Source: Pseudomonas gingeri
GTDB taxonomy: Bacteria > Pseudomonadota > Gammaproteobacteria > Pseudomonadales > Pseudomonadaceae
Length of the DNA: 64,000 nt
Direction of reading: 5' to 3'
NCBI RefSeq assembly: GCF_013385635.1
Contig: NZ_JACAPR010000003.1
Location: forward strand, 48,122-112,121
Within the stretch, counting starts at the first letter, position 1, and the number at the start of each line of letters is the position of its first letter. The position numbers and the translations under genes were made by a program. Of the stretch, positions 1 through 64,000 are shown piece by piece. The notes beneath the pieces were generated by a model. That model was not told the DNA's origin. It saw nothing but the letters and a program-made list of their open reading frames with translations, and searched no databases.

Positions 1-17
1 ACTCACCCCGGTGAGCC

Positions 18-872
18 TTATAGGCGCTGAAAGTGCTCCACCATCCGCTGCGTATCCGGTATCACGCCACTGAACAGTTCGAACGCCTTCACCGCCTGGA
101 ACACGGCCATGGTGCCGCCATCGAGCGTGCGGCAACCCAGGGCGCGGGCGTTGCGCAGCAGTTCGGTTTCCAGGGGGAAGTAGACGATCTCCGCCACCCA
201 CAGTGCGGCCCGCAGCAGTTCCAGCGGCACCGGCATGCCCGGCAGCTTGACCATGCCCATGGGGGTGGTATTCACCAGGCCATCGGCACGGGCCATGGCG
301 GCGGCCAGGTCGCTTCCGGCCCTGGCCCGGCCGCCATCGAAATGCCGGTTGAGGTTGTCCGCCAGGCTGCGCGCACGGTCGCTGTCGACATCGAATATCG
401 TCAGTTGCCGCACACCTTCGGCGAGCAGCGCATGAGCCACCGCCGCCCCCGCGCCGCCGGCCCCCATCTGCACCACGTGCTCCACCGCGACGCCCTCGAG
501 CCCGCGCCGAAAGCCTTCGGCGAAGCCCAGGCAGTCGGTGTTGTGGCCCACCCTCTTGCCGTCCTTGAGCACCACGGTATTCACCGCGCCAATCCCCCGT
601 GCCTCGGGGGACAATTCGTCGAGCAACGGAATGATCGCCTGCTTGCAGGGAAAGGTGATGTTCAGGCCGGTGAATGCCATGCGCTCGGCGGCCAGCAGCA
701 GGTCGGGCAGGGCATCGATGCCCAGTTGCAGCTGATCCAGGTCGATCAGCCGATACAGGTAACGCAAGCCCTGGGCATCGCCTTCGTGCTCATGCAGGGC
801 GGGCGTGCGCGAACCCTGGATACCGGCGCCGATCAGTCCGGCCAGTACGCTGGTGCTATTGCTCCGGGACAT
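18..872 (-). CDS. Quinate/shikimate dehydrogenase (AroE family, catabolic type)
   Basis: 284 aa. It oxidises quinate or shikimate with NAD(P)+ in the cytoplasm. Visible motifs: N-terminal substrate loop GSRTPALHEHEG, catalytic-Lys segment NITFPCKQ, GAVNTVV, GHNTDCLGF, the Rossmann motif GAGGAG, and NTTPMGM. The SRTPA-HE-EG loop and PMGM resemble the Corynebacterium quinate dehydrogenase QsuD (from memory) more than housekeeping AroE, so a catabolic role is favoured. The start at 872 lies 5 bp after the aroQ stop; a longer reading frame to 1115 would overlap aroQ and was not chosen. It shares an operon with aroQ and is divergent from a GntR regulator and transporter. Cofactor and substrate preference cannot be read from the sequence. 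Confidence 0.88.
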   Translation of the reverse strand: MSRSNSTSVLAGLIGAGIQGSRTPALHEHEGDAQGLRYLYRLIDLDQLQLGIDALPDLLLAAERMAFTGLNITFPCKQAIIPLLDELSPEARGIGAVNTVVLKDGKRVGHNTDCLGFAEGFRRGLEGVAVEHVVQMGAGGAGAAVAHALLAEGVRQLTIFDVDSDRARSLADNLNRHFDGGRARAGSDLAAAMARADGLVNTTPMGMVKLPGMPVPLELLRAALWVAEIVYFPLETELLRNARALGCRTLDGGTMAVFQAVKAFELFSGVIPDTQRMVEHFQRL

Positions 873-877
873 TGCGC

Positions 878-1318
878 TCACCCCTTCAATGTCTGGCTGA
901 AATAGTCCAGCGCCAGGCGATAACCGTGGCTGCCGAAGCCGCACATCACCGCCTTGGCGATGGATGAGACGAACGAGTGATGGCGGAACGGTTCGCGGGC
1001 ATGGACGTTGGACAGGTGCACTTCGATCACCGGCAACTCGCTGGTCACCAGTGCATCGCGGATCGCCACCGAGGTGTGGGTCCAGGCGGCCGGGTTGATG
1101 ATGATTCCGGCGCAACGCCCGCGCGCCGCGTGGATCCAGTCCAGCAGTTCGCCTTCATGGTTGGTCTGGCGAAATTCCACGGTCAGGCCCAACTCGGTGG
1201 CGGTACGACCGCACAAGGCGGAAATGTCCGCCAGGGTTTCATGGCCGTAGGTGGCCGGCTCGCGGGTTCCGAGCAGGTTCAGGTTGGGGCCGTTGAGCAC
1301 CAGCACGATAGGCGGCAT
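878..1318 (-). CDS. aroQ: 3-dehydroquinate dehydratase, type II
   Basis: 146 aa, usual length for type II enzymes. It interconverts 3-dehydroquinate and 3-dehydroshikimate. Motifs: [13 protein letters not shown], the flexible loop with the catalytic Tyr (ATYGHET), [16 protein letters not shown] and [17 protein letters not shown], which carries the catalytic His. The start at 1318 is set by the conserved [12 protein letters not shown] beginning; upstream in-frame residues look non-coding. First gene of the operon with the quinate/shikimate dehydrogenase. Beside that enzyme, a regulator and a transporter, it probably serves quinate/shikimate catabolism and is a second copy beside a housekeeping aroQ elsewhere (inference). 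Confidence 0.93.
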
Positions 1319-1385
1319 CAGGGGAGTCTCCGTTGTTGTTCTTGGCGTCGACCGCAAGGCATTCGGGTCTGTTTGGATAAAATGT

Positions 1386-1399
1386 ACTAACTGGTTAAT
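1386..1399. promoter_or_regulatory. Candidate GntR operator upstream of aroQ
   Basis: ACTAACTGGTTAAT is a near-perfect dyad (ACTAAC, 2 nt, GTTAAT) in the divergent aroQ/gntR intergenic region. Its core ACTGGTTAA reappears as ACTGGATAA at 1574-1582. The position suits autoregulation of both transcripts by the GntR protein; no binding evidence. Confidence 0.4.
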
Positions 1400-1571
1400 C
1401 CAAGTCAAATGCCAGCAATCAACCCGGCGCAAACCGCGCGCTTTAGTGTTCGATCAGCGAACAGTGTCGGATTGGGGGAGGGCAAAGACATGCGGCGTTG
1501 ACGACCAGTGATCGGTCTGCGACTTGACGCTGTCTCGTTCAAGGAGAATACTCGGGAAAAATTCATATAGA

Positions 1572-1583
1572 TGACTGGATAAC
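1572..1583. promoter_or_regulatory. Second copy of the ACTGGWTAA motif, before gntR
   Basis: TGACTGGATAAC sits 7 bp before the gntR start codon and matches the dyad core at 1390-1398. A paired site next to each divergent gene is typical of local GntR regulators. Direct evidence is only the sequence similarity. Confidence 0.33.
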
Positions 1584-1590
1584 TACAAAA

Positions 1591-2322
1591 ATGAACACAC
1601 TTTCCAGCGACGAACGTCTTCCGCTCTATCAACGCCTGCGCGACGAGCTGGCCCGGCAGATTGCCAACAACCGCTGGCGTCCGGGCGAAGCGATTCCCAC
1701 CGAAGCCGTACTGGCCGGCGAGTACCAGCTGTCCATCGGCACCGTGCGCAAGGCCATCGACAAGCTGGTGGAGGAAGGCATCCTCGAACGCCAGCAGGGC
1801 CGCGGCACCTTTATCCGCCGCCCGCAGTTCCAGTCTTCGCTGTTCCGCTTTTTCCGCTTCCAGAGCCTGGCCGGTGAACGGCAGATGCCGGAAAGCCGGA
1901 TCCTCACCGTCGATTCCCTGCCCGCACCTTCCGCCGTCAGCCAGGCACTGGGGCTGCCGCCCGAGGCCGAAGTGATCCGCCTGGTCCGCCTGCGGTTGCT
2001 GGAAGGCACACCGCTGCTGGCCGAGGAAATCTGGCTGCCGCAAGCGCCGTTCCAGGCCCTGCTGACGGTCGACCTGGATCGCCAGGGGCCGCTGCTTTAT
2101 CCGATCTACGAAGCGCTGTGCGGCCAGGTGGTCGCCTGTGCCGAGGAAACCCTCACCGCCGAAGCCGTGGGCGAAGTGCATGCACGACTGTTGCAGATCG
2201 AGCCCGACAGCCCGGTGGTGGTGATCGAGCGACTGGCCCGCGACTACGCCGGTCGGCCGCTGGAATGGCGGCGCTCCCGTGGCCATGCCAGACACTTCCG
2301 CTACAGCGTCGAGATCCGCTGA
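1591..2322 (+). CDS. GntR-family transcriptional regulator (HutC/UTRA type)
   Basis: 243 aa. Residues about 8-75 form the GntR winged helix (PLYQRLRDELARQI, SIGTVRKAIDKL, GRGTFI). Residues about 95-240 form a UTRA effector domain (SLPAPSAVSQALGL, EVIRLVRLRLLEGTPLLAEEIWLP, VVVIERLARDYAGRPLEW). Divergent from aroQ-aroE and 41 bp before the MFS gene, so it is probably the local regulator of the cluster with a quinate/shikimate-related effector (inference). No good Shine-Dalgarno is seen directly before ATG 1591; an AAGGAG lies about 45 nt upstream but leads only to a blocked frame. Confidence 0.88.
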   Translation: MNTLSSDERLPLYQRLRDELARQIANNRWRPGEAIPTEAVLAGEYQLSIGTVRKAIDKLVEEGILERQQGRGTFIRRPQFQSSLFRFFRFQSLAGERQMPESRILTVDSLPAPSAVSQALGLPPEAEVIRLVRLRLLEGTPLLAEEIWLPQAPFQALLTVDLDRQGPLLYPIYEALCGQVVACAEETLTAEAVGEVHARLLQIEPDSPVVVIERLARDYAGRPLEWRRSRGHARHFRYSVEIR

Positions 2323-2363
2323 GTCCTGATCGACCCCCTGTTCACCTATAAGGATAAGAAATC

Positions 2364-3647
2364 ATGTTCAGCTGGTATCGCGACATCACTTCGCGCGAGC
2401 GCAAGACATTCTGGGCCTGCTTCGGCGGCTGGTCCCTGGATGCACTGGAAGTGCAAATGTTCGGCCTGGCGATTCCGGCGCTGATCGCCGCCTTCGCCTT
2501 GAGCAAGGGCGATGCCGGGCTGGTCAGCGGCGTGACTCTGATCACCTCGGCCATCGGCGGCTGGCTCGGCGGTACGCTGTCCGACCGCTACGGTCGGGTG
2601 CGCACCCTGCAATGGATGATCCTCTGGTTCTCGCTGTTCACCTTCCTCTCGGCGTTTGTCACCGGTTTCAACCAGTTGCTGGTGGTCAAGGCGTTGCAGG
2701 GCTTCGGCATCGGCGGCGAGTGGGCGGCGGGCGCGGTGCTGATGGCCGAGACCATCCAGGCCCGCTACCGCGGCAAGGTCATGGGCGCGGTGCAGAGTGC
2801 CTGGGCGATCGGCTGGGGCGCGGCGGTCGGGGTCTTCACCCTGATCTACACCTTCGTCCCCGAGGCCATGGCCTGGCGCGTGATGTTCCTGGTGGGACTG
2901 TTGCCGGCACTGCTGGTGATCTATGTCCGCCGCAGCGTGGTCGAGCCGGACGGCACGCAACGCCAGGCCAAGGCCGCAGGTCGCGGCCTGCTGGCCTCGA
3001 TGGCGGGGATCTTCCGTCCCGAGCTGCTGCGGGTCACGCTGCTGGGCGGCATCCTCGGCCTGGGCGCCCACGGCGGTTACCACGCGGTGATGACCTGGTT
3101 GCCGACCTTCCTCAAGACCGAACGTAACCTCTCGGTACTCAGCTCCGGCGGCTACCTGGCGGTGATCATCGTCGCGTTCTGGTTCGGCTGTATCGTCAGT
3201 GGCCTGTTGCTGGATCGTATCGGCCGGCGCAAGAACATCATCCTCTTTGCCTTCTGCTGCGTGGTCACGGTGCAGTGCTACCTGTTCCTGCCGCTGAGCA
3301 ATACCCAGATGCTGTTCCTCGGCTTCCCCCTGGGCTTCTTCGCCGCGGGTATCCCGGCCAGCCTCGGTTCCTTCTTCAACGAGCTGTACCCGGCGGACGT
3401 GCGCGGCGCCGGCGTGGGCTTCTGCTACAACTTCGGCCGGGTGCTGTCGGCGGTATTTCCGTTCATGGTCGGGCATATGAGCGAGTCGATGTCCCTCGGT
3501 TCGGCCATCGGTATCGATGCCGGGATCGCCTATGGCGTGGCGGTGCTGGCCGCATTGGCCTTGCCGGAAACCAGAGGCCGCAACCTGCAGGGCGTGGCGA
3601 TGGACACTGCACCGGCCAGACGCGCGGATGCCAGCCAGCTGTCCTGA
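2364..3647 (+). CDS. MFS transporter, aromatic-acid/metabolite:H+ symporter type
   Basis: 427 aa with about 12 hydrophobic segments. Signatures of the sugar/acid symporter branch: GGTLSDRYGRVR after TM2-3 and a second copy, GLLLDRIGRRK, in the C-terminal half. FGGWSLDALEVQMF in TM1 resembles acid symporters of the SHS/AAHS groups. AAGGATAAG lies before the ATG. It follows the GntR gene, so uptake of quinate, shikimate or a related acid is the likely job; the substrate is not determined by the sequence. Confidence 0.82.
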   Translation: MFSWYRDITSRERKTFWACFGGWSLDALEVQMFGLAIPALIAAFALSKGDAGLVSGVTLITSAIGGWLGGTLSDRYGRVRTLQWMILWFSLFTFLSAFVTGFNQLLVVKALQGFGIGGEWAAGAVLMAETIQARYRGKVMGAVQSAWAIGWGAAVGVFTLIYTFVPEAMAWRVMFLVGLLPALLVIYVRRSVVEPDGTQRQAKAAGRGLLASMAGIFRPELLRVTLLGGILGLGAHGGYHAVMTWLPTFLKTERNLSVLSSGGYLAVIIVAFWFGCIVSGLLLDRIGRRKNIILFAFCCVVTVQCYLFLPLSNTQMLFLGFPLGFFAAGIPASLGSFFNELYPADVRGAGVGFCYNFGRVLSAVFPFMVGHMSESMSLGSAIGIDAGIAYGVAVLAALALPETRGRNLQGVAMDTAPARRADASQLS

Positions 3648-3663
3648 AAGCACCACAACCCCC

Positions 3664-3747
3664 TGTAGGAGCCGGCTTGCCGGCGATAGGGCCTGTGAGC
3701 CTTGCATCGCCTGATCGGCCGCCATCGCCGGCAAGCCGGCTCCTACA
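3664..3747. repeat. REPIN (inverted REP pair)
   Basis: TGTAGGAGCCGGCTTGCC...GGCAAGCCGGCTCCTACA, two REP cores in inverted orientation around a short loop, in the gap between the MFS and amidohydrolase genes. Confidence 0.93.
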
Positions 3748-3771
3748 CGTACCGTATCCACCTTTGCATAG

Positions 3772-4620
3772 ATGAGTTCCATGTCCGAGATTTGCCCATT
3801 GCCGATTAGCGGCATCGATGCCCATGCCCATGTATTCGAGCGCGGCCTGGGGCTGGCGACCGGGCGCCGTTATGCGCCGGACTACGATGCCACCCTGGCC
3901 GATTACCTGGCGTGTTTGCAGGAAAACGGCCTGAGCCACGGCGTGCTGGTGCAGCCAAGTTTTCTCGGTACCGACAACAGCTACCTGCTGGCGGCGCTGC
4001 AGCAGGCGGCCGGGCGGTTGCGGGGTGTGGTGGTGGTCGAGCGCGACATCGCCTTAGAGGAACTGCAACGGATGGCCGGGCTCGGGGTGGCGGGCGTACG
4101 CCTGAACCTGATGGGACAGCCGCTGCCGGACTTTGCCCTGGCGTCGTGGCAGGTGTTCTTCCAGCATCTGCGCCGCCTGGACTGGCATGTCGAAGTGCAT
4201 CGTCAACTGGAGGATCTGCCGGCGTTGATCCAGCCCTTGCTGGAGCAGGGCTGCAGGGTGGTGGTCGATCACTTTGGCCGTCCCGACGCGCGACTCGGGG
4301 TCGAGCAGCCCGCCTTTGCCCGCTTGCTGGCACTGGGGGAAAGCGGACGGCTGTGGATCAAGGTCTCGGCTATCTATCGGCTCGGTGGTACGCCGATGGA
4401 AAATCTGCATTTCGCCGAGAAGTCCCTGTCGCTGATGCTGCAGACCGTGGGACCGGACCGGTTGCTGTGGGGCAGCGACTGGCCCCATACCCAGCATGAG
4501 CAAGAGGTGGATTTCGCCTCCGAATTCGATCGCCTGCGCCACCTGGCCTGCGCCGCGCCGTTGCGCCAGCATCTGCTGTGCAACACGGCGGCGGAGCTGT
4601 TCGGGTTTGTGCGCGACTGA
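3772..4620 (+). CDS. Amidohydrolase, 2-pyrone-4,6-dicarboxylate hydrolase (LigI)-like
   Basis: 282 aa TIM-barrel metal-type hydrolase. Motifs along the chain: DAHAHVF near the N-terminus, QPSFLGTDNSYLL, RGVVVV, GVRLNLMG, VVDHFGRP and WGSDWPHTQ near the C-terminus, all in LigI order. The family hydrolyses lactones of dicarboxylic acids. No other 2-pyrone-dicarboxylate gene is nearby, so the substrate may be a different lactone linked to quinate/shikimate-derived compounds. It follows the MFS gene after a REPIN, on the same strand. No strong Shine-Dalgarno; a second ATG three codons in is possible. Confidence 0.8.
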   Translation: MSSMSEICPLPISGIDAHAHVFERGLGLATGRRYAPDYDATLADYLACLQENGLSHGVLVQPSFLGTDNSYLLAALQQAAGRLRGVVVVERDIALEELQRMAGLGVAGVRLNLMGQPLPDFALASWQVFFQHLRRLDWHVEVHRQLEDLPALIQPLLEQGCRVVVDHFGRPDARLGVEQPAFARLLALGESGRLWIKVSAIYRLGGTPMENLHFAEKSLSLMLQTVGPDRLLWGSDWPHTQHEQEVDFASEFDRLRHLACAAPLRQHLLCNTAAELFGFVRD

Positions 4621-4639
4621 ACGCGACGGTGTTTTATGT

Positions 4640-4723
4640 TGTAGGAGCTGGCTTGCCAGCGATGAGGCCAGTAAGCCTTGCATCGCCTGTGTGGACGCCA
4701 TCGCCGGCAAGCCGGCTCCTACA
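4640..4723. repeat. REPIN
   Basis: Inverted REP pair (TGTAGGAGCTGGCTTGCC...GGCAAGCCGGCTCCTACA) in the gap between convergent amidohydrolase and trmA. Confidence 0.93.
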
Positions 4724-4765
4724 AGTTTGCGCCTCGGCACACAATATCGTTGCTGCCACGGCCCG

Positions 4766-4850
4766 TGTAGGAGCTGGCTTGCCAGCGATGAGGCCAGCAA
4801 GCCTTGCCTCGCCTGTGCGGACGCCATCGCCGGTAAGCCGGCTCCTGCAG
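4766..4850. repeat. REPIN
   Basis: Second REPIN in the same convergent gap, 42 bp after the first and in direct orientation with it; the right arm is slightly diverged (GGTAAGCCGGCTCCTGCA). Confidence 0.92.
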
Positions 4851-4870
4851 GGTTATGTGGTAGTGCCGAT

Positions 4871-5950
4871 TCAGCGGCGAGTCAGCAAGACCCCGGATTC
4901 CATATGATGGGTCCAGGGGAACTGATCGAACAGCGCGCAGCGTTCGATGCGGTGGGTATCGTGCAGTTGCGCGATATTCGCCGCCAGAGTCTCTGGGTTG
5001 CAGGAGATGTACAGGATATTGTCGAAACGCCGGGTCAGCTCGCAGGTGTCCGGGTCCATGCCGGCGCGCGGCGGGTCGACGAACACGCTGCCGAATTCGT
5101 AGCTTTTCAGGTCGATGCCGTGCAGGCGGCGGAACGGCCGGACGTCGTTCAGCGCCTCGGTCAGTTCCTCGGCGGACAGGCGCACCAGGGTGACGCTGTC
5201 CACGGCGTTCTCGTCGAGGTTGCTCAGGGCGGCATTGACCGAGGTCTTGCTGATCTCGGTGGCCAGCACCTTGCGCACCCGGGTCGCCAGCGGCAGGGTG
5301 AAATTGCCGTTGCCGCAGTACAGCTCCAGCAGGTCGTCGGAGCGCTCGCCCAGTGCCTCATAGGCCCAGTTGAGCATCTTCTGGTTCACCGTGCCGTTGG
5401 GCTGGGTGAAGGCACCTTCCGGTTGCCGGTAGCTGAAGGTACGACCGGCAATCTCGAACTTCTCCACTACGTAGTCATGACCGATCACCACGCGCTTGCC
5501 CTTGGAGCGACCGATGATGCTCACGCCCAGGTCGGCGGCGAGTTGTTCGGCAGCGGTTTGCCAGTGCTCGTCCAGCGGGCGGTGATAGCACAGGGTGATC
5601 ATCGCATCGCCGGCCAGGGTGGTCAGGAACTCCACCTGGAACAGCTTGTGGCTCAGGGGCGCGCTGGCTTGCCAGGCCGCCTTGAGCCGGGGCATCAGTT
5701 CATTGATGCGCAGGCTGGCGATGGGAAATTCTTCGATCAGGATCGGCGTGCGCTTGTCGTCCTGGGAAAACATCGCGTAGTGGCGTTCGCCGGCTTCGCG
5801 CCACAGGCGGAATTCGGCGCGCAGGCGGAAATGCTGCAGCGGCGAGTCGAACACTTGCGGTTCGGGTGCAGCGAACGGCGCCAGCAGGTCGCGCAGGCGC
5901 GCGACCTTGTCGTTGAGCTGGACGGCGTAGGTCGAGGAATCAAAAGTCAT
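4871..5950 (-). CDS. trmA: tRNA (uracil-54-C5)-methyltransferase
   Basis: 359 aa. It makes m5U54 (ribothymidine) in the T-loop of tRNAs using SAM. Motifs: [14 protein letters not shown] (SAM-binding motif I), [10 protein letters not shown], and YISCNPETL containing the nucleophilic Cys; the Q-P-N-x-x-x-N segment [13 protein letters not shown] is also present. Length matches the E. coli enzyme. The start at 5950 forms an ATGA overlap with the stop of the upstream permease gene, suggesting translational coupling; a start four codons upstream is less likely. Confidence 0.96.
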
Positions 5951-7242
5951 GCGTTGAACCAACCCAACTTGATCACAAACAGAATCGACAGAATCACCAG
6001 CGCCGGGTTCAGCTCGCGTGCGCGGCCAGACAGCAGCTTGATCGCGGTCCAGGCAATGAAGCCGAACGCGATGCCGTTGGCGATGGAATAGGTGAACGGC
6101 ATGGCCAGGGCGGTGATGACCACCGGCGCCGCCTCGGTGACGTCATCCCAGTTGATCTCGGCCAGCCCCGAAGCCATCAGCACGGCCACGAACAGCAGCG
6201 CCGGGGCGGTGGCGAAAGCCGGGACACTGCCGGCCAGCGGGGCGAAGAACAGTGCCAGGAGGAACAGCACGGCGACCACGATGGCGGTCAGGCCGGTGCG
6301 GCCACCGGCGCTGACGCCCGCGGCCGACTCGATGTAGCTGGTGGTGGTCGAGGTGCCCAGCAGCGAACCGGCCATGGCGGCGGTGCTGTCGGCGATCAGG
6401 GCGCGGCCCATTTTCGGCATGTGGCCGTCCTTGCCCATCAACCCGGCGCGCTTGGCGACGCCGATCAGGGTACCGGAGTTGTCGAACAGGTCGACGAACA
6501 GGAAGGCGAAGATCACGCTGACCAGGCCGATGTCCAGGGCGCCCTTTATGTCCAGCTGCATGAAGGTCGGCGCCAGCGACGGCGGTGCCGAGATAATGCC
6601 GCCGAACGGGCTGAAGCCCATCAGGATCGAGACGATGGTCACGCCGAGGATACCGATCAGCACCGCGCCGCGGACTTTCAGGGCGTCCAGGGCGACGATG
6701 GCGGCAAAGCCCAGGGTGGCGAGGATCGGCGCCGGCTGCTTGAGGTCGCCGAGGCCGACCATGGTCGCGGGGTTGCTGACCACGATACCGGCGTTGTGCA
6801 GGGCGATCAGCGCCAGGAACAGGCCGATACCGGCGGCAATCGCCGAGCGCAGCGGCAGCGGGATGCTGTTGATGATCCATTCGCGGATACGGAAGATCGA
6901 CAGCAGGAAGAAGCACACCGCCGAGATGAACACCGCGCCCAGGGCCACTTGCCAGGTGTGACCCATGTGCAGGACCACGGTGTAGGTGAAGAAGGCGTTC
7001 AGGCCCATGCCCGGTGCGAGGGCGATCGGATAGTTGGCGATCAGGCCCATCACGGTCGAGCCGATGGCGGCTGCCAGGCAGGTCGCGACGAACACCGCGC
7101 CCTTGTCCATGCCGGTTTCGCCGAGAATGCTCGGGTTGACGAACAGGATGTAGGCCATGGCCAGGAAGGTCGTGACGCCCGCGAGAATCTCGGTGCGCAC
7201 ATTGGTATTGTGTGCCTTGAGTTGAAACAGCCTTTCCAGCAT
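5947..7242 (-). CDS. NCS2/AzgA-type purine (adenine/guanine/hypoxanthine) permease
   Basis: 431 aa, about 12-14 membrane segments. Family marks: N-terminal [90 protein letters not shown]. These fit the AzgA-like proton-coupled purine permeases (GhxP/PurP group). Start 7242 is chosen because the family begins here and GGGGAGCAG precedes it. Its last bases overlap trmA by 4 nt, so the two are co-translated. Confidence 0.9.
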
Positions 7243-7476
7243 CTCTGCTCCCCAATGGCGCGTTCGGCGCCTTGAATGAATCGGTCCCAACAGCAAAGCA
7301 CAGACTCTGGCGGCCTGATGAAATTCGTCTGCGGGAAAAAGCCGCGCATCATACCAGCCGGTGGCGGGAATGGGGCGCGGTGGTGCGGTCATCGCGTGAC
7401 CGCCTGGCACGAACTACTGCGAAATCCGTGCCTGAGGCATACTCTGCGGCAGACGAGGGGATTCCTTAGGGAACAA

Positions 7477-7923
7477 ATGATGAAACAAGTACTCAATCGC
7501 CTGGCCCTGTGTGCCGGTGCACTGCTGCTATCGGCCGGCGGCCAGGCCCATGCGGCACCGGCGGCACCGCTGAAAGGGGTGGCAATCTATACGGTGGCGT
7601 CCGCGGGGGTGGTCGAGGATGTTTCCGACGGTCGCAAACGCACGCAAATCGCTCATCGCGGGCCTAATATCACGGTTACGGTCGTCGAGCTGGGCTATGG
7701 ACGTGCACCGGGTGCGACGTTCAACGGCACCCCGCTCAATTACAGCCAACGCAATTCCCTGTGTGAATTCAACAAGCCGTTCGTGCCCTGCAACGGTGGT
7801 GCGGTGGTCGGCTACAGCTATATATACGATCTGCAGGAGCAGCAGCAGGGCACCTTCAGCTTCAGTGACCGCTCCCTGACGATGCCGGTGCAGACGATGA
7901 CGGCGACCATCGAGATCAACTGA
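7477..7923 (+). CDS. Small secreted protein, possible DUF4879 (YolA-like)
   Basis: About 148 aa. Residues 1-27 form a Sec signal peptide ending AQAHA/GQAHA-A. The mature part begins APLKGVAIYTVASAGVVE and contains ITVTVVELGYGRAPG, two Cys (LCEFNKPFVPCNGG) and TATIEIN at the end. The pattern resembles the DUF4879 family of exported proteins as I remember it, with unknown function. ATG 7477 and ATG 7480 are both possible; TTAGGGA precedes them. Stands alone between two minus-strand genes. Confidence 0.65.
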   Translation: MMKQVLNRLALCAGALLLSAGGQAHAAPAAPLKGVAIYTVASAGVVEDVSDGRKRTQIAHRGPNITVTVVELGYGRAPGATFNGTPLNYSQRNSLCEFNKPFVPCNGGAVVGYSYIYDLQEQQQGTFSFSDRSLTMPVQTMTATIEIN

Positions 7924-7943
7924 CAGGATCGATCAGGGCGGCA

Positions 7944-9191
7944 TCAACCGCCCGCCGCGGCGGTCTCGCGCTTTTCGACGTGCATGCGGTCACGGTTGGC
8001 CAGGGTCGGGAACAGTTTCATCCAGGTCCCGGTGACCACCAGGGTGCCGACCCCGCCGAGGACCACCGCCGGCACGGTGCCGAACCAGTGGGCGGTCAGC
8101 CCGGATTCGAACTCGCCCAACTGGTTGGACGCGCCGATGAACAGGCCGTTCACCGCGCTGACCCGACCGCGCATCTCATCGGGGGTTTCCAGTTGCACGA
8201 ACGATGAGCGGATCACCATGCTGATCATGTCCGCCGCGCCGAGTATCACCAATACCGCCAGGGAAAACCAGAATGAGGTCGACAGGCCGAAGGCGATGGT
8301 CGCCACGCCGAATACCCCGACGGCGGTGAACATGACCCGGCCGACCTTGCGCTCCATCGGAAACCGCGCCAGCCACAGTGACATCAGCAGCGCTCCGACC
8401 GCCGGTGCCGAACGCAGCAGGCCCAGGCCCCAGGCGCCGGTCAGCAGGATGTCCTTGGCGAACACCGGCAGCAGGGCGGTCGCGCCACCCAGCAGCACCG
8501 CGAACAGGTCCAGGGAGATGGCCCCGAGAATGTCCGGGCGGCTGCGAATGAAACGAATCCCTGCCAGCAGTGAGTCGAGGGTCGCCTTGCCCTTGTTCAG
8601 TGGCGTCTGGCGTGCCGGCAGATTGAGCATCAGCAGGCAGGCGATCACATACAGGGCGACGGTCGGACCGTAGACCCAGACACTGCCAAAGGCGTACAGC
8701 AGGCCACCGAGGGCCGGGGCGACAATGGTCGCCAGTTGCTGCGCCGACTGTGCGGCCGCCACCGCGCGGGGGAACAGCGCCGGCGGCACGATGGAAGGCA
8801 ACAGCGCCTGGGTGGTGGGCATCTCGAAGGAGCGGGCGGCACCGAGCAGGAAGGCCAGGATAAAGATCATCTCCCGGGTCACGTGATTCGTCGCGCCGCC
8901 GATGGCCAGGCTCAGGGCGATCAGGGCCTGCAGGGTCTGGCACAGCGCCGCGACCTTGCGCCGGTCATAACGATCGGCGACATGCCCGGTGTGCAGCATG
9001 AACAGTACGCGTGGGGCGAACTCCACCAGCCCCACCAGGCCCAGGTCGAGCACGTTGCCGGTCAATTGATAGAGGTTCCAGCCAATGGCCACGGTGAGCA
9101 TCTGGAAGCTGCTGGCGGTAAAGATCCGGGCCAGCCAGAAAGCGAGGAAAGGGCGGTGATGGCGCAGCAACAACGGCGTCTCGGTGGGCAT
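7944..9191 (-). CDS. MFS transporter (MFS_3 / EntS-like drug or siderophore exporter)
   Basis: 415 aa, 12 predicted membrane segments. Typical features of the DHA3/EntS group: AFWLARIFTASSFQMLTVAIGW in TM1 region, GHVADRYDRRKV after TM2, and DEMRGRVSAVNGLFIGASNQLGE in the C-terminal half. Exports a small molecule; substrate unknown. Start 9191 fits the family N-terminus; upstream in-frame residues overlap the intergenic region shared with cioA. Convergent with the small secreted gene. Confidence 0.82.
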   Translation of the reverse strand: MPTETPLLLRHHRPFLAFWLARIFTASSFQMLTVAIGWNLYQLTGNVLDLGLVGLVEFAPRVLFMLHTGHVADRYDRRKVAALCQTLQALIALSLAIGGATNHVTREMIFILAFLLGAARSFEMPTTQALLPSIVPPALFPRAVAAAQSAQQLATIVAPALGGLLYAFGSVWVYGPTVALYVIACLLMLNLPARQTPLNKGKATLDSLLAGIRFIRSRPDILGAISLDLFAVLLGGATALLPVFAKDILLTGAWGLGLLRSAPAVGALLMSLWLARFPMERKVGRVMFTAVGVFGVATIAFGLSTSFWFSLAVLVILGAADMISMVIRSSFVQLETPDEMRGRVSAVNGLFIGASNQLGEFESGLTAHWFGTVPAVVLGGVGTLVVTGTWMKLFPTLANRDRMHVEKRETAAAGG

Positions 9192-9381
9192 CGGGGACTC
9201 GCCTGGGCAGGGGGTAGGGCAGATTATCATCCCCATGTAACAAAAAGTTGCTGAGCTGTCGGTGTTTTTCCCTTCGCCCGTTTTTTGCGGATCAGATGAA
9301 ATCTGCACCTGAGGCAACCTGTCACGCGGCAAAAGACCACATAACCCGGTCGTCGGAATGGGACTACTCTTTTATCGTTGA

Positions 9382-9395
9382 TTGATCCAGGTCAC
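9382..9395. promoter_or_regulatory. ANR/FNR-like site upstream of cioAB
   Basis: TTGATCCAGGTCAC matches the ANR consensus TTGAT-N4-ATCAA in 8 of 10 conserved positions. It lies about 150 bp before cioA. ANR is known to repress cioAB under low oxygen in P. aeruginosa, so the location makes sense; occupancy is not shown. The rest of the 352-bp gap 9192-9543 shows no further clear element. Confidence 0.5.
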
Positions 9396-9543
9396 TTCCC
9401 TTTGCGGCGCTGATCTGGATCCGACTCCCTGCGTCGCGATGGTTTAAAAGAACGAATTCGAATTCGCCACACTCCATATCCGTGGGGGCAGTGGGTGCAG
9501 GCCTCCAGGTCGGCAGCCGGTATTACCTGACAGAGGAAGACTT

Positions 9544-10983
9544 ATGTTCGGTTTGGAGGCACTTGATCTCGCCCGAATCCAGTTCGCGTTCACCATTTCA
9601 TTCCATATCCTGTTCCCGGCCATCACCATTGGCCTGGCGAGCTACCTGGCGGTGCTCGAAGGGTTGTGGCTGAAGACGCGCAACGATACGTACCGCGATC
9701 TGTATCATTTCTGGTCGAAGATCTTTGCCGTCAACTTCGGCATGGGGGTGGTTTCCGGCCTGGTCATGGCGTACCAGTTCGGCACCAACTGGAGTCGTTT
9801 CTCGGACTTCGCCGGCGCGGTCACCGGGCCGTTGCTGACCTACGAGGTACTGACGGCGTTCTTCCTCGAAGCCGGTTTCCTCGGCGTCATGCTGTTCGGC
9901 TGGAACAAGGTCGGCCGCGGACTGCACTTCTTCTCCACGGTGATGGTGGCAATCGGCACCTTGATTTCGACCTTTTGGATCCTGTCGTCCAACAGCTGGA
10001 TGCAGACGCCCCAGGGCTACGAAATCATCGATGGCCGGGTGATCCCGGTGGACTGGCTGGCGGTGGTGTTCAACCCGTCCTTCCCTTACCGCCTGATGCA
10101 CATGGCCACGGCCGCGTTTGTCGCGACGGCGTTCTTCGTCGGTTCCTCGGCGGCCTGGCACCTGTTGCGTGGCCGGGATAACCCGGCGATCCGCACCATG
10201 CTGTCGATGGCCATGTGGATGGCGCTGATCGTGGCGCCGATCCAGGCGGTGATCGGTGATTTCCATGGCCTCAATACCCTCAAGCACCAACCGGCGAAAA
10301 TCGCCGCCATCGAAGGTCACTGGGAGAACGTCGGCAACGAGCCGACCCCGCTGATTCTCTTCGGTTGGCCGGACATGAAGGCGGAGAAGACCAAATTCGC
10401 CGTGGAAATTCCCTACCTGGGCAGCCTGATCCTGACCCACTCGCTGGACAAGCAGGTGCCGGCGCTCAAGGAGTTCCCGCCAGAGGACCGGCCGAATTCG
10501 ACCATTGTGTTCTGGTCGTTCCGCGTGATGGTCGGCCTCGGCTTCCTGATGATCTTCACCGGCCTGTGGAGCCTGTGGCTGCGCAAGCGCGACCGCCTTT
10601 ACGAGAACCGCCTGTTCCTGCGCCTGGCCCTGTGGATGGGCCCGTCCGGCCTGATCGCGATCCTGGCGGGCTGGTTCACTACGGAAATCGGCCGCCAACC
10701 CTGGGTGGTCTACGGCCTGATGCGCACGGCGGATGCGTCCTCCGGGCATAGCCTGGTGCAGATGAGCATCACGCTGACACTATTTGTCGTGGTGTATTTC
10801 TCGCTGTTCGGCGTGGGCCTGGGCTACATGATGCGCCTGGTGCGCAAAGGGCCGAAGATCAACGAAGGCGCCGAGCCGAACCACGGTGGTCCCGGTCAGC
10901 AACGTACACCGGCCCGTCCGCTTTCCGCTGCCGATGACGGCGGTGAAAACGGCCACGGCGACAGCCTGAACAAGGGGAACTGA
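9544..10983 (+). CDS. cioA: Cyanide-insensitive bd-type quinol oxidase subunit I
   Basis: 479 aa membrane protein. Oxidises ubiquinol and reduces O2 to water, poorly inhibited by cyanide. Features: the N-terminal ISFHILFPAITIG with a haem His ligand, GRQPWVVYGLMRT in the quinol-site region, and a short Q-loop (about residues 250-320), which is the mark of the Cio subtype rather than E. coli CydA. GAGGAAGAC precedes the ATG. The C-terminal tail is hydrophilic and rich in Gly/Asp. cioB starts 3 bp after its stop. Confidence 0.95.
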   Translation: MFGLEALDLARIQFAFTISFHILFPAITIGLASYLAVLEGLWLKTRNDTYRDLYHFWSKIFAVNFGMGVVSGLVMAYQFGTNWSRFSDFAGAVTGPLLTYEVLTAFFLEAGFLGVMLFGWNKVGRGLHFFSTVMVAIGTLISTFWILSSNSWMQTPQGYEIIDGRVIPVDWLAVVFNPSFPYRLMHMATAAFVATAFFVGSSAAWHLLRGRDNPAIRTMLSMAMWMALIVAPIQAVIGDFHGLNTLKHQPAKIAAIEGHWENVGNEPTPLILFGWPDMKAEKTKFAVEIPYLGSLILTHSLDKQVPALKEFPPEDRPNSTIVFWSFRVMVGLGFLMIFTGLWSLWLRKRDRLYENRLFLRLALWMGPSGLIAILAGWFTTEIGRQPWVVYGLMRTADASSGHSLVQMSITLTLFVVVYFSLFGVGLGYMMRLVRKGPKINEGAEPNHGGPGQQRTPARPLSAADDGGENGHGDSLNKGN

Positions 10984-10986
10984 ATC

Positions 10987-11994
10987 ATGGGTATTGATCT
11001 TCCGCTGATCTGGGCCGTGATCATCATCTTCGGCATCATGATGTATGTGGTCATGGATGGCTTCGACCTGGGGATCGGCATTCTCTTTCCCTTTATCAAG
11101 GGCGACCGCGACCGCGACGTGATGATGAACACCGTGGCCCCGGTCTGGGACGGTAACGAAACCTGGCTGGTGCTCGGCGGCGCGGCGCTGTTCGGCGCCT
11201 TCCCGCTGGCCTATTCGGTGGTGCTGTCGGCGTTGTACCTGCCGCTGATCTTCATGCTGATCGGGCTGATCTTCCGCGGCGTGGCCTTCGAGTTCCGCTT
11301 CAAGGCCAAGGACCACAAGCGCCATATCTGGGACAAGGCTTTCATTGGCGGTTCACTGGCGGCGACCTTCTTCCAGGGCGTGGCCCTGGGCGCCTTCATC
11401 GACGGCATCCCGGTGGTCAACCGGCAGTTCGCCGGCGGCTCGCTGGACTGGCTGACGCCGTTCACCCTGTTCTGTGGCGTGGCGCTGGTGGTGGCCTATG
11501 CCTTGCTCGGCTGTACCTGGCTGATCATGAAGACCGAGGGCAAGTTACAGGAGCAGATGCATGACCTGGCGCGGCCGTTGGCGTTCGTCCTGCTGGCGGT
11601 GATCGGCATCGTCAGCATCTGGACGCCCCTGGCCCATGCCGAGATCGCCGCGCGCTGGTTTACCCTGCCGAACCTGTTCTGGTTCCTGCCGGTGCCGATC
11701 CTGGTACTTGTCACGCTGTACGGCCTGATCCGGGCGGTGGCGCGCAATGCCCATTACACGCCGTTCCTGCTGACCCTGGTGCTGATTTTCCTCGGCTACA
11801 GTGGCCTCGGTATCAGCCTGTGGCCGAATATCGTGCCGCCGTCGATCTCGATCTGGGACGCCGCCGCGCCGCCACAGAGCCAAGGCTTCATGCTGGTGGG
11901 CACGCTGTTCATCATTCCGTTCATCCTCGGCTACACCTTCTGGAGCTACTACGTGTTCCGCGGCAAGGTGACCCATGAGGACGGCTACCACTAG
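10987..11994 (+). CDS. cioB: Cyanide-insensitive bd-type quinol oxidase subunit II
   Basis: 335 aa, about eight membrane segments. Family marks: MGIDLPLIWAVIIIFGIMMYVVMDGFDLGIG at the N-terminus, WDGNETWLVLGG, and YPLVYPxW-type C-terminal region replaced here by GYTFWSYYVFRGKV. It pairs with cioA to form the oxidase and lacks haem ligands of its own. The 2-3 bp spacing after cioA points to one transcript. Confidence 0.95.
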   Translation: MGIDLPLIWAVIIIFGIMMYVVMDGFDLGIGILFPFIKGDRDRDVMMNTVAPVWDGNETWLVLGGAALFGAFPLAYSVVLSALYLPLIFMLIGLIFRGVAFEFRFKAKDHKRHIWDKAFIGGSLAATFFQGVALGAFIDGIPVVNRQFAGGSLDWLTPFTLFCGVALVVAYALLGCTWLIMKTEGKLQEQMHDLARPLAFVLLAVIGIVSIWTPLAHAEIAARWFTLPNLFWFLPVPILVLVTLYGLIRAVARNAHYTPFLLTLVLIFLGYSGLGISLWPNIVPPSISIWDAAAPPQSQGFMLVGTLFIIPFILGYTFWSYYVFRGKVTHEDGYH

Positions 11995-12060
11995 GTGATG
12001 GCTGATAGCTCGCGATGGCGCTCTTCGGGGCGTCATCCTTCCGACGACGAGGACTCCGAC

Positions 12061-12228
12061 ATGACAGGCAAACATTCGTTGCACGAGATCGAACAGGCCG
12101 AGAGGAAACCGCTCTGGCAGCGCCTGGGCTGGCTGGCGATGATCTGGACGGGCAGTGTGCTGGCGTTGTTCGTGGTCGCCAGCCTGATGCGCCTGTTCAT
12201 GAGCGCTGCGGGGCTGACGACTCACTGA
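12061..12228 (+). CDS. DUF2474 small membrane subunit of the bd oxidase
   Basis: 55 aa with one membrane helix (about residues 25-48: GWLAMIWTGSVLALFVVASLM). It is the usual third gene after cioAB and corresponds in position to CydX/CydS small subunits that stabilise bd oxidases. The RBS GACGAGGACTCC lies before ATG 12061. A longer in-frame reading from 11995 is not supported: the family starts near this ATG. Function in Cio is inferred from position and topology. Confidence 0.8.
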   Translation: MTGKHSLHEIEQAERKPLWQRLGWLAMIWTGSVLALFVVASLMRLFMSAAGLTTH

Positions 12229-12253
12229 TCACCCGGCAGGCACCTTATCGCGC

Positions 12254-13378
12254 CTACTTGCGGGCCTTGAGAATGACGAACTTGGGTGTCGCCGCCACTT
12301 GCTCGACGCCCCGGAACAGGCGAGCCAGCTTGCTGTGATAGCCCAGGTGGCGGTTGCCGACGATGTACAGCGCGCCACCGACCACCAGTGCTTCCCGGGC
12401 CTGCTGGAACATCCGCCAGGCGAGGAAGTCGCCGACGACCTGCTGCTGGTGGAAGGGCGGGTTGCACAGCACCACATCCAGTGATTGCGCCGCCTGGCCG
12501 GCGAGGCCGTCATCGGCGCGCACGGTCACTTCCCGGTCACCGAGTATCGCCTGCCAGTTTTCCCGCGCCGATTGCACGGCCATGAACGACTCGTCCACCA
12601 GCGTGTAGTGGGCCTGCGGGTTTTGCAGCGCGCTGGCGATGGCCAGCACGCCGTTGCCGCAGCCGAGGTCGGCGACCCGGACATTGCCCAGGTTGCCGGG
12701 CAGGTGGGGAAGGAAGGCCCGGGTACCGATATCCAGGCCTTCGCGACAGAAGACGTTGGCATGGTTGAGCAGCTCGATCGCCGGTTGATCGAGGGTGTAG
12801 CGCGTCGGGTAGGGTGAGCCGATAGCGGCTCTGGCTTCGGGTGTCGCGATCAGCAGGCGAGCTTTCTTCACCGCCAATGAGGCCTGTACCGGGCCGACGT
12901 AACGCTCCAGCAGATCTCCCGCGGCCCTGGGCAAATGCTTGACCATGGCCGCGGCGACCACCTGCGCGCCCGGCGCCAGTTGACCCTGCAGGCGGATCAG
13001 TTGTTCTTCCAGCAGCGCCAGAGTCTTGGGTACGCGGATCAGTACCCGGTCGAACGGGCCGTCCAGGGCCTCGCTGGCCGGCACATGGCGCACGGCATCG
13101 AAGGCCTTGCCATTGCGTACCAGGTTTTTTTCCAGGCCCAGGGCCGCCAGGAACGAGTCGCCGCTGCTGGTCAGTTGTACATGGCCTTCCAGGCTGGCGG
13201 CCAGGGCGCCGAAACTGTCGTTGAGCACCAGTACCCGGGTGTCGCGCGGGACCGCCTGTGCGGCCAGGTGGTCGAGCAGGTATTGATCGGCTGCGTCGAA
13301 CGCCTGCAGCGGTTCGTTCTGCTGTTCAGGCTGGCGGATCAGATCGAGTTGGGCGAACGGGCTTTCTAGCAGGGGCAT
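12254..13378 (-). CDS. rlmG: 23S rRNA (guanine-1835-N2)-methyltransferase
   Basis: 374 aa, the normal length. Methylates G1835 of 23S rRNA with SAM. N-terminal half (about 1-190) is the degenerate methyltransferase-like domain of the RsmC/RlmG type; C-terminal half has VADLGCGNGVLAIA (motif I) and VVLCNPPFHQQQ (motif IV, NPPFH). Start 13378 (MPLLESPFAQLDLI) fits the family; an in-frame ATG 23 codons upstream is less likely. Convergent with the DUF2474 gene, 25 bp apart. Confidence 0.93.
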   Translation of the reverse strand: MPLLESPFAQLDLIRQPEQQNEPLQAFDAADQYLLDHLAAQAVPRDTRVLVLNDSFGALAASLEGHVQLTSSGDSFLAALGLEKNLVRNGKAFDAVRHVPASEALDGPFDRVLIRVPKTLALLEEQLIRLQGQLAPGAQVVAAAMVKHLPRAAGDLLERYVGPVQASLAVKKARLLIATPEARAAIGSPYPTRYTLDQPAIELLNHANVFCREGLDIGTRAFLPHLPGNLGNVRVADLGCGNGVLAIASALQNPQAHYTLVDESFMAVQSARENWQAILGDREVTVRADDGLAGQAAQSLDVVLCNPPFHQQQVVGDFLAWRMFQQAREALVVGGALYIVGNRHLGYHSKLARLFRGVEQVAATPKFVILKARK

Positions 13379-13555
13379 GGGGTACAGGCTCTGGAGGACG
13401 GTTTGCGGCTGTCTTGAATCGGCGCTTGGAACAAGCGTGGTCTGCAACGGTAGGCAAGAGCGGGGATTTTACGTGGGTTTCGAGGATATTGCCTGTGGCA
13501 TGTGTTGAGGGCAGGTCCTTCTGCCGGGTGATGGGGATGTCGAATCAGTACCGAA

Positions 13556-14269
13556 TCAGTACAGCAGGCCGGACTTGGCGGCGCGCAGTACTGCCGAGGC
13601 CTTGTTGCTGACCCCCAGTTTTCTCATGATCGTGCTCATGTGAAAGCCTACGGTGCGTGCCGTCAGGTTGAGGATGTTGGCGATTTCCGCAGCGGTCTTG
13701 CCTTCAGCCGTCCACTTCAGGATCTCGGTTTCCCGAGGCGAGAGCGGATGGTAGTTTTGCGGCTGACAGGAGTTGACCAGCTTTTCCGCCATGTACGAAT
13801 GCAGCCAATTGCATAGCCACAGGATATGGCCCGTCTTCGAATAGAACTCGCTGGACGTGATGGGCTCGTAGGTCCTGGCCAGGCTCAGAGTGCTGACGAT
13901 ACCGCGAATGTCGTGCACCGACTGCGACCAACCGTGGTTCAGGCCATGAGCCTGCATGTCGCGCCAGAGTGTCGGCGTACTTCTGAATGTTTCCGGTACC
14001 CAGAGTATGGGAAACACCGAGCTGTGACAGTGAGCGATCAGTGGATCAATTGTAATGTAGTTGTTGCGCTGGTAACACGACTTCCATTCGTTTGGGTAGT
14101 TGTCAAAAGACGAGCTGTTGGGTTGGATGCCTCCTAACAAGGTGCTGACTCTGAACGATACATAGGTAAAACGGATTTGCCCTGCCAGATTGAAAACTGC
14201 GTCGAAGACTGCCTGTTCTTCTTTTTCACTCATGAGCTGGTGCAGTTGAGTATCCTGCCAGTTCTCCAT
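13556..14269 (-). CDS. LuxR-family solo (orphan) quorum-sensing-type regulator
   Basis: 237 aa. Residues about 20-165 form an autoinducer-binding domain; residues about 172-235 form the LuxR helix-turn-helix (LSPRETEILKWTAEGKTAAEIANILNLTARTVGFHMSTIMRKLG split into its usual four helices). Residues matching the TraR AHL contacts are present: W and Y in EWKSCYQ, DP in ITIDPLI, W in PILW, and the G region HGLNHGW. No luxI synthase is adjacent, so it is a solo. Base composition is lower in GC than its neighbours and it borders an AT-rich gap, which suggests transfer. Signal and targets unknown. Confidence 0.87.
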   Translation of the reverse strand: MENWQDTQLHQLMSEKEEQAVFDAVFNLAGQIRFTYVSFRVSTLLGGIQPNSSSFDNYPNEWKSCYQRNNYITIDPLIAHCHSSVFPILWVPETFRSTPTLWRDMQAHGLNHGWSQSVHDIRGIVSTLSLARTYEPITSSEFYSKTGHILWLCNWLHSYMAEKLVNSCQPQNYHPLSPRETEILKWTAEGKTAAEIANILNLTARTVGFHMSTIMRKLGVSNKASAVLRAAKSGLLY

Positions 14270-14279
14270 TGAGGTTCCC

Positions 14280-14640
14280 TTCCTTGATGCTTGGTGCGGT
14301 TCTCTTGGACCGAAGGTGCCTGAAGTAGTGTAGGAAAATTCCTGGTTTCGGTGTTGGTTTTTTATATGCTGATGATATTTTTATTGTCTTTAAATGCTAT
14401 GTGTTATCGCGTCAAGTGTCGTTTTTTGCGTTAAATGGTAGATGTCATTCTGATATGAATTTTGTTTGGTGTGGTGTGATTTTTTTTGTGAAAAAAATGT
14501 GAATTGCGATGTTCTGATTATAAGTTTTTGTTTTTTAAGGTTGCTGTACTTTGTTTATAAAGTTGTACATGTTTTATGGCGAAATTTATACCACCACAAA
14601 CCATCAGTGTTTCTCGAGCCGGCTTTGCGCGACACTGGGG
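14280..14640. other. AT-rich intergenic stretch between luxR and fpr
   Basis: About 360 bp rich in T/A with runs such as TTTTTTTGTG near 14480, very unlike the surrounding coding DNA. No ORF with a family match, tRNA or clear repeat was seen. It carries the promoters of the divergent luxR and fpr genes and may be a silencing target for H-NS-like MvaT/MvaU proteins (inference). Confidence 0.55.
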
Positions 14641-14663
14641 CTTCAGCCCCGATGGAGCGGACC

Positions 14664-15440
14664 ATGACCGCCAGCGCAGAAAAATTTACCCGACAGACCC
14701 TGCTCGATGTCCGTCCCCTGACCTCCAGCCTGTTTACCCTGCGTACCACGCGGGATGTCGGGTTTCGTTTTCGTGCCGGGCAATTTGCCCGTCTGGGCGT
14801 GACCAAGGCGGATGGCAGTGTGGTGTGGCGGGCCTACTCGATGGTGTCCTCGCCTCATGACGAGTTTCTCGAGTTCTTTTCCATCGTCGTGCCTGGTGGC
14901 GAGTTCACCAGTGAGCTGAGTTGTCTGGAAGTGGGCGATTCGTTGCTGGTCGAGCGCCAGGCCGTGGGTTATCTGACCCTGGATCGATTCGTCGACGGGC
15001 GCGATCTCTGGCTGCTGGCCACGGGTACCGGGGTGGCGCCGTTCCTGTCGATCCTGCAGGACTTCGAGGTATGGGAGCGATTCGAGCGGATCCTGCTGGT
15101 CTACAGTGCTCGCCATGAGCGCGAACTGGCGTACCGGGAACTGATCGCCGGCCTGGCCGAGCGTGACTACCTGGCCGAGCATGCCCACAAGTTGCACTTC
15201 ATTCCTACTGTCACCCGCGAGCAGGTGCCGGGGGTATTGCAGGGGCGGATTCCCCAACTGATCGACAGTGGCGAACTGGAGCGCGCGGCCGGGGTGGCGC
15301 TGAGCGCCGAGCACTCGAGGGTGATGATATGCGGCAACCCACAGATGATCGACGATACCCGCCAGGTGCTGAAGCAGCGCGATATGCAACTGAGCCTGAG
15401 CCGGCGTCCCGGCCAGGTCGCGGTGGAGAACTACTGGTAG
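14664..15440 (+). CDS. fpr: Ferredoxin/flavodoxin--NADP+ reductase
   Basis: 258 aa. Transfers electrons between NADPH and ferredoxin or flavodoxin through FAD. Motifs: RAYSMVSSP (FAD binding), VGYLTLD, GTGVAPFLSIL (NADP ribose/pyrophosphate), RVMICGNPQMIDDT. The C-terminus VENYW resembles E. coli-type Fpr (ending EHYW, from memory), so it may correspond to the FprB type of pseudomonads. Start 14664 (MTASAEKF) fits; ATG 14652 in frame is an alternative. Upstream lies the AT-rich gap. Confidence 0.9.
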   Translation: MTASAEKFTRQTLLDVRPLTSSLFTLRTTRDVGFRFRAGQFARLGVTKADGSVVWRAYSMVSSPHDEFLEFFSIVVPGGEFTSELSCLEVGDSLLVERQAVGYLTLDRFVDGRDLWLLATGTGVAPFLSILQDFEVWERFERILLVYSARHERELAYRELIAGLAERDYLAEHAHKLHFIPTVTREQVPGVLQGRIPQLIDSGELERAAGVALSAEHSRVMICGNPQMIDDTRQVLKQRDMQLSLSRRPGQVAVENYW

Positions 15441-15502
15441 TGGTCCGGGCTTGCACAAGCGGTCGGAAAATTGGCAATACGCTTTGTGAATACCTGAAAC
15501 CT

Positions 15503-15587
15503 GTAGGAGCCCGGCTTGCCGGCGATGGCGTCCGAACGGGCACCGTAAGGCTCAAGGGCCTAATCGCCGGCAAGCCGGGCTCCTACA
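15503..15587. repeat. REPIN
   Basis: Inverted REP pair with the GCCCGGCTTGCCGG variant (extra C), between convergent fpr and mscL. Confidence 0.93.
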
Positions 15588-15606
15588 AGGGATCGCGTTG
15601 GGGCTG

Positions 15607-16020
15607 TCAGGGCCTGTTGTTCTGGGCCTTGAGCAGGTCGCGGATCTCTCCCAGCAACTCTTCTTCCCTGGTTGGCACTGGCGGCAGGCTCGGCGCCACG
15701 GCTTCCTCGCGTTTCAGGCGGTTGATCGCCTTGACGCCCATGAAGATGGCGAAGGCCACGATGATGAAGTCGATGCAGGTCTGGATGAACTTGCCATAGG
15801 CCAGGACCACCGCAGGCACATTGCCGTCGGCGGCCTTCAAGGTGACCGCCAGGGCACTGAAATCCACCCCACCAATAAGCAAGCCGATCGGTGGCATCAC
15901 CACGTCGCCGACGAACGACGATACGATCTTGCCGAAGGCCGCGCCGATAATGATACCGACGGCCATGTCGACCACATTGCCTTTGACCGCGAAGGCCTTG
16001 AACTCACTTAGCACGCCCAT
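15607..16020 (-). CDS. mscL: Large-conductance mechanosensitive channel
   Basis: 137 aa. Opens under membrane tension to release solutes during hypo-osmotic shock. N-terminal amphipathic helix [22 protein letters not shown], pore-lining TM1 [24 protein letters not shown]2 around residues 75-100, and a charged C-terminal bundle with [12 protein letters not shown]. Length and order match the family. Its promoter shares the gap 16021-16305 with katB. Confidence 0.96.
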
Positions 16021-16305
16021 AGGTTATTCCTTGTTACAGATGAGTTGAGTGACCGCAGTGTAATTCAGCCGCGAGCATCTTGCTCGATGCCCGGTTTGCC
16101 CGCGCCCGCCTTAATCGACCTGCTGTTCGGCGATAAGTTTGCAAAGTGCCACCAATCGCGCGAAATACTCGTCCCAGACGGTCCCGGCTTGTGGATTTTC
16201 TCAATCGGTGTCTTTGGGCATTTCTATTTAGAGAACGAGATAACGATCACTAGCCTCTGGTGAGCGCATCGGGATGCGCACTAAAAAAACCTAGAGGAAT
16301 CCACC

Positions 16306-17847
16306 ATGAACATCACCCCTGTGCCGGGGAGTTTCCCCGCGCGACGCGTGCTGGGCATCTTGACCGCCAGCCTGTTATCCCTTTCCGTTCACGCCGCCAC
16401 TCTGACTCGCGACAACGGTGCTGCCGTGGGCGATAACCAGAACTCACAGACCGCCGGCAGTACCGGACCGGTCTTGCTCCAGGATGTGCAGTTGATCCAG
16501 AAGCTCCAGCGTTTCGACCGCGAACGTATTCCGGAACGTGTGGTTCACGCCCGTGGGACTGGTGCCCATGGCACCTTCACGGTCACCAATGACTTGAGCG
16601 ACCTGAGCAAGGCCAAGGTTTTCGCCGCGGGTGAAAGCACGCCGGTCTTCGTACGCTTCTCGGCGGTGGTGCATGGCAACCACTCTCCGGAAACATTGCG
16701 TGATCCGCGGGGGTTCGCCACCAAGTTCTACACCGCCGAAGGCAACTGGGATCTGGTGGGTAACAACTTCCCGACCTTCTTCATTCGCGATGCCATCAAG
16801 TTTCCGGACATGGTGCACGCGTTCAAGCCCGACCCCCGCACCAACCTGGATGACGATTCGCGCCGCTTCGACTTCTTCTCCCATGTTCCCGAGTCCACGC
16901 GGACCCTGACCGAGTTGTATTCGGACTCCGGTACCCCGGCCAGTTATCGGGAGATGGACGGTAACGGTGTACATGCCTACAAGTTGATCAACGCCAAGGG
17001 TGAAGTGCACTACGTCAAGTTCCACTGGAAGAGTCTGCAGGGGATTCGCAATCTGGATCCAAAAGGCGTCGTCGAAGTGCAGGGCCGCGACTACAGCCAT
17101 ATGACCAATGATCTGGTGCGTCATATCAACAAGGGCGACTTTCCCAAGTGGGACCTGTATGTCCAGGTACTTACCCCGCAGGACTTGAGCAAGTTCGATT
17201 TCGATCCGCTGGATGCCACCAAGATCTGGCCCGGCGTTCCCGAGCGCAAGGTCGGGCAGATGGTCCTTGACCGTAATCCGGCCAACGTCTTCCAGGAAAC
17301 CGAGCAGGTGGCCATGGCCCCGGCGAACCTGGTGCCCGGGATCGAACCGTCGGAGGACCGCCTGTTGCAGGGGCGCGTGTTCTCCTACGCCGACACGCAG
17401 ATGTACCGCCTGGGTCCCAATGCGCTGCAATTGCCGATCAACGCGCCGCGGGTCGCCGTCAACAACGGCAACCAGGATGGCGCGATGAACAGCGGGCACA
17501 GCAGCACCGGCGTGAATTACCAGCCGAGTCGCCTGCTGCCCCGTGACGAGCCACCCGCCGCCCGCTACAGCCAGTCGGCCCTGTCGGGCACGACCCAGCA
17601 GGCGAAGATCCAGCGCGAGCAGAACTTCAAGCAGGCGGGGGATTTGTATCGCTCCTACAGCAAGAAGGAAAAGCAGGACCTGATCGAGAACTTCGGTGGC
17701 TCGCTGGCGACGACCGATGACGAGAGCAAGCACATCATCCTGTCGTTCCTTTACAAAGCCGATCCTGAGTACGGCACCGGGGTAACCCAGGTCGCCAAGG
17801 GTGACCTGGCGCGGGTCAAGGCGCTGGCGGCGAAGCTATCGGATTGA
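16306..17847 (+). CDS. katB: Periplasmic-type catalase KatB
   Basis: 513 aa with an N-terminal signal-like segment (about 1-29, ending SVHA-A). Breaks down H2O2. Haem and catalytic residues: His in PERVVHARG, Asn in VGNNFPTFF, Tyr ligand in RVFSYADTQMYRLG. Length equals PAO1 KatB (from memory). Upstream DNA holds a GATA-N7-CTAG half-match to an OxyR-type site (16239-16253) and a GCGCATC...GATGCGC hairpin (16263-16281) just before the RBS; both are weak. ankB follows after a REPIN, as in P. aeruginosa. Confidence 0.96.
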   Translation: MNITPVPGSFPARRVLGILTASLLSLSVHAATLTRDNGAAVGDNQNSQTAGSTGPVLLQDVQLIQKLQRFDRERIPERVVHARGTGAHGTFTVTNDLSDLSKAKVFAAGESTPVFVRFSAVVHGNHSPETLRDPRGFATKFYTAEGNWDLVGNNFPTFFIRDAIKFPDMVHAFKPDPRTNLDDDSRRFDFFSHVPESTRTLTELYSDSGTPASYREMDGNGVHAYKLINAKGEVHYVKFHWKSLQGIRNLDPKGVVEVQGRDYSHMTNDLVRHINKGDFPKWDLYVQVLTPQDLSKFDFDPLDATKIWPGVPERKVGQMVLDRNPANVFQETEQVAMAPANLVPGIEPSEDRLLQGRVFSYADTQMYRLGPNALQLPINAPRVAVNNGNQDGAMNSGHSSTGVNYQPSRLLPRDEPPAARYSQSALSGTTQQAKIQREQNFKQAGDLYRSYSKKEKQDLIENFGGSLATTDDESKHIILSFLYKADPEYGTGVTQVAKGDLARVKALAAKLSD

Positions 17848-17873
17848 TCCGATCCTGAAAACGCCACAGAACC

Positions 17874-17959
17874 TGTAGGAGCCGGGCTTGCCCGTGAAGA
17901 GGTCCTTGAACCTTGCGGCGCCCATCCAGACGCCATCGCTGGCAAGCCAGGCTCCTGCA
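17874..17959. repeat. REPIN
   Basis: Inverted REP pair with diverged arms (GGGCTTGCCCG...GGCAAGCCAGGCTCCTGCA) between katB and ankB. Confidence 0.88.
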
Positions 17960-18037
17960 AGTCCGTGTGCCACCGTACCGTGATGGGATCATTGGGACCA
18001 CCATTGCGGCAGCGCCATTGCTGTAGGAGTACCCGCC

Positions 18038-18589
18038 ATGCGTATTTATGCTTTCCTGCTTCTGCTGACCTGTGCCTTCGCCGTTTCGGCCCAGGAGCCG
18101 CCTGTTCCGGCGGATCCGGCCGCGCTCCAGGCGCAGCTCAAGGATTACTACTTCGATGCCGCCCGCCGTGGCGACGTCGAGATGCTCGACACCTTTATCG
18201 ACGCCGGCTACAGCCTCGATACCCGGGACGAGCAGGGCTACACCGCGCTGATCCTGGCGGCCTACCACGGCCAGGGGCCGGCGGTGGAGCGACTGCTGGC
18301 CGCCGGTGCCAATGCCTGTGCCCAGGACAAGCGCGGCAATACCGCGCTGATGGGGGCGATCTTCAAGGGCGAAGTGAAGATCGCCCAGCGCCTGCTGAAT
18401 GCCGACTGCAACCCCGACCAGCGTAACGCCGCCGGACAGACCGCCGCCATGTATGCCGGCCTGTTCAAACGCACCGGCCTGCTGGACGCCCTGGCGGCCA
18501 AAGGCGCCAACCTGGATGCCGAGGATCCCCTGGGCAACAGTGCGGCCCGTCTGGCGGATGGAGAAATCCGTACACCGGCGACGCGCTGA
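18038..18589 (+). CDS. ankB: Ankyrin-repeat periplasmic protein AnkB
   Basis: 183 aa. Signal peptide at residues 1-19 (ending VSAQ), then about four ankyrin repeats (DAARRGDVEMLDTFIDAG, GYTALILAAYHGQGPAVERLL, GNTALMGAIFKGEVKIAQRLL, GQTAAMYAGLFKRTGLLDAL). In P. aeruginosa AnkB supports full KatB activity in the periplasm; the gene order katB-ankB here points to the same role. TAGGAG precedes the ATG. Confidence 0.9.
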   Translation: MRIYAFLLLLTCAFAVSAQEPPVPADPAALQAQLKDYYFDAARRGDVEMLDTFIDAGYSLDTRDEQGYTALILAAYHGQGPAVERLLAAGANACAQDKRGNTALMGAIFKGEVKIAQRLLNADCNPDQRNAAGQTAAMYAGLFKRTGLLDALAAKGANLDAEDPLGNSAARLADGEIRTPATR

Positions 18590-18635
18590 TCGCTTCCGGC
18601 TGAGCTATCATCGCGGTTTTTCCATGGGGGTTGAG

Positions 18636-20003
18636 ATGGCCAAGGCCAAGCGCATGTACGGCTGCACCGAGTGCGGCGCGACCTTTCCCAAATGGGCCGG
18701 CCAGTGCGGCGAATGTGGTGCCTGGAATACCCTGACCGAGACCCTGGTGGAAAGCGGCGGCGCGGCGGCGCCCAGCGGCCGTACCGGTTGGGCCGGACAG
18801 CAGGCGCAGATCAAGACCCTGGCGGAAGTCAGCGTCGAGGAAATTCCCCGTTTCTCCACCGCCTCCGGTGAGCTGGACCGCGTGCTCGGCGGCGGCCTGG
18901 TGGATGGCTCGGTGGTGTTGATCGGCGGCGACCCCGGCATCGGCAAGTCGACCATTCTCCTGCAGACCCTGTGCAACCTCGCCACGCGCATGCCGGCGCT
19001 GTACGTCACCGGTGAAGAATCGCAACAACAGGTGGCGATGCGCGCGCGTCGGCTGGGGCTGCCCCAGGACCAACTGCGGGTGATGACCGAAACCTGCATC
19101 GAGACCATCATCGCCACCGCCCGGGTGGAAAAGCCCAAGGTCATGGTGATCGACTCGATCCAGACGATTTTCACCGAACAACTGCAATCGGCGCCGGGGG
19201 GCGTCTCCCAGGTGCGCGAAAGTGCGGCCTTGCTGGTGCGTTACGCCAAGCAGAGCGGCACGGCGATCTTCCTGGTCGGCCATGTGACCAAGGAGGGCGC
19301 GCTGGCCGGTCCGCGGGTCCTCGAACATATGGTCGACACGGTGCTGTACTTCGAGGGTGAGTCCGACGGTCGCCTGCGCCTGTTGCGGGCGGTGAAGAAC
19401 CGTTTCGGCGCGGTGAACGAGCTGGGGGTGTTCGGCATGACCGACCGGGGACTGAAGGAAGTCTCCAATCCGTCGGCGATTTTTCTCACCCGGGCCCAGG
19501 AAGAGGTGCCGGGCAGCGTGGTCATGGCCACCTGGGAAGGGACCCGTCCGATGCTGGTGGAGGTCCAGGCTCTGGTCGATGACAGCCATATGGCCAACCC
19601 CCGGCGGGTGACTCTCGGGCTGGATCAGAATCGCCTGGCGATGCTGTTGGCGGTCCTGCACCGTCATGGCGGTATTCCTACCCATGATCAGGATGTATTC
19701 CTCAACGTCGTGGGGGGGGTCAAGGTATTGGAGACCGCGTCCGACCTGGCGCTGATGGCGGCGGTCATGTCCAGCCTGCGCAATCGGCCGCTGCCCCATG
19801 ATCTGCTGGTGTTTGGCGAGGTCGGCTTGTCCGGCGAGGTGCGTCCGGTGCCCAGCGGCCAGGAGCGCCTGAAGGAAGCCGCCAAGCACGGTTTCAAACG
19901 CGCCATCGTGCCCAAGGGCAATGCGCCGAAAGAGGCGCCGCCGGGGCTGAAAATCATTGCCGTCACGCGCCTGGAGCAGGCGTTGGATGCGTTGTTCGAA
20001 TAA
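18636..20003 (+). CDS. radA: DNA repair protein RadA
   Basis: 455 aa. RecA-like branch-migration ATPase that extends recombination intermediates. N-terminal C4 zinc finger (CTEC...CGEC, residues 9-29), Walker A GGDPGIGKST, RadA signature KNRFG, and a C-terminal Lon-like inactive protease domain (GEVGLSGEVRPV). ATG 18636 with TTGAG upstream gives the family N-terminus MAKAKRMYGC; earlier in-frame codons overlap ankB. Confidence 0.96.
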   Translation: MAKAKRMYGCTECGATFPKWAGQCGECGAWNTLTETLVESGGAAAPSGRTGWAGQQAQIKTLAEVSVEEIPRFSTASGELDRVLGGGLVDGSVVLIGGDPGIGKSTILLQTLCNLATRMPALYVTGEESQQQVAMRARRLGLPQDQLRVMTETCIETIIATARVEKPKVMVIDSIQTIFTEQLQSAPGGVSQVRESAALLVRYAKQSGTAIFLVGHVTKEGALAGPRVLEHMVDTVLYFEGESDGRLRLLRAVKNRFGAVNELGVFGMTDRGLKEVSNPSAIFLTRAQEEVPGSVVMATWEGTRPMLVEVQALVDDSHMANPRRVTLGLDQNRLAMLLAVLHRHGGIPTHDQDVFLNVVGGVKVLETASDLALMAAVMSSLRNRPLPHDLLVFGEVGLSGEVRPVPSGQERLKEAAKHGFKRAIVPKGNAPKEAPPGLKIIAVTRLEQALDALFE

Positions 20004-20025
20004 CGGGATGGAAGGAGTCGGCGGG

Positions 20026-20754
20026 ATGCGTTTTATCGGTGCGGCGATGTGTTTGGCGGGATGGATGGTGTGGGCCGGTGCTGCCGGGGCGGCCACGGCC
20101 GAGGTGCCGGAGGGGTACCGGTTGGCCCAGGAAATGCCGACGGGAGATGGCGGTGCCCTGGAACTGCTGGAGGATGCGCGGATCACTTCCGACCTGCATC
20201 AGTCCCTCTGGGGCAACGGCAGTACGTTCGACGAGGACGCTTTCGATGACGATGCTCTGGCCAAGGACGTCGCGCGCACGCCCATCGTCGAGGCGCGGGT
20301 CCGGCTGATCTCGGCGGCCGGCGAGGAAGTGGAGAGTGTCGGCCTGGCCTATCCGCTGGCGACCCTGGAAAAAGCCCCGATGGAGGGGATGCCGGCCCCG
20401 ACGTTTTTCCTGACGGTCGACCAGACCGCCCCCATGGGCAGCACCAGCGGCCCCGCGACCCAGGTGCTGATGCCGGCCCAGCGCAAGCTGCAGCCGATGC
20501 AGTACCAGACGGCGGACGGCAAGCTCAAGCCGCTGTTCCTCGCCCAGACCGGCAAGGCGGCCTGGCAGGCCGGGGACTCGGCGCCGGAGATCCTGCAGGT
20601 ATCCTCGACGGCGGCGGACGAGGACGGCGAGGCATTCGTCACTACGTACCAGACCTATCGCCTGAAAGACGGCGTCTGGCAGCTGACGTCGCGGGACGTG
20701 GACGGCTATTGGGATTCGGAAAGCGATTTTCCCCAGCGCTCGGCCTTTCCCTGA
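20026..20754 (+). CDS. Conserved hypothetical exported protein between radA and mapZ
   Basis: 242 aa. Signal peptide about residues 1-22 (ends GAATA). Acidic middle part (STFDEDAFDDDALAKD) and a C-terminal YRLKDGVWQLTSRDVDGYW. I do not recognise a domain. Start 20026 is chosen because GGAAGGAG lies 8 nt upstream; ATG 20008 is a weaker choice. It occupies the place of PAO1 PA4607 in the radA-mapZ gap (gene order from memory). Confidence 0.72.
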   Translation: MRFIGAAMCLAGWMVWAGAAGAATAEVPEGYRLAQEMPTGDGGALELLEDARITSDLHQSLWGNGSTFDEDAFDDDALAKDVARTPIVEARVRLISAAGEEVESVGLAYPLATLEKAPMEGMPAPTFFLTVDQTAPMGSTSGPATQVLMPAQRKLQPMQYQTADGKLKPLFLAQTGKAAWQAGDSAPEILQVSSTAADEDGEAFVTTYQTYRLKDGVWQLTSRDVDGYWDSESDFPQRSAFP

Positions 20755-20814
20755 CCGAGTGAAAGCGGGCGCCGCCATGGCTGGCGGCGCTGTGCGGGTT
20801 GATCGTCGGGCCGT

Positions 20815-21183
20815 TCAATCGTCGAAGAGAGCGTCCAGTTCCCGCTCCAGCTCCGCTTCGTCACCCAGGTTCAACTCGATCAGACGCCGCAGGTGCTGGA
20901 TCGACTCCAGGCCGATATGCAGGCATTTGAAGCCCAACTGGCCGTGATCGTCATGGACCAGTTCGGCGTCCATTTCCACATGGGCTTCTTTGCCCAGGCG
21001 AATGTCGATCAGGAAGGTACCGTGCGTGCCGTCATGCCAGTTGCCGGGTCGCTGGACCAGCAGGCCCTTGAGTGACAGGTCCACCAGTTGTGCCGACCAG
21101 ACCGTGGCCCCCTGGCTGAGGGTGGTGACGGCATCGAAGGCGATGCGCTTGAAACGGCGGCGATTGATCGGGTGGTCGCTCAT
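20815..21183 (-). CDS. mapZ: PilZ-domain c-di-GMP receptor MapZ
   Basis: 122 aa, a single PilZ domain. The c-di-GMP motifs are present: RRRFKR near residue 8 and DLSLKG near residue 33. In P. aeruginosa the homologue PA4608 (MapZ) binds the chemotaxis methyltransferase CheR1 when loaded with c-di-GMP and alters flagellar switching. A GC-rich hairpin at about 20768-20790 separates it from the convergent hypothetical gene. Divergent from cstA. Confidence 0.88.
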   Translation of the reverse strand: MSDHPINRRRFKRIAFDAVTTLSQGATVWSAQLVDLSLKGLLVQRPGNWHDGTHGTFLIDIRLGKEAHVEMDAELVHDDHGQLGFKCLHIGLESIQHLRRLIELNLGDEAELERELDALFDD

Positions 21184-21316
21184 GTTCAGGTCTCTGTGCA
21201 GATTCGCTGACTATAGACCGCATGCCGGGCCAGGCAAGCGCCCGGGCGGGTCGACAAGTGGTTCTGCCATGGCCGCGATGACGGGGTGATGTATCCGACG
21301 ACAATAAAAGACCGCT

Positions 21317-21337
21317 CTATACCAATGTCGGGTATAG
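21317..21337. promoter_or_regulatory. Dyad upstream of cstA
   Basis: CTATACC and GGTATAG form a perfect 7-bp inverted repeat with a 7-nt spacer; a second interleaved dyad CCAATG...CATTGG spans 21322-21344. Placed 67-87 bp before the cstA ATG, between divergent mapZ and cstA. A regulator site is likely; which protein is unknown. Confidence 0.4.
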
Positions 21338-21403
21338 CCATTGGTCGCTTTGGCGCTAAACTCAAGGTGGCTGTCTTTCTGTCCATCTGGCTGGAATATA
21401 AAA

Positions 21404-23470
21404 ATGAAAAATAATAATAGCCCGCTGCGCCATCTGCCCTGGCTGGTGCTGGCAATCGTGGGAGCGTGCGCCCTGGGCGTAGTGGCCTTGCGCCGCGGCG
21501 AGGCGATCAACGCCTTGTGGATCGTGGTCGCCGCAGTGGCGATCTATCTGGTTGCCTATCGTTATTACAGTCTGTTCATCGCCAACAATGTCATGCAGCT
21601 CGATGGCAATCGGGCGACACCGGCGGTGCTGAACAACGATGGTCTGGACTATGTGCCGACCAACAAACACATTCTTTTCGGTCACCATTTCGCGGCGATT
21701 GCCGGTGCGGGCCCGCTGGTCGGCCCGGTGCTGGCGGCGCAGATGGGCTACCTGCCCGGCACGCTCTGGCTGATTGCCGGCGTGGTGCTGGCCGGTGCGG
21801 TCCAGGACTTCATGGTGCTGTTCCTGTCCACCCGCCGCAACGGTCGCTCCCTGGGCGACATGGTGCGCGAGGAAATGGGTCGCATTCCCGGGACCATCGC
21901 CCTGTTCGGCTGCTTCCTGATCATGATCATCATCCTCGCGGTGCTGGCGCTGATCGTGGTCAAGGCCCTGGCCGAGAGCCCGTGGGGCATCTTCACGGTG
22001 ATGGCGACGATCCCGATCGCGATGTTCATGGGCATCTACATGCGCTACATCCGCCCGGGCCGTATCGGTGAAATCTCGATTGTCGGTGTGCTCCTGCTGC
22101 TCGGCTCGATCTGGCTGGGAGGCCAGATCGCTGCGGATCCGGTCTGGGCCAAGGCCTTCACCTTTACCGGCGTACAGATCACCTGGATGCTCATCGGCTA
22201 TGGTTTTGTCGCCGCGGTACTGCCGGTGTGGCTGATCCTGGCACCGCGGGACTACCTGTCGACGTTCCTCAAGATCGGCACCATCATCGCCCTGGCGATC
22301 GGCATCCTGATCACCATGCCCGAGCTGAAAATGCCCGCGCTGACCCAGTTCACCGACGGCACCGGTCCGGTGTGGAAAGGCGGCCTGTTCCCGTTCCTGT
22401 TCATCACCATCGCCTGTGGCGCGGTGTCCGGCTTCCATGCGCTGATCTCTTCCGGGACCACGCCGAAGCTGCTGGATAACGAAACCAATGCCCGTTACAT
22501 CGGTTACGGCGGCATGCTGATGGAGTCCTTCGTGGCAATCATGGCGATGGTCGCCGCTTCGGTGATCGAGCCGGGCGTGTACTTCGCCATGAACAGCCCG
22601 GCGGCAATCGTCGGCGGGGATGTGGTGGCCGTGGCGCAGACTGTCAGCAGCTGGGGCTTTGCAATCACTCCGGACGCGCTCCAGGCGGTGGCCAAGGATA
22701 TCGGTGAAACCACCATCCTCGCCCGTGCCGGCGGTGCGCCGACCCTGGCGGTCGGTATCGCGCAGATCCTCCACCATGTCCTGCCGGGTGAAAACACCAT
22801 GGCGTTCTGGTACCACTTCGCGATCCTGTTCGAAGCGCTGTTTATCCTGACGGCGGTGGATGCGGGCACCCGTGCCGGTCGCTTCATGCTGCAGGACCTG
22901 CTGGGTTCCTTCGTGCCTTCGCTCAAACGCACCGAATCCTGGCCGGCCAACCTGATCGCCACCGCCGGTTGTGTTGCCCTCTGGGGTTACCTGCTGTACC
23001 AGGGTGTGATCGATCCGCTGGGGGGCATCAACACCCTGTGGCCGCTGTTCGGCATCTCCAACCAGATGCTCGCCGGTATCGCCCTGATGCTCGGTACCGT
23101 GGTACTGATCAAGATGAAGCGCCAGCGCTACATCTGGGTGACCTTGCTGCCGGCGGTATGGTTGCTGGTTTGCACCACCACCGCGGGCTTCATCAAGCTG
23201 TTCGACGCCAACCCGGCCATCGGTTTCCTCGCCCTGGCGAAGAAATACAGTGTCGCGCTGGACGCCGGACAAGTGCTGGCCCCGGCCAAGGACATCGCGC
23301 AGATGCAGCACGTGATCTTCAACGCCTACACCAACGCGACGCTGACGGCGTTGTTCCTGTTCGTGGTCTTCAGCATCCTGTTCTACGCCCTCAAGGTCGG
23401 TGTCGCGGCCTGGGGCAACAAGGAGCGCACGGACAAGGAAACACCGTTCCAGGCCGTGCCTGAAGCCTGA
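21404..23470 (+). CDS. cstA: Carbon starvation protein / pyruvate-peptide transporter CstA
   Basis: 688 aa, about 16-18 membrane segments. CstA proteins import pyruvate and peptides when carbon is scarce. Family marks: HFAAIAGAGPLVGPVLAAQMGYLPG, GCGAVSGFHALISSGTTPKLL-type segment, DAGTRAGRFMLQDLLG, GISNQMLAGIALMLG. Start 21404 gives the family length; a longer frame from 21341 is unlikely. An A-rich ARN run (AAAAATAATAATAG, 21407-21420) directly after the ATG suits Hfq/Crc repression. ybdD follows 15 bp later. Confidence 0.95.
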   Translation: MKNNNSPLRHLPWLVLAIVGACALGVVALRRGEAINALWIVVAAVAIYLVAYRYYSLFIANNVMQLDGNRATPAVLNNDGLDYVPTNKHILFGHHFAAIAGAGPLVGPVLAAQMGYLPGTLWLIAGVVLAGAVQDFMVLFLSTRRNGRSLGDMVREEMGRIPGTIALFGCFLIMIIILAVLALIVVKALAESPWGIFTVMATIPIAMFMGIYMRYIRPGRIGEISIVGVLLLLGSIWLGGQIAADPVWAKAFTFTGVQITWMLIGYGFVAAVLPVWLILAPRDYLSTFLKIGTIIALAIGILITMPELKMPALTQFTDGTGPVWKGGLFPFLFITIACGAVSGFHALISSGTTPKLLDNETNARYIGYGGMLMESFVAIMAMVAASVIEPGVYFAMNSPAAIVGGDVVAVAQTVSSWGFAITPDALQAVAKDIGETTILARAGGAPTLAVGIAQILHHVLPGENTMAFWYHFAILFEALFILTAVDAGTRAGRFMLQDLLGSFVPSLKRTESWPANLIATAGCVALWGYLLYQGVIDPLGGINTLWPLFGISNQMLAGIALMLGTVVLIKMKRQRYIWVTLLPAVWLLVCTTTAGFIKLFDANPAIGFLALAKKYSVALDAGQVLAPAKDIAQMQHVIFNAYTNATLTALFLFVVFSILFYALKVGVAAWGNKERTDKETPFQAVPEA
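21407..21420 (+). promoter_or_regulatory. Candidate Hfq/Crc CA-type motif at the cstA start
   Basis: AAAAATAATAATAG right after the ATG contains AATAATAA (consensus AAYAAYAA) and reads as four consecutive ARN triplets. Such motifs at starts of carbon-uptake genes are Hfq/Crc targets in pseudomonads. Overlap with the initiation region would block ribosomes. Inference from motif only. Confidence 0.45.
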
Positions 23471-23485
23471 CAGGGGAATACTGCA

Positions 23486-23683
23486 ATGTTCAATGACCTC
23501 AGTCGCCTCGGTAAATACCTCGGTCAGGCCGCGCGCCTGATGGTCGGCATGCCCGACTACGACACCTATGTGGAACATATGCAGAACAAGCATCCGGACA
23601 AGCCGGTGATGACGTACGAGGCGTTCTTCCGGGAGCGCCAGGAAGCCCGTTACGGCGGCAAGGGCGGGCCGAAGTGCTGTTGA
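23486..23683 (+). CDS. YbdD/YjiX family small protein (DUF466)
   Basis: 65 aa, usual length. Sequence marks: [40 protein letters not shown] and terminal KCC. Found next to cstA-type genes in many Gammaproteobacteria and reported to be needed for pyruvate uptake with CstA/BtsT partners. RBS GGGGAA before ATG; 15 bp after cstA, same transcript. Confidence 0.92.
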
Positions 23684-23723
23684 TCTGAGGCCGTTCTGTC
23701 TTAATCACGGTTGAACACCGTAC

Positions 23724-23791
23724 TGTAGGAGCCCGGCTTGCCGGCGAAAGCGATCTTGACGACGCCATCGCCGGCAAACCGGGCTCCTACG
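23724..23791. repeat. REPIN (short loop)
   Basis: Inverted REP pair with a shorter loop than the other copies, between ybdD and the yjiA-like gene. Confidence 0.9.
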
Positions 23792-23803
23792 GTTTTTTAG
23801 CGT

Positions 23804-24790
23804 ATGGGAGATCCTGGTTTGTCAGTTCCTATTCCTGTTACCGTCCTGAGCGGCTTTCTCGGTGCCGGCAAGACCACCTTGCTGCGCCATCTGCTCAAGG
23901 CGGAGCACGGCCTGAAAATCGCCGTGATCGAGAACGAATTCAGCGACGCCGGTATCGACACCCAGTTGCTGGGAACCGAGCCGGTGCAAGTGATGACGCT
24001 GTCCAACGGCTGCGTCTGCTGCACTATCCACACCGACCTGACCAAGGCCCTGTACTTGTTGCTCGAGCGCCTGGACAGCGGCGAAATCGCCTTTGACCGG
24101 CTGGTGATCGAGTGCACCGGGCTGGCCGATCCGGCACCCGTGGCCCAGACCTTTTTCATCGACGAGGAGTTGCGCGAGCGCTATATCCTCGACGGCATCA
24201 TTACCCTGGTGGACGCGGCCCATGCCGAGCACCACCTGACCCAGACCATCGCCCAGGCGCAGATCGGTTTTGCCGACCGCCTGCTGGTGAGCAAGCGCGA
24301 TCTGGTGGACGACGCAACCTTCAACGCCTTGAGCGAACGTCTGACGCGGATCAACCGGCGTGCCCCGATCCGCATCGTCGAGCATGGCGCTATCGATCTG
24401 GCGGAACTGCTGGACGTGCGTGGTTTCAACCTGAATGCCGACCTGGGCGGCGGCTTGAGTCTGCGCCCGGTCAGCAAGGCGCCCTCCATCGATCGTATTT
24501 CCAGCCTGGTGTTGCGCACCGACCAGCCGCTGGATCTCGACCGCCTCAGCGAGTTCATGAACGCGCTGCTGGAAGATCACGGCAAGCAACTGCTGCGCTA
24601 CAAGGGGGTGCTGAATATTGCCGGGGAACCGCGGCGCATGGTGTTCCAGGGCGTGCTCAAGCTCTACGGCTTCGACTGGGACACCGAGTGGGAAGAGGGT
24701 GTGACCCGGGAAAGCGTGATTGTGTTCATTGCCGACGACTTGCCGGAAGACAAGATCCGCGAGGGCTTTGCCAGGATGACGGCTGCCTGA
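23804..24790 (+). CDS. yjiA: G3E GTPase, YjiA/CobW family
   Basis: 328 aa. Walker A GFLGAGKTTLL, metal-binding CxCC motif GCVCCTI, VIECTGLADP, SKRDLVDD (NKxD-like) and the C-terminal CobW domain (LLRYKGVLNIAGEPRRMVFQGV). Binds GTP and metal (often zinc); exact client unknown. Two starts fit: ATG 23804, or TTG 23819, which has GGGAG 7 nt upstream and gives the more typical N-terminus. Follows cstA-ybdD as in PAO1 (from memory). Confidence 0.9.
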   Translation: MGDPGLSVPIPVTVLSGFLGAGKTTLLRHLLKAEHGLKIAVIENEFSDAGIDTQLLGTEPVQVMTLSNGCVCCTIHTDLTKALYLLLERLDSGEIAFDRLVIECTGLADPAPVAQTFFIDEELRERYILDGIITLVDAAHAEHHLTQTIAQAQIGFADRLLVSKRDLVDDATFNALSERLTRINRRAPIRIVEHGAIDLAELLDVRGFNLNADLGGGLSLRPVSKAPSIDRISSLVLRTDQPLDLDRLSEFMNALLEDHGKQLLRYKGVLNIAGEPRRMVFQGVLKLYGFDWDTEWEEGVTRESVIVFIADDLPEDKIREGFARMTAA

Positions 24791-24796
24791 TGTCGT

Positions 24797-24880
24797 TGCA
24801 GGAGCTGGCTTGCCGGCGATGAAGCCCTTGAGCCATGTGTCGCCTGAACGGACGCCATCGCCGGCAAGCCGGCTCCTACA
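24797..24880. repeat. REPIN
   Basis: Inverted REP pair, left arm slightly diverged (TTGCAGGAGCTGGC), starting 7 bp after the yjiA stop. Confidence 0.9.
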
Positions 24881-24922
24881 GTTAGGTGGTGCAACACCGA
24901 TGCTTGTTGTGGCCCCGACCCC

Positions 24923-25006
24923 TGTAGGAGCTGGCTTGCCGGCGATGGCGCCTTCAAGAACGATGCAAGACTTGCCGGCCTCATCGCCGGCAAGCCGGCT
25001 CCTACA
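24923..25006. repeat. REPIN
   Basis: Second REPIN in the convergent yjiA/gntR gap, in the same orientation as the first and ending 4 bp before the gntR stop. Confidence 0.92.
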
Positions 25007-25009
25007 GGA

Positions 25010-25672
25010 TTACGGCAATACGGCAAGTCGATCCAGGTAATCCGCCATCGACTCGATGGCACCCCAGGCGTTGCCGTTCTCCAGCGCATGGAGGATGGTT
25101 TCCCGCCCTTGCCACCCCTCGACTGGTACCGCAGACCGGGCCAGCGCCAACCCGGTCAGCGGTACCAGTCCGCCAAGAAAATGTGCCAGGGGCGCGTTAC
25201 CGGCCATCCTCGCCAACTCCAGATGAAACTCGCCGCCCAACCTGATCGCCGCGCTTTGCCGGTGGTCTTCAACGCTTCGACGTTCACTGGCGACCAGTGT
25301 CTGCAAGGCCTCGAAGCGCAGTCCGGCAGCCTTGGCGCAGAGCAGCTGGATCACGCTGGCTTCGGCCAGTCGCCGGGCCTGCAAGGTCTGTCGCAGTTGC
25401 TCCGCACCCGGTTCGGCGACCCGCGCGCGCTGGTTGGGGCGGGTGAGAATGACCTGCTGCCGCGCCAGCTGGCTGAGCACCCGCCGCACCTGGCTACGGC
25501 CCGCGTCGTAGGCCTGCATCACGGCTTCCTCGCTCAGGCCGTTGGCAAAGCGGCGGTCGAGAATATCCTCGAACACCCGCGCATACAGCGTTTCGGCGCA
25601 ACAGGCTGGCCCTCGTGGCTGCACGAAAGCGCGTGTGGCGATGAAGGGCAGGGGTGTCGCAACGCTGTTCAT
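25010..25672 (-). CDS. GntR-family regulator, FCD type (distal of dctA locus)
   Basis: 220 aa. Residues about 25-88 form a GntR winged helix (AETLYARVFEDILDRRF, GRSQVRRVLSQLARQQVI, RARVAEPG); residues about 95-215 form an FCD effector domain with the metal/ligand His pattern (GGEFHLELARMAGN). AAGGGAG lies before the ATG. It is third in a minus-strand run dctA-gntR-gntR, 24 bp after the other regulator. Its effector is probably a carboxylate or amine (inference). Confidence 0.83.
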   Translation of the reverse strand: MNSVATPLPFIATRAFVQPRGPACCAETLYARVFEDILDRRFANGLSEEAVMQAYDAGRSQVRRVLSQLARQQVILTRPNQRARVAEPGAEQLRQTLQARRLAEASVIQLLCAKAAGLRFEALQTLVASERRSVEDHRQSAAIRLGGEFHLELARMAGNAPLAHFLGGLVPLTGLALARSAVPVEGWQGRETILHALENGNAWGAIESMADYLDRLAVLP

Positions 25673-25696
25673 GTCCGGTCTCCCTTGGCGGGTGGG

Positions 25697-26410
25697 TTAT
25701 TGCTCGGTACTGCCCAGATGATCGTCCGGGATGGTCAGTTCGATGCCCATGCGCAGGCCTTCCTGAAGGATATGCCGGCGCATTTGCGCGCTGGCCAGGG
25801 CACTGTTCTTGTTGCGAATGGCGCGCACCACGGCTTCGTTTTCCTGCAGGCGCTCGGCCAGGTGTTCCGGTGAATTGCGCAGGACCTCGGCGCTCTGCTT
25901 GAGGGCATTGCCGGTCTGCTGCACCACGTTCTGGAAAATCGGATTGGAGGTCAGGGCGAACAGCTCTTCATGAAATGCGATATAGGCATTCATCCCGGCC
26001 TCGCTGTTGTTGGCCTCCAGGGCTTCGCGCATATCCATCAGGGTCAGGCGCAACTGGCCGACTTCCTTGCTGCTGATGGACTGCGCCACCAGCCCGACGA
26101 TAAACGGCTCCAGGGTGTAGCGCAGTTGCAGGATGTCTTCGAGGCTGGCATCGGCCACGCCACTGTGGGCGGCCGAGGTGTCGCCGGGGGCGGTATCGAG
26201 CACCACCACTCCCTTGCCCGGCATCGAGCGCACCAGGCCGAGGGTTTCCAGGACGGTCACCGCTTCACGCAGGCTCGGGCGGCTGATGCCCAATTGTTCG
26301 GCCAGTTCACGCTGGCCCGGCAGCATCTCGCCGGAGCGCCACTGACCACGGGCCAGGGCGGCGCGCAGTTTGGCAACCACTGAATTGACGACGGTTGATG
26401 AACTGATCAC
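25697..26410 (-). CDS. GntR-family regulator, FadR/FCD type
   Basis: 237 aa starting at GTG 26410 with GGAGAG upstream. Residues about 10-72 form the winged helix (SVVAKLRAALARGQWRSGEMLPGQ, LGISRPSLREAVTVLE, GKGVVVLD); residues about 90-225 form the FCD domain (YIAFHEELFALTSNP has the family His). Lies 100 bp after dctA. TGGT-N3-ACCR sites upstream of dctA match operators of this family, so it is the likely dctA regulator. Confidence 0.86.
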   Translation of the reverse strand: MISSSTVVNSVVAKLRAALARGQWRSGEMLPGQRELAEQLGISRPSLREAVTVLETLGLVRSMPGKGVVVLDTAPGDTSAAHSGVADASLEDILQLRYTLEPFIVGLVAQSISSKEVGQLRLTLMDMREALEANNSEAGMNAYIAFHEELFALTSNPIFQNVVQQTGNALKQSAEVLRNSPEHLAERLQENEAVVRAIRNKNSALASAQMRRHILQEGLRMGIELTIPDDHLGSTEQ

Positions 26411-26510
26411 GGTTTACTCTCCACTGAAACGGTCAGGCCACGACCCGTGGCCGGCGCATGTGTCGCCGGCCACGGAGGCGGGACAAGCGCCCGTCCCTGG
26501 ACGCATCCCA

Positions 26511-27824
26511 TCAGAACTCCTGCTGATGGGCCGGCGATGCCGGCTTTCTTGGTTGAAATGCATAGCCTTGCTGGCCATCGAGGACCTTGTGGGCCCGCTG
26601 CACATCGATGTCTTTTTCCCAGCGCGCGATGGCCACGGTCGCCACGCAGTTGCCGATCAGATTGGTCATGGCCCGGCCGATGCCCATGAACCAGTCGACC
26701 GCCAGCACCAGTACCAGCCCGACCACCGGGATCGCCGGAATGGCCGTCAGGGTGGCCGCGAGGATCACCAGTGCCGAGCCGGGAATGCCGTGGGCACCCT
26801 TGGAAGTGATCAACGACACCAGCAGGATGGTCAGAAGGTCGGTCAGCGCCAGCGGTGTACCGGTGGCATTGGCGATAAACACGATGGCCAGGGTCAGGTA
26901 GATCGAGAAACCGTCCAGGTTGAACGAGTAGCCCGTCGGGATGACCAGGCCGACCGTCGAACTGCCGATTCCAAGATGTTCAAGCTTGCGCATCACCTGT
27001 GGCAGGACCGCATCCGAAGAGGCTGTACCCATCACGATCAGCAACTCTTCGCGCAGGTATTTCAGGAGGGGCAGGATCTTCAGGCCGGACACGCGCATCA
27101 CCAGGCCGAGGATCAGCAGCACGAAGGCCAGGCAGGTGACATAGAACAGTGCCACCAGGCTGCCCAGTTGCCGTAGCGATTCCAGTCCATAGGTGCTGGT
27201 GGTGAAAGCGATGGCGCCGAACACGCCGATCGGCGCCAGGCGCACGATCATGCCCATGATGCGGAAGATCACGTGGCTGAGTTCGTTGATCAGGCGGGAG
27301 ATGCCCGACGCGGACTCGCCTACCAGGTTCAGGGCGCTACCGAACAGCACGGAGAACAGCAGCACCTGGAGAATGTTGTTGTCGGCAAAGGCGCCGAGTA
27401 CCGAGTTGGGAATCAGATCCATCAGGAACTGGGTGGTCCCGCGCATGTGCTGGCCGCGGTCGGCGAGGTCGCCCATAGCCGCCTTGGACAGCTGCTCCAG
27501 ATGAATATTGGCACCACTGCCGATGCCGGTGGAGAAGGCCAGGATCAGCCCGATCAGCAGGGCGATGGTGGTCAGGACTTCAAAATAGATCACTGACTTG
27601 AGGCCGATGCGCCCGACTTTCTTCAGGTCGCCGGCACCGGAGATACCGCTGACCACCACGCAGAAGACGATCAGTCCGATCAGCATCTTGATCAGCTTGA
27701 TAAAACCGTCGCCGAGGGGTTTGAGCTGGGTGGAAAATTCGGGAAGGGCGAGTCCGCAGATGATGCCGAGCATCAGACCAAGGACAACCTGGAGGAAAAT
27801 CGAACGCGAGCACCATCTGAGCAT
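26511..27824 (-). CDS. dctA: C4-dicarboxylate:cation symporter, DctA family
   Basis: 437 aa. Takes up succinate, fumarate or malate, or a close organic acid, with H+ or Na+. Motifs: LIKMLIGLIVFCVVVSGI, TASSDAVLPQVM (serine-rich re-entrant loop), GYSFNLDGFSIYLTLA, SKGAHGIPGSALVILAATL and NLIGNCVATVAIARWE. Pseudomonas has more than one DctA-like protein, and the link to two FCD regulators suggests a special substrate. Start 27824 fits the family N-terminus; longer in-frame reading is not supported. Confidence 0.88.
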   Translation of the reverse strand: MLRWCSRSIFLQVVLGLMLGIICGLALPEFSTQLKPLGDGFIKLIKMLIGLIVFCVVVSGISGAGDLKKVGRIGLKSVIYFEVLTTIALLIGLILAFSTGIGSGANIHLEQLSKAAMGDLADRGQHMRGTTQFLMDLIPNSVLGAFADNNILQVLLFSVLFGSALNLVGESASGISRLINELSHVIFRIMGMIVRLAPIGVFGAIAFTTSTYGLESLRQLGSLVALFYVTCLAFVLLILGLVMRVSGLKILPLLKYLREELLIVMGTASSDAVLPQVMRKLEHLGIGSSTVGLVIPTGYSFNLDGFSIYLTLAIVFIANATGTPLALTDLLTILLVSLITSKGAHGIPGSALVILAATLTAIPAIPVVGLVLVLAVDWFMGIGRAMTNLIGNCVATVAIARWEKDIDVQRAHKVLDGQQGYAFQPRKPASPAHQQEF

Positions 27825-27889
27825 GAGGAGGATCCTGGTCGGCGTTCCGTTATCCGGGTCTGGGCCGCAGCTTCGGAACTTAATTGTTG

Positions 27890-27900
27890 TGGTCTTACCG
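27890..27900. promoter_or_regulatory. FCD/GntR-type operator site 1, dctA promoter
   Basis: TGGTCTTACCG fits TNGTNNNACNA-like operators bound by FadR-type GntR proteins. It lies 66 bp before the dctA ATG. Confidence 0.45.
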
Positions 27901-27966
27901 GTATGTCCAGTGCGGGGCCAGTCTACGCTCGGCTTTTCCGAGGGCACAAGCGGTTTTTAGCGAAAT

Positions 27967-27986
27967 TGGTAGGACCGGTCTGACCA
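27967..27986. promoter_or_regulatory. FCD/GntR-type operator sites 2 and 3
   Basis: Two overlapping half-sharing copies: TGGTAGGACCG (27967-27977) and CGGTCTGACCA (27976-27986). With site 1 they give three matches to the TGGT-N3-ACCR pattern in 100 bp, which is unlikely to be chance. The remaining 27825-28267 gap holds a REPIN and the glyA terminator. Confidence 0.45.
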
Positions 27987-27999
27987 GTAATGCTGGTCC

Positions 28000-28083
28000 T
28001 GTAGGAGCTGGCTTGCCAGCGATGAGGCCCGCGAGTGCGATGCAAGCCTCAAGACCGACATCGCCAGCAAGCCGGCTCCCACA
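28000..28083. repeat. REPIN
   Basis: Inverted REP pair between dctA and glyA; right arm ends CTCCCACA rather than CTCCTACA. Confidence 0.92.
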
Positions 28084-28209
28084 AGAGGGTATTCCGCCGC
28101 AAAGGCGCTGCTCTGCTACGAAGGGGCGACGGACGGCGAGTTTTCTCCATGTCTAGTCCTGAAGATAGGTCAGAAGGCGTAAACCTTATTCAGGGCGGGA
28201 CACCAGGCG

Positions 28210-28243
28210 AAAAAAAGCCCGGTCATCGCTGACCGGGCTTTTT
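28210..28243. terminator. Bidirectional rho-independent terminator after glyA
   Basis: AAAAAAGCCCGGTC, loop ATCGCT, GACCGGGCTTTTT: a 9-bp GC stem with an A-run on one side and a T-run on the other. It closes glyA on the minus strand. Confidence 0.9.
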
Positions 28244-28267
28244 CAATGTTGCGTCAAGCGGGGTTTA

Positions 28268-29521
28268 TCAAGCGCCGTAGACCGGCAGCTTCTTGCAGAT
28301 GGCCTTGACCTTCTCGCGTACGGCGTCGATCACCGCTTCGTTGTTCAGGTCAGCCAGGATGTCGCAGATCCAGCCGGCCAGCTCGCGGCATTCGGTTTCC
28401 TTGAAGCCACGGGTGGTGACTGCCGGGGTGCCGAAACGCAGGCCGGAGGTAACGAACGGGGAGCGTGGGTCGTTCGGTACCGAGTTCTTGTTCACGGTGA
28501 TGAACGCCTTGCCCAGGGCGGCGTCGGCGTCTTTGCCGGAGATGTCCTGCTTGATCAGCGACAGCAGGAACAGGTGGTTCTTGGTCCCGCCGGAAACCAC
28601 GTCGAAACCGCGCTCGATGAACACTTCGGCCATGGCCTGGGCGTTCTTCACCACTTGCTCCTGGTAGGCCTTGAACTCAGGCTGCAGGGCTTCCTTGAAG
28701 CAGATCGCCTTGGCGGCGATAACGTGTTCCAGCGGGCCGCCCTGGGCGCCCGGGAAGACCGCGGAGTTCAGTTTCTTCTCGATGTCGGCGTTGGCGCGAG
28801 CGAGGATCAGACCGCCACGTGGGCCGCGCAGGGTCTTGTGGGTAGTGGTGGTGACGACGTCGGCGAATGGCACCGGGTTCGGGTAGACGCCAGCGGCGAC
28901 CAGGCCGGCCACGTGAGCCATGTCGACAAACAGGTAGGCGCCGACTTTGTCAGCGATCTCGCGGAAGCGTGGGAAGTCGAGAATCTGCGAGTAGGCGGAG
29001 AAACCGGCCACGATCATTTTCGGCTTGTGCTCGACCGCCAGGCGCTCGACTTCGTCGTAGTCGATCAGACCGTTGCCGTCGATACCGTACTGCACGGCGT
29101 TGTACAGCTTGCCGGAGGAGGAAACGCTGGCGCCGTGGGTCAGGTGACCGCCGTGGGCCAGGCTCATGCCCAGGATGGTGTCGCCGCCTTGCAGCAGGGC
29201 CAGGTAGACGGCAGCGTTGGCCTGGGAGCCGGCGTGCGGCTGGACGTTGGCATAATCGGCGCCGAACAGCTCCTTGGCGCGGTCGATTGCAAGCTGCTCA
29301 ACCACGTCGACGTATTCGCAGCCGCCGTAGTAACGCTTGCCCGGATAGCCTTCGGCGTACTTGTTGGTCAGGACCGAGCCCTGGGCTTCCATCACCGCTG
29401 GGCTGGTGTAGTTTTCCGAGGCGATCAGCTCGATGTGCTCTTCCTGGCGCTGAGCTTCTTGCTCCATGGCGGCAAAGAGATCGGCGTCGTACTTGGCAAT
29501 AGTCAAATCACGGCTGAACAT
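28268..29521 (-). CDS. glyA: Serine hydroxymethyltransferase
   Basis: 417 aa. PLP enzyme converting serine and tetrahydrofolate to glycine and methylene-THF. Motifs: [34 protein letters not shown], and the PLP lysine segment [13 protein letters not shown]. Start 29521 has GAGGA at a good distance. A solo gene with its own terminator, placed before morA as in PAO1, where this copy is called glyA3 (from memory). Confidence 0.97.
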
Positions 29522-29649
29522 GGCGGTCCTCAAGGATCGGGGGCAGAAAAGGAAGGCATTCTAACCCAATGGGTTTTATCTGGCATATGAAAGGGCATCA
29601 TGTCGCGGATAAGCGGTGTTCACCTTGGGGCGGTGGTGTCTGTACCGGC

Positions 29650-29752
29650 CTCATCGCCGGCAAGCCGGCTCCCACAAGTTGCGTGTCGTGTCAGCCAATG
29701 ATGGCTTGATGCTAGTTCCTGGTCCCTGTGGGAGCCGGCTTGCCGGCGATAG
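29650..29752. repeat. Two REP elements in reversed (outward) arrangement
   Basis: ATCGCCGGCAAGCCGGCTCCCACA (29653-29676) is followed by TGTGGGAGCCGGCTTGCCGGCGAT (29727-29750). The order is opposite to all normal REPINs in this window, so these are either two separate single REPs or halves of two broken REPINs. Confidence 0.8.
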
Positions 29753-29776
29753 CGTCAGGCCAGGCGCTACAGGACT

Positions 29777-32700
29777 TCAATCGAACATGAACAACGCATC
29801 ATTGCTGAACTGCGCCTCGAAGCGATTGGCGGCCATCGGCCGGCCGAACAGGTAGCCCTGCACTTCGTCGCAGCCGTGCTCGCGCAGGAAGTCCAGTTGC
29901 TCGTGGGTTTCCACGCCTTCGGCGATCACCGCCAGGTTCAGGCTGTGGGCCATGGCGATGATCGCCCGGGCGATCTGCGCATCCTGCTCGCCCGACGGCA
30001 GGCCGTCGACGAAGGTGCGGTCGATCTTCAGCACGTCGATGGGGAACTGCTTGAGGTAGTTGAGCGACGAGTAGCCGGTGCCGAAGTCGTCCACCGCGAT
30101 GCTCAGGCCGAGGTTCTTCAGGCCGGCGAGGATCAGCATCGCTTCGCTGACTTCGCGCATCAGGATACTTTCGGTCAGTTCCAGTTCCAGGCACGCTGGC
30201 GGCAGGCCGGTGTCCCGCAGGATGGTGGCGATCCGCGTGCCCAACTGGCCGTCGGAGAACTGCCGCGCGGAAATGTTCACCGACACCTTCGGCACCCGGA
30301 CCTTGTTCTGGTGCCAGGTCTTGAGCTGGCGACAGGCCTCGGACAGCACCCAGTCGCCGACATCCACCACCAGCCCGAGTTCTTCGAGCACCGGGATGAA
30401 GTCGCCCGGCGGCACCAGCCCGCGCCGCGGATGGCGCCAGCGCAGCAGGGCTTCGGCCCCGGTCAGGCGCTTGCCGTCGCCGCTGAACTGCGGCTGGTAG
30501 TAGAGCACGAATTCGTTCTGTTCCAGGGCATGGCGCAGGTCGCTTTCCAGTTCCAGGCGCTCCAGGGCGCTGGCGTTCATGTCGGCCTGGTAGAACTGGA
30601 AGTTGTTCTTGCCGCGCTCCTTGGCGTGGTACATCGCGGTGTCGGCGTTTTTCATCAACTGGCTGAGTTCGCTGCCGTCCTGCGGGCTCAGGGCGATACC
30701 GATACTGGCGGTGACGAAAAACTCCCGGCCTTCGAGCACGAAAGGCGTCACCAGGCTCGAAAGGATCTGCTCGGCGACGTGGATCGCCCGGTTCAAGGCC
30801 ATTTCGCGGGTGACCCGTGGCTGCAGCAGCAAGGTGAACTCATCGCCGCCCATGCGCGCGACGGTGTCATCTTCGGCGACACAGGCCAGCAGGCGCGTGG
30901 CCATTTCCTTGAGCATACGGTCGCCGGCCGCGTGGCCGAGGGAGTCGTTGATCGGCTTGAAGCGGTCGAGGTCGAGGAACATCAGCACCACCCACGACTT
31001 CTGCCGCTCGGCCTGTTGCAGCGCGGTGTGCAGGCGATCCTGGAACAGCGTGCGGTTCGGCAGGTGGGTCAGGGCGTCGTAGTAGGCGAGGCGATGGATA
31101 CGCTGCTCGCTGGCCTTGCGCTCGCTGATATCGCTGAAGAAGCATACGTAGCTGGCGAGGTCGCCTTCGTCGTCGAGCACGGCGGTGATACCGACCCAGG
31201 CCGGATAGTGCTCGCCGCTGCGGCGCTTGAGCCAGACTTCGCCTTCCCAGGTGTTGTGCTGTTGCAACTGCTTGAGCACATAACGCAGGTGGGCTTCCTG
31301 CTGGTCGTCGACCGTCAGCATGTTGGGCAACTGGTCGAGGACGTCGGAGACGGCGTAACCGCTGACGCGGCTGAAGGCTTCGTTGGCCTGGACGATATAG
31401 CCGGCCGGATCGGTGATCAGGATCGCCGAGGTCGAGTGCTCGAATACCGTGGCGGCCATGCGCAGGTCTTTTTCCGCGCGGCGCTGCTGGCTGATATCAC
31501 GACCGACACCGAGAATGCCTTCGAAGGCGCCGTGTTCGTCCCAGACCAGTACCAGGCGCAGTTCGATCGGGATCTTGCGGCCATCGGCCCGCAGGCAGTC
31601 GAACAGGAACAGTTGGGTCTGCACCTGGCTACGCAGCTCGGCCAGTTGTTCGGGCTTGTCCAGGGCCTTGCTGACCCGCTCCATCAACTGATAGATGCCG
31701 GTCAGTTGCGCCGGGTTGGCGATGGTCGAGTGCCAGCCGTTCTTGAACACCCAGTCGACTTCATAACCGAGCACCGCGTGCACCGACGGACTGACGTAGT
31801 TCAGGTGCAGCTTGCTGTCGGTGGAGAAAATCACATCGCTGATGCTTTCGGCGAGCATCCGGTAGCGTTGTTCGCTGTCGCGCAGGGATTCGCTGGCCTC
31901 GATCTGGTCGGTGATGTCCTTGGCGACGCCGATGATCCGCGTGACCTGGTCGTATTTGTCGCGGGCCAGGGCCTGTTCGCGGATCTCGAAGCGCCGCCAT
32001 TGGTTGTCGCGATGACGGAAGCGCAACTGGCACTGCAGCAACTGGCTGTAACCGGCGTGGCGCTGCTGGTGGCGCAGGCGATGGTAGTGTTCGGCATCTT
32101 CGGGGTGCAGCAGGATTTCCCAGAAGTACTCGCCCATCTGATGCAGTTCGCTCTTGTTGTAGCCGAGCGTCTGGCCCAGATGGTGGTTGCTGAAGATCAT
32201 CCGCTGGCTGATCACGTCCTGCACGTAGAGGTGATCCGGCACGGTACGCACGACATCCGACCAGAACCCTTCGCGCTCCAGCAGCGACAGTTCGATCAGC
32301 TTGCGGCTGGTGATATCGGTAATACTGAGGATGACCGCCGGATAGTCGCCGGGGTCTTCCGGCAGGCGCAGCACCAGCCACAGGTGCTGGTCCTGGCCGT
32401 GGGCATCGGTGATCTTGATCTCCAGTTCCAGCTGGCTCTGGTGGTTGATCAGCGCCTCCACCAGCGGGTAGCCGATGCCGGTGATATGGGTGGGGCAACC
32501 GTCTATCAGGCAGCTCCAGGCGGTCTCGCAGGAGTCGACATTGAGCAGGCGCAGCGCGACCAGGTTGACCTCGGTGATGCGCAACTCTTCCAGCAGCAGG
32601 CGGCGGTGTTCGGGATCATGGGCGATCCAGCGCTTGAGGCTTTCGCTGTCGGCCAGGCGGTTGTCTTCGAGAAAGGCCGGCAACCCTGACAGGTCGAGGA

Positions 32701-33628
32701 CGCAGAGCGCCACGCCGGTGCCCTCGAAGATATCCTGGTAGCGGCGCCTCCCTTCATGCACCTGGCGCTGGCGCCGGCGCATATTGATCAATGCCAGCAC
32801 CGGCAGCATCGACAGCCCCAGTCCCAGCAGGCACTTGCCGATCAGCGCCGGCAGCAGTTCTTCGAGGACCTTGCGCTGGTCGAACAGGCCACGCAACTGC
32901 CAGTCGCTGTTGGACAGCGGGACGATCAGCACGCTGTTGGCTTCGTCATCCGGCTGCAGCACCGAGGGCCGTGGGGTGATGTCGTTGTCGCGGCTGATGA
33001 CGCGATGGTTCAGGCGATTCTCGATGACCCAGGTCGGCTGGAATTTCTGTTCGGTCTGGCGGGTCAGGCTCTGGAACAGCGTCGGTGCGATGCGCAACGC
33101 CCAGTAGCCGTTGGTCTCGCCGCTGGCTTGGCGCAGCAGCAGATGCACTATCGAGCCGTCGTCGTCATTGGTGAAGTAATAGGCCTGGGTGCGACTGCTG
33201 CGCCGCACCAGTTCGGCGAGGTAGTCGGCATCGTGGCTGTCGACGGCGCTGTCGCTGATGATGTTGCCCTTGGCGTCGAGCAGGGCAATGCTCTGGATAT
33301 CCGGCAGGGACAGACGCAGCTTGCCGAGCAATTGCTGTTGCTGCTCGCGGTTCTCGGGTTTTTCGAAGATCGGCAGCAGGTTGGCCGCGATCTGCGCATT
33401 GAGCTTCATGTTCAGGCTGACGTGATCGGCCAGTTCGGCACTGTAGTCGATACTGTACTGGCGCTGGATCTTGCGGGTTTGCTGGAACTGATCGATCAGT
33501 TGCCAGAGCAGCAGGGCGAGCAGGAACAACACCAATATCGCCAGCACACCCTTGATTGTGCCGCGCAGGGGCGTACCGGACACATGACGGGATGCGCGCG
33601 CGGGCGATGGCGGGTTGGCGTTGGTCAA
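29777..33628 (-). CDS. morA: Membrane GGDEF-EAL protein MorA, motility regulator
   Basis: 1283 aa, close to P. putida MorA. TM1 about 26-46, a periplasmic sensor region about 50-260, TM2 about 262-285, then several PAS domains (about 290-835), GGDEF about 840-1010 (MGGDEFTLLL near residue 926) and EAL about 1020-1275 (EALLRW, ELTESILM, DDFGTGYSSL). Both catalytic domains look intact, so it may make and degrade c-di-GMP; the allosteric RxxD before GGDEF is degenerate (AEDD). The start is TTG 33628 with AGGATCACAG upstream. MorA controls flagella and biofilm in pseudomonads. Confidence 0.93.
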   Translation of the reverse strand: MTNANPPSPARASRHVSGTPLRGTIKGVLAILVLFLLALLLWQLIDQFQQTRKIQRQYSIDYSAELADHVSLNMKLNAQIAANLLPIFEKPENREQQQQLLGKLRLSLPDIQSIALLDAKGNIISDSAVDSHDADYLAELVRRSSRTQAYYFTNDDDGSIVHLLLRQASGETNGYWALRIAPTLFQSLTRQTEQKFQPTWVIENRLNHRVISRDNDITPRPSVLQPDDEANSVLIVPLSNSDWQLRGLFDQRKVLEELLPALIGKCLLGLGLSMLPVLALINMRRRQRQVHEGRRRYQDIFEGTGVALCVLDLSGLPAFLEDNRLADSESLKRWIAHDPEHRRLLLEELRITEVNLVALRLLNVDSCETAWSCLIDGCPTHITGIGYPLVEALINHQSQLELEIKITDAHGQDQHLWLVLRLPEDPGDYPAVILSITDITSRKLIELSLLEREGFWSDVVRTVPDHLYVQDVISQRMIFSNHHLGQTLGYNKSELHQMGEYFWEILLHPEDAEHYHRLRHQQRHAGYSQLLQCQLRFRHRDNQWRRFEIREQALARDKYDQVTRIIGVAKDITDQIEASESLRDSEQRYRMLAESISDVIFSTDSKLHLNYVSPSVHAVLGYEVDWVFKNGWHSTIANPAQLTGIYQLMERVSKALDKPEQLAELRSQVQTQLFLFDCLRADGRKIPIELRLVLVWDEHGAFEGILGVGRDISQQRRAEKDLRMAATVFEHSTSAILITDPAGYIVQANEAFSRVSGYAVSDVLDQLPNMLTVDDQQEAHLRYVLKQLQQHNTWEGEVWLKRRSGEHYPAWVGITAVLDDEGDLASYVCFFSDISERKASEQRIHRLAYYDALTHLPNRTLFQDRLHTALQQAERQKSWVVLMFLDLDRFKPINDSLGHAAGDRMLKEMATRLLACVAEDDTVARMGGDEFTLLLQPRVTREMALNRAIHVAEQILSSLVTPFVLEGREFFVTASIGIALSPQDGSELSQLMKNADTAMYHAKERGKNNFQFYQADMNASALERLELESDLRHALEQNEFVLYYQPQFSGDGKRLTGAEALLRWRHPRRGLVPPGDFIPVLEELGLVVDVGDWVLSEACRQLKTWHQNKVRVPKVSVNISARQFSDGQLGTRIATILRDTGLPPACLELELTESILMREVSEAMLILAGLKNLGLSIAVDDFGTGYSSLNYLKQFPIDVLKIDRTFVDGLPSGEQDAQIARAIIAMAHSLNLAVIAEGVETHEQLDFLREHGCDEVQGYLFGRPMAANRFEAQFSNDALFMFD

Positions 33629-33917
33629 ACTGTGATCCTGCGGTTGGGCTGGATTGGCGCGACGTGCACTATAAGCCGGACGCCCGAAGGGCGGCTAGCA
33701 TGCCTTGACTTGTGGCAAAGTGCCAGCCCCGTTCGACCGAGCGGTTTGCCCTGTTTCACGCATTCAGGTAGCTTTGCCGGTTACGCGGGAGTTTTGCGCT
33801 CCTCACTGAGGCCGGGATCGGCATTGCGTTTGACAAGCATGATGCATGCCGCACTATCCCGCCTTGTCCGAGCTCCGCTCGCGCCTTTATTCATCAGTCA
33901 CTGACGCTAGGTTCTCC

Positions 33918-35582
33918 ATGGCTCAATACGTCTTCACCATGCATCGGCTGAGCAAAGTTGTGCCGCCGAAGCGGGAAATCCTGAAAAACATCTCCCTGTC
34001 GTTTTTCCCGGGCGCCAAGATCGGCGTTCTTGGCTTGAACGGTTCGGGTAAGTCCACCCTGTTGAAAATCATGGCCGGCGTCGACACCGAGTTCGACGGT
34101 GAGGCACGGCCGATGCCGGAGCTGAATGTCGGCTACTTGCCGCAGGAACCGCAACTGGATCCGACCAAGACCGTGCGTGAAGTGGTCGAGGAAGCGGTCA
34201 GCGTGATCAAGGACGCCCAGGCGCGCCTGGATGAGGTCTATGCCGCCTACGCCGATCCGGATGCCGACTTCGACAAGCTGGCCGCCGAACAGGCCAAGCT
34301 CGAGGCGATCCTGCAGGCCAGCGACGGTCACAACCTGGAGCGCCAGCTGGAAGTCGCCGCCGATGCGCTGCGCCTACCGGCCTGGGATGCCAAGGTCGAA
34401 CACCTGTCCGGTGGCGAGAAGCGCCGCGTGGCCCTGTGCCGCCTGCTGCTGTCGGCGCCCGACATGCTGCTGCTCGACGAACCGACCAACCACCTGGACG
34501 CCGATTCCGTCGCCTGGCTGGAGCACTTCCTGCACGACTTCCCGGGCACCGTGGTCGCGATCACGCACGACCGTTACTTCCTCGACAACGTCGCCGGCTG
34601 GATCCTCGAACTCGACCGCGGCGCGGGCATTCCGTACGAGGGTAACTACTCGGGTTGGCTGGAAGCCAAGTCCGATCGTCTGGCCCAGGAATCCAAGCAG
34701 CAGTCGGCCCATGAAAAGGCCATGAAGGAAGAGCTGGAATGGGTGCGCAAAGGCGCCAAGGCCCGCCAGTCGAAATCCAAGGCCCGTCTGCAGCGCTTCG
34801 AAGAAATGCAATCGCAGGAATTCCAGAAGCGCAGCGAGACTAACGAGATCTACATCCCGGCCGGTCCGCGCCTGGGCGACAAGGTCATCGAATTCAAGAA
34901 CGTCAGCAAGGGCTATGGCGACCGCGTGTTGATCGACAACCTGTCGTTCAGCATGCCCAAGGGCGCGATTGTCGGCGTGATCGGTGGTAACGGTGCCGGT
35001 AAGTCGACCCTGTTCCGCATGCTGATGGGCAAGGAAACCCCGGACTCGGGCAGCATCGAGATCGGCGAGACCGTGCAACTGGCCTGCGTGGACCAGAGCC
35101 GCGACGACCTCGACGGCAGCAAGACGGTGTTCCAGCAGATCTCCGACGGTTCCGACCAGATCCGCATCGGCAACTACGAGATCCCGTCGCGTACCTACGT
35201 CGGTCGTTTCAACTTCAAGGGCGGCGACCAGCAGAAGTTCGTCAAGGACCTGTCCGGTGGTGAACGTGGCCGCCTGCACCTGGCCCTGACCCTGAAAGAG
35301 GGCGGCAACGTCCTGCTGCTCGACGAACCGTCCAACGACCTCGACGTCGAAACCCTGCGTTCCCTGGAAGAAGCCCTGCTGGACTTCCCGGGCGCGGCCA
35401 TCGTGATCTCCCACGATCGGTGGTTCCTGGACCGTGTGGCGACGCACATCCTGGCTTACGAAGACGACTCGCAAGCGGTGTTCTTCGAAGGCAACTACAC
35501 CGAATACGAAGCGGATCGCAAGAAACGCCTCGGCGACGCCGCGGCCCAGCCGCATCGCGTACGGCACAAGAAACTGGCCTGA
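33918..35582 (+). CDS. ettA: Energy-dependent translational throttle protein EttA (ABC-F)
   Basis: 554 aa soluble ABC-F ATPase that binds the ribosomal E site and gates the first steps of elongation according to ATP level. Two ATPase domains: GLNGSGKST with [12 protein letters not shown] and [20 protein letters not shown] with [12 protein letters not shown] and [11 protein letters not shown]. Between them is the charged linker (P-site tRNA interaction motif region, about 245-320). Start 33918 ([13 protein letters not shown]) is the family start. Confidence 0.96.
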
Positions 35583-35602
35583 TTGGGCCGGTGGTGGAAA
35601 GA

Positions 35603-35628
35603 ACGGAGCCTTCGGGCTCCGTTTTTTT
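35603..35628 (+). terminator. Rho-independent terminator after ettA
   Basis: ACGGAGCC, loop TTC, GGGCTCCGT, then TTTTTT; 20 bp after the stop. Confidence 0.92.
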
Positions 35629-35660
35629 GCGTGTCATTCCTGGGTAGCTGTTCGCGTGGT

Positions 35661-36155
35661 TCAGGCCGGGTCGATGCGCAGGATCTCGATCAACTGGTCC
35701 CCGGCCGGTCGTTTCCACAGCACTTCATCGCCGGGGTGGGCTCCGAGCAGTGCCCGTCCCAGCGGTGAGCCCCAGTTGATCAGGCCGCGAGTGTAGTCGG
35801 CCTGGTCTTCACCGACGAGCTGGACCTGTTGTTCCTCCCCCTGTTCGTTGGCGAAGGTGACGCGACTGCCGATCTGCACAACGTCGGTGGAGATCGCCCG
35901 GACGGCGAGCACGGCGCTGGACAGGCGCTGGTTGAAATAACGCAGGTCCCGTTCGATATCGGCCTGGCGCTGTTTGTCGGCCTGTTCGCCCAGGGCGCTT
36001 TGCCGGCTGTACTCGGCCTGCAATCCGGCGACCCGCTCCTGCAACTGGGCCAGGCCCGTCGCGGTGACGTAGTTGGGTTGTGTGCTGACCTGGCGCTCCA
36101 CCGGTTGGCTGGCCTGGGCGGCGGCGCTGTCTTCGTTGACGAAGGCACGACTCAT
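35661..36155 (-). CDS. GreA/GreB-family protein with altered coiled-coil tip
   Basis: 164 aa. N-terminal antiparallel coiled-coil (about 25-100: TATGLAQLQERVAGLQAEY, ADIERDLRYFNQRLSSAVLAV) and a C-terminal FKBP-like GreA/B domain (VVQIGSRVTFANEQGEEQQVQLVGEDQAD, INWGSPLGRALLGAHPGDEV). The conserved acidic tip GD-x-x-EN-x-Y of GreA/B is not seen; the matching place reads ALGEQADKQRQ and looks about three residues shorter. So it may bind the RNA polymerase secondary channel without normal cleavage activity (inference). RBS GGGAG. Confidence 0.8.
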   Translation of the reverse strand: MSRAFVNEDSAAAQASQPVERQVSTQPNYVTATGLAQLQERVAGLQAEYSRQSALGEQADKQRQADIERDLRYFNQRLSSAVLAVRAISTDVVQIGSRVTFANEQGEEQQVQLVGEDQADYTRGLINWGSPLGRALLGAHPGDEVLWKRPAGDQLIEILRIDPA

Positions 36156-36414
36156 GGCGTTCTCCCGTGCATGACATATGGACCATGCTCGCAGGATTCG
36201 GTGCCCGGGGATTGTCCGAAAGCGACCTGTCGCGAATGATTGGCCCGGAAAAACGCTGCGATAAGTGCTCTGTGAGGCCGATCGGTAAATTTTTCTGCCG
36301 CAAGTCGTTATCCTTTGGTATCGGTCAACAGCGCATCAAGCGCTCTGTACCGGGTGTTTCAGCCCCGCGCCAGCGCGCCGGGGGCAATTGCCGTCCAAAG
36401 AAAGAGAGTTGTGT

Positions 36415-36774
36415 ATGAGTTGCTTCAAACCCCATGGCGTGGGTGTCGGCCTGACCTTGTCCGCCTGTGTCGCCGTGGGTGAACCCTTGCCCGAGAGTTC
36501 CTTGTTGAGCCGTTATGGCGTGACGCCGGAGCAGTTGCCTGTGATGACTCAGGTGGAGACGTTCGGTGTCTCCGAGGACACGTCGTCCAGGCTGTTTCAA
36601 CTGAAGCCCGAGGCACCTCTGGTGGATGTCCGTATCGGCGAGCGGGCGCCGCCGGAGGAGGTGGGCAATATCACGATCGACAATATGGCCAGGCGCGACT
36701 ACGAGCGTTGCCTGCGTTTGCAGGGCCAATTGCTGGAGCGCGAGTCCAGGCGACCGAACCCGCGCTGTGAATAG
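36415..36774 (+). CDS. Hypothetical protein, possible small lipoprotein
   Basis: 119 aa. N-terminus MSCFKPHGVGVGLTLSACVA includes LSAC, a lipobox-like end to a short hydrophobic segment. The rest is hydrophilic, with LLSRYGVTPEQLPVMTQVE and RRDYERCLRLQGQLLERE. AAAGAGAG precedes the ATG. I recognise no family. Convergent with the DUF4105 gene, 18 bp apart. Confidence 0.6.
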   Translation: MSCFKPHGVGVGLTLSACVAVGEPLPESSLLSRYGVTPEQLPVMTQVETFGVSEDTSSRLFQLKPEAPLVDVRIGERAPPEEVGNITIDNMARRDYERCLRLQGQLLERESRRPNPRCE

Positions 36775-36792
36775 CGGGCCGTCCGGCCCTTT

Positions 36793-38646
36793 TCAATAGT
36801 GATACCACTTCAGTTCCAGCATGAGCTCGTTTTCCGCCGAGGCCAGTTTGCTGAACTCGCGCCGGGCGCTCAGGCGCAGGCCCAGGTTGCGCGTCAATTC
36901 CCATTGCTGGTTGAGGCTCAGGCTGCGGCGTACTTCACCATTGGTGAAGTAGTCGCCCTTGGCCTCCAGGCTCAGGTTGCCCAGCGGGTTTTTCCACAGC
37001 AGGCCAGTATTTAAGCCGCTGGCCGGCGACACGAACGCGGCGAAATCGGCGTTGTGTTCCAGGCGCACGGTGCCAAGCGCAAAACCGAGCAGATCATCAC
37101 TCAGTTGCCAGGTGCCGCCAGCGCCGCCGTTGACGTGGCTGACCAGGGTCTCGTCGTCGTGTTTGCCGGGTACCCGCTCCAGACCGCCGGTGACTTGCCA
37201 GGACCAGGGCTGCAGCAGCGCGTTACGGGGTGTCAGCGAGCGGATGGTGGCCAGGTCCAGTTGCTGCAATTGCCAGTGGTTGCCTTCGTACTGGCGCAGC
37301 TTCATCTGCAGGATTTCGATCTGGGCACCGAGCGGGAAGCCCTCGGCGTTGTCGTTCAGGTCGTGGTAGGCCATGCGCAGGCCATACTCGCCGAAGGCCT
37401 TGCCGCCCCGGGTGCCGATGCCAGCCTGCCAGGTGCGCGATTCATGGCCGTTTTCCGGCAGTCCGGGGGGCGTGATCTGCAGTTCCGGCGCGGGATTCTG
37501 GTTGATCGCCCGGAGCAGTTCGAAGCTGCGTTGCGAGCGCACCGGGTCGCGTTCCAGGCCGTTGGCCCGGTAGCGTTCGAGGCGATAGGCAGCATCGACG
37601 ATCAGCGCCTGGCGGGCCCTTGGCCGGGCCTTGAAGGCCGGGTCCTGGAGGACTTTCTGGTCTGCGCTGACTTTCAGTACCCACTTTTGTTCATCAGGGG
37701 TCAGGGGCTTGGCCCGCTCCAGCAGTTCGCGTTCGCGGGAGGGACGATAGTCGATCCTTTCCACCAGGCCGGCCTCCTTGACCGCCTTTACCGTGTCGGT
37801 AGGGATGGCGGTCAGCGGGAATTGTTCGGTCAGGCGCAGGCTCGGTCGGGCGACCTGCAGCAGTTCCAGCAGGCGATAGGAGCAGTTTTCGTCGAAGAAG
37901 AAGTAGTCGAACTGGATCTGCTTCAGCTCCCAGACGTGCTCGACCATGCGCTGGGTTTCTTCCGGCGTGAGGTTCAGCCGGTATTCCCACAGGTCGCGGT
38001 TTTCCAGGCTGCGGTATTCGGAGAGTTTTTCCTGGTAGGGCACCAGGGCGAACAAGCCGGGGTAGCCGCCCATCAGGCCTTTCCAGGCATACAGGATGCT
38101 GTTGTCCGAGCCTTCGATATAGGCGCCGAAGTTGATCGCGTAACTGAGCAGGGCAGTCTGGTCGCGCTGGACATCTTCCTGGTCGATGCGCAGCAGGGTA
38201 TGACCGAACATCGACGACGGGCTGTTCAGATAGGCCGCCGGAAAGATCATCACCGTACTGTGGGGCGAGACGTCTTTGAACCACTGGTTGAAATCGGAGC
38301 AGTCCGGGGCCGGCAGGTCGGTCAGTTGCAGTTGCGCCTTGAGCCAGCGGCTGCGGGCCGGGTAGACGCATTGGGCGTGCTGGTTGCCGGCGCTGGCCGG
38401 GGCGTACAGCGCGGCGACGGTGGCTTTCAGTTCCGCGTCCGGGTGATGGGCGCCGTCGGCGGCGAGGAAGAACTTCTTGTCGCTCACATAGCTGCGCCAG
38501 CCACCCAGCTTGGCGCTTTCGTAATGGCCCAGGGAGATCCAGAAGGGATCGTCGGCCAGTTGTTGCAAACGTTGATCATCGATGTGCGAAGCGGCTTGGA
38601 GCGGGGCGCAGACACAGAGCGCCAGGTAGGCAAGGCGTTTGAGCAT
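36793..38646 (-). CDS. DUF4105 protein with predicted outer-membrane C-terminal part
   Basis: 617 aa. Signal peptide about 1-18 (ends LQAAS). Residues about 100-300 carry the DUF4105 pattern: FGHTLLRID, LLSYAINFGAYIEGSDNSILYAWKGLMGGYPG, WEYRLNLTPEETQRMVEHVWEL, FFFDENCSYRLLELL (His-Cys arrangement suggesting a papain-like or NlpC-like fold). The last 200 residues are built from alternating amphipathic strands ending LMLELKWYHY, like a beta-barrel. DUF3015 gene lies 74 bp upstream. Function unknown. Start 38646 is chosen; an ATG three codons earlier also exists. Confidence 0.8.
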   Translation of the reverse strand: MLKRLAYLALCVCAPLQAASHIDDQRLQQLADDPFWISLGHYESAKLGGWRSYVSDKKFFLAADGAHHPDAELKATVAALYAPASAGNQHAQCVYPARSRWLKAQLQLTDLPAPDCSDFNQWFKDVSPHSTVMIFPAAYLNSPSSMFGHTLLRIDQEDVQRDQTALLSYAINFGAYIEGSDNSILYAWKGLMGGYPGLFALVPYQEKLSEYRSLENRDLWEYRLNLTPEETQRMVEHVWELKQIQFDYFFFDENCSYRLLELLQVARPSLRLTEQFPLTAIPTDTVKAVKEAGLVERIDYRPSRERELLERAKPLTPDEQKWVLKVSADQKVLQDPAFKARPRARQALIVDAAYRLERYRANGLERDPVRSQRSFELLRAINQNPAPELQITPPGLPENGHESRTWQAGIGTRGGKAFGEYGLRMAYHDLNDNAEGFPLGAQIEILQMKLRQYEGNHWQLQQLDLATIRSLTPRNALLQPWSWQVTGGLERVPGKHDDETLVSHVNGGAGGTWQLSDDLLGFALGTVRLEHNADFAAFVSPASGLNTGLLWKNPLGNLSLEAKGDYFTNGEVRRSLSLNQQWELTRNLGLRLSARREFSKLASAENELMLELKWYHY

Positions 38647-38720
38647 GATGGGCAACTGTTGTCAGGCGAAAGAGGGTCGGGCAGGGAATGCCCGCTCCAG
38701 GAGGAGCGGGCGGGTCAGGC

Positions 38721-39209
38721 TCAAGCCTGGGTTGCGTACTTGGCCAGGCGTGGATCGCTCTTGAGTACGGCCAGGGTGTTGGTATGCACGTCGTCGGCGG
38801 TCACGTCAGCCTTGCTGAAGATCTGCTGGAAGTGCTCATGGGTCACAGCGGCGAAATGGGCACGGTCTTCCGGTGCCACCCCCAGGACCACGGCATAGGT
38901 GGTCAGTGCTTCGCCCTGACCCTTGGCCATGTCTTCCGACAGCTCGTTCATCATGCCATTCATGGCAATCCAGGACTTGCCGCCGTAGGTCAGTGCATCT
39001 TTGGTGGTGCAGCCGTTGGTGCCGGACGTCATCCCGAAGGTGGCGTTGCCGGAGGTACCGTTGGTGGTGGAGGCCAGGAAGTGTGCCGGGGTGCCACGTT
39101 GACCTTTGAACAGCATGTTGCCCCAACCGCAATCCGGGCCGCCTGGCGCCTGTGCCATGGCCTGGAAGGAGACAACGGTGAAGAGAGTACCGAGAAGAAT
39201 CCGTTTCAT
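38721..39209 (-). CDS. DUF3015 family exported protein
   Basis: 162 aa. Signal peptide 1-20 (ends MAQA). The mature protein has PDCGWGNMLFKGQRG, TNGTSGNATFGMTSGTNGC and a helical C-terminus with VTHEHFQQIFSKADVTADDV; two or three Cys for disulphides. Upstream partner of the DUF4105 gene on the same strand, a pairing I remember in several pseudomonads. Function unknown. Confidence 0.85.
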   Translation of the reverse strand: MKRILLGTLFTVVSFQAMAQAPGGPDCGWGNMLFKGQRGTPAHFLASTTNGTSGNATFGMTSGTNGCTTKDALTYGGKSWIAMNGMMNELSEDMAKGQGEALTTYAVVLGVAPEDRAHFAAVTHEHFQQIFSKADVTADDVHTNTLAVLKSDPRLAKYATQA

Positions 39210-39487
39210 AGCTTTGTTCTCTTTATGTGCATACCAATGGACAAGGGTGTCCGGCCTGTGGGAGCACCGGTGGGCCGGTTATCAGTCCAGCCGCGCATGT
39301 TGGAGTTTAGGCACGATCCAAGGGTTCCGTGGTTTTTTCCCTTTGTGAATAAGATAGTCACCTTCTTGTAGTCCTGTTCCCGAGGCTTTTGTCCCGCGGC
39401 AAGGATTCACCTGCCACTTGCCTTGCCAGCCGGGTACGGCCAGCGCCAGAATGCCTCTATCTGCCCCGCCTGATGTAAGGAAGCCCG

Positions 39488-41926
39488 ATGCCTGATTCTG
39501 TTGCTGCCAGCTTGCGTCTAGCGCCCGAAGCGCTGACCCGCCCTTTCTCCGCTGAACAGTTCAGCTTCTCTACCACCAATGATCTGGAGCCCTTTCGCGG
39601 TGTGCTTGGCCAGGAACGCGCGGTCGAAGCGTTGCAGTTCGGTGTGGCGATGCCACGCCCCGGTTACAACGTGTTTGTCATGGGAGAGCCCGGTACCGGG
39701 CGCTTTTCCTTCGTCAAACGCTATCTGAAGGCAGAAGGCAAGCGCCTGCAGACTCCGTCGGACTGGGTCTACGTCAACAATTTCGATGAGCCGCGCGAAC
39801 CTCGGGCGCTGGAGTTGCCCGCGGGCGAGGCCGGCGCGTTCATCAGCGATATCAACGGTCTGATCGACAACCTGCTGGCGACGTTTCCGGCGGTGTTCGA
39901 GCATCCGTCCTACCAGCAGAAGAAAAGTGCCATCGACCGTGCGTTCAACCAGCGCTACGACCGTGCCCTGGATGTGATCGAGCGCCTGGCGCTGGAGAAG
40001 GAGGTCGCGCTGTATCGCGACAGCACCAATATCGCCTTTACCCCGATGAGCGACGGCAAGGCCCTGGACGAGGCGGAGTTCGCCCAGTTGCCGGAGGCCG
40101 AGCGCGAGCGTTTCCATACCGATATCGCCGATCTCGAGGAGCGCCTCAACGAGGAACTCGCCAGCCTGCCGCAATGGAAGCGCGAGTCGAGCAACCAGTT
40201 GCGCCAGCTGAACGAAGAAACCATTACCCTGGCCTTGCAGCCTTTGCTCGCGCCGCTGTCGGAGAAATACGCCGAGAATGCGGCGGTCTGCGGTTACCTG
40301 CAAGCGATGCAGGTCTACCTGCTCAAGACCGTGGTCGAGCAACTGGTGGACGACAGCAAGACCGACGCGGTTGCCCGCAAGTTGCTGGAAGAACAGTACG
40401 CGCCGAGCCTGGTGGTCGGGCATCCGGCCAGTGGTGGGGCGCCGGTGGTGTTCGAGCCGCATCCGACCTACGACAACCTGTTCGGCCGTATCGAATACAG
40501 CACCGACCAGGGTGCGCTGTACACCACCTACCGGCAATTGCGCCCGGGGGCGCTGCATCGCGCCAACGGCGGTTTCCTGATCCTCGAAGCGGAGAAGATG
40601 CTCAGCGAACCGTTTGTCTGGGATGCGCTCAAGCGCGCCCTGCAGTCGCGCAAGCTGAAGATGGAGTCGCCCCTGGGCGAGCTGGGTCGCCTGGCGACCG
40701 TGACCCTGACGCCGCAGATGATCCCGTTGCAGGTCAAGGTCATCATCATCGGCGCGCGCCAGTTGTACTACACCCTGCAGGATCTCGATCCGGACTTCCA
40801 GGAGATGTTCCGGGTGCTGGTGGACTTCGACGAAGACATCCCGATGGTCGACGAAAGCCTGGAGCAGTTCGCCCAGTTGCTCAAGACCCGCACCTCGGAA
40901 GAGGGCATGGCGCCGCTGACCGCCGATGCGGTGGCCCGCCTGGCTACCTACAGCGCGCGCTTGGCCGAGCACCAGGGGCGTCTGTCGGCACGGATCGGCG
41001 ATCTGTTCCAACTGGTCAGCGAAGCGGATTTCATCCGTCACCTGGCCGGCGACGAACGCACCGATGCCGGTCATATCGAACGGGCGCTCAAGGCCAAGGC
41101 CACGCGTACCGGCCGGGTTTCCGCGCGGATCCTCGACGATATGCTGGCAGGGATCATCCTGATCGATACCGCTGGCGCCGCGGTCGGCAAGTGCAACGGC
41201 CTGACGGTACTGGAGGTCGGCGATTCGGCATTTGGCGTACCGGCGCGGATTTCCGCCACGGTGTATCCGGGCGGCAGCGGCATCGTCGACATCGAGCGCG
41301 AAGTCAATCTCGGGCAGCCGATTCACTCCAAGGGCGTGATGATTCTCACCGGCTACCTGGGCAGCCGTTATGCCCAGGAGTTCCCGCTGGCCATCTCCGC
41401 GAGTATTGCCCTGGAGCAGTCCTATGGGTATGTCGATGGCGACAGCGCTTCCCTTGGCGAGGCCTGCACGCTGATTTCGGCGTTGTCGAAAACCCCGCTC
41501 AAGCAGTGCTTCGCCATTACCGGTTCGATCAATCAGTTCGGTGAAGTACAGGCGGTTGGTGGGGTCAACGAGAAGATCGAGGGCTTCTTCCGGCTCTGTG
41601 AGGCCCGCGGCCTGACCGGCGAGCAGGGCGCGATCATCCCGCAGGCCAACGTCGCCACGCTGATGCTCGATGAAAAGGTCCTGCAAGCCGTGCGCGCCGG
41701 ACAGTTCCATGTGTATGCGGTGCGTCAGGCTGACGAGGCGCTCAGTCTACTGGTGGGCGAACCCGCCGGCGAACCGGATGCCGACGGCCAGTTCCCGGAA
41801 GGCAGTGTCAACGCCAGGGTGGTGGAGCGTCTGCGGGTGATCGCCGAAATGATCAGCGACGATGACCTCAAGGAGGCCGAGAGGGAAGCGGCCGAGCAGG
41901 CGCTGGCGGAGGTCAAGCCGTCCTGA
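39488..41926 (+). CDS. Lon-like ATP-dependent protease (AAA_32/LonB-type, YcbZ group)
   Basis: 812 aa. N-terminal AAA-like part: P-loop reads GEPGTGRFS, with Arg where Lys is usual. Long coiled insertion about 170-330. Walker B region ANGGFLILEAEKML. C-terminal Lon protease domain (about 560-790) with the catalytic Ser in VDGDSASLGEA and Lys in GVNEKIEGFF. AAGGAAG precedes the ATG. Matches PAO1 PA4576 by position (from memory). Substrates unknown. Confidence 0.9.
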   Translation: MPDSVAASLRLAPEALTRPFSAEQFSFSTTNDLEPFRGVLGQERAVEALQFGVAMPRPGYNVFVMGEPGTGRFSFVKRYLKAEGKRLQTPSDWVYVNNFDEPREPRALELPAGEAGAFISDINGLIDNLLATFPAVFEHPSYQQKKSAIDRAFNQRYDRALDVIERLALEKEVALYRDSTNIAFTPMSDGKALDEAEFAQLPEAERERFHTDIADLEERLNEELASLPQWKRESSNQLRQLNEETITLALQPLLAPLSEKYAENAAVCGYLQAMQVYLLKTVVEQLVDDSKTDAVARKLLEEQYAPSLVVGHPASGGAPVVFEPHPTYDNLFGRIEYSTDQGALYTTYRQLRPGALHRANGGFLILEAEKMLSEPFVWDALKRALQSRKLKMESPLGELGRLATVTLTPQMIPLQVKVIIIGARQLYYTLQDLDPDFQEMFRVLVDFDEDIPMVDESLEQFAQLLKTRTSEEGMAPLTADAVARLATYSARLAEHQGRLSARIGDLFQLVSEADFIRHLAGDERTDAGHIERALKAKATRTGRVSARILDDMLAGIILIDTAGAAVGKCNGLTVLEVGDSAFGVPARISATVYPGGSGIVDIEREVNLGQPIHSKGVMILTGYLGSRYAQEFPLAISASIALEQSYGYVDGDSASLGEACTLISALSKTPLKQCFAITGSINQFGEVQAVGGVNEKIEGFFRLCEARGLTGEQGAIIPQANVATLMLDEKVLQAVRAGQFHVYAVRQADEALSLLVGEPAGEPDADGQFPEGSVNARVVERLRVIAEMISDDDLKEAEREAAEQALAEVKPS

Positions 41927-41932
41927 CGGCGC

Positions 41933-42430
41933 GCATGGACTGTGGGAGTGGGCTTGTTGTGTGCGGGCTTGCCCGCGAAGCTCCTGGTGCTCTCAAGGGC
42001 CTCTTCGCTGGCAAGCCAGCTCCCACATTGGATCGACGCCTCGGCACAGGTATCGCGGCGACCGCATGGACTGTGGGAGTGGGCTTGTTGTGTGCGGGCT
42101 TGCCCGCGAAGCTTCTGGTGCTCTCAAGGGCCTCTTCGCTGGCAAGCCAGCTCCCACATTGGATCGACGCCTCGGCACAGGTATCGCGGCAACCGCATGG
42201 ACTGTGGGAGTGGGCTTGTTGTGTGCGGGCTTGCCCGCGAAGCTCCTGGTGTTCTCAAGGGCCTCTTCGCTGGCAAGCCAGCTCCCACATTGGATCGACG
42301 CCTCGGCACAGGTATCGCGGCAACCGCATGGACTGTGGGAGTGGGCTTGTTGTGGGAGCGGGCTTGCCAGCGAAGCTTCTGGTGCTCTCAAGGGCCTCTT
42401 CGCTGGCAAGCCAGTTCCCACAAGTTCCGC
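41933..42430. repeat. Tandem array of a 131-bp unit built on REP elements
   Basis: The sequence GCATGGACTGTGGGAG recurs at 41933, 42064, 42195 and 42326, exactly 131 bp apart. Each unit holds a REP-like inverted pair (GCGGGCTTGCCCGCGAAGC ... TTCGCTGGCAAGCCAGCTCCCACA) plus a constant spacer (GGATCGACGCCTCGGCACAG). The first three units are nearly identical; the fourth is shorter and its REP differs (GGGAGCGGGCTTGCCAGCGAAG). Frame-shifted open reading in all frames comes from the repeat and is not a gene. The remaining gap to 42614 has a small hairpin AGCTTCCCGTCGGAAGCT (42569-42586). Confidence 0.92.
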
Positions 42431-42614
42431 AAGTGCAGGGCCAAGGGCGGGGGTCAAGGCTTTGGCGCCCGTTCCCCTGGCGCCCGTTGGTCCTCCAGGT
42501 CCTTGCGCCCGGTAGATTTATTCTATTCTCTGGGCAAGGACATCCACTGTAGTCACTGGAACGATGCAGCTTCCCGTCGGAAGCTGAAGACAGGACCTAC
42601 CGAGGGTCGCCGCC

Positions 42615-42947
42615 ATGTCGCGCAGCCTTTGTCTTACCCGTCAATGCCTGGGCCTGGTCACCCGTATCGAATGCGTCATTCGTCCGCTCGCCGGCGATAA
42701 CGGGATGTGGACCCTCTTGTTCGCTGCCGGAATGGCCGGTGAGCAACCCTCCGCGATCAAATCCCAGGGCCCTTTCCATGGCCCCTTCGTCGCTGAATCC
42801 ATACTCGATTCGATTGTCGAAAGCCTGACTCTGCACGGCTACGAACTGGCCGAAGAACCGCAGATCTGGCGCCTGCACCTGCAGGCCCAGCTACGGCAGA
42901 TCAACGGCGAGCGCGGTCGGCATCCGGGTGGCTACGAACTGCACTGA
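42615..42947 (+). CDS. Conserved hypothetical protein
   Basis: 110 aa, no signal or membrane segment. Contains SILDSIVESLTLHGYELAEEPQIWRLHLQAQLRQINGERGRHP, which looks like a small alpha/beta domain. GAGG lies before the ATG. No family recognised; coding is supported by codon-like base pattern and by ending 5 bp from the convergent lipoprotein gene. Confidence 0.65.
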   Translation: MSRSLCLTRQCLGLVTRIECVIRPLAGDNGMWTLLFAAGMAGEQPSAIKSQGPFHGPFVAESILDSIVESLTLHGYELAEEPQIWRLHLQAQLRQINGERGRHPGGYELH

Positions 42948-42951
42948 GGCA

Positions 42952-44778
42952 TTACTCGGCGGGTTCGTTGCTCTGGACCTTGTCGAGCTTGACCTCGAAA
43001 CCGTACTCGACGGTCTGCAGGTTGGTGCGCTGGTAGCTTTCCAGCTGCGTCGGCTGGCCGTAGAAGTAGTGCACGTCATAGAGCGGCGGTGAGTCCGCTT
43101 TCTCGTTATGGCGGGTGGCGAGGATTTCCTTCAGGTAGTTGCCGCTGTCGTCCCTGGCGTAGAAGCGCCAGGACTCGGCCGGGAACAGTTTCTGGTCGAC
43201 CACCAGGGCATTGCCCTTGAGTTCCAGGCCCTTGGGAAGCTGGCGGGTATCCAGGGTGTTTTTCTGGATATCGGCGAGAAACAGCGGTATCGAGCCGATG
43301 GCATAGGCCGGCGTTTCCGGGAACAGGTTGAGGTCGTAGGTGATGGTGCCTTCCAGCGGGTTGACCTCGAACGCTTCCTTGGGCAGCTCCAGCGGTTCGC
43401 CGCGTTTTCCCTGTTCGTCTTCGGCAAAGAAGGTGACCGGGCTGTCGCCGGGGCTGAAGGATGAGCCGAGCAGTTCGTCGTTGAAGGTCTTCGGATGGTC
43501 GAACTCGATGCGCGCGGCGCTGGCGTCGTCCACGGACTGGCTGATGCTGACACTCTTTTTCAGCTGTTCGGCGTCGAGATCGGCATCCTTGAGGTAGTGG
43601 GTCGCCTGGTCGTCATAGACCACCGCCGGCATCGGCAACGGCTGGATTTCCTTGCTGGTGGTGTCATCGAACTGGCGTATCGGCAGGTCCAGTTCCTTGC
43701 GGTTGACGGTGGCGCCGGAGAAATCCAGCACGCTGATTTCCAGCTTGTCGACCATGCCGTTGAAGTACACGCGGGTGTAATGGCTGCTCTGCCTGGCTTC
43801 GAAGGCTTTCTGTTCGTCATCGAGTTTCTTCTCGAAGGCGTCGCTCCAACTCTTCTGCTTGAGCATTTCATCCAGCTGTTGCTGGTAGAAGGCGATCTGT
43901 GCGGCGTTTTCATTGATCGACCCCGAGCGCGAGAGGAACTGCCCGGTACTGTCCTTGGCCTGGGCGATCAGCGGGTTCAGTGGGGTGTCACCGACCTGGG
44001 CGGCCTGGGGGGCGCTGTTGCTCAGTTCGATCTCGGCATTGTTCTTGTCGAGGGAAACCAGGGTCAGGCTGATGTTTTCGTTGGTCTGCCGCTTGCCGAT
44101 GTCCTTGCGGGTCAGGTCGAAGGTAAAGACCTTGCGCGGGGCGATCACCTCGACCTTGCCGTGCAGGGTCAGCGGTTGGGGCTGGTTGCGATTCTCGACC
44201 TCCACCCCGTCGACATACGGGTAGGTCACCGTCAGGTCGTCGGGGTTGGTCATGTTGGCGCTGGATGGGCTCAACTGGATGCCGGGATCGGTTTCCGACC
44301 ATTCGGGCTGGAAAGGCACGACCTGTTTGTTGCTCAGGGTCACCGACTGCCATTCCAGGGCGTGGGGGAAGGGAAACTCGGTCGGGTAGTTGAAACTGAA
44401 CGGGAAGATCGGCTGCAGGTCGGTCAGGTAGTCGGAGCTGGAGGCCTTGCGCAGCACGAACAGCCCGTTGATGTAGGTGTCGGCCAGGGCCTGCGGGGTC
44501 GGGTAGTGCTTGAGCAGCGCCAGGGCATCGTCGCTGTACTCGGTCTCGATCGGCTTGTCCCGCAGCCGCAGGCGAGCACGTTCGAGCAGCAGCAACGAGC
44601 CGCCGAGGTCCGCGACGGCGTCCTTGAGCTTGGGGTCCTGGATCGTGTCGAGGGTCTTTTCGAATTGCGCGGTTCTTTCCTCGAGACTGGTCTGTTGCTG
44701 CTTGTCGTCGGGGGAACAGCCGCTCATCAGCAGAGCGACCGAGAGTCCGAGGCAACCCAGGGGGCGTCGCAAATCCAT
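42952..44778 (-). CDS. Large hypothetical lipoprotein
   Basis: 608 aa. Signal peptide with lipobox LLMSGC (Cys at about 21), residue +2 Ser, so likely sorted to the outer membrane. A helical region about 30-100 (LEERTAQFEKTLDTIQDPKLKDAVADLGG) is followed by several beta-rich segments (VTYPYVDGVEVENRN, KVFTFDLTRKDIGKR, VYFNGMVDKLEISVLDF). No catalytic motif recognised. AGGAAA lies 9-14 nt before the ATG. Divergent from yqhA. Confidence 0.75.
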   Translation of the reverse strand: MDLRRPLGCLGLSVALLMSGCSPDDKQQQTSLEERTAQFEKTLDTIQDPKLKDAVADLGGSLLLLERARLRLRDKPIETEYSDDALALLKHYPTPQALADTYINGLFVLRKASSSDYLTDLQPIFPFSFNYPTEFPFPHALEWQSVTLSNKQVVPFQPEWSETDPGIQLSPSSANMTNPDDLTVTYPYVDGVEVENRNQPQPLTLHGKVEVIAPRKVFTFDLTRKDIGKRQTNENISLTLVSLDKNNAEIELSNSAPQAAQVGDTPLNPLIAQAKDSTGQFLSRSGSINENAAQIAFYQQQLDEMLKQKSWSDAFEKKLDDEQKAFEARQSSHYTRVYFNGMVDKLEISVLDFSGATVNRKELDLPIRQFDDTTSKEIQPLPMPAVVYDDQATHYLKDADLDAEQLKKSVSISQSVDDASAARIEFDHPKTFNDELLGSSFSPGDSPVTFFAEDEQGKRGEPLELPKEAFEVNPLEGTITYDLNLFPETPAYAIGSIPLFLADIQKNTLDTRQLPKGLELKGNALVVDQKLFPAESWRFYARDDSGNYLKEILATRHNEKADSPPLYDVHYFYGQPTQLESYQRTNLQTVEYGFEVKLDKVQSNEPAE

Positions 44779-44949
44779 TGTTCGGTTTTCCTGTCCACAG
44801 TGCATGCGCGATGTCGTTGATGCCGACACTAGCAGAAAATCGCTTTTGCAGAGCTGTCACTCTGTTGAACGAGGCGCCTGCCGCGAGCTTTTTCCCTCGG
44901 GTTTCACCGCTGGTATACTCGCCGCCATTTCAGGCGATATGTGAGATTC

Positions 44950-45438
44950 ATGGAACGTTTTATCGAAAATGCAATGTATGCCTCGCGCTGGCTCCTGGCG
45001 CCGATCTACTTCGGACTGTCCCTGGGGTTGCTGGCATTGGCGCTGAAGTTCTTCCAGGAAGTGTTTCACGTCATCCCCAACGTGTTTGCCATGGCCGAGG
45101 CCGACCTGATCCTGGTGCTGCTGTCGCTGATCGACATGGCGCTGGTGGGCGGGCTGCTGGTGATGGTGATGATTTCCGGCTACGAGAACTTCGTTTCCCA
45201 GCTGGACATCGATGAAGACAAGGAAAAGCTCAGCTGGCTGGGCAAGATGGACTCCACCTCATTGAAGATGAAGGTGGCGGCCTCCATCGTGGCGATCTCG
45301 TCGATTCACCTGTTGCGGGTGTTCATGGATGCCAAGAACGTCGATCCGGTGCACTTGCAGTGGTACGTGATCATCCACATGACCTTTGTGATCTCGGCCT
45401 TTGCCATGGGTTACCTGGACAAGCTGACCAAGCACTGA
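44950..45438 (+). CDS. yqhA: UPF0114/YqhA family inner-membrane protein
   Basis: 162 aa, four membrane segments. Near-identical to E. coli YqhA over [57 protein letters not shown] and [12 protein letters not shown]. Function unknown. ATG 44950 is the family start; a GTG nine bases upstream is in frame but unneeded. Has its own terminator. Confidence 0.93.
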
Positions 45439-45463
45439 TCGGCACGTACCTGGCCTTGTCCGC

Positions 45464-45503
45464 GCCGCCCGTCCGTTGTGAAACGGACGGGCGGCGTCGT
45501 TTT
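45464..45503 (+). terminator. Strong rho-independent terminator after yqhA
   Basis: CGCCGCCCGTCCGTT, loop GTGA, AACGGACGGGCGGCG, followed by TCGTTTT. A 15-bp stem, the longest perfect hairpin terminator in this window. Confidence 0.88.
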
Positions 45504-45572
45504 CGCCTTGTGCTTTTGCCGGACGAGGCATATGCCTGTCTGTAGCCCAGTCCGAAAAGTCGAGGTGCGCCC

Positions 45573-45878
45573 ATGAACCTGCAAGAGCTGAACAGTTTCG
45601 CCCTCGCCGGGCGGATCGACGAGTTGAACCTGATCTCCCTCGAAGGTGGCATCTATCTGCTGGAAGCGCGGATGCACGGAGCGGCCTACCCGCTCAACGA
45701 CGATCACGGGCAGACCCTGCACCTGCGTTCGGTGGAGCATGCGAGGGAGGTGCTGGAAAGAATGCCGAAGCTGCCGTTCCACCTGATCCATACCTCGGTG
45801 CACGACGAAATGTGCGGGATGCCGGCCAGTGCCGAGGACAGCCTGAAGGTGCCCATCGCCTTCCATTCTGGCTGGTGA
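45573..45878 (+). CDS. DUF6482 family protein
   Basis: 101 aa soluble protein. Family-like pattern: MNLQELNSFALAGRIDELNLISLEGGIYLLEARM, GQTLHLRSVEHAREVLE, FHLIHTSVHDEMCGM. Common in pseudomonads between yqhA and fklB; function unknown. Confidence 0.78.
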   Translation: MNLQELNSFALAGRIDELNLISLEGGIYLLEARMHGAAYPLNDDHGQTLHLRSVEHAREVLERMPKLPFHLIHTSVHDEMCGMPASAEDSLKVPIAFHSGW

Positions 45879-45995
45879 GGCTGCTGACAGCGGACGCTTC
45901 TGTGCTAGTCTGCTCGCCCTTTTTGGTTCCGGGCGCGAGGGGAAATGCCGTATTCCAGGGTGTTTTCCAGAGCAGACCCATAGCGGAGCAGTGTT

Positions 45996-46613
45996 ATGTC
46001 CGAAGTAAATCTGTCCACCGACGAAACCCGCGTCAGCTACGGCATCGGCCGTCAGCTGGGCGACCAACTGCGTGACAACCCGCCACCGGGCGTGAGCCTG
46101 GACGCGATCCTGGCCGGTCTGACCGACGCGTTTGGCGGCAAGCCAAGCCGTGTGGGCCAGGACGAACTGTCCGCCAGCTTCAAGGTCATCCGCGAAATCA
46201 TGCAGGCCGAAGCGGCCGCCAAGGCTGAAGCCGCGGCAGGTGCCGGCCTGGCATTCCTGGCTGAAAACGCCAAGCGTGACGGCATCACCACCCTGGCATC
46301 GGGCCTGCAGTTCGAAGTGCTGACTCAAGGTGAGGGCGCCAAGCCATCCCGTGAGGACACCGTTCGCACTCACTACCACGGTACCCTGATCGACGGCACC
46401 GTGTTCGACAGCTCCTACGAGCGTGGCCAGCCAGCCGAATTCCCGGTAGGCGGCGTGATCGCCGGTTGGACCGAAGCCTTGCAACTGATGAATGCCGGCA
46501 GCAAATGGCGCCTGTACGTGCCGAGCGAACTGGCCTACGGCGCTCAAGGCGTTGGCAGTATCCCGCCGCACAGCGTTCTGGTGTTCGACGTCGAGTTGCT
46601 CGACGTTCTGTAA
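45996..46613 (+). CDS. fklB: FKBP-type peptidyl-prolyl isomerase
   Basis: 205 aa. N-terminal dimerisation helices about 1-85 (FkpA/Mip-like, rich in Ala/Glu), C-terminal FKBP domain about 95-205 with VRTHYHGTLIDGTVFDSSYERGQPAEFPVGGVI, WTEALQLMNAGSKWRLYVPSELAYG and IPPHSVLVFDVELLDV. No signal peptide, so cytoplasmic FklB rather than FkpA. Confidence 0.93.
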   Translation: MSEVNLSTDETRVSYGIGRQLGDQLRDNPPPGVSLDAILAGLTDAFGGKPSRVGQDELSASFKVIREIMQAEAAAKAEAAAGAGLAFLAENAKRDGITTLASGLQFEVLTQGEGAKPSREDTVRTHYHGTLIDGTVFDSSYERGQPAEFPVGGVIAGWTEALQLMNAGSKWRLYVPSELAYGAQGVGSIPPHSVLVFDVELLDVL

Positions 46614-46712
46614 CCCGCCGCACCCGCCTCTCTACGGGGGCGGTCCTTGTGTGGGAGGTCGGACCGCCGCGAAGGCGGTCTTACTGCCACAAGCAATGTG
46701 GCGGATGTACTG

Positions 46713-46741
46713 GCCTCTTCGCGGGCAAGCCCGCTCCCACA
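46713..46741. repeat. Single REP element
   Basis: CCTCTTCGCGGGCAAGCCCGCTCCCACA, a lone REP of the variant seen in the 131-bp array. An unrelated hairpin (GACCGCC...GGCGGTC, 46661-46680) lies just upstream and may terminate fklB. Confidence 0.8.
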
Positions 46742-46751
46742 GACACCGTTG

Positions 46752-47009
46752 TCATACCTGCAGCTTGCTGTTCAGTTCTCCCGTCGGGCGCAATGCCCGG
46801 GCATAGCAGAACAGAAACAGGTTGCGCACCAGTTCCTTGAGCACCAACGGCTCGCTGGAACTCAGGCCGCTGACATCCAGGTCACCCTGGTCCTGCAGTT
46901 CATTCAGGGCTTCTTCTTCCAGCACCGCACAGACTTCACCCGTTTCCCGATGCAGGATGCGCAGGTAAGGGTGTGGGCGGTCCAGCCAGGCATCGATCAA
47001 ATAAGTCAT
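46752..47009 (-). CDS. Small conserved protein under a Fur box
   Basis: 85 aa, no signal peptide. Sequence MTYLIDAWLDRPHPYLRILHRETGEVCAVLEEEALNELQDQ. AAGGAG lies 8 nt before the ATG and a clear Fur box lies 25 bp upstream of it. It takes the place of PAO1 PA4570, a gene I recall as iron-responsive. Biochemical function unknown; one idea is a role in iron sparing. Confidence 0.75.
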   Translation of the reverse strand: MTYLIDAWLDRPHPYLRILHRETGEVCAVLEEEALNELQDQGDLDVSGLSSSEPLVLKELVRNLFLFCYARALRPTGELNSKLQV

Positions 47010-47033
47010 GGTCTCATCTCCTTGAAGGATTTC

Positions 47034-47053
47034 AATGAGAATAATTCTTATTC
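47034..47053. promoter_or_regulatory. Fur box
   Basis: AATGAGAATAATTCTTATTC, near-palindromic and close to the consensus GATAATGATAATCATTATC. It sits at the expected promoter position for the minus-strand gene ending at 46752, so iron would repress that gene through Fur. Confidence 0.75.
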
Positions 47054-47140
47054 AAAGAATAGCAAGTGCCTATTGGCGGATTCCTGGTTTTTCTGTGGGG
47101 GAATTGTCTGGCGTCAAGCGGGGGAGAAGGCGATTACATT

Positions 47141-47250
47141 GATCGTTCCCACGCCCTGCGTGGGAATGCAGCCCATGACGCTCTGCGTCACTTGCAGAGC
47201 GGACGCGGAGCGTCCAGCGAGTATTCCCACGCCGGGGCGTGGGAACGATC
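47141..47250. repeat. 110-bp palindromic intergenic repeat
   Basis: Outer arms GATCGTTCCCACGCC and GGCGTGGGAACGATC are perfectly inverted; inner arms are GACGCTCTGCGTC and GGACGCGGAGCGTCC. A shorter, related half is at 52983-53034. Resembles Pseudomonas intergenic repeats distinct from REP. Confidence 0.88.
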
Positions 47251-47263
47251 ATGTATGGGGTAC

Positions 47264-47605
47264 TCAGACCTTTCTGACGAACTCGGATTTGAGCTTCATC
47301 GGGCCGATGCCATCGATCTTGCAATCGATATCGTGATCGCCGTCGCACAGGCGGATGTTTTTGACCTTGGTGCCGACCTTGACCACCAGGGAGGTGCCCT
47401 TGACCTTGAGGTCCTTGATCACGGTGATGGTGTCGCCATCCTGCAGGACGTTGCCCACGGAATCCTTTTTCACGCTGTCGTCGGACGCGGTCTCGGCTTC
47501 GCCGGCGGCTGACCACTCATGGGCGCACTCCGGGCAGACCAGTTGGGTACCGTCTTCGTAGGTGAATTCGGAATTGCATTTCGGGCAGGGTGGCAACGTG
47601 CTCAC
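47264..47605 (-). CDS. yjdM: Zinc-ribbon YjdM/PhnA family protein
   Basis: 113 aa. N-terminal zinc ribbon (CPKC...CPEC, residues 7-29) and C-terminal PhnA-type SH3-like domain ([49 protein letters not shown]). Despite the old PhnA name, no phosphonate genes are near. Length is normal. Function unclear. Confidence 0.92.
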
Positions 47606-47703
47606 TAAGGCTCCTCAGGTTAGGGAAGGCTAAAAGCGCACATTATATAGGGTTTTAACGGAGGAGGGGGCACGGCAACAGAGGGCAGGTTGACGCAGAA
47701 CCT

Positions 47704-47788
47704 TGTAGGCGTCCGGCTTGCCGGCGATGGCATCCGCAAGGGCGGCGCATGGCCCAGGGGCCTCATCGCCGGCAAGCCGGCTCCTACA
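47704..47788. repeat. REPIN
   Basis: Inverted REP pair between yjdM and ispB; left end TGTAGGCGTCCGGC shows a small change. Confidence 0.9.
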
Positions 47789-47805
47789 GTAGAACGTGGT
47801 TTGCC

Positions 47806-48774
47806 TTAGTGGGTACGGGCAACCGCGAACTCGCTCAGTTCCACCAGCGCATCGCGATACTCGCTGGCCGGCAAGGCTTCCAGGCAGGCGATTGCACGGG
47901 CGACGTAGTCACGGGCCAGTTGTGCGGTGTATTCCAGCGAGCCCGAGGCTTCGACGGCGGCGCGGATGCTTTCCAGGTCCTCGATTCCGCCTTTCTGGAT
48001 CGCCTGGCGCACCAGGGCAGCCTGCTCCGGAGTGCCTTCGCGCATGGTGTAGATCAGCGGCAGGGTCGGCTTGCCTTCGGCCAGGTCGTCACCGACGTTC
48101 TTGCCCAGGGTCTCGGCATCACCCTTGTAGTCCAGCAAGTCGTCGACCAGTTGGAAGGCCACACCCAGGTGGTCGCCGAAGGTACGCAGGGCTTCGGACT
48201 GTTCCGGCGTGGCCTGGCACAGGGCTGCGGCGCTGTGGGTGGAGGCTTCGAAGAGCATCGCGGTCTTGCCGCGGATGACTTCCATGTAGGTTTCCTCGGT
48301 GGTGCTGGCGTCACGCACCTTGGACAGCTGCAGCACTTCGCCTTCGGCGATGATGCGCGTGGCCTGGGAGAGAATCTTCATGACCGGCATCGAGCCCAGC
48401 TCAACCATCATCTCGAACGAGCGCGAGTACAGGAAGTCGCCGACCAGCACGCTGGGGGCGTTGCCCCACATGGCATTGGCGGTGGAGCGGCCGCGGCGCA
48501 TGCCGGACATGTCGACCACGTCGTCATGCAGCAGGGTGGCGGTGTGCAGGAACTCGATGGTCGCCGCCAGCAGGCGCAGGTCATCGCCTTCGCGCCCCAG
48601 GGCCTTGCCGCACAGCAGCACCAATAAAGGACGCAGGCGCTTGCCCCCGGCCGAGGTGATGTAGTCGCCGATTTTCGAGACCAGCGGCACCCGGGAAGTC
48701 AGCTGCTTCTTGATGATGCCGTCGACGGCGCTAAAATCGTCCGCCACCGCGCGGTAGAATGCTTGGGGTTGCAT
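47806..48774 (-). CDS. ispB: Octaprenyl/nonaprenyl diphosphate synthase
   Basis: 322 aa. Makes the polyprenyl tail of ubiquinone from FPP and IPP. First Asp-rich motif [15 protein letters not shown], second [12 protein letters not shown], plus GGKRLRPLL. Divergent from rplU-rpmA, as in many Gammaproteobacteria. Pseudomonas ubiquinone is Q9, so the product is probably nonaprenyl diphosphate (known for the genus, not read here). Confidence 0.95.
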
Positions 48775-49015
48775 CAGCGAGAGTCGCTCCAGAAGGGTTG
48801 CGCGGCATGCTAGGGCGGGGGTCCGGGCCTGTCAAGGCACCATACCTGGCCACTTGCAAGGATCAGGCGGCTTGCGTACAATCGCGCACCCTGAACTTCC
48901 TGGGCAGCACCTGCCTTACGCAATTGCACTTGGGCCGTTCCAGCCCCATGCAGCCATGCCAGCCAATACCTTTACCTATAAAGCGCTGGGTGAGCAGGAT
49001 TATCGGAGAAATACC

Positions 49016-49330
49016 ATGTCTTACGCAGTAATCGTTACCGGCGGCAAGCAGTATAAAGTCGCTCCAGGTGAATACCTGAAGATCGAAAAACTGGAAATCG
49101 CCACCGGCGAATCCGTTACTTTTGATCGCGTTCTGTTGGTCGCCAATGGCGATGACGTGAATATCGGTGCTCCAGTTGTTGCTGGCGCTACCGTTGTGGC
49201 TGAAGTGATTTCCCAAGGTCGTCACGATAAAGTCCGCATCATCAAGTTCCGTCGTCGTAAGCACCACATGAAGCGTATGGGCCACCGCCAGTGGTACACC
49301 GAGATCAAAATCACCGGTATTCAGGCTTAA
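49016..49330 (+). CDS. rplU: 50S ribosomal protein L21
   Basis: 104 aa. [26 protein letters not shown] start, [25 protein letters not shown] middle and [26 protein letters not shown] end are diagnostic. CGGAGAA precedes the ATG. Forms an operon with rpmA, 34 bp downstream. Confidence 0.98.
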
Positions 49331-49364
49331 TTTCAGCCTAATTCCTCACTAGGAGAATTGACTC

Positions 49365-49622
49365 ATGGCACACAAAAAAGCTGGTGGTAGTACCCGTAAC
49401 GGTCGCGACTCAGAAGCCAAACGCCTTGGCGTGAAGATGTATGGCGGCCAGAAAATCATTCCGGGCAACATCATCGTGCGTCAGCGCGGCACCCAATTCC
49501 ACGCCGGTTACGGTGTTGGCATGGGCAAGGATCATACCCTCTTCGCTAAAATCGAAGGCGTGATCAAGTTTGAAGTAAAAGGCGCTTTCAACCGCCGTTA
49601 CGTGAGCGTTGTCGCGGCTTAA
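49365..49622 (+). CDS. rpmA: 50S ribosomal protein L27
   Basis: 85 aa. [24 protein letters not shown] at the N-terminus reaches the peptidyl transferase centre; [22 protein letters not shown] follows. AGGAG before the ATG. Ends with a terminator. Confidence 0.98.
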
Positions 49623-49639
49623 TCGCGAGAATGCTGGAG

Positions 49640-49667
49640 AAGCCCCGTCTTGCGACGGGGCTTTTTC
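49640..49667 (+). terminator. Rho-independent terminator after rpmA
   Basis: AGCCCCGTC, loop TTGC, GACGGGGCT, then TTTT. Confidence 0.93.
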
Positions 49668-49735
49668 GTTTGTGGGGTGAGTCTCTTGCAAAGCTGTTTG
49701 TATGGGCTGCCGGCGCTGGATTTTTCGGTCGTTGA

Positions 49736-49870
49736 GTGGGTTTGTTCGAAAGCTCGCCGAGCGGCGATCAGGCAAGGCAAAAACAGGCGAGGAAGCGCAG
49801 TTTAGTCCGCTAAATGAGCATCCGAGGCTGTTTTTAACGCAGTATGATCGACGCGCAGGCAGGTTTCGGG
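49736..49870. repeat. MITE-like palindromic repeat, copy 1
   Basis: Contains AAGGCAAAAACAGGCGAGG and CCGAGGCTGTTTTTAACGCAG around an inner dyad (GTTTAGTCCGCTAAAT). A related copy lies inverted at 53487-53622. It fills most of the 339-bp rpmA-obg gap. Confidence 0.85.
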
Positions 49871-49925
49871 CAAGGCCTGAGTCGCCGCGCTCATCTTTGC
49901 AAGGGTCTTATACTTGTATTTGTGA

Positions 49926-51185
<1,260 letters not shown>

Positions 51186-51202
51186 TTCATTGGTTAAACT
51201 AC

Positions 51203-51228
51203 TACGCCGCTCACTGAAGCGGCGTTTT
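51203..51228 (+). terminator. Weak terminator-like hairpin after obg
   Basis: ACGCCGC, loop TCACTGAA, GCGGCGT, TTTA. A short T-run, so it may be an attenuating hairpin before proB. Confidence 0.6.
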
Positions 51229-51306
51229 AGTCTCTGTAAAACGTAAATCACATAATCGCGTGGATGGTGCTCGGTCGTGCCATTCGCTGGCTAAGGTTGG
51301 AAGATC

Positions 51307-52425
51307 ATGCGGAGCAAGGTGACAGGTGCGCAGCGTTGGGTCGTGAAGATCGGCAGTGCACTGCTGACGGCGGACGGCAAGGGTCTGGATCGCGCGGCAA
51401 TGGGTGTCTGGGTTGAGCAGATGGTGGCCTTGCACGAGGCTGGCGTGGAGCTGGTGCTGGTGTCATCCGGCGCGGTGGCGGCGGGCATGAGCCGGCTGGG
51501 CTGGACGGTGCGACCGAGTGCCATGCACGAGTTGCAGGCGGCGGCGGCCATTGGCCAGATGGGCCTGGTGCAGGCCTGGGAGTCGAGCTTTGCCGAGCAT
51601 GGTCGTCATACCGCGCAGATCCTGCTGACCCATGATGACTTGTCCGACCGCAAGCGTTACCTCAATGCGCGCAGCACCCTGCGGGCCCTGGTGGAGCTCA
51701 AGGTGATCCCGGTGATCAACGAGAACGACACCGTGGTCACCGATGAAATCCGTTTCGGCGACAACGATACCCTGGCGGCGCTGGTCGCCAACCTGGTGGA
51801 AGCGGACCTGCTGGTGATCCTGACGGATCGCGATGGCATGTTCGACGCCGATCCGCGCAACAACCCCGATGCCCAGCTGATCTACGAAGCCCGTGCCGAC
51901 GATCCGGCGCTGGATGCGGTGGCGGGCGGTACCGGCGGCGCCCTGGGGCGCGGCGGCATGCAGACCAAGCTGCGTGCGGCGCGGCTGGCGGCACGCTCCG
52001 GTGCGCATACCATCATCGTCGGCGGTCGCCTGGAGCGGGTGCTGGATCGCCTCAAGGCGGGCGAGCGCATCGGTACCTTGCTGTCGCCCGAGCGCGGCAT
52101 GTTGGCGGCGCGCAAGCAGTGGCTGGCCGGGCATCTGCAGACCCGTGGCACGCTGGTGCTGGATGATGGGGCGGTCAATGCCCTGGCGCGTGATCACAAG
52201 AGCCTGCTGCCGGTGGGGGTGAAGCTGGTGCAGGGTAGCTTCCGTCGTGGCGAAATGGTCGTGTGCGTGGCTGCGGATGGTCGTGAGATTGCCCGTGGGC
52301 TCGCCAACTACAGTGCTCTTGAGGCGCAGAAGATCATTGGCCAGTCGTCTGAAGCGATTGTCGGGTTGCTGGGGTATATGGCGGAACCGGAACTGGTTCA
52401 TCGCGATAACCTTATTCTGGTGTGA
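51307..52425 (+). CDS. proB: Glutamate 5-kinase
   Basis: 372 aa. First step of proline synthesis. Amino-acid kinase domain about 1-260 ([56 protein letters not shown]) and C-terminal PUA domain about 275-365 ([27 protein letters not shown]). AAGGTTGGAAG before the ATG. Confidence 0.97.
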
Positions 52426-52445
52426 TGGGTTCGAGGGAGAAGGGC

Positions 52446-52907
52446 ATGGGGTTGGCAAAAGGATTGTTGGGGTTGTTCCTGGCGATGCCGTTGTGGGTGT
52501 CGGCCGAGGAAATCGGCCAGGTGTCCACGGTGTTCAAGTTCGTCGGGCCGAATGACCGGATCGTGGTCGAGGCGTTCGATGATCCGAAGGTCGAGGGTGT
52601 GACCTGCTATCTGTCCCGTGCCAAGACGGGTGGCCTGAAGGGTGGCCTGGGGTTGGCGGAAGATCGGGCCGAGGCCTCGATTGCCTGTCGCCAGGTCGGG
52701 CCGATTCGCTTCAGTGGTGAGCTGAAGGATGGTGATGAGGTGTTCAAGGAGCGCACGTCGCTGGTATTCAAGACCATGCAGGTGGTGCGTTTCCTCGACA
52801 AGAAGCGCAATACGCTGGTGTACCTGGTCTATAGCGATCGCCTGATCGAGGGCAGCCCGCAGAATGCGGTGACGGCTATTCCGATTCTGCCTTGGCCGAA
52901 TCAGTGA
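52446..52907 (+). CDS. creA: CreA family exported protein
   Basis: 153 aa. Signal peptide 1-20 (ends WVSA-EE). Family marks: [86 protein letters not shown] 52446 is preferred because GAGGGAGAAGG is directly upstream; an earlier ATG overlaps the proB end. Role unknown. Confidence 0.92.
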
Positions 52908-52982
52908 GAATCAAGGGTTACCCGCTGCTATTGGTTGTCGCGAACCTGTAGGAGGCAGGTCTTGCTCTTGCGGAGTTTGATA

Positions 52983-53034
52983 GATCGTTCCCACGCTCCG
53001 CGTGGGAATGCCACCCGTGACGCTCCGCGTCACA
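52983..53034. repeat. Half copy of the 110-bp palindromic repeat
   Basis: GATCGTTCCCACGCTCCGCGTGGGAATG and GTGACGCTCCGCGTCAC match the left half of the element at 47141-47250; the closing arm is missing. Confidence 0.78.
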
Positions 53035-53046
53035 AGTCGCAGGCAA

Positions 53047-53076
53047 TAAAAAACCGACCCTGGGGTCGGTTTTTTA
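53047..53076. terminator. Terminator after rpsT
   Basis: AAAAAACCGACCC, loop TGG, GGTCGGTTTTTT; symmetric, so it can stop rpsT (minus) and creA (plus). Confidence 0.92.
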
Positions 53077-53089
53077 ACAAGCGTGTCGC

Positions 53090-53368
53090 TTAGGCTGCAG
53101 CAGCAAGGTTCAGAGCCTTGATGTGGCCATTCAGACGACCTTTATGGCGAGCAGCCTTGTTCTTGTGGATGATACCTTTATCGGCCATGCGGTCGATAAC
53201 AGGAACAGCCAGAACATAGGCAGCTTGCGCTTTAGCAGCGTCTTTTGCGTCGATGGCTTTAACTACGTTCTTGATGTAGGTACGAACCATGGAACGCAGG
53301 CTGGCGTTGTGGCTGCGACGCTTCTCAGCCTGTTTTGCACGTTTTTTGGCGGAAGGTGAGTTGGCCAC
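53090..53368 (-). CDS. rpsT: 30S ribosomal protein S20
   Basis: 92 aa. [39 protein letters not shown] and [24 protein letters not shown] are diagnostic of S20. Divergent from murJ. GAGGAGCTC lies before the ATG on the minus strand. Confidence 0.98.
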
Positions 53369-53486
53369 CGTCGAGCTCCTCGAAAGACTTTTTAGGAAAT
53401 AGCAAACAAAATAGGCCGCGAATCATGCCGATGAGTTGAAGTCTTGTCAAGGGCGGGCGATGCGTTCCGCTGAGTGGTCGATGCAG

Positions 53487-53622
53487 TCCTCGTGAAAACT
53501 ACTGCGCTCGACAATACTGCGTTAAAAACAGGCTCGGAATGCTCATGTAGGTCCCTACACTCCGCGCCCTCGCCTGTTTTTGCCTTGTCTTGCCTTCGCT
53601 CGCTACGTTTTCACGGGGACTG
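53487..53622. repeat. MITE-like palindromic repeat, copy 2 (inverted)
   Basis: TGCGTTAAAAACAGGCTCGG...CCTCGCCTGTTTTTGCCTTG: the reverse complement matches the element at 49736-49870 through most of its length. The ends TCCTCGTGAAAAC and GTTTTCACGGGGA form a terminal inverted repeat. It fills the 53369-53754 gap. Confidence 0.85.
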
Positions 53623-53754
53623 ATGACGGATATTTCTTTCCGGCGCACGACCTGTAAACTCGCGAGCTTTGGCTCTGTGCTGTTGCGGCGCGGAGTATCG
53701 CATAGCTGGGCGCTTTATTCGCCTGTTCTTTACCCAAAGGCACATAAACCTTCA

Positions 53755-55293
53755 ATGAATCTGCTCAAGTCGTTGGCCGCCGTCAGCTCTATCACGATGA
53801 TTTCCCGGGTCCTGGGGTTTGTTCGCGACACCATCATCGCGCGCGCCTTCGGCGCCGGAATGGCCACCGATGCCTTCTTTATCGCCTTCAAATTGCCCAA
53901 CCTGCTGCGCCGGATCTTTGCCGAAGGGGCCTTTTCCCAGGCGTTCGTGCCGATCCTGGCAGAGTACAAGAGCCAGCAGGGCGAGGAGGCGACCCGCACC
54001 TTCATTGCCTATGTGAGCGGCATGCTGACCCTGGTCCTGGCCCTCGTCACGGTGCTCGGAATGGTGGCCGCGCCCTGGGTGATCTGGGCCACCGCGCCCG
54101 GCTTCACCGATACGCCGGAGAAGTTCAAGCTGACCGCCGACCTGTTGCGGGTGACCTTTCCTTATATATTGCTGATCTCGCTGTCGTCCCTGGCCGGGGC
54201 GATCCTTAATACATGGAACCGTTTCTCGGTCCCGGCATTCGTGCCGACCTTGCTGAATGTCAGCATGATCATCTTTGCGCTGTTCCTGACGCCGTATTTC
54301 GATCCGCCGGTGATGGCGCTGGGTTGGGCGGTTCTGGCGGGCGGCCTGGCGCAGTTGCTCTACCAACTGCCGCACCTGAAGAAGATCGGCATGCTGGTAC
54401 TGCCGCGCCTGAATCTGCGTGACAGCGGCGTCTGGCGGGTCATGAAGCAGATGCTGCCGGCGATTCTCGGGGTGTCGGTCAGTCAGATTTCGTTGATCAT
54501 CAACACGATCTTCGCCTCGTTCCTGGTGGCGGGCTCGGTGTCCTGGATGTATTACGCCGATCGCCTGATGGAGCTGCCGTCCGGCGTACTGGGCGTGGCC
54601 CTGGGGACTATCCTGCTGCCGATCCTGTCCAAAACCTACGCCAGCAAGGACCGCCACGAGTACTCGCGCATCCTCGACTGGGGGCTGCGCCTGTGCTTCC
54701 TGCTGGTGTTGCCGTGCTCTCTGGCCTTGGCGATCCTCTCCGAGCCCCTGACCGTTTCCCTGTTCCAGTATGGCCAGTTCAGTGCTTTCGACGCCTCCAT
54801 GACCCAGCGGGCGCTGATCGCCTACTCGGTGGGCCTGCTCGGGATCATCATGATCAAGGTGCTGGCGCCGGGCTTTTATGCGCAGCAGAACATCCGCACG
54901 CCGGTGAAAATCGCGCTTTTCACCCTGGTGGTCACCCAATTGCTCAACCTGATCTTTATCGGGCCGCTGGCCCATGCCGGGCTGGCCCTGGCCATCAGTG
55001 GCGGTGCCTGCATCAATGCCGGCCTGCTGTTCTGGCAGTTGCGCAAGCAGAAACTGTTCATGCCGCAACCGGGCTGGCTGGTGTATCTGCTGAAGCTGCT
55101 GGTCGCTGTCGGCGTGATGTCGGCGGTGTTGCTGGGCTTGATGCAGTTGATGCCGGCCTGGGACCAGGGGCATATGCTCGAACGTTTCCTGCGCCTGGGC
55201 GCACTCGTGGTGGCTGGGGTGGTGGCCTACTTCGGGATGTTGCTGTTGATGGGTTTGCGCCTGCGGCATTTCAATCGCAAGTCGTTGATGTGA
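53755..55293 (+). CDS. murJ: Lipid II flippase MurJ
   Basis: 512 aa, 14 membrane helices expected. Moves lipid II across the inner membrane. Marks: [50 protein letters not shown] at the N-terminus, and [19 protein letters not shown] 53755 is the family start. Followed by REP debris and ribF. Confidence 0.97.
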
Positions 55294-55324
55294 AGTGCGC
55301 TTTTGAGCGCGCTACGTTCCTGTT

Positions 55325-55405
55325 CAGCCTGGCTTGCCAGCGATGAGGCCCTTGAAGCTTTACGCCGCACGGGCGGACGCCATCGCCGGCAAGCCGGCTC
55401 CTACA
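55325..55405. repeat. REPIN, left arm truncated
   Basis: GCCTGGCTTGCCAGCGATGAGG...GCCATCGCCGGCAAGCCGGCTCCTACAG; the usual TGTAGGAG start is lost. Confidence 0.82.
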
Positions 55406-55447
55406 GGGTTGCGTATCACCACGCAGCACCGGGTGGCCCGGATCCTC

Positions 55448-55531
55448 TGTAGGAGTCTGGCTTGCCAGCGATGAGGCCCTTAGGCCTTGCAGCGCCCATC
55501 CAAACGCCATCGCCGGCAAGCCGGCGCCTAC
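55448..55531. repeat. REPIN
   Basis: Inverted REP pair (TGTAGGAGTCTGGCTTGCC...GGCAAGCCGGCGCCTAC), second of three REP units before ribF. Confidence 0.9.
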
Positions 55532-55574
55532 GGATAGGGGATGCCCGCGGAGCTTTTAGCGCTCTCGGTGTCCT

Positions 55575-55600
55575 GTTCGCCGGCAAGCCAGGCTCCCGTA
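55575..55600. repeat. Single REP element
   Basis: TTCGCCGGCAAGCCAGGCTCCCGTAG, a lone right-arm REP. Confidence 0.75.
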
Positions 55601-55682
55601 GGGGCATGTGTCGACGCTTGACAGGTATTAAGCCGGGCCCGGTATGGTTATAATCGGCCACTTTATGAGCAAGAAGCGCGTT

Positions 55683-56629
55683 ATGCAGCTGGTTCGAGGC
55701 CTCCACAACCTGCGTCCCCGGCATCGGGGCTGTGTCGCCACTATTGGCAACTTTGACGGTGTTCACCGTGGTCACCAGGCTATCCTGGCCCGACTGCGCG
55801 AGCGTGCGCTGGAGTTGGGCGTGCCCAGCTGCGTGGTGATTTTCGAGCCGCAGCCCCGTGAATTCTTCGCTCCGGAGACCGCTCCGGCCCGTCTGGCACG
55901 CTTGCGCGACAAGCTGCAACTGCTGGCAGCCGAAGGCGTGGACCGGGTGTTGTGCCTGGCGTTCAACCAGCGCCTGAGCAAGCTCAGTGCCGCCGAGTTC
56001 GTCGATACCATCCTGGTGGACGGCTTGGGTGTGCAGCATCTGGAGGTCGGTGACGACTTCCGTTTCGGCTGCGACCGCGCCGGCGATTTCGATTTTCTGC
56101 TGCAGGCGGGTAACGTCCGCGGCTTTACTGTCGAGGCGGCGCAGACCGTCGAGCTCGATGGTTTGCGAGTCAGCAGCACTCAGGTGCGTAACGCCCTGGC
56201 GGCGGCTGACTTTGCCTTGGCCGAGCGTCTGCTCGGCCGCCCGTTCCGGATTGCCGGACGGGTGCTGCACGGACAGAAGCTGGCACGCCAATTGGGCACG
56301 CCCACGGCCAACGTGCAGCTCAAGCGCCGTCGCGTGCCGCTGACCGGGGTTTACCTGGTCAGTGTCGAGATCGACGGCCAACCGTGGCCGGGCGTCGCCA
56401 ATATCGGCGTGCGACCCACGGTTTCAGGTGATGGCAGCGCTCACCTGGAAGTGCACCTGCTGGATTTTACCGGTGATCTGTATGACCGGCGTTTGACCGT
56501 GGTTTTCCACCACAAGCTGCGCGATGAGCAGCGATTCGCCTCCCTGGAGGCGCTCAAGACGGCGATCAATGCGGACGTCGCCGCCGCCCGTGCCCATTGG
56601 CAGGGTTCACCGCTTAAAAAGAGCCTGAA

Positions 56630-56633
<4 letters not shown>
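55683..56633 (+). CDS. ribF: Bifunctional riboflavin kinase/FAD synthetase
   Basis: 316 aa. N-terminal FMN adenylyltransferase domain ([41 protein letters not shown]) and C-terminal riboflavin kinase domain ([37 protein letters not shown]). ATG 55683 ([12 protein letters not shown]) is the family start. Its end overlaps ileS by 4 nt (ATGA). Confidence 0.97.
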
Positions 56634-59453
<2,820 letters not shown>

Positions 59454-59461
<8 letters not shown>

Positions 59462-59969
59462 TGCCGGTGCGGGCCGTTTCGGCCGCCTGGGCTGGTTGTG
59501 GTTGAGCGTGCTGGTCCTGGTCATCGACCAGGTCAGCAAGCTCCACTTCGAAAGCTCGCTGACCATGTACCAGCAGATCGTGATCATTCCCGACTACTTC
59601 AGCTGGACCCTGGCCTATAACACCGGCGCGGCCTTCAGCTTCCTGGCTGACAGCTCCGGCTGGCAGCGCTGGCTGTTCGCCCTGATCGCGGTGGTGGTCA
59701 GTGCAGTGCTGGTGGTCTGGCTCAAGCGCCTGGGGCGCAACGAAACCTGGCTGGCCATCGCCCTGGCCCTGGTGCTGGGCGGGGCGCTGGGCAATCTGTA
59801 CGACCGGATCGCCCTGGGCCATGTGATCGACTTTATCCTGGTGCACTGGCAGAACCGCTGGTACTTCCCGGCGTTCAACTTTGCCGACAGCGCCATTACG
59901 GTGGGCGCGGTGATGCTGGCGCTGGACATGTTCAAAAGCAAAAAGTCCGGAGAAACCGTTCATGACTGA
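59454..59969 (+). CDS. lspA: Lipoprotein signal peptidase (SPase II)
   Basis: 171 aa, four membrane segments. Catalytic Asp pair in [20 protein letters not shown] and [20 protein letters not shown] also typical. Cleaves prolipoproteins. Overlaps ileS and fkpB by 8 nt each, so co-translated. Confidence 0.97.
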
Positions 59970-60414
59970 ACACGCAGTGGCTGAACAACGGATCGGTCAG
60001 AACACCCAGGTCACCCTGCACTTCGCCTTGCGCCTGGAGAATGGCGACACGGTCGACAGTACCTTCGACAAGACCCCGGCGACCTTCAAGGTTGGCGACG
60101 GCAGCTTGCTGCCGGGCTTCGAAGCGGCCTTGTTCGGCTTCAAGGCCGGTGACAAGCGCAGCCTGACCATCCCGGCGGAAAATGCCTTTGGCCAGCCCAA
60201 CCCGCAGAATGTGCAGATCATCCCGCGTTCGCAGTTCCAGGGCATGGAACTGTCGGAAGGCTTGCTGGTGATCTTCAACGACGCGGCCAATACCGAGCTG
60301 CCTGGTGTGGTCAAGGCCTTCGATGACGTCGAAGTGACCGTCGACTTCAACCATCCTCTGGCCGGCAAGACCCTGACCTTCGATGTGGAAATATTCGAGG
60401 TCAAGGCGCTGTAG
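59962..60414 (+). CDS. fkpB: FKBP-type peptidyl-prolyl isomerase, SlpA type
   Basis: 150 aa. FKBP core (VTLHFALRLENGDTVDSTFDKTPATFKVGDGSLLPGFEAALFG) with the SlyD-like IF insertion about 70-125 (FGQPNPQNVQIIPRSQF). Sits between lspA and ispH as in E. coli. Cytoplasmic. Confidence 0.94.
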   Translation: MTEHAVAEQRIGQNTQVTLHFALRLENGDTVDSTFDKTPATFKVGDGSLLPGFEAALFGFKAGDKRSLTIPAENAFGQPNPQNVQIIPRSQFQGMELSEGLLVIFNDAANTELPGVVKAFDDVEVTVDFNHPLAGKTLTFDVEIFEVKAL

Positions 60415-60436
60415 GAGCCGGCTGGCTGGCGATAGA
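60411..60436. repeat. Degenerate single REP, overlapping the fkpB stop
   Basis: TGTAGGAGCCGGCTGGCTGGCGATAG; the first base pairs supply the TAG stop of fkpB. Confidence 0.7.
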
Positions 60437-60490
60437 CCGCGCAAGCGGTCAAACTGATCTGAAACCCGCGCGCAAGACACGAGGCACAGC

Positions 60491-61438
60491 ATGCAAATCA
60501 AACTCGCCAACCCCCGTGGCTTCTGCGCCGGCGTGGACCGGGCGATTGAAATCGTCAACCGGGCCCTGGAAGTCTTCGGACCGCCGATCTACGTGCGTCA
60601 CGAAGTGGTGCACAACAAATTTGTCGTCGAAGACCTGCGCGCCCGCGGCGCCATCTTCGTCGAGGAGCTGGACCAGGTGCCGGACGACGTCATCGTCATC
60701 TTCAGTGCCCACGGCGTTTCCCAGGCCGTGCGCAGCGAGGCGGCCGGTCGCGGGCTGAAGGTGTTCGATGCCACCTGTCCGCTGGTCACCAAGGTGCATA
60801 TCGAAGTCGCGCGCTACAGTCGCGATGGTCGTGAATGCATCCTGATCGGCCACGCCGGGCACCCGGAAGTAGAAGGCACCATGGGGCAATACGACGGCAG
60901 CAACGGTGGCGCCATCTACCTGGTGGAGGACGAGAAAGACGTCGCCGCCTTGCAGGTGCGCAATCCCGACAGGCTGGCCTTCGTGACCCAGACCACCTTG
61001 TCGATGGACGACACCAGCCGTGTCATCGACGCCCTGCGATCTCGGTTCCCGGCCATTGGCGGACCCCGCAAGGATGACATCTGCTACGCCACGCAAAACC
61101 GCCAGGACGCGGTCAAGCAACTGGCGGACGAATGCGATGTGGTGCTGGTGGTCGGCAGCCCGAACAGCTCCAACTCCAACCGCCTGCGTGAGCTGGCCGA
61201 GCGCATGGCGACCCCGGCCTACCTGATCGACGGAGCCGAAGACATGCAACGCAGCTGGTTCGACGGCGTCGAGCGCATCGGCATCACCGCCGGCGCCTCG
61301 GCACCGGAAGTACTGGTGCGCGGGGTGATCCAGCAGCTCCAGGCCTGGGGCGCCACCGGTGCCGATGAACTGGCCGGTCGCGAGGAGAACATCACGTTCT
61401 CCATGCCCAAGGAACTACGCGTTCGCTCGTTGCTCTGA
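60491..61438 (+). CDS. ispH: 4-hydroxy-3-methylbut-2-enyl diphosphate reductase
   Basis: 315 aa. Last step of the MEP isoprenoid pathway; [4Fe-4S] enzyme. Three Fe-S Cys in [21 protein letters not shown] and ICYATQNRQ. Usual length. Its last 24 bp overlap the end of the convergent pseudopilin gene. Confidence 0.97.
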
Positions 61439-61960
61439 GCCTGCAGTCTGACAGAGCGCCTCCGGGCGCTCTCGTGTATCGATCCGCGCTCTGCCGGTCG
61501 AGGCCAGTACCACCCGCAGGTGGCTGATGGCTTGCTCCCTCGCGCAGACATGCAGCGTGCCTCCCCTCGATGAGCCGTTCTCGTAGCGCAGTTCGCCCAG
61601 GCTGGTGAAGCGGATAAAGCTGCGCATGGTGGTATTGCCCCTGATGGGGGTTCTGCCATCTCCGCGTCGCTCACTCAGGACCGGGTTGTCCGGGTCCTCA
61701 TGGCCATTTCCGTTCTGGTCGATCACGATCCTCCAGCCACGGCTCCAGTCGCCTTCCAGCGGGTGAATGATCACGCTTCGCTGGCGCAGGATCGCTTCGG
61801 TGCGGGCCGTGCGCAGGCCGGTGGCGAGTTCATCGGCCGAGACTCTTCGGTGCTGGGAGTCCATGAGGTCCCTGAACGACGGAAAGGCCAGGTGGGCCAG
61901 TAGGGCGATCAGGGCCAGCCCGACCAGCAGTTCGATCAGTGTGAAGCCTCGCGGTGACAT
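61415..61960 (-). CDS. GspH/FimT-family pseudopilin
   Basis: 181 aa. Prepilin cleavage site [11 protein letters not shown] with Glu at +5, then a hydrophobic helix. C-terminal GspH/FimT globular part ([23 protein letters not shown]). Start 61960 gives the short leader MSPRG. Convergent with ispH (24-bp overlap) and divergent from the pilin operon; likely a type IV pilus minor pilin. Confidence 0.88.
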
Positions 61961-62098
61961 ATCGGCCGACTCCCTGTTTATTTTGATGACAGTGCTTCCG
62001 TGCACTGGTCCATCCAAAACAACCGTATATCCTGTCGTCGGTTGTCTGGAGGACAGGGCTAGTTATAGTCCAGAGCAGGCGGGGTGGGGAGTACGCAT

Positions 62099-62563
62099 AT
62101 GTTTCAACGTACCAGAGGTTTCACGCTGGTCGAGCTGATGGTCGCGGTGGCGGTGCTGGCGATTCTGGTCACGGTCGCGGCACCGGTGTTCACCAGCAGC
62201 ATCCAGAAGACCCGAGCCGATTCCGAGGCCAGCGACCTGATGCGCGCGTTGAATTATACCCGTCTCGAGGCGATCAACCGGGGGGTGAATGTGCGCATTG
62301 CGCCCACGGCGGTCGGAGGCTCCTGGACCCAGGAACTGACCACTCGGCTGAGCCCGGCGGGGAACGTGCTGCGGGTGACTCCGGCCATGTCGACGGCGGC
62401 GACGGTGGCGAGCAATAACGTGGCGTTCATCGAGTTCAACAACCTCGGTGGGCTGGCCAGCCCGGCGGCCAATACCACCCTGACCTTTGTCGAGGGGGCC
62501 TATACCAATGCGGTCACCGTGTGCCTGACAGGGCGGATCGTCCTCAATGGAGTGTGCCAATGA
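62099..62563 (+). CDS. GspH/FimT-family minor pilin (FimU-like position)
   Basis: 154 aa. Leader MFQRTRG|FTLVELMVAVAVLAIL with Glu+5, then FTSSIQKTRADSEASDLMRALNYTRLEAINRGVNVRI. A C-terminal Cys pair (TVCLTGRIVLNGVCQ) may form the usual disulphide. GGGGAG before ATG 62099. First gene of the pilV-pilW-pilX operon, ATGA overlap with pilV. Confidence 0.87.
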   Translation: MFQRTRGFTLVELMVAVAVLAILVTVAAPVFTSSIQKTRADSEASDLMRALNYTRLEAINRGVNVRIAPTAVGGSWTQELTTRLSPAGNVLRVTPAMSTAATVASNNVAFIEFNNLGGLASPAANTTLTFVEGAYTNAVTVCLTGRIVLNGVCQ

Positions 62564-63036
62564 TGCGTAGCGATCAACGGGGCACAACCCTGGTGGAAGT
62601 GCTGGTGGCCATGCTGGTCATGGCGATCGGTCTGCTCGGCGCGGCGGCCTTGCAACTCAATGCCCTGAAAAGTACCGACAGCTCGACCATCGGCACCCAG
62701 GTCAGTTTCATCACCTACGACATACTGGATCGCATTCGAGCCAACCCTTGTTCGAATTCCACGCTCAATCCCTGCGTCAATCCCGGGGCTGACTATCAGT
62801 TGGGAAGCCTTACGGCTCCCAGCAGCATTTCGACGATACGGGACCAGGATCTGTCCGACTTCGTCACCAACCTGAACAATATCGCCGGTGCGGCGAACGT
62901 TACCGGCACCATCTCGGTCGCGTCCGGTGTCGTCACTATCACGATCAACTGGAATGACGCACGCGCCGCGAACGCTGCCGCCACTTCGACCTTCTCCCTG
63001 GTCAGCCAGGTTTCAACCGTGTGGAACGGCCTATGA
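62560..63036 (+). CDS. pilV: Type IV pilus minor pilin PilV
   Basis: 158 aa. Leader MMRSDQRG|TTLVEVLVAMLVMAIGLLG with Glu+5; Cys pair CSNSTLNPC. ATG 62560 overlaps the previous stop; ATG 62563 is an alternative. Part of the priming minor pilin complex. Confidence 0.88.
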   Translation: MMRSDQRGTTLVEVLVAMLVMAIGLLGAAALQLNALKSTDSSTIGTQVSFITYDILDRIRANPCSNSTLNPCVNPGADYQLGSLTAPSSISTIRDQDLSDFVTNLNNIAGAANVTGTISVASGVVTITINWNDARAANAAATSTFSLVSQVSTVWNGL

Positions 63037-63737
63037 AAAAGCTTTCCGGGGGATTCGGCCTGGTCGAGATCATGGTTGCGCTGGTGCTGGGCCTGGTGGT
63101 GGTCCTGGGCGTTACACAGATATTCGTCGCGGCCAAGAATACCTACACGAGCCAGACCGCCGCTGCCGGGATTCAGGAGGATGCTCGCTTCGTGCTGAGC
63201 AAGATCCAGCAGGAAGTCCGCATGGTGGGGATGTTCGGGTGTGTCGGCACCGTGGCGGACTCCAGTGACAACAGCGCCTTCACCGCGGCCTACAATGCGC
63301 CGATTACCTGGGACAACGCCAATCAGGCGCTGACTCTGGTCACCGCGGACGTCGGCAATAACGGTACGGTGCCGGCCTGGACGATTCTCTCCGATTGCCT
63401 GGTGCAATCCACGGCCTATACCGGCGCCCGGGCGGCGGGCAGTGGGCAGATCGCCTTGCCGGTCAGGCAACTGGTCTACTCCTTCGCCAACAACCAACTC
63501 TATATCGGCCCGCTGAACAATCGCCAGCCACTGATCAGCAATGTGCAGGCTTTTTCGGTGTCGTTCGGGATGGCCCGGACGGTGCTCGACAGCACGGCGT
63601 TCAGTTACTCCGCCAACCCCTCCAACGCAGCCCTGATTCGCAGTGTGCGCCTGACCCTGACGCTGAGGGACCCGACCAACAAGGTCAGCAATCGCACATT
63701 CAACGTCGTGGCGTCCGTGCGTAACCGGCTCAGATAA
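63033..63737 (+). CDS. pilW: Type IV pilus minor pilin PilW
   Basis: 234 aa. Leader MKKLSGG|FGLVEIMVALVLGLVVVLGVTQIF with Glu+5, then GIQEDARFVLSKIQQEVRMVGMFGC. Shorter than PAO1 PilW (about 274 aa, from memory). ATGA overlap with pilV. Confidence 0.88.
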   Translation: MKKLSGGFGLVEIMVALVLGLVVVLGVTQIFVAAKNTYTSQTAAAGIQEDARFVLSKIQQEVRMVGMFGCVGTVADSSDNSAFTAAYNAPITWDNANQALTLVTADVGNNGTVPAWTILSDCLVQSTAYTGARAAGSGQIALPVRQLVYSFANNQLYIGPLNNRQPLISNVQAFSVSFGMARTVLDSTAFSYSANPSNAALIRSVRLTLTLRDPTNKVSNRTFNVVASVRNRLR

Positions 63738-63750
63738 GGAGGGCATGCAT

Positions 63751-64000
63751 GTGAAGACTTTTGCCCGTGGGGCTCATCGATTCAATCCGCGATCCCAGCG
63801 CGGCATGGCATTGCTGGTCAGCCTGGTGTTTTTGCTGTTGCTGACGCTGATCGGTATTTCGTCGATGCAGAACGCCAACCTGCAGGAAAAGATGTCCGGC
63901 AGCGTCAAGGTGCGCAACGAGTCGTTCCAGTTTGCCGAGAGCGCGCTACGTGTGGGGGAAAGCATTGTGCAGGCGTCGACATACGATTTGGCGGTTTGCT
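63751..64000 (+). CDS. pilX: Type IV pilus minor pilin PilX, N-terminal part only
   Basis: First 83 codons; cut by the window end. Leader ends RSQRG|MALLVSLVFLLLLTLIGISSMQ; no Glu+5, as in PilX/GspK-like pilins. GTG 63751 has AAGGAGG at an 8-nt spacer; ATG 63745 in frame is too close. Follows pilW by 13 bp. Confidence 0.82.
   Translation, partial: MKTFARGAHRFNPRSQRGMALLVSLVFLLLLTLIGISSMQNANLQEKMSGSVKVRNESFQFAESALRVGESIVQASTYDLAVC

Follow-up and report, generated by a model that had tools for sequence, protein, structure and literature searches.

A tandem REPIN array follows a LonB-like protease gene

Between a gene for a LonB-like AAA+ protease and a PA4575-like gene, the window (the whole 64-kb stretch of DNA that was analysed) carries a tandem array of REPINs, which starts 5 nt past the LonB-like stop codon and ends 192 nt before the PA4575-like gene. 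The features of the locus are as follows.

39488..41926, + strand: LonB-like AAA+ protease gene, upstream of the array, 812 aa
41932..42062, + strand: unit 1, 131 bp
42063..42193, + strand: unit 2, 131 bp
42194..42324, + strand: unit 3, 131 bp
42325..42422, + strand: partial unit 4, 98 bp, a REPIN without linker that retains 2 bp missing in units 1-3
41941..42027, + strand: REPIN 1 together with the 17-nt truncated REP that lies 5' of it, predicted -44.9 kcal/mol
42072..42158, + strand: REPIN 2, predicted -44.9 kcal/mol
42203..42289, + strand: REPIN 3, predicted -44.7 kcal/mol
42334..42422, + strand: REPIN 4, of P. gingeri-like form, predicted -51.1 kcal/mol
42028..42071, + strand: linker 1, 44 nt
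42159..42202, + strand: linker 2, 44 nt
42290..42333, + strand: linker 3, 44 nt
42615..42947, + strand: PA4575-like gene, downstream of the array, 110 aa

Three analyses bear out the preliminary description of this stretch as a tandem array with a 131-bp period, built from three near-identical REPIN units and a partial one. TRF on the 64-kb window returned a tandem repeat at 41932-42422 with a period of 131, 3.7 copies, 96% matches and a score of 915; the remaining two rows scored 59 and 50, and the row scoring 59 sits within the REPIN array. A repeat search with a 161-nt reference found three copies at 131-bp spacing that were 99-100% identical, and in pairwise comparison the full units 1-3 differed at 2 of 131 positions per pair (98.5% identity), with three variable positions in total. 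In units 1-3 a REPIN (two inverted REPs) is preceded by a truncated REP of 17 nt and followed by a 44-nt linker. The fourth unit is not the same: it has 2 bp absent from the others (giving an inner spacing of 133) and two private changes, and its 3' side lacks a linker.

Units 1-3 also share a lesion. Their second REP has GTGTG for GTGGGAG: 2 bp have been deleted and the neighbouring A has become T, so that the GTGG foot is lost, and for this reason we call these units decayed REPINs. Only unit 4 has an intact foot and stem in both REPs; in units 1-3 one of the two REPs is broken. The outer 5' arm of the predicted REPIN hairpins is, in units 1-3, the truncated REP.

The array can be read through in all three forward frames (217, 205 and 252 aa), and a head-to-tail repeat of unit 1 contains no stop in any forward frame. 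These open frames need no explanation, because an open unit of this sort arises in 9% of units generated by a first-order Markov model, and the three translations matched nothing in Pfam at E 0.001. On both grounds we rejected a protein-coding reading; the array is, as had been suggested, a source of false ORFs. A search of Rfam at E 1 matched the hairpins to four microRNA models, none of which came near its gathering score, and these were likewise dismissed. A consensus scan of 41700-43000 detected no promoter or intrinsic terminator. Elsewhere in the window, a likely small gene lies at 45573-45878.

REPs, RAYT genes and other arrays in the genome

The locus is a real but ordinary tandem REPIN cluster of a kind already described in Pseudomonas: near-identical REPINs are repeated in tandem together with flanking sequence, which is what defines such a cluster. 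The REP core GGGCTTGCCNGCGA, a 14-mer, has 269 exact matches in the genome and its reversed pattern has none. Four Y1_Tnp genes exceed the Pfam cut-off and are candidate RAYTs (REP transposases) for this REP type. No Y1_Tnp match falls on C23, the contig that holds the array, and the array is thus not beside a RAYT gene. When the RAYT loci were examined within stretches of 2.4-3.3 kb, three of the four had tandem REP arrays (L002 on C2, L003 on C64 and L004 on C63, with periods of 238, 113 and 126 (both sides)). Among the 30 loci of this genome that were scanned for arrays, a further tandem REP array, with a period of 127, lies on C12. The REPIN array on C64 stops 13 bases short of the contig end.

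The window itself contains three REPIN pairs of another REP type (mostly GTAGGAG..GGCTTGCC), at 4641-4850, 24797-25010 and 55329-55531; they have 42-nt linkers and a spacing of 126-128 bp, and are absent from the TRF output.

Two relatives carry a single REPIN at the same site

Judged by sequence identity, the genome with the array is a close relative of P. gingeri. The nearest genome compared, in a set with one genome per species, was that of P. gingeri A6001, which is 93-96% identical over seven aligned segments of at least 500 nt; a second draw of genus genomes listed none closer. The same site in P. gingeri A6001, with matching flanks, holds a single REPIN, and the linker's first 28 nt are missing there. 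One diverged REPIN is also present in P. agarici LMG 2112, where the same flank pattern is recognisable. The 27 other sites compared, read by eye, have either no REPIN or other REPINs. TRF on 118 loci around the site found no repeat with a period of 50 or more, in a set where some genomes occur twice and the loci may not all span the site. In one further genome (G267, locus L025), the intergenic region after the LonB-like gene holds a REPIN that, by eye, apparently lies inside another REP and splits it.

Variation in array size, which the preliminary description had anticipated between isolates, is seen between relatives in both of the arrays compared: the array studied here has four REPINs against one in P. 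gingeri A6001, and the array on C12 has 3.3 copies against 2.4 in P. gingeri. By these sequence comparisons, REPIN array copy number varies between species. The allele pair, with one REPIN in P. gingeri A6001 and four here, could be used to study how REPIN clusters grow and shrink.

The near identity of the units had been taken as a sign of recent expansion, but the divergence figures do not show the expansion to be recent. Units differ from one another by 1.5% (2/131), and this intergenic region differs from that of P. gingeri by 1.8%. The latter figure combines the REPIN copies and flanking intergenic DNA (2/101, 2/98 and 3/180, or 7/379), with gaps left out and units 1 and 4 both compared with the single P. 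gingeri REPIN. Because the two values are similar, the array may date back about as far as the divergence of the two species, or its units may have been kept alike by gene conversion.

With regard to the surrounding DNA, third codon positions of the LonB-like gene differ from those of P. gingeri at 113 of 813 sites, and other nearby non-coding stretches differ at 6/111, 11/134 and 0/117 positions. Across the final 900 nt of the LonB-like gene (41027-41926), 58 of 59 differences fall at third codon positions. The idea that the REPINs are unusually conserved was dropped given that nearby non-coding stretches span 0/117 to 11/134. A recombination block that lowers divergence around the array was also considered and rejected, as no sharp boundary is seen in a 300-nt profile.

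The hairpin nearest the LonB-like stop codon

Between the LonB-like stop codon and the predicted REPIN hairpin there are 14 nt here (unit 1) and 31 nt in P. gingeri, and the foot change in unit 1 would account for this shift from 31 to 14 nt. The shift was computed from minimum-energy folds of isolated RNA. Mean pairing probability for nt 15-31 after the stop is 0.86 here versus 0.40 in P. gingeri, and the predicted fold is weaker here (-45.0 versus -55.2 kcal/mol). In the P. gingeri fold a small, weak stem is predicted before the REPIN hairpin, and when the whole array is folded its units pair with one another. According to work cited in the available text of PMC12306157, a REP in E. coli reduces translation of the preceding gene when fewer than 16 nt separate it from the stop codon. 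Because 14 nt falls within this range, the hairpin shift in unit 1 might, by analogy, lower the output of the LonB-like protein.

Linkers of similar length, with a weak shared consensus, separate neighbouring REPINs

The first 32 nt of the linker, searched with up to three mismatches, occur only in this array, in one of 398 genus genomes. No source for its first 28 nt was found in the 398 genomes, nor were there convincing half-matches in three genomes, and among 66 distinct REP-end flanks at 30 loci of the same genome none begins like these 28 nt.

Tail-to-tail REP gaps of 0-200 nt were counted in 1.66 Mb of this genome (the window plus 80 stretches), and 19 of 43 measured 40-44 nt (16 of 40 without this array), a peak for which p is below 1e-15 against a uniform model. 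The same interval holds 8 of 11 gaps in P. gingeri, drawn from 5 loci and with double counting of some arrays, and 6 of 17 in another Pseudomonas genome (G006), where 7 more, mostly from one array, measure 39 nt. At 44 nt, the linker of this array lies within the 38-46 nt range of the tail-to-tail linker family. In G006, a 113-bp REPIN array with at least 6.6 copies and 39-nt linkers is present on C101 (L269, 2736-3485); it runs to the edge of the stretch examined and may extend further.

We compared 34 linkers of 38-46 nt, one per array and with whole stretches used. All 34 resemble other linkers more than do their own mononucleotide shuffles (p <= 0.05), and the pooled result stands within genomes (19/19 in this genome, 4/5 in P. 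gingeri and 10/10 in G006). The test is slightly lenient, because 13 of 150 random genomic 42-mers also pass it. Flanks of solitary REPINs failed as a clean negative control, with 24 of 100 and 32 of 150 resembling linkers; such flanks are possibly array remnants. The linkers yield a palindromic consensus of 41 positions, GGtTTtGcGTCGtACAcAAaATtngcGTnCGACcCngacCC, and 33 of 33 score above random against the profile, which is an in-sample figure. Both the 34-linker and the profile tests include two near-duplicate linker pairs, one from within this genome and one shared between it and P. gingeri. We make no claim that the linker is a conserved hairpin: 56.6% of cells are paired versus 34-42% when slid, but covariation is 0.213 versus 0.211 in shuffles. 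A single-linker stem test was significant in 5 of 34 linkers, and in none of the four in the window.

The linker of this array resembles the other linkers with p 0.01, or p 0.003 when compared with those of its own genome only. Against the profile, its score is reached by 12 of 400 shuffles, 39 of 1000 random 44-mers and 48 of 265 flanks of solitary REPINs; against an HMM, the corresponding figures are 11 of 1000, 16 of 2000 and 7 of 229, with no score for the 28-nt part by itself. The linker thus appears to fit the shared consensus modestly (p 0.003-0.04, depending on the test), and its sequence may be related to that of linkers at other loci of this genome.

In three Pseudomonas genomes, then, linkers between neighbouring REPINs have lengths of about 39-44 nt and a weak palindromic consensus. 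We tentatively suggest, as a proposal that may well be wrong, that REPIN clusters of this Pseudomonas group consist of a REPIN plus a semi-palindromic linker of fixed length (about 41 nt) dispersed over many loci and species, with arrays being local amplifications and many single REPINs being remnants of contraction. If so, the linker would be an unrecognised part of a mobile or recombining unit, and a shared linker, if upheld, would alter the definition of the repeating unit. We found no description of a shared 41-nt linker for this group in the literature consulted, and overlap with the spacers treated in the partial text of PMC3733652 is possible. The array itself is ordinary, and the linker family is the sole thread worth following.

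Origin of the array

We consider it probable that recombination or slippage, rather than jumps made by a transposase, amplified a module consisting of a REPIN and the 44-nt linker. A REPIN would have been located in the gap after the LonB-like gene, and amplification of the module would have produced the three complete units and the partial one at the end. The likely route is unequal recombination or replication slippage between near-identical, hairpin-forming REPINs; the same process could delete units and leave one REPIN with all linkers removed exactly, resembling the P. gingeri A6001 allele. The array would be mainly passive. The broken foot common to units 1-3 points to recombination or slippage, rather than a REP transposase, as the means of amplification, and the presence of the locus's own flank and a truncated REP in each multiplied unit likewise favours this route. 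In the available text of PMC8266576, foot mutations impair REP cleavage to varying degrees in three systems, strictly in E. coli and less so in the others. The copy number given here may be off, because the assembly is a draft of 64 contigs.

Such events could have run in either direction. That an older array contracted to a single unit in P. gingeri, its first REPIN having recombined with its last, is a serious candidate to which we would give not quite an even chance. The difference between units (1.5%) resembles that between species in intergenic DNA (1.8%), the length of the linker and, more weakly, its sequence fit the wider linker family, and a second array, on C12, also differs in copy number. 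Against this, P. agarici also has one REPIN, so that either the loss would have to have happened twice or the array would have to have been gained after P. agarici split off. The opposite course, in which the array grew here from a single REPIN by local tandem duplication, with the junction capturing 28 nt of linker-like filler (for example through template switching with another REPIN array of the genome), strikes us as possible but on the doubtful side. It is consistent with the single REPIN in both of the nearest relatives that have one at the site, with the absence of the linker's first 28 nt from the P. gingeri locus, and with the last 16 nt of the linker, which equal the locus's own 5' flank save 2 nt (CGGCG..CGCATGGAC). 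Moreover, equal or better linker-profile scores were reached by 12 of 400 shuffles of the 28 nt only, versus 74 of 400 shuffles of the 16-nt tail only. However, growth of this kind requires two simultaneous events, and no donor was found: neither this genome nor the 397 others hold another close copy of the 32-nt pattern, matches to linker halves (one to three mismatches, three genomes) are only partial and their rate is partly reached by reversed controls, and the 28 nt alone carry no HMM score.

An array built by a RAYT, for instance through tandem insertion or circular intermediates, seems improbable to us. Tandem REP arrays do accompany three of the four RAYT loci, the accessible part of PMC3733652 cites a model in which complex REP arrays arise through circular intermediates, and some REP systems tolerate foot mutations (PMC8266576, in the text available). 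Yet the array's contig has no Y1_Tnp match, and units 1-3 multiplied despite their common broken foot, each carrying the locus's 5' flank and a truncated REP. We place very little credence in the array as a selected platform for gyrase or IHF, like the BIMEs of E. coli. The IHF consensus is WATCAANNNNTTR, and no match to it with up to two mismatches lies within the array, nor does a BIME-1-type site between REPs; the 3.8-kb locus has 8 IHF-like matches versus 8.4 expected, so the IHF-binding role first proposed for the array finds no footing. In E. coli, as the excerpted text of PMC2817692 states, BIME-2 binds gyrase and BIME-1 binds IHF, but at this site both P. gingeri A6001 and P. agarici LMG 2112 have a single REPIN instead of an array. 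It is equally hard to credit that the array is an assembly artefact. The assembly is fragmented into 64 contigs, and the REPIN array on C64 runs to 13 bases from a contig end; against this, the array studied here is internal to a 160-kb contig, no two of its units combine the variants in the same way, and unit 4 is structurally different. Amplification of the REPIN and linker module by recombination or slippage remains the reading we prefer.

Comparison with known REP and REPIN clusters

In the accessible text of PMC3116915 (Bertels and Rainey 2011), P. fluorescens SBW25 has 16 tandemly repeated REPIN clusters, the largest with four REPINs and one REP; three clusters are reported beside a RAYT gene, which is not a requirement, and cluster growth and shrinkage are left to 'a second mechanism'. 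The array described here is like those clusters, as far as that text presents them, in that REPINs are tandemly repeated with their flanks. It differs in species and locus, in having no adjoining RAYT gene, in the truncated REP in each unit and in the broken foot of units 1-3.

According to the part of PMC3733652 (Di Nocera 2013) available, Pseudomonas GTAG-type REP dimers form clusters reiterated in tandem with flanking DNA and have spacers of 20-100 bp; some dimer spacers are similar in length or have complementary ends, and tail-to-tail spacers are variable as a rule of thumb. Tandem dimers with flanking DNA are common to those clusters and to ours, whereas, relative to the spacers described in that part, the linkers studied here peak near 39-44 nt and have a weak shared consensus. 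BIME-2 of E. coli, as described in the available portions of PMC2817692 and PMC3686654, consists of tandem REP doublets in alternating orientation. The array shares this arrangement of tandem, alternating REP doublets with BIME-2 but differs from it in REP family and in host.
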